A DNA stretch of 20,593 nt, from the IMG/VR virus record IMGVR_UViG_3300028829_004853, positions 1 to 20,593 of that record. The stretch is one strand, 5' to 3'. The notes beneath the pieces were generated by a model, which was given only the letters and a program-made list of their open reading frames with translations, was not told the origin of the DNA and did no database searches. Below are positions 1-20,593 of the stretch, one piece after another; the stretch's first letter is position 1; each line of letters opens with the position of its first letter. The translations under genes and the position numbers were made by a program. The stretch comes from a virus.

Positions 1-1764
1 TCAGGTGAGGGCGTCATCTGTGCCCTGGATGACTGCTTCGAGCCCTCATTCGGCAACCGCTACTGCATCGACCACGAATGGCTCAGTGGTGGTGATGACT
101 GTGAAGAGGTGGTTGATGAGGATGAGCCAGAAGACATCGAGGAAGTTTACCGGCAGGCCAACGAGCGAGCAGAAGAAAAGAAGCTGACCCGGATTCAGGA
201 GCTGGAGCAGCAGCGCGATGAAGCAGCAGGCCGAACCGAGATGCCAGTCATGCCAGTGTGCGGTCAGAATGGCTGCAGTGAGCTGGTTGAGAACATCGGC
301 AACTGGTGCCAGGCCTGCAACCAGGCAGCTGCTGACCAGAGGGAACATGACCAGAAGATCCGCGACATGAACGCAATCTGCAGGCAGCCGGAATGCGAGA
401 ACCTGTCGGGCAAGGTCGGCAAGTATTGTGAAGGCTGTGCAGAGAAGGCAGCTGAGCAGTTCCGTGAGCAGAAGGCCACGCTGGGGCGTGAGGTTGCTGA
501 GCGTCGAGAAGAACGGAAACGTGAATATGCAAAGCGAATCAGCAGGCCAGGCCCAATCAGCCAGAAGGTCGAGCATGATGGCATCTGCCCTGAATGCGGC
601 GGTGAGCTGCTGCAGACTGGCGAGGTGACAGCGCGATGCGAGAACGATCACGTTTTCATGGTGCCTGCTGGCGAGCGTGACAGGCTGGAAGCTGAGAAGC
701 AAGGTGAGCTGAGTGATGAGATCGGGGAAGTTGAGGGTGATCGGTGTAATCGAGGTGGATGCCCCGGTGTGCTGGAACTGGAAGCCCTGGAAGGCTGCAC
801 CTGCTTCAAGAATCCGCCCTGCACTGCCTGCATGAGCAGGCAGATTGAATGCCCGGTTTGTCGCTGGTCAGCTGGTGATGAGCCAGAGGATCCACTCGGC
901 GAGCATTACAGCAAAGCAATCCAGCAGATTGCAGAGGAAGTTGACAAGGGAGTGCTGGCGGCAGTTCCGGTTCATACTGGCACCGCTCAGCAGCGAGCTG
1001 ATGCTGTGCTGAATGATCAGAGGAGATGCATTGCCAGAGCAGCATTGAAGGAGATTGAGGAATTGAGGGGCTGCGAGGTCTACATTCCGAACTACGAGCA
1101 GGGCGGCAAATGCATCAACTGCGGCCAGGTCAACTGCCCTGCAGGGGTCGGTGACTTCCAGCCAGAAGATGCTGAGCAGCAGAAGACTGAAGCAGCCGCC
1201 AGGGCAAGGTTCAGCCCTGGTGGTTTGGTGCCGCAGTCTGATGGGCCGATGGTAAAACTGAGCCCGGTCAATGGTGACCTGCAACTCACGAAGGAACTGC
1301 TGGATGAGGTTGACAAGCTGCCGACCATTCTCGAAGGGCTGGAACAGGTCGAGCAGCTGAAACGGGACAGCACTGCTGATCAGCAGAAGCCGATCCGGGA
1401 GCTGCATGCCAGAGTTGCCACGGCACGAAGTGAATCGTATCTGTGCATGAGTCATCAGGAAGCAGGTGACGCACAGCAGCGGATTGAAGATGCTGAGGCG
1501 GAACTGGCAGAAGCATTACAGAGTAAAACTGAACCACTCTGCAGCTGCGAGGAACCTTACGAGGTGCGGGATTGTGGCCGCTCCCGATGGGAATGTGGCA
1601 GGTGCAGGCACCGGCTAAATCCCGAGAAGCCATGCACCTGCCTGAAGGGTGCAGCTGAGCATGCCCTCGACTGTGATTCCCGGCAGTGGCGATGCCTGAA
1701 GTGTGATCGACCTTGCAACGATGAGCTGCAGCAGGATTACAATGCACAGGGCGGAACATCATGA
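1..1764 (+). CDS. Cysteine-rich multi-zinc-motif protein, function unknown (5' end outside window)
   Basis: The frame is open from base 1, so the start lies upstream; the first in-frame ATG (109) would cut off a matching motif. Counting residue 1 as bases 1-3, three copies of C-x4-C-x9/10-C-x2-[C/H] lie at about residues 7-26, 87-107 and 127-147, resembling the small zinc-binding stub of phage HNH proteins. A ribbon-like C-x2-C...C-x3-H lies at 196-217, a dense cluster of eight Cys at 249-287, a C-x2-C-x4-C at 371-379, and two tandem copies of C-x-C-x8/10-D-C-x4-W-x-C-x2-C at about 514-572. Charged, probably helical linkers rich in Glu, Gln and Arg separate them. There is no signal peptide or membrane segment in the visible part. 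The gene directly precedes a terminator and the scaffold-capsid unit, where portal or head-morphogenesis genes usually lie, but it resembles none of these. Coding is certain; function is not known. Confidence 0.8.
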   Translation, partial: SGEGVICALDDCFEPSFGNRYCIDHEWLSGGDDCEEVVDEDEPEDIEEVYRQANERAEEKKLTRIQELEQQRDEAAGRTEMPVMPVCGQNGCSELVENIGNWCQACNQAAADQREHDQKIRDMNAICRQPECENLSGKVGKYCEGCAEKAAEQFREQKATLGREVAERREERKREYAKRISRPGPISQKVEHDGICPECGGELLQTGEVTARCENDHVFMVPAGERDRLEAEKQGELSDEIGEVEGDRCNRGGCPGVLELEALEGCTCFKNPPCTACMSRQIECPVCRWSAGDEPEDPLGEHYSKAIQQIAEEVDKGVLAAVPVHTGTAQQRADAVLNDQRRCIARAALKEIEELRGCEVYIPNYEQGGKCINCGQVNCPAGVGDFQPEDAEQQKTEAAARARFSPGGLVPQSDGPMVKLSPVNGDLQLTKELLDEVDKLPTILEGLEQVEQLKRDSTADQQKPIRELHARVATARSESYLCMSHQEAGDAQQRIEDAEAELAEALQSKTEPLCSCEEPYEVRDCGRSRWECGRCRHRLNPEKPCTCLKGAAEHALDCDSRQWRCLKCDRPCNDELQQDYNAQGGTS

Positions 1765-1841
1765 CGCAGCAGCTCTGGTGCTGAGCATCGTGACTGGTCG
1801 GCATTGAGCCAGTGGCCAGTTCATGAGCCAGCTGCGTCATG
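1760..1841 (+). repeat. Perfect 11-bp inverted repeat across the stop codon
   Basis: CATGACGCAGC at 1760-1770 is the exact reverse complement of GCTGCGTCATG at 1831-1841. The left arm contains the TGA stop of the cysteine-rich gene. The 60 bases between can form further pairs, for example GCTC 1772-1775 with GAGC 1825-1828 and ACTGG 1793-1797 with CCAGT 1816-1820. The element ends four bases before the terminator stem, so a transcript would carry a closed structured 3' end followed by a termination hairpin. Function is unknown: it could stabilise the mRNA 3' end or be a small RNA. Confidence 0.5.
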
Positions 1842-1844
1842 GGG

Positions 1845-1870
1845 AAGGCCATCCGAAAGGGTGGCCTTTT
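1845..1870 (+). terminator. Intrinsic terminator after the cysteine-rich gene
   Basis: A 10-bp stem with one G-U pair (AAGGCCATCC 1845-1854 with GGGTGGCCTT 1859-1868) is closed by a GAAA tetraloop and runs into TTTT at 1867-1870. This is a good Rho-independent terminator and separates the upstream transcript from the scaffold-capsid unit. The U-tract is short, so some read-through is possible. Confidence 0.8.
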
Positions 1871-1911
1871 CGCTGCGCGGTCATCCAGATTGATTCAATA
1901 AAATCCCCGAA

Positions 1912-1954
1912 TTGACAACATCGGCTTGACAAGGTGAGACGCAGGTGCGAGAAC
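1912..1954 (+). promoter_or_regulatory. Possible promoter region with tandem TTGACA boxes
   Basis: Two perfect TTGACA hexamers lie 14 bp apart at 1912-1917 and 1926-1931, just after a terminator and before the scaffold and capsid genes, where a promoter is expected. At 17-bp spacing the -10 positions are TGAGAC (1935-1940) and GAGAAC (1949-1954), each only 3 of 6 to the consensus. A TAAAAT at 1899-1904 has no matching -35. Either the promoter depends on a phage activator, or the boxes are an operator-like repeat or chance. Confidence 0.25.
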
Positions 1955-2038
1955 TTCGTCATCAATGTGACTGGCTGTGCTGGTCAAACTGATACGCACG
2001 GAAGGATTTGATGTCGGTTCGAATCCTCAATGCACCTG
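1942..2038 (+). promoter_or_regulatory. Candidate structured RNA leader before the scaffold gene
   Basis: Three nested helices can be drawn: CAGGTGC 1942-1948 with GCACCTG 2032-2038 (7 bp, perfect), CATCAA 1960-1965 with TTGATG 2008-2013 (6 bp, perfect), and CTGTGC 1975-1980 with GCACGG 1996-2001 (6 bp, one G-U). Between the second and first 3' arms lies GGTTCGAATCC (2016-2026), identical to a tRNA T-loop signature, but only two of its five stem pairs form and there is no cloverleaf, so I do not call a tRNA. The segment probably lies in the 5' leader of the capsid transcript. This rests on pairing by eye only. Confidence 0.3.
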
Positions 2039-2055
2039 GCTGTTGTGCAGCCTAC

Positions 2056-2125
2056 CTCGATTCTTTGTGAGAATCCTGATGATCCTGAAGCATGCGACTC
2101 CGTGGTACTCTCGAATTCTTTGTGA
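2056..2125 (+). repeat. Short direct repeat flanking the scaffold gene start
   Basis: CTCGATTCTTTGTGA at 2056-2070 recurs as CTCGAATTCTTTGTGA at 2110-2125, identical apart from one extra A. The copies are 55 bases apart, not a multiple of three, so they fall in different reading frames. This may be a local duplication that altered the 5' end of the scaffold gene, and it makes the start uncertain. Confidence 0.5.
2059..2075 (+). promoter_or_regulatory. Hairpin just before the proposed scaffold start
   Basis: GATTCT 2059-2064 pairs perfectly with AGAATC 2070-2075 around a 5-base loop TTGTG, ending three bases before ATG 2079. The only weak ribosome-binding-like bases (GAGAA) lie in the 3' arm, so the hairpin could limit initiation. 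The stem is only moderately stable. Confidence 0.3.
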
Positions 2126-2882
2126 TGAGCAAGGTGAGGGAGGCGAAGGCGGCGGCGGCTCAGAAGGTGACCTGAAACCTGATCCAGCAATGGAGCAGCT
2201 GAAGGGTGAAGCCAACGCACTCAGAACTAAGTCAAAGCAACTTCTCGATGAGAAGAAAGCATCTGACAAGGCTCTGAAGTCTCTGCAGGAATCCATTGAC
2301 AAGCTGGGCGGGACTGAAGGAATCGCAAAGCTGGCAGAATTTCAGGCACGGCTGCAGGGTGACGAACTCGGCCAACTGCTTGCAGATGGCAAGACAGATG
2401 AATGGTTCGACAAACGCTCTGAAGCCATGCGAGCGGATCATGGCAACCAGATTGAGGCACTCAACACGAAGCTGGCTGAAGCAGAAGCCACCGGAAACGG
2501 CTACCGCGACCAGCTGGCGAACCTGCACATCACTCAGCAGGGCAGTGAGGCTGCAATCAAGGCAGGAGTTTTACCCGAGCATCTCGATGACGTGGCACTC
2601 TGGATCCAGCACGATTTTGTTTGGTCTGAAGAACACAACCAGCCCGTCGTGATGGATTCAGAAAACGCGCCGGTTTATGGCAAAGATGGCACGACCCCGA
2701 TGGGGATTGCTGAGTGGCTGGAAGGCAAGAAGGAAAGCAAACGGCAGTGGTGGCCTGACTCGAAGGGTTCAGGCGCAACAGGCCAATCAGGCGGCGGCAA
2801 AGGTGGCAGCCCGACCAGTTTTGAAGGGCTGCAGCCTGCTGAGTTTCAGAAGCGTTTCAAAGACAAGTTCGGCAAGAAGTGA
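2079..2882 (+). CDS. Capsid scaffolding protein
   Basis: A 267-aa protein read as the internal scaffold that guides coat assembly and is absent from the mature head. After a short hydrophobic start comes a Gly/Glu-rich linker (residues ~17-30), then a long charged helical region that looks like a coiled coil (~37-150), a Gly/Ser/Lys-rich linker (~230-248), and a basic C-terminal helix ending EFQKRFKDKFGKK. Such basic C-terminal helices contact the coat protein in P22-type scaffolds. Position directly before the capsid gene fits. The start is uncertain: ATG 2079 gives residues MILKHATPWY, but ribosome-binding sequence is weak. GTG 1977 is open in frame but would translate the structured leader; ATG 2190 is a shorter option without a good binding site. 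Function rests on composition and position, not on a catalytic motif. Confidence 0.72.
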   Translation: MILKHATPWYSRILCDEQGEGGEGGGGSEGDLKPDPAMEQLKGEANALRTKSKQLLDEKKASDKALKSLQESIDKLGGTEGIAKLAEFQARLQGDELGQLLADGKTDEWFDKRSEAMRADHGNQIEALNTKLAEAEATGNGYRDQLANLHITQQGSEAAIKAGVLPEHLDDVALWIQHDFVWSEEHNQPVVMDSENAPVYGKDGTTPMGIAEWLEGKKESKRQWWPDSKGSGATGQSGGGKGGSPTSFEGLQPAEFQKRFKDKFGKK

Positions 2883-2900
2883 CCTGATGGCAGGCATTTC

Positions 2901-2929
2901 GTCGAACTCAACCACATGAGGAGTTCGAC
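2901..2929 (+). promoter_or_regulatory. Hairpin over the ribosome-binding site of the capsid gene
   Basis: GTCGAACTC 2901-2909 is the exact reverse complement of GAGTTCGAC 2921-2929, with an 11-base loop. The Shine-Dalgarno sequence TGAGGAG (2917-2923) is partly in the loop and partly in the 3' arm, and the stem ends two bases before ATG 2932. An alternative pairing CTCA 2907-2910 with TGAG 2917-2920 exists. The layout suggests translational control of coat synthesis, for example by coat or scaffold protein; that role is inference. Confidence 0.5.
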
Positions 2930-2931
2930 CA

Positions 2932-4101
2932 ATGTCAGGCACCAGACTGATCACCCCGAGCGTTGTGGGCAACATTGCCCTGATGCTCCTGCAGAACAAA
3001 CTGATCGCGACTCAGACATTCAGCCGCGTTCATCAGGAAGAATTCAACGGCGCTCGCAAGATTGGCGACCGGGTTAAGGTTCGCCGTCGACAAGCAGGAA
3101 CAGTGATTCGAACAGGTCCGTACGCGACTGGTGCGAATACCTTCCAGAGCCCGCCAGAAACCAGCATCGACGTCACGCTGCAATACAATCATCGGATCCC
3201 GATTGAGATTGAGGCAGGTGACTTTGACCTCGATCTCGATGACTTCGCGTCACAGATCATGGAACCGCAGATGGTTGCCATCGCGGAGGATGTTGACCTC
3301 GCTGCTCTGCTGGCCTTCAAGGAAATCCCGCAGATCGGTGGTATTTCAAGACTGGCACCAACGACTCTGCCAAACAGTGCAGCTGACCTGCAGGAAACTG
3401 AGCAGGATCTCTTCGACCAGAAGGTGCCCGGCCAGGGGCTGGTTCACTGTATCACCAGTGAGCTGCACACCGGGCTGGTTTCGTCTGGCACGATCAGCTC
3501 AGCTGAGCAGCGCGGCGATGGTGGTTCATCACTTGAAAATGCTCGGGTCGGTCGAGTGGCCAATATGGACCACGTCCGAACGCAGGGCATTGACAGCTCA
3601 ACCTTCACGTCAGGCACAACTCTGGTCGCGACGACTGATGGTGCTCATGCTGCTGGTGCCACGACCATCACCTATGACACCGCGACTGGTGCCACCACGA
3701 CCCTGAAGAAATTCGACGTCCTCAACATCCCTGGATACGGTGATGTGGTGGTTGCTGCTGATGCAGTGGCAGCCGGTTCTGCAGGGACGTTCACGATCTT
3801 CGAGCCACTGCGTGAAGCAGTTGCTGATAATGTCATCATGACGAAATACGATGGCTCTGCTGCCACTCGTCAGCTGCATGGTGCCGCTTATCACCCTGAT
3901 GCGTTCAGCTTCGTCACAGTGCCAGGTGAGGCACCACTCGGCGGGGTTGAATCTGTTGTCATCCAGGATGGTGGCCTCGGTATCCGGGTCATCTGGGGCT
4001 ACGACATTGGGAACAACCGCAACCAGATGACGATCGACCTGTACTCAGGTTGCACGCTGGTTGATGGTCGCCTGGCCGTTCAGACGGTCAAGGATATCTA
4101 A
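2932..4101 (+). CDS. Major capsid (coat) protein, P22 coat-like
   Basis: A 389-aa protein with the character of the P22 coat family (HK97 fold): an N-terminal helix (LITPSVVGNIALMLLQNKLI), then residues ~40-60 with NGARKIGDRVKVRRRQAGTV, where these proteins have F..A.K.GDTV.V..P, followed by a segment on residues that tolerate substitution (VTLQYNHRIPIEIEAGDFDLDLDD) and a helix with MVAIAEDVD. Residues ~215-310 are Thr/Ala-rich and beta-like, possibly equivalent to the inserted I-domain of P22 coat. The C-terminal part returns to the core with GIRVIWGYDIGNNRNQMTIDLYSG. P22 coat is about 430 aa, so length is compatible. ATG 2932 has a strong TGAGGAG 8 bases upstream. The gene follows scaffold by 49 bases and ends at a terminator, as expected for the most abundant product. 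Confidence 0.88.
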   Translation: MSGTRLITPSVVGNIALMLLQNKLIATQTFSRVHQEEFNGARKIGDRVKVRRRQAGTVIRTGPYATGANTFQSPPETSIDVTLQYNHRIPIEIEAGDFDLDLDDFASQIMEPQMVAIAEDVDLAALLAFKEIPQIGGISRLAPTTLPNSAADLQETEQDLFDQKVPGQGLVHCITSELHTGLVSSGTISSAEQRGDGGSSLENARVGRVANMDHVRTQGIDSSTFTSGTTLVATTDGAHAAGATTITYDTATGATTTLKKFDVLNIPGYGDVVVAADAVAAGSAGTFTIFEPLREAVADNVIMTKYDGSAATRQLHGAAYHPDAFSFVTVPGEAPLGGVESVVIQDGGLGIRVIWGYDIGNNRNQMTIDLYSGCTLVDGRLAVQTVKDI

Positions 4102-4117
4102 GCACGAAAACTGCCGA

Positions 4118-4150
4118 GCCGGCGGCCCATGTGGGTCGTCGGCTTTTATT
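4118..4150 (+). terminator. Intrinsic terminator after the capsid gene
   Basis: GCCGGCGGCCC 4118-4128 pairs with GGGTCGTCGGC 4133-4143 (11 bp, two G-U) around an ATGT loop and is followed by TTTTATT. This is a strong Rho-independent terminator 16 bases after the capsid stop. No promoter is evident before the next gene, so it probably lets part of the transcription through and lowers expression of the connector and tail genes relative to coat. Confidence 0.85.
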
Positions 4151-4192
4151 CGTATCACTTGCCGACCCATTTCAAAACAGGATGCCGGATCA

Positions 4193-4636
4193 ATGCCTAT
4201 TTCAAGAACATACGACACCGTCACGCTGATCAAGGACGGTGAAGAGCACACCTGCAACGCGCACAACGCGCAGGAGTTGGTTGACAGCGACCTCGGATAC
4301 ATCGACCCGAAGGGGAAGTACGAGAACGCGAAGCAGGTTGAAGCACGCAAGAAGGCTGCCGAGGAAGCTGAAGCCAAACGCATTGCAGATGAGAAGGCCG
4401 AAGAGAAACGGCAGGCAGATGCGCTGGCTGAGCAGGAGCGCAAAGACAAGGCGAAGGATGACGAGATTGCTGAGCTGAAGCGCCAACTGGCAGCAAAGGA
4501 ATCAGCACCAGCTGCACCAGTGAAGCGAGGCGGCAAGCGGCCTGCACCGAAAGCCGAGAAGGCAGCTGCTGACACAGTCCCTGGCACTGAAGCAGCTGAT
4601 GCAAACAAGGAAGCAACTGCGGCTGCGGCGAGCTGA
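4193..4636 (+). CDS. Coiled-coil protein of unknown function, between capsid and connector genes
   Basis: A 147-aa protein starting at ATG 4193, with AGGA about 9 bases upstream; the open frame reaches back into the capsid gene and terminator, so the upstream starts are unlikely. Residues 1-45 are a compact mixed segment (ISRTYDTVTLIKDGEEHTC). Residues ~46-105 form a highly charged Ala/Glu/Lys/Arg helix, very likely a coiled coil. The last ~40 residues are an Ala/Pro/Lys-rich disordered tail. There is no signal peptide or membrane segment. Small proteins at this place in phage genomes are sometimes head decoration or head-fibre proteins, but no motif here supports a choice. Low-complexity coding also produces a long antisense shadow frame, which I do not call. 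Confidence 0.75.
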   Translation: MPISRTYDTVTLIKDGEEHTCNAHNAQELVDSDLGYIDPKGKYENAKQVEARKKAAEEAEAKRIADEKAEEKRQADALAEQERKDKAKDDEIAELKRQLAAKESAPAAPVKRGGKRPAPKAEKAAADTVPGTEAADANKEATAAAAS

Positions 4637-4720
4637 GTGAGCGAAATGGAGCGGGCTCGGGGTCAGCTCTGCGGCTTCATGCCGGAACTGCCCGAGCCCA
4701 ATCCGCCTGCATTCTGGTGA
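4637..4720 (+). CDS. Possible 27-codon mini-ORF or read-through extension
   Basis: GTG 4637 follows the TGA of the upstream gene directly and in the same frame; the reading continues through an internal ATG at 4646 to TGA 4718-4720, eight bases before the next gene. The product would be 27 aa ending in MPELPEPNPPAFW. It could be a separate peptide, an in-frame TGA read-through tail of the coiled-coil protein, or chance. The ribosome-binding sequence is weak (GGCGAG). The same bases form a strong hairpin, which may be the real function. Confidence 0.25.
   Translation: MSEMERARGQLCGFMPELPEPNPPAFW
4653..4699 (+). promoter_or_regulatory. Long intercistronic hairpin without U-tract
   Basis: GGGCTCGGG 4653-4661 pairs perfectly with CCCGAGCCC 4691-4699. 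Inside it CAG 4664-4666 pairs with CTG 4688-4690, and CGGC 4672-4675 with GCCG 4681-4684 around a TTCAT loop. No T-run follows, so it is not a canonical terminator. It may act as an RNA-processing or stability element, or block back-degradation of the upstream message. Confidence 0.5.
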
Positions 4721-4728
4721 GGTGACTG

Positions 4729-5283
4729 ATGGCGATCATCGTTGAAGACGGGACTGGCAAGGCTGATGCCAATGCATACGTTTCGGTTGCGTATGTCAGC
4801 GCTTACCTTGCCGAGACTGGCAACGATGCAGCATGGCTGGCTCTGGCCAGTGAAGCACTGCGAGAGCATGCCATCGTGAAGGCCACCAGGTACATCGACC
4901 AACGATATGCCCGCCGTTTCCTCGATGACAGACGCGTCAGGACTCAGGCACTGGAATGGCCGCGAAATGATATCTACGACCAGTCAGGGCAGCTCTGGAT
5001 CGCATCCAATGAGGTGCCGCCTGGCATCCAGAAGGCGACTGCAGAATATGCTCAGCGGGCATCAGTCGGGGCCATCGAGCTGATCACTGACCCGACCAGC
5101 AGCAGAACACCAATGGAAACAAAGAAGAAAATCGGGCCGATTGAGAAGTCAGAGAAGTTCGGCAGCTCCCGAGGCACATCAGGACTGGTGCCGCCGGCTG
5201 CATTCTCAGCCTACCCGGCAGCAGATCTCTGGATTGAGCCGCTGCTGACTGGCAGGCAGGGCACTCAGCTCATGAAGGCGTGA
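4729..5283 (+). CDS. Head-tail connector adaptor (DnaT-like family of phage head proteins)
   Basis: A 184-aa protein opening MAIIVEDGTGKADANAYVSV, followed by a helix ending LREHAIVKATRYIDQRY and the segment QALEWPRNDIYDQSGQ, then EVPPGIQKATAEYAQRA. This order (DGTG.ADANSYVS, KATRYID, LEWPR, VP..I..A..E.A) is typical of phage proteins often labelled putative DnaT-like ssDNA-binding protein, which from genome position behave as the portal-adjacent head completion adaptor. Residues ~120-170 are a Lys/Ser/Gly-rich linker with IGPIEKSEKF, also usual for the family. ATG 4729 is preceded by GGTGAGGTG. The downstream gene starts one base after this stop, consistent with translational coupling in a connector operon. 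Confidence 0.72.
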   Translation: MAIIVEDGTGKADANAYVSVAYVSAYLAETGNDAAWLALASEALREHAIVKATRYIDQRYARRFLDDRRVRTQALEWPRNDIYDQSGQLWIASNEVPPGIQKATAEYAQRASVGAIELITDPTSSRTPMETKKKIGPIEKSEKFGSSRGTSGLVPPAAFSAYPAADLWIEPLLTGRQGTQLMKA

Positions 5284-5284
5284 C

Positions 5285-5686
5285 ATGGCAACCTTCGATT
5301 ATGCGGAAATGCAGGCAGTCGGTGAAGAACTGATTGATGAGTTCGGGTCGCAGATCAATCTCTACAAAGACGACAGGACACCAGCAGACAGCAATGCACC
5401 ATTCGACGGGCCTGCAGAGTTCAATGATGAGACGGCACCAGCTTCAAGGAATGCAACGGCAAATGCAGTTTTCGTTCATGAAGGCGACTTCGAGTTCCAG
5501 GATCAGCTCGGCGGATTGATCAGGCGAGGGAAAGCAGGATTTCTGATCAATGGGCTGATCACCTTTGACATCAAGACATTCGACGCGATCAAGGATTTCA
5601 ACGGCAAGATGTGGAGGATCGGCAACGTCAGATCAACCAACCCTGGCGGGACTGATTGTGTGCACGGTGTGGAGGTGACGAGCTGA
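5285..5686 (+). CDS. Head closure (stopper) protein, probable
   Basis: A 133-aa protein beginning MATFDYAEMQAVGEELIDEFG and followed by beta-rich segments (SQINLYKD, ANAVFVHEGDFEF, RRGKAGFLING, LITFDIKTFD, KMWRIGNVRSTNPGG). The pattern of an N-terminal helix with FG, then short strands ending in 'W.I..V....P.G' is that of head closure or head-tail joining proteins, which cap the connector after DNA packaging. Length and place between adaptor and tail terminator agree. It starts one base after the adaptor stop and its stop overlaps the next start as TGATG, so the three connector genes are tightly coupled. No single residue is diagnostic. Confidence 0.6.
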   Translation: MATFDYAEMQAVGEELIDEFGSQINLYKDDRTPADSNAPFDGPAEFNDETAPASRNATANAVFVHEGDFEFQDQLGGLIRRGKAGFLINGLITFDIKTFDAIKDFNGKMWRIGNVRSTNPGGTDCVHGVEVTS

Positions 5687-6126
5687 TGCCATGTGATTTT
5701 GAAACAGCGCGAACAGAAACGATGACGCTGTTCAACGATGCATGGTCAGCACCAGGAGAATCAGCCGACATCCCGGTCAAGTGGCCGAATGTGGCAAGTG
5801 ACCTGGATCAGACGCAGGTGGATGACACGAACAATGCTCCGAAGTGGGCACGGTTCACAATGGAATACACGGACGGAAATGGAACCTCGATCGGTGGTGG
5901 CAGATGGCAGTTCGATGGCCTGATCACCTTCGAGATTTATGTGCCGACAGGTGACAACGACAAGCTGGCACTGAGGCTGGCGAAAATCATCGTGAATGCT
6001 CAGAGAAACATCACAACGGCAGGCGGGGTGGAGTTTCACAGGATCAGACCGCGGATCGTTGGCAACGAGGGTTTGTGGTATCGGGTTGACGTTCTCTCAG
6101 AATTCAAACACATCGAAGGGGTTTAA
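5686..6126 (+). CDS. Tail terminator protein (gpU-like role, DUF4128-type)
   Basis: A 146-aa protein starting at ATG 5686, overlapping the previous stop by one base (TGATG), with GGAGGTGACGAG upstream. Features in order: an N-terminal helix with LFNDAW, the strand and turn VKWPNV, WARFTMEY, GGGRWQFDGLITFEIYVPTG, the helix KLALRLAKIIVNAQRN, and the C-terminal GVEFHRIRPRIVGNEGLWYRVDVLSEF. This WPN / G.R....G.....V..P.G / F.R..I...G..G.W..V.V...F pattern is that of tail terminators, the ring that ends tube growth and binds the head connector. Position between head closure and tube protein fits. The frame is open upstream of 5686 but that part overlaps the previous gene. Confidence 0.75.
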   Translation: MPCDFETARTETMTLFNDAWSAPGESADIPVKWPNVASDLDQTQVDDTNNAPKWARFTMEYTDGNGTSIGGGRWQFDGLITFEIYVPTGDNDKLALRLAKIIVNAQRNITTAGGVEFHRIRPRIVGNEGLWYRVDVLSEFKHIEGV

Positions 6127-6129
6127 GTC

Positions 6130-7704
6130 ATGGCTGATGATGCAACAGAAATGTCAACCAATAACACCGGTCTGCGGGTTCGCCGAGAGTCGTCATTCAA
6201 GACGCTCGGCTCTGGTGACTGGAAGCCTCGGGAACCAAACGAGTACGGAGACTTCGGGGCACAGCTGACCAACACGCCACGGAAGCCAATCAGGATCGAC
6301 CGCCAGAACAGGAAGGGCGTGCTGACTGACCTTGAAGCGCCGGGCAGCTGGACGGAGGACATGACCTATTCGAGTTTTCTCGACATGGTGGATCTCTACC
6401 TGTTTGCCAACTATCGCGACAAGGGCACCTTCGGTGCTGACTCAATCGCGCTGATCACCATCAGTGGCATCACGGCAATTGATGACACATACACGGTTGC
6501 CAGTGGTGGCGCATCATGTGATGCAGATGACATCGTGTTCGGCTCTGGATTCACGAATGCTGGCAACAATGGTCTGCACGTCGTGGCCAGCAGCTCTGCC
6601 ACCACGGTGGTCGTCGGCGCAGCTCCGGGGCTGACCGATGAAGCATCACCGCCGAGCACTGCAACACTGACTCGGGTGGGGCATGAGTTTGCTGCAGGTG
6701 ACCTGTCAGTCACTCAGCCTGGCATCGGGGTGGCTTATCCCTACATCACTAGTGCAGGCGGCAAGGATCTCACTGAGCTGGACATCGTGCCTGGCGAGTG
6801 GGTCTACATTGGCGGTGATGCTGCACTCAACAAGTGGGCAACAGCTGCGAACAATGGCTATGCCCGAGTTCGGAGCGTCACCAGCACGGTCATGACCTTT
6901 GACAAGACGCAGAACACGATGGTCACTGAAGCTGGCGGGGTTCTGGAAATCAGGATCTTCCTGCCTCGGGTCTGCAAGAACGAGAGCACTGCAGCCACGA
7001 TCATCAAGAAGTATCTGCAGATTGAACGGTCACTCGGTTCACCTGACTCTGGCTCACCTGGCAACGTGCAGGGCGAGTACATTGTGGGCGGCTCAGCAGA
7101 TCAGCTGACCATCGGTCTGCCGACGAGCGAGATCATCACCACCGAGTACTCGTTCCTCGGTGCGGACCATGAGACCAATGACTCAGCAACTGGCCTGAAG
7201 TCTGGAACACGTCCAGCCCTGCAGGCGAATGATGGTTACAACTCGGTCAACCATGTGCGGCGGTTGTCTCTGCGGGTCAACAGCCTGACTGATGCCAACC
7301 CGACGAGCCTGTTTACATACCTGAAGGAAGTATCCGTCAAGGTTGAGAACAACATCTCGTTAAACAAAGCCATCGGGGTTCTCGGTGGTGCCTCAACGAA
7401 TGCCGGTTCCATTGATGTGGAGCTGGAAGCTGAAGCCTATTTCGCCACCGTGGCTGCACTGGCTGCCAAACGTGCCAACGATGACGTGTCATTTGACATG
7501 AGCATTGCTGATCAGAACCAGGGCATCACGGTTGACCTGCCACTGCTCGCATTGGGTGATGGCCTGCCCGAGTTGGAAACCAATGAGCCGATCATGCTCA
7601 AGATGACCAACCCGGCAGCATCAGGTGAGGATGTCGTCTCGACTCTGAACCACACGGTGCTGATTTGTTTCTTCGATTACCTTCCGGACGCTGCTGAAGC
7701 ATAA
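6130..7704 (+). CDS. Major tail tube protein, with inserted beta domains
   Basis: A 524-aa protein with ATG 6130 behind GAAGGGG. The N-terminus (LRVRRESSFKTL, then RQNRKGVLTDLEAPGSW and the helix SSFLDMVDLYLFANY) has the arrangement of the phage tail tube family with R.V.ES.FGT, ...D.....V....G........Y..FD.LLE. The C-terminal half returns to tube-like segments (YSFLGADHE, VRRLSLRVNSL, SVKVENNISLNKAIGVLGGAS, SIDVELEAEAYF). Residues ~105-275 look inserted and contain two similar small beta units, each with a N-N-G centre (GFTNAGNNGLHVVASS and WATAANNGYARVRSV). Lambda gpV is about half this length, so these units probably project from the tube surface. The gene lies between tail terminator and chaperones, where the tube gene belongs, and is followed by a strong hairpin. 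Confidence 0.82.
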   Translation: MADDATEMSTNNTGLRVRRESSFKTLGSGDWKPREPNEYGDFGAQLTNTPRKPIRIDRQNRKGVLTDLEAPGSWTEDMTYSSFLDMVDLYLFANYRDKGTFGADSIALITISGITAIDDTYTVASGGASCDADDIVFGSGFTNAGNNGLHVVASSSATTVVVGAAPGLTDEASPPSTATLTRVGHEFAAGDLSVTQPGIGVAYPYITSAGGKDLTELDIVPGEWVYIGGDAALNKWATAANNGYARVRSVTSTVMTFDKTQNTMVTEAGGVLEIRIFLPRVCKNESTAATIIKKYLQIERSLGSPDSGSPGNVQGEYIVGGSADQLTIGLPTSEIITTEYSFLGADHETNDSATGLKSGTRPALQANDGYNSVNHVRRLSLRVNSLTDANPTSLFTYLKEVSVKVENNISLNKAIGVLGGASTNAGSIDVELEAEAYFATVAALAAKRANDDVSFDMSIADQNQGITVDLPLLALGDGLPELETNEPIMLKMTNPAASGEDVVSTLNHTVLICFFDYLPDAAEA

Positions 7705-7733
7705 GCTGAGCGGCGCCCATTTCATTGATTGCC

Positions 7734-7759
7734 GGGCTGCAGGAATTGACCTGCAGCTC
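7734..7759 (+). promoter_or_regulatory. Strong hairpin between tail tube and chaperone genes
   Basis: GCTGCAGG 7736-7743 pairs perfectly with CCTGCAGC 7750-7757 around AATTGA; two outer pairs (7734-7735 with 7758-7759, one G-U) extend it to 10 bp. There is no T-run, so it is not a classical terminator. It may stabilise the 3' end of the abundant tube message or reduce transcription into the chaperone genes. It ends 19 bases before ATG 7779. Confidence 0.5.
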
Positions 7760-7778
7760 AATGACCAGGAGAAGACTG

Positions 7779-8225
7779 ATGAGCGGTTTGGAAGCATTTG
7801 CGTCTGACAAGAACATTGAGACCGAAGGCAGCTGGTGTGATTACGGCACGTTCCGTGTCCTGCTGGCTCGGGCTGGTGGCTCGAATCAGAAATACATCAA
7901 GGCGCTGCAGAAGGCTGCAAAGCAGCTGGGCGTGCACCAGAACAACATCGAGGCCAATCGAGCAGTCGAGCGTGCCCTGATGGCTGACTACCTGATTCTC
8001 GGGTGGCAGACGAAGGTTGATGGTGAGTGGCTGGAAGGCATCGAGCACTCGGCATCAGTCAGCCATCTGGAAGCTGGTGCGAATGGCCTGATTCCCAACA
8101 CTCGGGAGAATTTCAGGGCAGTGCTGGAAGCGCTGAATGATCTGTCACTGGCATTGCAGAACTTCGCCAACGTCCACACCAACTACCAAAACGAAGACAA
8201 TGAGGAACTGGCGGGAAACTCGTAG
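7779..8225 (+). CDS. Tail assembly chaperone, short form (gpG-like)
   Basis: A 148-aa mainly helical protein containing GSWCDYGTFRVLLARAGGSNQKYIKAL near residues 17-43, typical of phage tail chaperones that coat the tape measure before tube polymerisation. ATG 7779 is chosen because AGGAG lies 8 bases upstream; ATG 7761 and earlier starts lie in or next to a hairpin and lack a binding site. Near its end the reading GCG GGA AAC TCG TAG contains an in-frame slippery heptamer, and the -1 frame continues as a second domain, as in lambda G/T. Location before the tape measure gene supports this. The short form is expected to be the main product, with a minority of ribosomes shifting. Confidence 0.85.
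   Translation: MSGLEAFASDKNIETEGSWCDYGTFRVLLARAGGSNQKYIKALQKAAKQLGVHQNNIEANRAVERALMADYLILGWQTKVDGEWLEGIEHSASVSHLEAGANGLIPNTRENFRAVLEALNDLSLALQNFANVHTNYQNEDNEELAGNS
8213..8219 (+). promoter_or_regulatory. Programmed -1 frameshift site G GGA AAC
   Basis: The heptamer GGGAAAC lies in the reading register X XXY YYZ (G | GGA | AAC), four codons before the end of the gpG-like frame. After slipping back one base, translation continues CTC GTA GAG and stays open to 8611. Short stems can be drawn downstream (for example GATTC 8250-8254 with GAATC 8265-8269), but no convincing stimulatory structure is seen; lambda also manages without a strong one. Confidence 0.85.
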
Positions 8226-8611
8226 AGGTTCTGGCATTCAGCCTGCAGGATTCGCAGATTGATGAATCAGCAAGACGGCAGGCAGAACAAAACGGCATCG
8301 AGCTGCCGGGGCATTTGCTCGATGAGCCAGAGCTGAGACTGGACGGCCATTTTTACTACCACGCATTCTGGCAACTCACCTCGGATCGTCCGGTTGGATT
8401 TGGACCGGCACCAATCCCCAGCAGTGCGATCCGGGTGTTTGCCAGAGACTACGAGCTCAATGATGAGGAATCTGCTGACCTGGAATTCATGATTCGAAGG
8501 ATGGATCAGAAGTATCTGGAGCTGCAAACTGAGTTTGAGAAGCATGACGCGAAGCGCAGGGCAGCGAAGCAGAAGCAGGAGAATCAACCACGGAGCAGAG
8601 GGCGTGCATAA
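8219..8611 (+). CDS. Tail assembly chaperone extension, made as -1 fusion (gpT part of gpGT)
   Basis: The -1 frame from 8219 to TAA 8611 codes for 130 residues joined to residue 147 of the short chaperone, giving a 277-aa fusion. It has no good start of its own; an ATG-like start near 8315 would remove part of the domain. Motifs: LDGHFYYHAFWQLTSDRPVG, PIPSSAIRVFARDYELNDEE and FMIRRMDQKYLEL, ending in a Lys/Gln/Arg-rich tail. The 'W.L..R..G.....PIP..AI..+A..+.+.D......I..MD..YL' arrangement is that of the T-type domain (DUF1799-like) that recruits tail tube subunits. The stop overlaps the next start as TAATG. Confidence 0.83.
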   Translation, partial: LVEVLAFSLQDSQIDESARRQAEQNGIELPGHLLDEPELRLDGHFYYHAFWQLTSDRPVGFGPAPIPSSAIRVFARDYELNDEESADLEFMIRRMDQKYLELQTEFEKHDAKRRAAKQKQENQPRSRGRA

Positions 8612-9072
8612 TGTCATTCCGAGACTTCGAGAAACGCATCAGGAAGCGTGCTAACCTCGTCGGGAAGAATGCAACCAAAGGCGTCAGGGCTGTTGCGATC
8701 GCGGTTGACAATCAGGTCACATTCTCCACGCCAGTGGACACCGGCAGAGCCAGAGCGAACTGGATTGCCTCAATCAATCGTCCCTCGAATGTGATCAACA
8801 GGGAACCACTCGCCGGGCCCGCATCAGCCGGCCCGGCAGTGGCTGAGGCGCTGCAGGTCATCAAGTCATTCAAGGAATCGGATGACGCGATCTACATCAG
8901 CAACTCGGTCAGCTACATCAACGAGCTGAACGATGGCAGCTCTGCTCAAGCGCCACGGAACTTCGTGCAGAAGGCCATCATCCGTGGCATCAAGGTGGCA
9001 AAGAAGATCAAGCTGCTCGACCTGAAGAATGACAACTCTGGCGGAATCACTGACCCTGGCCTGATTCGATAG
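8611..9072 (+). CDS. HK97-gp10-like head-tail or tail completion protein
   Basis: A 153-aa basic protein with FEKRIRKRANLVGKNATKGVRAVAIAV (N-terminal helices), the family signature STPVDTGRARANW at about residues 39-51, and ISNSVSYINELNDGSSAQAPRNFVQKAI at about 108-135. 'PVDTG.LR.S.' followed by 'Y....E.G......P..F...A' is the HK97 gp10 / minor tail protein Z type pattern. The family acts at the head-tail or tail-end junction. Its usual place is among the connector genes before the tube gene; here it lies between the chaperones and the tape measure. It overlaps the chaperone stop by one base and ends seven bases before the tape measure start. Confidence 0.68.
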   Translation: MSFRDFEKRIRKRANLVGKNATKGVRAVAIAVDNQVTFSTPVDTGRARANWIASINRPSNVINREPLAGPASAGPAVAEALQVIKSFKESDDAIYISNSVSYINELNDGSSAQAPRNFVQKAIIRGIKVAKKIKLLDLKNDNSGGITDPGLIR

Positions 9073-9079
9073 GAATGAC

Positions 9080-12000
9080 ATGCCACAGGAACGACTCGAC
9101 ATCGTCATCAGCCAGAAGGGTGCCAAGACCGTCAGAAAAGACATCAACGGCATCGGCAAGGAAGCTGAGAAGGGTGCAAAGAGCACTGGCCTGCTAAAGA
9201 AAGCACTCGGCGGACTCGGCGTCGCGCTGGCAGTCAGGGAAGTGACCCGGCTGGCTGATTCTTACACGACCATGCAGAACAGGCTGAAGACCGTCACGAA
9301 GTCACAGCAGCAGCTGAATGATGCCACGAAGGAAGTATTCAAGATCGCCAACCGGGCACGGCAGGGCGTTGCTGGCACGGTTGAATTCTATGCTCGGCTG
9401 TCAGGTGCAGCCAAAGAACTCGGCAAGTCACAGTCAGAGCTACTGGCCATCACCGAGACCGTCACGAAGGCGGTCGCGCTGTCTGGAGCAACCACAGCAG
9501 AATCAGCAGGAGCATTGCGGCAGCTCAGTCAGGGGCTCGGTTCTGGTACTCTGCGAGGGCAGGAATTGAATTCCGTGCTGGAGCAGCTGCCGATCATCGC
9601 GGACATCATTGCTGACAGTCTGGGAGTCGCCAGAGGTGAGCTGCGTGGCCTCGCTGAAGATGGGAAGCTGACGGCTGACGTGGTGGTCACTGCGCTGGAA
9701 GGTGCAGCAGGCAGGATTGAGACTGCATTCGGTCAATCAGTGCCGACGATCGCTCAGTCATTTGATGTGCTGCGAAACAACCTGACGCAGTTCGTGGGTG
9801 AGCTGGATCAGGCAACTGGCGTGTCACGGTTTTTCAGCAATGCCATCATCAGCATTGCAGACAACCTCAACACGATCATCCCGTTGCTGGCAGCAGTGGC
9901 AGCCATCACGGCTTTCAACAAGCTGCGGCTGGAAGCTGTGCTTTTCGTGGGAGCACTCAAGAACGGCATCACGGTTGTGAAGTCACTGACGACTGCCCTG
10001 TTCGGGTTAAGGGCAGCACAAGCAGCAACAGTTGGATCGAGTGCGGTTGCAGGTGGGGCAACATCACTGAGCCTGTTCAATGCATTTTTCGCTGGTGGTG
10101 GGGCAGCTGCAGGCACCACCAGCGCTGCAGGTGCGGGCCTGTCATCAATCGCCACAGGTGCTGCTGCTGCTGTTGGTCCGACAGTTGCCATTGCAGCAGC
10201 TCTGGCAGCAGTCGGCGCCGCGATCATTTACACATCGAGGGAGGCTGAGACATACAGTGACGTGCTGATCGAGGTTGAGGATGCAACGACTGGCCTGACT
10301 GACTCATCAGAGGGGCTGGCTGGCAGCACTGAGAAGGTCGGCGATGCATTCAAGGCAACTGAGTCGAACCTCGAAAATCACATCAGACTGCTGCTGGCTG
10401 CTCAGAAGGCACAGGCCGGGCTGCTGGATGAGATCATCCCGCAAGTTGCACGACGGGGCCGAGGTGGCCTGTTCAATCTCGCTCAGGGTGGTCTGGAGGA
10501 AGTGGCGAAGGAAGAACTGCCGGGCATCGTTGCACAGCTCAAGAAGCTGCAGAATGCTGAGCAGCAGATCGGGAATGCCAAAGGTGCAGAGAACATTCAG
10601 CGACTGGCTGAGACGATCAAGCAGGCTGGTGACTCAATCCGTGATGCAGTGCCATCATCATCGAAAAACTCGGTTGACCAGGTGCTCAAGACTTACACGA
10701 ACCTGCAGGACCGGATTGCCGGTGTGCTGGAGCTGAACCGAAAGGTGAATACCTTCGAAGTGCCAGAGGAACAGCTGGCAGGCAGTTCTCAGCAGAAGCT
10801 GGCTGCAGAGATCAACGCGACCGAGAAGGCGTATGGCGATCTGATTGATGCAAACTTCAAGGGTGAGATTGCCACCAAAGACTTCGCACAGGCGCAAGGG
10901 TTTCTGCTGGAGAAACTTGACAAGCTGCGCGGCGGCGGGAATGCCACGCTGGAAGAATTGAAGAGATACAACGAGGCGCTTAAGAAATTCAACGGGGATG
11001 AGGAAGCTGCCGAGCTGTCACTGGCTGGAGTGACTGACCGGAAGATCCGAATGATCCAGGAGCAGGAAACGATCAAGGCTGGAATTCTGCAGGTGCAGAA
11101 GGATCAGGTGATTGCAGAGCGGGAAGCGGCCCGGGAAGCAGAGCGACTGAAGCAGATCGATGAGCAGAGGCTCAAGACGATCAACAACCTGCTGGAAGCG
11201 AAACGGAAGGAAGTGCAGCTTTTCGGCCAGACTGCCAACCAGCGAGAGGTCAGTTTTCTGAAGGATCAAGGGGCAGACGACACGAAGGTTGCCGAGCTGG
11301 AATCACTGCAGAGGCAGATCGGTACCCTGCAGCAGTTCCAGACGCTCGTTGCCAGTGCGTCGGCATTGTTTCAGGAGTATGCTGCATTTCAGCAGTCAGC
11401 TGAGCAGGTGCAGACTGCCACGGCAGATGCTGTCGAGCAGGTGCAGACGACAGCTCAGCAGAACCTCGCTGCAGGTGCTCTGGAAATCTCAGAAGCATCA
11501 CAGCAGCTGTTTCAGCAGATCGGCACATTCCTCAACACGGCGACTGACCTGGTGCTGACTGACACGCAGGCAGCCTTCACGCTAGGTGCTCAGACGATCG
11601 GCACAGCTACCGCTCAGGCATTCATCGGGGCATTTCAGGCAGGTCTCGGCGGGGCTGTCAGTGGCTTTCTGAGCGGCCTGACGACAGGTGGAGCAAACAC
11701 GGCAGGGCAGGGAGGTCAGGTGGATCCAGCCATTCAGGCGAAACTTCGTGCCCTGCAGGAGCTGCGAGCTGCGAACGAGAGGCTGCTGGAGTCGCTCAAC
11801 AAGGTCGGGCCGACCAGTGCAAGGAACTTCAGCCAGGGTTCTGCAGCTGCTCAGCAGTTCGGTCAGAACACCACCAACATCGGCACGCAAATCAACAACG
11901 TGTTTCAGAATGCATTCGGTGGCCTTGAATCAGCCCTGACTCAGTTCGTGACAACCGGGAAGCTCGATTTCAAATCACTCATCAACAGCATCATTGCAGA

Positions 12001-12469
12001 CCTTGCCCGGATGGTGGTGCAGATGCTGATCATCAAGCCGCTGATGGGGTTCTTCGGGGGCATCTTCGGCGGTTTCTTCGGATTCAGTCAGGGTGGTTTC
12101 GTGGGTGGCAACCTGCCTGGATTCGCCACAGGTGGCATCGTGGGCGGGTTCGGTGGCAGCACTTCAGACAACCAGCTGGCCAGACTCAGCCCTGGTGAGT
12201 TCGTGATGAATGCGAGCTCAACAAAGAAGAACAGAGCAGCTCTGGAATACACGAACCAAACAGGCAAGATGCCAATGGTTTCGGGTGGCGGTGGTGGCTC
12301 GATGGTGTTTGCGCCGACGATCATTGTGAATCAGGAAGGTGGCCAGCAGGGTGATGGTGAATCGACTGGAATGGACATCGAAGCTACCGTTCGACGACTA
12401 TGGACGGAAATGGCTGTGAAGTCACAGCGGTCCGGGGCAGTGTTTGGAAGCAACAGAACAGGCGGCTGA
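9080..12469 (+). CDS. Tail tape measure protein
   Basis: A 1129-aa protein preceded by TAGGA. Residues ~50-225 match the tape-measure N-terminal domain: an LKTVTKSQQQLNDATKEVFK segment, then QGVAGTVEFYARLSGAAKEL, AVALSGATTAESAGALRQLS, GTLRGQELNSVLEQLP and a GELRGLAEDGKLTADVV segment. Hydrophobic stretches that could cross a membrane lie at about residues 255-290, 310-390 and 975-1010. Residues ~490-780 are long charged helices with coiled-coil character. The C-terminus has the usual GGFVGG...GFATGGIVGG, LARLSPGEFVMNASSTKKN segment. It sets tail length and probably enters the host envelope during DNA delivery. Using the known ratio of about 0.15 nm per residue, the tail would be about 170 nm. 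Position after the chaperones and before gpM is the lambda order. Confidence 0.95.
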   Translation: MPQERLDIVISQKGAKTVRKDINGIGKEAEKGAKSTGLLKKALGGLGVALAVREVTRLADSYTTMQNRLKTVTKSQQQLNDATKEVFKIANRARQGVAGTVEFYARLSGAAKELGKSQSELLAITETVTKAVALSGATTAESAGALRQLSQGLGSGTLRGQELNSVLEQLPIIADIIADSLGVARGELRGLAEDGKLTADVVVTALEGAAGRIETAFGQSVPTIAQSFDVLRNNLTQFVGELDQATGVSRFFSNAIISIADNLNTIIPLLAAVAAITAFNKLRLEAVLFVGALKNGITVVKSLTTALFGLRAAQAATVGSSAVAGGATSLSLFNAFFAGGGAAAGTTSAAGAGLSSIATGAAAAVGPTVAIAAALAAVGAAIIYTSREAETYSDVLIEVEDATTGLTDSSEGLAGSTEKVGDAFKATESNLENHIRLLLAAQKAQAGLLDEIIPQVARRGRGGLFNLAQGGLEEVAKEELPGIVAQLKKLQNAEQQIGNAKGAENIQRLAETIKQAGDSIRDAVPSSSKNSVDQVLKTYTNLQDRIAGVLELNRKVNTFEVPEEQLAGSSQQKLAAEINATEKAYGDLIDANFKGEIATKDFAQAQGFLLEKLDKLRGGGNATLEELKRYNEALKKFNGDEEAAELSLAGVTDRKIRMIQEQETIKAGILQVQKDQVIAEREAAREAERLKQIDEQRLKTINNLLEAKRKEVQLFGQTANQREVSFLKDQGADDTKVAELESLQRQIGTLQQFQTLVASASALFQEYAAFQQSAEQVQTATADAVEQVQTTAQQNLAAGALEISEASQQLFQQIGTFLNTATDLVLTDTQAAFTLGAQTIGTATAQAFIGAFQAGLGGAVSGFLSGLTTGGANTAGQGGQVDPAIQAKLRALQELRAANERLLESLNKVGPTSARNFSQGSAAAQQFGQNTTNIGTQINNVFQNAFGGLESALTQFVTTGKLDFKSLINSIIADLARMVVQMLIIKPLMGFFGGIFGGFFGFSQGGFVGGNLPGFATGGIVGGFGGSTSDNQLARLSPGEFVMNASSTKKNRAALEYTNQTGKMPMVSGGGGGSMVFAPTIIVNQEGGQQGDGESTGMDIEATVRRLWTEMAVKSQRSGAVFGSNRTGG

Positions 12470-12470
12470 C

Positions 12471-12668
12471 ATGAGCAGAGAAGTGATTACATTCGTGCTG
12501 CTGTTCTGGGTTCTGCCTGGCCTGCTGCTGGAATGTTTCGCCGAGTATCTGGTCTGGAAGTTTCAAAACCGTCGCCTCGGCTGGATGGAATCGCTCAAGG
12601 TCGGCATCTTCTGGCCGTTTGCTGCTGGTTGGATGCTGTTCATCGCAATCAGAACATTGAGGCAATGA
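12471..12668 (+). CDS. Small two-helix membrane protein, function unknown
   Basis: A 65-aa protein starting at ATG 12471, one base after the tape measure stop, and ending one base before the gpM start. It has two hydrophobic segments, EVITFVLLFWVLPGLLLECF (residues ~4-23) and VGIFWPFAAGWMLFIAI (residues ~44-60), joined by a basic-aromatic loop (VWKFQNRRLGWMES). The loop and tail charges favour both ends on one side with the loop in the cytoplasm. Lambda has no gene here. Small membrane proteins beside tape measure genes in other phages include superinfection-exclusion factors and holin-like proteins, but nothing in the sequence decides between these. The tight spacing argues for a real, translationally coupled gene. 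Confidence 0.7.
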   Translation: MSREVITFVLLFWVLPGLLLECFAEYLVWKFQNRRLGWMESLKVGIFWPFAAGWMLFIAIRTLRQ

Positions 12669-12669
12669 G

Positions 12670-13026
12670 ATGGCAGCGCCGACATTCACATACGATGCCT
12701 GGCAGGGGTCAGGTGGCCTGAAGGGCAAATCGAAGGTCCGCAAGGTGAAGCTGGGAGATGCATACGAGCAGCGTTCACAGATGGGGCTCGTTCCCAAAAC
12801 GGACGAATACAGCTTCCGCCGGCCAGACGACAGCAGGACCAACATTGACGCGATGATTGCATTCCTGGATGCACTCGGGCCAGAGGTTCGACCGTTCTAC
12901 TGGACGCGACCATTCGGCACATCCGAACTCTGGATTCAGGAAGGCGACTATGCGGTCACAGATGAGAAGGCCAGCAGCGCGACGTTCTCAGTGAAGTTCG
13001 TTCGATTCCACGGAGCAGAAGAATGA
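12670..13026 (+). CDS. Minor tail protein M (gpM-like)
   Basis: A 118-aa protein with FTYDAWQGSGG, KVRKVKLGDAYEQRSQMGL (residues ~22-40), then AMIAFLDALGPEVRPFYWTRPFG (~61-83), and ATFSVKFVRF near the end. The 'V....FGDGY.Q....G.N' followed by 'I..FL...G....F.W..P' and a terminal 'tl...F.' strand is the gpM / phage minor tail family signature. Lambda gpM is about 109 aa, so the length is normal. It belongs to the tail tip that joins the tape measure and the L-K-I-J hub. Its stop overlaps the next start (ATGA at 13023). Confidence 0.85.
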   Translation: MAAPTFTYDAWQGSGGLKGKSKVRKVKLGDAYEQRSQMGLVPKTDEYSFRRPDDSRTNIDAMIAFLDALGPEVRPFYWTRPFGTSELWIQEGDYAVTDEKASSATFSVKFVRFHGAEE

Positions 13027-13711
13027 CCGAGCTGACTGAAGAACAGCAGAAGCTGAGCAGTGACCCTGTCGTTGAGATGTTCGACTTCGATGCCACCGGC
13101 CTGGGTGGTGGGATCTATCGGTTCTATTCCGGGGCACCATCAGACGCAACTCTGGTCTGGCGTGGCAACCTGTACGTGCCGATTCCAGTGATGGCTGAAG
13201 GTTGGGAACAGACAGGCAAGGGCAGTCTGCCGACCCCGATATTCAAGATCAGCAACGTCGCTGGAAAACCTACGAGCGGTTCCTGGATGGTGAGGTCGAT
13301 GCAGACCCTGATAAGCACTTCTCGAAAGAAATCTATCAGGTTGAGCGCAAGGTCAACCAGAATGCTGACCTGGTCGAATTTGAGCTGAGTGCTGCCATCG
13401 ACCAGGATGGCAGGAAGCTGCCAGCCCGTCAGGTTGTGCGTGGCTTCTGTGCTCAGCGGTATCGGACCCATGTGGCAGGCACGGTTGACGAGTTCAACTA
13501 TGGCAACGTCACCTGTCCGTGGGCTGGCTCTGATGATGTTGAGGGCGGCACTGAGGGGCCGTACTTCACAGCAGCTGGCGTGGGCACTGGTCAGGCTTCA
13601 GAGGATGCCTGCGGAAAGAAGCTGACTGACTGCAAGATCCGTTTCGCCGCCATCGGGCTGCCGTTACCGTATTGGGGATTCCCCGCCGTCGATCGTATCC
13701 GACGGCAGTAG
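13023..13711 (+). pseudogene. Minor tail protein L (gpL-like), broken by internal deletion and frame change
   Basis: The first part (ATG 13023, overlapping gpM) reads as gpL: VVEMFDFDATGLGGGIYRFY, LVWRGNLYVPIPVMAEGWEQ, LPTPIFKISNV. At 13257 the matching frame changes by -1 and continues with RRWKTYERFLDGEVDADPD, YQVERKVNQNADLVEFELSA and AIDQDGRKLPARQVV to TAG 13711. Lambda gpL has about 20 residues between the SN of 'TLTVSNL' and the RR of 'RRKVYARFLD'; here they are missing, the two parts overlapping over bases 13250-13261. Without the shift the first frame ends at 13388 with a nonsense tail. The four cysteines expected to hold the iron-sulfur cluster of gpL (in GFC, VTCPW, DAC, TDC) are present in the second part. 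A recent deletion, an assembly error or recoding are all possible; AAAA at 13265-13268 is only a weak slip site. Confidence 0.8.
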
Positions 13712-13742
13712 ACTTGCCGGACTACGGAATGAGGTGACCCTG

Positions 13743-13961
13743 ATGGCTGATGACGAATTTGCAATTGACAAGCGACTGGAGCAACGGAAACACCTGCAGC
13801 AGCAGCAGCAGTTGGAGCAGGGTGCAGCTCTGGTGGCTGATGCATTCCCACCACTCTGGAAGCGACTGCATGAGAACCTGCTGAAAGAAGGGTTCGACCC
13901 AGCACAGGCAATGGAGCTGCTGAAGACATACGTTCTGAGCAACGGGCAGGTGAGGCCATGA
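13743..13961 (+). CDS. Small helical protein of unknown function between L and K genes
   Basis: A 72-aa protein with ATG 13743 behind GAGGTGA (5-base spacing), a very good initiation site. Residues 1-28 are a charged helix with a glutamine run (KHLQQQQQLEQG), followed by a second helical part ADAFPPLWKRLHENLLKEGF and DPAQAMELLKTYVLSNGQ. There are no membrane segments, cysteines or known motifs. Its stop overlaps the gpK-like start (ATGA at 13958). Lambda has no gene at this place. It may be a tail-tip assembly helper, but that is only position-based. Confidence 0.7.
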   Translation: MADDEFAIDKRLEQRKHLQQQQQLEQGAALVADAFPPLWKRLHENLLKEGFDPAQAMELLKTYVLSNGQVRP

Positions 13962-14730
13962 GTGAGCTGGCAAGAATTGCAGCCTGCACGTTCACCAGCA
14001 GCAAGGCTGTCAGGAAAGCGGCGCAGGACTGGTGCCGGGAGAGATTCCCATACGAGGCAGGGGGCGTGGTGGTCAATGGTGAATTCCTCGGCATCGAGAA
14101 TGCATCAGATGACCCGCTGAGGAAGTACAAGCCAGAGCAGCTGCCACGAACTCCCGTTGAGGCATTCATTCACCATCACGGTTCGACATGGCATCACAGC
14201 AGGCTGCTGGCATCCCGTATGGCATCATTGCGACTGATGGCAACGCGGTCAGCGAGATTCAGTGGTTCGGTGATGAGCTGCCGATTCTGCCGCTTCTCGG
14301 TCGCCAGTTCGTGTCAGGGGTCAGTGATTGCTGGTGCCTGGTGCGAGATGTCTACCGTGGCCAGTTTGGAATTCACATCCACAACGTGCCCCGAGACAAC
14401 AACTGGTTCAAGGCTGAGCCACCGCACAACGAGCCGCAGAACCTGTTCAGCATGGAACGCATCATCGACTCAGGTTTCGTGAGCATTCCAAAGTCAGAAG
14501 CGCTGCCGGGTGACATTATTGCTGGTCGTGTGGGCTGCTCGGTGGTCAATCACTGCGGGCTGGTGCTGCCGAACAACAAAGTGCTGCACCAGCTCGATGG
14601 GGATGGCAGGCTGTCACGCAGCGAGCCTATCAATCGTTGGATGAAGATCATCAGCCATGCAGCAAGGCACAAGGATCACATGGCGGATCCAGCTGCTCGG
14701 CCCGAAATCAAACTCAGCAGGGTGGAATGA
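13958..14730 (+). pseudogene. Tail tip peptidase K (gpK-like: JAB + NlpC/P60), broken by small deletion and frame change
   Basis: The first part (ATG 13958) reads as a JAB/MPN metallopeptidase domain: WCRERFPYEAGGVVVNGEFL, then VEAFIHHH at about residues 67-74 in place of the usual HSHP. At 14170-14179 the matching frame changes by -1 and continues SPSRFDMASQQAAGIPYGII, which is the P-S-x-x-D end of the JAB site. Several residues between (for example HP....) are missing. The second part carries an NlpC/P60 domain: SGVSDCWCLVRDVYR with the likely catalytic Cys after Asp, then VNHCGLVL with the likely catalytic His, ending at TGA 14730. The first frame alone runs out of register to 14482; ATG 14188 could start the second part alone, giving a 180-aa NlpC/P60 protein with an incomplete JAB remnant. 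The stop overlaps the gpI start. Confidence 0.8.
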
Positions 14731-15341
14731 TGAAAACGCTGTACCTTCACGGATCACTGGCCACCGAGTTCGGGCCACAGTTCAACATGGACGTCAGCGG
14801 GCCGGCTGAAGCCATCAGGCTCATGCAGGTCAACTTTCCTGGCTTCATCAATGCAATCCGGGGCAAGCTGTTTGAGTTCCGTTGCGGGGCAAGGGTGCTG
14901 CTCTACGACGAAGAGATCTGGATGAGCACCAGTGCTGATGAGATTCACATCGAGCCAGTGATTGAGGGCAACCTGAAGGGGCTATTCGGCCTGTTCGCTG
15001 GCCTGCCTGTCGTGGGAGCTGCTTTCGCCCCGCTGGGCATCCCGCTGGGCGGTGCTTTCGGAGCTGGTGCAGCTGGAGCAGGAGCACTCGGGGCACTCGG
15101 TGGATTCGGGGCACTGCTGAAGGGCGTGCTGCTGCTGGGCGTGCTCTACCTGATCAGCTCAGCCCTGCAGCCAGACTCACCGGGTGACCGAGAAGAGCCA
15201 GATTCAAGGCCGTCGTTCGTGTTCGATGGGGCAGTCAACACCACCAAACAGGGCGGCCCGGTGCCGCTCGTCTATGGCGAATTGCGGACAGGCAGTGTGC
15301 TCATCCAGGGCGGAATCAACATCGAGGACATTTCTGGCTGA
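14727..15341 (+). CDS. Tail assembly protein I (gpI-like)
   Basis: A 204-aa protein starting at ATG 14727 (or the adjacent ATG 14730), overlapping the K-like stop, with AGGGTGG upstream. The N-terminal domain has KTLYLHGSLATEFGPQFNMD, EAIRLMQVNFPGF and the strand pattern of gpI (a ubiquitin-like fold in the family), followed by IHIEPVIEGNLKG. Residues ~87-148 are a long Gly/Ala-rich hydrophobic stretch (PLGGAFGAGAAGAGALG) that could insert into a membrane. The C-terminus ends in NTTKQGGPVPLVYGELRTGS, a conserved end of the family. It sits between K and J as in lambda and is needed for tail tip assembly. Confidence 0.85.
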   Translation: MMKTLYLHGSLATEFGPQFNMDVSGPAEAIRLMQVNFPGFINAIRGKLFEFRCGARVLLYDEEIWMSTSADEIHIEPVIEGNLKGLFGLFAGLPVVGAAFAPLGIPLGGAFGAGAAGAGALGALGGFGALLKGVLLLGVLYLISSALQPDSPGDREEPDSRPSFVFDGAVNTTKQGGPVPLVYGELRTGSVLIQGGINIEDISG

Positions 15342-15394
15342 ATTTCGTGTATCGTTCTGCCGGGAACCAATGGAAGGCCAGACAGGGGCAGACG

Positions 15395-18300
15395 ATGTCA
15401 GAATACCGAGACAGCTACGAGATCATTGAAGCTGCAGCTGATGCACTGGATCAGGCAGCAGCTGATGCAGAGTTGATGCCGGGGCCGTTTGAGGCTGCAG
15501 TCTCGAAAGACAAGGGCGGCGGGTCAGCACCAACTGAAGATCCCAACACGCTGCAGAGTCGCGCTGTCGCCAGAGTGATTGACCTGATTTCGGAAGGGCC
15601 GATCGTTGGCCTTTACACTGGCGAAGGTGCAGAGGGCAAAGATAACCCGCTAAAGGCCGTTTACTTCAACAACATCCCGGTGATGGATTCAACCGGCAGC
15701 CTGAACTACGAAGGGCTGACGATGGAAGAACGGACTGGCTTGCCCGATCAGGCAGTCATCCCTGACTTCCCTGAAGTTGAATCTGAGATCACGGTCAACC
15801 AGCAGGTCGAAGATGCCAGCCCGGTGCTGTTCATCATTGCTGATGATGATGTTGACTCGATCCGGTTGAAGCTGCGCATTCCGGCGCTGTACGAGCAGGT
15901 CAGCTCTGGCAGTCTGGTGGCATCGACGCTGCAGTTCACCGTCAAGGTGCAGCCATTTGGTGGATCATTCACGACTGTGATTGATGACACGGTCACTGGC
16001 AAAAACACCTCAATCTACGAACGGCAGCATAAGATCAGCCTCGGCGACAAGGGGGCGTTTCCGTTGACCTTCAAGGTCGAGCGGGTGACTGCTGACAGTG
16101 ACAAGGCCAGCAAGCAGCAGGATCTGTTCGTCAACAGCTACACGGAAATTCAAGAGGCTCAGCTGACGTATCCTGATTCAGCACTGGTGGCCATCGCGGT
16201 CGATTCTGAGCTGTTCAGTGGGCGGGTGCCGCAGCGCTCATTCTTTGTCCGTGGCCTGATCATTCAAGTGCCGTCGAATTACTTCCCTGAAACGGGGCTG
16301 TATCACCGTCGTGCTTCAGATGGTGCCGACATGGGCACTGATCAGATCTGGGATGGCACACTGTACTCGGCCTGGTCGAACAATCCGGCCTGGGTGCTGT
16401 TTGACATCCTGACGAATGAGCGATATGGCCTGGGTGAATTCATTGATGACGTCGATCAGGTTGACAGGTTCGCGCTGTACGAGATCGGGGTTTACTGTGA
16501 TGAGCTGGTTGACACTGGCCTCGGTGATGGCACTCAGGAACGTAGGTTCGTTTTCAATGGAGTGATCAACACCAGAGAAGATGCATACGATGTGGTCAAC
16601 GCGATCACCAGCACCTTCCGGGGCATGTCGTACTGGTCATCAGCTGGCGTCACAGCAGTGGCCGACTCACCAAAGGATCCGAAACGGGTCATCACCCGAG
16701 CGAACATCACTGGCGATTTCAACTACAGCGGCACCGCGCTCCGTACTCAGCACTCAGCAGCGCTGGTCAGCTACAACGATCCGACCAACAACTACAAACA
16801 GACGATCGAGGTGGTTGAGGATCCAGTCAGACGTGAGCGGTATGGCTGGCGAGAACTGGAGGTCGTGGCCTTTGGAACGACCAGCAGAGGGCAGGCATAT
16901 CGGCTCGGCAGGTTCATCCTGTTTTCTGAGGAACGAGAGAACGAAACGCTGACATTTACTGGCACGTTCGATGTTTCAGACCTGCGGCCAGGTGATGTGA
17001 TCAACGTGGCTGATCCAGCCCGGCAGGGGCTGCGGGCTGGTGGCCGGATCATAAGCTACACGGCAGGCTCGCCAGGGGTGATCGTGCTCGATGCTGAGAT
17101 TGATGCCTCGGATGGTGACACGCTGCTGGTGCGGACTGTTGAGGGCGGCATGGAGTCAATCGACATCGAAGGTGCTGACCTGTCATCAACAGTGACCCTG
17201 AAGGAACGCAGCGCGATCGTCAATTTCGTGGACAGCAACCCTGACACGATCGTCAGAACAGATGGCGGCAGCTGGATTGATGACGGGGTTCTGGTCAACA
17301 ATCACATCACGATCAGTGATGCTGCAGAGGCTGGCAACAATGCAACCTTCGTGGTTGATGTCGTGACAGCTTCAACGCTCACGCTGACCGTGGCTGGAGC
17401 AGTGACAGCTGACACGGCTGACACGATCACATACGGGATCGTGCCGACAGCCAACCTGCAGGTGAATTCCGTGTTCCTGCATCGCGGCATTCATCTGGTT
17501 CCAGAGACATGGCGGATCCTGTCAGTCAGGGAAGCAGCGCCGAACAAATGGGAATTTGCATGCCTGACCTATGATGAATCGAAGTTCGATGCCATCGAGG
17601 CGAATATCTTCCTGGAAGCGCCACCGACCAGCTTTCTGCCTTCGGGCCCGCTGCTGCCTGCCACTGGCCTGACGGTGTTTGAATCACTCGACAAGGTGGG
17701 CAGCGCGGTCAATGTGGTGATCGACATCAGCTGGACGAGGTCAACTGATCCTCGGGCCACGTTCTACATGGTTGAGTTCAGATTCAAGAAGCTGATCAGT
17801 GACAATGACTCGACCTGGCAGATACTGCCACCGGGAACAACTGCAGGCATTCATGCTGTCGTGCCGAATGGCGAGGATGGGTTCTGGTCATTCCGTGTGA
17901 CTGCCATGAATGGTGATGGCGTTTCTGCAACCAGCAGGTCAGCGCCGCTCGTTCTGGCTGATCAGGAAATCATCGGGAAGACAGCACCACCGCCAGGAGT
18001 TGACAACCTCACAGCCGTCCGAAGATTCACTGAGGTCGTGCTCGATTGGGATGATGTGGATGACATTGACCTCGCTGGCTATATCGTCAGGCGAGGCTCT
18101 GCATGGGATGCAGTGGATGTTGAGACGCTGGCGAATCCAGTGTTCGCTTCAACCTACACGGCAACCGTGCCATCAGCTGCTGATCACACCTATCACGTTC
18201 GAGCTGTTGACACTCTCGGGAATGTCAGCAACGCGGTGGCCAGCATCATGACCAGCATCGAGGTGCTGCCAGCTGTGCTCAACCTGTATGCGTATCAGGT

Positions 18301-20593
18301 GGGCGAAGAGGTTCGTGTCACCTGGGATGGCATCGAGATCACTGAAAACGTCCAGTACGAAATCAGGTTCGGGCCAACCACCAGCACGCTGGTCAAGTCG
18401 AATCTATTTGAGCGAGTGGCCAGCCCTGCTCATCAGGGGCCGATGATTGTTGAAGCAACCACCGCGATCAGATTCTATGTTCGGCCATTCGTCACAGTGG
18501 CCACAGGTTCCAAAAGCTACGGGGCAGCAGCCAGCTTCGATCTGACCGTTTACCCGATCCTGAACGGGTTCCGTGTGCTGAGCAGGACCGAAGAAACGGG
18601 CTGGAGCAGCCTGACCAGTGGAGCAGCTGCCGGGTGGCTGGCTCACAATCGGGATCCTGACTTCACAGCCACCGAGGGCACATCATTTGATATCACGCTC
18701 GACTCAGCAGCAACGCCAGAGATCAGTGACACTGCGGCGCCGACATTCCACTGCAACCTGACTGTCAACAGCGTGGGAACTGCCGAGGGGCTGATCTTCG
18801 GTTGCGGTGCTGACAATGGGCCAGGGTTTGGAATGCTGGCCTGCTTCGACTCAGCTGGTGACATGATCATCAGGGCGGGTGTCGTCGATCCGATTCTGCC
18901 ACAGCTGGCCAACACATCAAACATGCTGCACCAGTGGAATCTCTTCGAGGTCAGTGGCACCAGGGAGGATGATTTCGGATCAAATGACCTGACAGTCAAT
19001 GGTGATGTCGGATCGAAGACTCTGGCTGACAGCACCACGATGGGTGCATGTGCTGACTTCAGTGCTGGTGCTGGTGCGTATCTTCGAGGATCAACGGCAT
19101 CAATTGCAGGCAGTGACTGGACGCTCTCGTTCCGGTATGTGATGGATCCGAGTGAGGATTATTCGGGCCAGGTGTTCGGGATGGGTGGCCTGACTTACAC
19201 GATCAGCTGTCGATTCTTTGAATCAGGCCAGACGTTCCAGATTGAAGTGAGCACCACTGGCGGGCAGGAAATCCTCACGGTGAATGCACTCGATGGATCA
19301 CTGGCAGCAACCACTCGGGTGGTCATCTGGTATGTGGAATCAACAAAGACACTCAGCTGCGAACTGCGCAACAGCGACCGGGATGATGCATACGGGCTGG
19401 TCACTGCATCGAAGGTGCTGCTGAATAGCATCCAGGATGAGACCGGCAACATCGACATCGGGAACAGCCCGAACTATGTGGCCGAGACATTCTATGGCCA
19501 GCTCGGTCACTTCGTGTTTCTCGACAGGGCAGTCACTTCTGATGAGCGCTGGGATCTGCATCACCACGTTGCCAACACTGGATCGCCTCGCCTGGTCATC
19601 CCGAAGGCCAGCATTCCAACCAACACACCAATCGACCTGGTCTGGAAACTCAACAAGGGTGATGCATCAACAGCAGCTTCGATTGATGCATGGCTCAACG
19701 GCACGCTGTATCAGGCCACTGATCCAGTCGGGCACCGAATGCCAGTTTATGCTGACTTCCCGGCGTATGACTTCCTCGATGATCTCGGGCCAAACAGATG
19801 GCAACGTTCTGGCGTGGATGACGCCAACTACGACAAGACATGGACGGGCATTTTCGATGGTGAGGCTGGCAACTTTGACACTGCCCTGAATTCAGTCGTG
19901 ACCCTCAACTCAGATCTGAGCTACTGGCGTGACGAGAATGTGCTGGCACCACTGGAGATCGTGAGTGATGCACTGACCCTGACTGCTGGCACCTCGTATG
20001 CGGCTTATGACTTCCCGTTCGTTTTGCCAACTGAGAAAACAGGACGGCTCTGGTACGAGAGCACAGCCAACACGATTGCAGGCACGCAGATGCTGATTGC
20101 TGATGCGACCATGCAGATTGCCAACGCGACTCAGCAGATTTCAGGCACGGTGGATGATGTTGAGCCGCAGATCTCATTCTGGATCGACATTGACGACACT
20201 GGAACCTTCATCCCGTTCCAGCCTGGCACCTATCGGTTCACCACAGCAACCGTCAGGGCAGTGCTGCAGCGCGGTGAGAATGAGACGACTCGGCCATCAC
20301 TTGACAACCTGTCGGTGTATTTCACTGAGCAGCCACCGGGTGGAACCTTGCAGGCATCAACGACAGATGCAACGCCCACCGTGATGACCTTCGATGGCGA
20401 GGCTGCATCATCAGCCAACATCCTGACCATCCCGGATGACTTCAGCACCAGAGTGACGGGCCGGCTGCTGGGCAGGTCAACTGCAGGTGATGTGCTGGAA
20501 CTCGACTTCGTGGCCAACCTGCAGCGTGGCACTGGCGCTGCATCCACGACAGTGACCTACTCACTGACCGAATACGAGCGTACCGTTGCCACA
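15395..20593 (+). CDS. Central tail hub / host-specificity protein J (gpJ-like), truncated by window end
   Basis: The frame is open from ATG 15395 (AGGGG 6 bases upstream) to base 20593 with no stop, at least 1733 residues against 1132 in lambda gpJ. Residues ~1-605 are the hub: NTLQSRAVARVIDLISEGPI, GLYTGEGAEGKDNPLKAVYF, then PAWVLFDILTNERYGLGEF and the NTREDAYDVVNAITSTFRGM segment. Residues ~610-690 hold an inserted beta unit (DGGSWIDDGVLVNN, AGNNATFVVDVV). About 745-1055 are fibronectin-type-III-like domains (at least two clear: ISWTRSTDPRATFYMVEF and VVLDWDDVDDIDLAGYIVRR). About 1085-1395 contain jelly-roll segments, the second LamG/concanavalin-like (SGTREDDFGSNDLTVNG, GSDWTLSFRYV). The last ~340 residues are beta-rich without a recognised motif. 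It anchors the tail tip and probably displays receptor- or sugar-binding domains. Confidence 0.9.
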   Translation, partial: MSEYRDSYEIIEAAADALDQAAADAELMPGPFEAAVSKDKGGGSAPTEDPNTLQSRAVARVIDLISEGPIVGLYTGEGAEGKDNPLKAVYFNNIPVMDSTGSLNYEGLTMEERTGLPDQAVIPDFPEVESEITVNQQVEDASPVLFIIADDDVDSIRLKLRIPALYEQVSSGSLVASTLQFTVKVQPFGGSFTTVIDDTVTGKNTSIYERQHKISLGDKGAFPLTFKVERVTADSDKASKQQDLFVNSYTEIQEAQLTYPDSALVAIAVDSELFSGRVPQRSFFVRGLIIQVPSNYFPETGLYHRRASDGADMGTDQIWDGTLYSAWSNNPAWVLFDILTNERYGLGEFIDDVDQVDRFALYEIGVYCDELVDTGLGDGTQERRFVFNGVINTREDAYDVVNAITSTFRGMSYWSSAGVTAVADSPKDPKRVITRANITGDFNYSGTALRTQHSAALVSYNDPTNNYKQTIEVVEDPVRRERYGWRELEVVAFGTTSRGQAYRLGRFILFSEERENETLTFTGTFDVSDLRPGDVINVADPARQGLRAGGRIISYTAGSPGVIVLDAEIDASDGDTLLVRTVEGGMESIDIEGADLSSTVTLKERSAIVNFVDSNPDTIVRTDGGSWIDDGVLVNNHITISDAAEAGNNATFVVDVVTASTLTLTVAGAVTADTADTITYGIVPTANLQVNSVFLHRGIHLVPETWRILSVREAAPNKWEFACLTYDESKFDAIEANIFLEAPPTSFLPSGPLLPATGLTVFESLDKVGSAVNVVIDISWTRSTDPRATFYMVEFRFKKLISDNDSTWQILPPGTTAGIHAVVPNGEDGFWSFRVTAMNGDGVSATSRSAPLVLADQEIIGKTAPPPGVDNLTAVRRFTEVVLDWDDVDDIDLAGYIVRRGSAWDAVDVETLANPVFASTYTATVPSAADHTYHVRAVDTLGNVSNAVASIMTSIEVLPAVLNLYAYQVGEEVRVTWDGIEITENVQYEIRFGPTTSTLVKSNLFERVASPAHQGPMIVEATTAIRFYVRPFVTVATGSKSYGAAASFDLTVYPILNGFRVLSRTEETGWSSLTSGAAAGWLAHNRDPDFTATEGTSFDITLDSAATPEISDTAAPTFHCNLTVNSVGTAEGLIFGCGADNGPGFGMLACFDSAGDMIIRAGVVDPILPQLANTSNMLHQWNLFEVSGTREDDFGSNDLTVNGDVGSKTLADSTTMGACADFSAGAGAYLRGSTASIAGSDWTLSFRYVMDPSEDYSGQVFGMGGLTYTISCRFFESGQTFQIEVSTTGGQEILTVNALDGSLAATTRVVIWYVESTKTLSCELRNSDRDDAYGLVTASKVLLNSIQDETGNIDIGNSPNYVAETFYGQLGHFVFLDRAVTSDERWDLHHHVANTGSPRLVIPKASIPTNTPIDLVWKLNKGDASTAASIDAWLNGTLYQATDPVGHRMPVYADFPAYDFLDDLGPNRWQRSGVDDANYDKTWTGIFDGEAGNFDTALNSVVTLNSDLSYWRDENVLAPLEIVSDALTLTAGTSYAAYDFPFVLPTEKTGRLWYESTANTIAGTQMLIADATMQIANATQQISGTVDDVEPQISFWIDIDDTGTFIPFQPGTYRFTTATVRAVLQRGENETTRPSLDNLSVYFTEQPPGGTLQASTTDATPTVMTFDGEAASSANILTIPDDFSTRVTGRLLGRSTAGDVLELDFVANLQRGTGAASTTVTYSLTEYERTVAT

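Follow-up and report, generated by a model that had tools for sequence, protein, structure and literature searches.

MuF-like minor head proteins (phrog_241, PF04233; MuF toxins), HNH endonucleases and the uncharacterised phrog_22771 proteins are the closest described phage systems to the gene considered here. In the nearest relatives of this phage, the genes of the first adjoin that of the scaffold; phage HNH enzymes have zinc ribbons with C-x4-C and C-x2-[C/H] pairs at their termini (Xu and Gupta 2013, cited in PMC4422536); and phrog_22771 proteins, such as those of Pseudomonas phage JBD44 and Caulobacter phages Sansa and C1, stand alone or form the N-terminus of a small protein. Analysis of a 20,593-nucleotide stretch of viral DNA (hereafter the window) identifies an open reading frame (ORF) at its 5' end that shares the scaffold-adjoining position of the MuF-like genes, weakly resembles the N-terminal zinc-ribbon profile positions of phrog_144 HNH endonucleases in two of its fingers, and contains a phrog_22771-like segment (E 5e-15). 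That segment is accompanied by seven or more other probable zinc-binding modules, in a protein of 587 amino acids or longer. The best explanation, which we hold tentatively, is that the ORF encodes the C-terminal portion of a zinc-module mosaic, the product of an accessory gene at the junction of the minor head and scaffold genes and acting as a multivalent binder.

The frame of the ORF runs off the start of the window, so that its visible length is a minimum and represents the C-terminal part of the protein. The ORF is coding, because its GC content by codon position is similar to that of the MCP and TMP genes, its RSCU correlates with that of the other phage genes (0.86; 0.85 for the coat protein gene), and tblastn homology to it falls in frame +1. 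Its cysteine groups are those described in the first-pass annotation: three copies of C-x4-C-x9/10-C-x2-[C/H] in frame +1, a ribbon, an eight-cysteine cluster, a C-x2-C-x4-C motif and two C-x-C...D-C-x4-W-x-C-x2-C units. Neither the count of three fingers nor the paired C-terminal pattern was reached in any of 20,000 composition-preserving shuffles of the ORF, and its eight CxxC motifs were reached in 51 of 20,000; C-x4-C pairs alone and CxC alone occur in ordinary numbers by the same comparison. The internal duplication proposed earlier is clear for fingers 2 and 3 (alignment z 9.2) and marginal (z 3.2) for the C-terminal units, which share a common pattern and have no family match in profile searches. 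A single-sequence AlphaFold model of the full-length ORF was uninformative (pLDDT 46).

Table. Coordinates of the features of the ORF, of the region downstream of it and of the promoter-like sequence in related contigs.
Feature	Position	Strand	Details
Cysteine-rich multi-module ORF	1..1764	+	open at 5' end; 587 aa; 40 Cys
Finger 1, C-x4-C-x9-C-x2-H	19..75	+	aa 7-25
Finger 2, C-x4-C-x10-C-x2-C	259..318	+	aa 87-106; phrog_144 HNH-type, E 0.0018 alone
Finger 3, C-x4-C-x10-C-x2-C	379..438	+	aa 127-146; duplicate of finger 2; phrog_144 E 0.00098
Zinc-ribbon-like C-x2-C-x13-C-x3-H	586..651	+	aa 196-217; just weak generic profile matches
Eight-Cys module, phrog_22771 homologue	715..900	+	aa 239-300; Cys 249-287
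C-x2-C-x4-C	1111..1137	+	aa 371-379; Cys 358 possibly belongs too
C-terminal unit 1, C-x-C...DC-x4-W-x-C-x2-C	1540..1605	+	aa 514-535; no family match
C-terminal unit 2, C-x-C...DC-x4-W-x-C-x2-C	1633..1716	+	aa 545-572; motif aa 545-568
Structured RNA element	1758..1843	+	outer stem of ~11-12 bp closing a multi-branched fold; z -3.96; overlaps ORF stop
Predicted intrinsic terminator hairpin	1842..1871	+	13 bp, GAAA loop; z -4.81
Head scaffolding protein	2079..2882	+	phrog_206 E 8.6e-26
Major capsid protein, P22-coat type	2932..4101	+	PF11651 E 2e-13; phrog_283
Promoter-like TTGAGTTATTT...TATAGT/TATATT	L340:3556, L341:9004, L343:8970, L344:835, L345:3555		

The eight-cysteine module matches phrog_22771 in profile searches (E 4.8e-15), with a pairwise identity of 47.9% in a tblastn match (E 4e-9) and identities of about 31-60% to single relatives, and it contains the family's pattern of eight cysteines with C-x-G, C-x-C and PPC. 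Its relatives occupy 80 IMG/VR loci, mostly as proteins of approximately 60-150 amino acids with the module near the N-terminus, whereas this small standalone form is not seen here, the module being embedded in the much longer ORF. In phage Sansa, the gene of the small protein adjoins those of a DNA methyltransferase and a primase. Seven of the eight cysteines are invariant among 58 aligned module sequences, and the eighth is mostly kept. The module, the only one modelled singly, gave a confident metal-free AlphaFold structure (pLDDT 84), whose closest fold among viral structures belongs to another phage protein from the phrog_22771 family; a PDB fold search with the same model returned nothing significant, and the best match there, HK446 Rip1 (E 2.4), had no sequence support and was not used. 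Many phrog_22771 proteins (loci L258-L337) also share a conserved C-terminal domain ending in GTFGGRFE-F--G-FKYIAYTD.

Searches with the whole protein found no full-length or close relative in phages, plasmids, viral contigs of IMG/VR or GTDB genomes. In agreement with the earlier remark that no phage head or packaging protein of this design is known, no portal, minor head or HNH profile of Pfam, NCBIfam or PHROGs matched over the full length of the ORF; PADLOC defence families did not match it, and 247 loci gathered through its neighbours (Ad1, scaffold and coat protein) contain no comparable gene. A weak match at the portal of BcepSauron (E 0.8) falls on the strand opposite to the gene annotated there and was therefore set aside. 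The description of the protein as unrecognised holds for the assembly as a whole, but not for the eight-cysteine module, which is phrog_22771, and not entirely for fingers 2 and 3, which are weakly phrog_144-like; thus, the parts are already known and it is their arrangement that is new. Large arrays of zinc modules appear to be rare in phage head regions, since none of the 5,307 ORFs from the loci gathered by the time of the count had even two such fingers.

The surroundings of the ORF were compared with those in five syntenic contigs (L340, L341, L343, L344 and L345), recovered through their tail tube and coat proteins, which represent the nearest relatives, with coat proteins only 33-39% identical to that of the window phage. 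Where visible, their gene order is portal (DUF4055), TerS, MuF-like minor head protein, scaffold, coat protein and Ad1; in L341, the portal is preceded by a large terminase. In all five, a gap of 131-137 bp separates the end of the MuF-like gene from the scaffold gene; the gap contains a conserved promoter-like sequence (TTGAGTTATTT...TATAGT/TATATT) that is absent from the window, and none of the five has a cysteine-rich gene at this junction. More distant phages have unrelated genes there: one annotated as pilin in PseuP_222, a 58-amino-acid ORF in Klebsiella ST11-VIM1phi8.2, and genes for endolysin and PhoH in Nanhaivirus. Because the relatives have the end of their MuF-like gene where the window has the ORF, the latter is either an extra gene or the C-terminus of the MuF-like gene; the upstream gene order lies beyond the end of the contig, and so we infer the insertion site and stand-alone status from the relatives. 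The ORF at the position of the large terminase in L343 (2992-5586) encodes 864 amino acids, compared with 524 in L341, possibly through an insertion, for example of an intein.

Directly 3' of the ORF are a structured RNA element and a terminator-like hairpin, which when folded together (1758-1875) give a z of -6.31. Over 28 nt the hairpin is 92.9% identical (E 0.09) to a site labelled 'terminator' in several RB49-like phage records, and it is missing from the hits of a simple terminator pattern scan; in the intergenic region no tRNA was detected and no Rfam family passed its threshold. Based on these two structures, the transcript of the ORF is predicted to end, probably, ahead of the scaffold gene. 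The RNA of positions 1758-1871 may represent a phage RNA, or a structure that protects the 3' end. The genes that follow encode the scaffold (phrog_206), the P22-type coat protein, the head-tail adaptor Ad1, head closure, tail terminator and tail tube proteins, and then chaperones, tape measure and central fibre J. The longest scaffold ORF starts at GTG 1977, and comparison with the relatives makes ATG 2079, or a start near it, likelier. The first-pass placement of the ORF in a head gene cluster is borne out in that scaffold and coat genes adjoin it, but is qualified by the RNA element and predicted terminator in between and by the absence of any cysteine-rich gene from that junction in all five contigs.

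The position directly before the scaffold gene and the open 5' end are also consistent with the ORF being a C-terminal extension of a MuF-like minor head protein: each of the five close relatives has the MuF-like gene immediately 5' of the scaffold, and eight of the 122 MuF-like proteins in the gathered loci have C-terminal extensions of 175-507 amino acids. However, all eight long extensions contain 0-1 cysteines, against 40 in the ORF; no extension occurs in any of the five close relatives; and the window has no match to PF04233 or phrog_241, although the expected place of a MuF domain is beyond the end of the contig. We regard a MuF extension, the chief alternative, as possible but doubtful. 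Were it correct, packaging of the portal would also take in the zinc array, which might bind the end of the DNA or accompany the genome at delivery. The fullest form of this reading, a MuF-type minor head protein whose C-terminus bears eight or more zinc modules and which is encapsidated and either binds the DNA end or enters the cell along with the genome, we consider unlikely; a virion protein of this type would represent a new kind of minor head protein extension. Because the portals of relatives with P22-type order are poor in cysteine, a C-terminal extension of the portal is disfavoured. A MuF-like protein in another locus (L058:1937-4057) has a long C-terminal extension with a weak, below-cutoff match to a metallopeptidase family, as in described MuF toxins.

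Rearrangement of the upstream gene order would place the ORF last in an unrelated module, early or accessory, that simply abuts the head operon. The RNA element and hairpin that divide the ORF from the scaffold gene accord with such a boundary, as do the location of phrog_22771 proteins of other phages in early or replication regions and the non-head genes that directly precede the scaffold gene in Nanhaivirus; from the scaffold onwards, however, gene order is that of the closest relatives, so a break exactly between ORF and scaffold is less likely, and we judge a rearrangement improbable. The weak match of fingers 2 and 3 to phrog_144 (E 0.001-0.002 each), together with the terminal ribbons described for phage HNH enzymes, might point to a homing or packaging HNH endonuclease with an amplified zinc-ribbon part; this is very improbable, given that the match is confined to N-terminal positions of phrog_144 and that the visible 587 amino acids of the ORF, the upstream part being beyond the contig end, contain no HNH catalytic domain by Pfam, NCBIfam or PHROGs. 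The ORF also differs from these enzymes in having three copies with charged linkers. A use of the cysteines in metal storage or disulfide cross-linking, instead of in folded zinc modules, would suit their high content (6.8% of the translation), but has little chance of being correct in view of the zinc-finger-spaced groups in excess of shuffled expectation and the confident fold of the eight-cysteine module, with its seven invariant cysteines across diverse phages.

In the preferred explanation, a zinc-module mosaic, small phage zinc modules would have been duplicated and joined to give a protein composed of HNH-type ribbons, a generic ribbon, the phrog_22771 module and the C-terminal tandem pair, with charged segments linking them. 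Its gene would be an accessory, non-core gene between those of the minor head protein and the scaffold, closing the upstream transcription unit at its 3' end with the structured RNA and terminator; the unrelated genes at this junction in other phages accord with such a place. That it stands alone is presumed, as is the timing of its expression. The Cys/His set of each module would most likely hold zinc, and in the infected cell the array may be a multivalent binder, with nucleic acid as the most likely partner and proteins as the alternative. If this is true, the gene illustrates how small uncharacterised phage zinc proteins join into larger ones, and offers a handle on the widespread but unstudied phrog_22771 module.

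No prophage relative was found by coat protein. Another IMG/VR contig (L339), which stops short of the ORF, is 99.95% identical over 6484 bp to positions 6775-13258 of the window, indicating that the phage has been assembled more than once.
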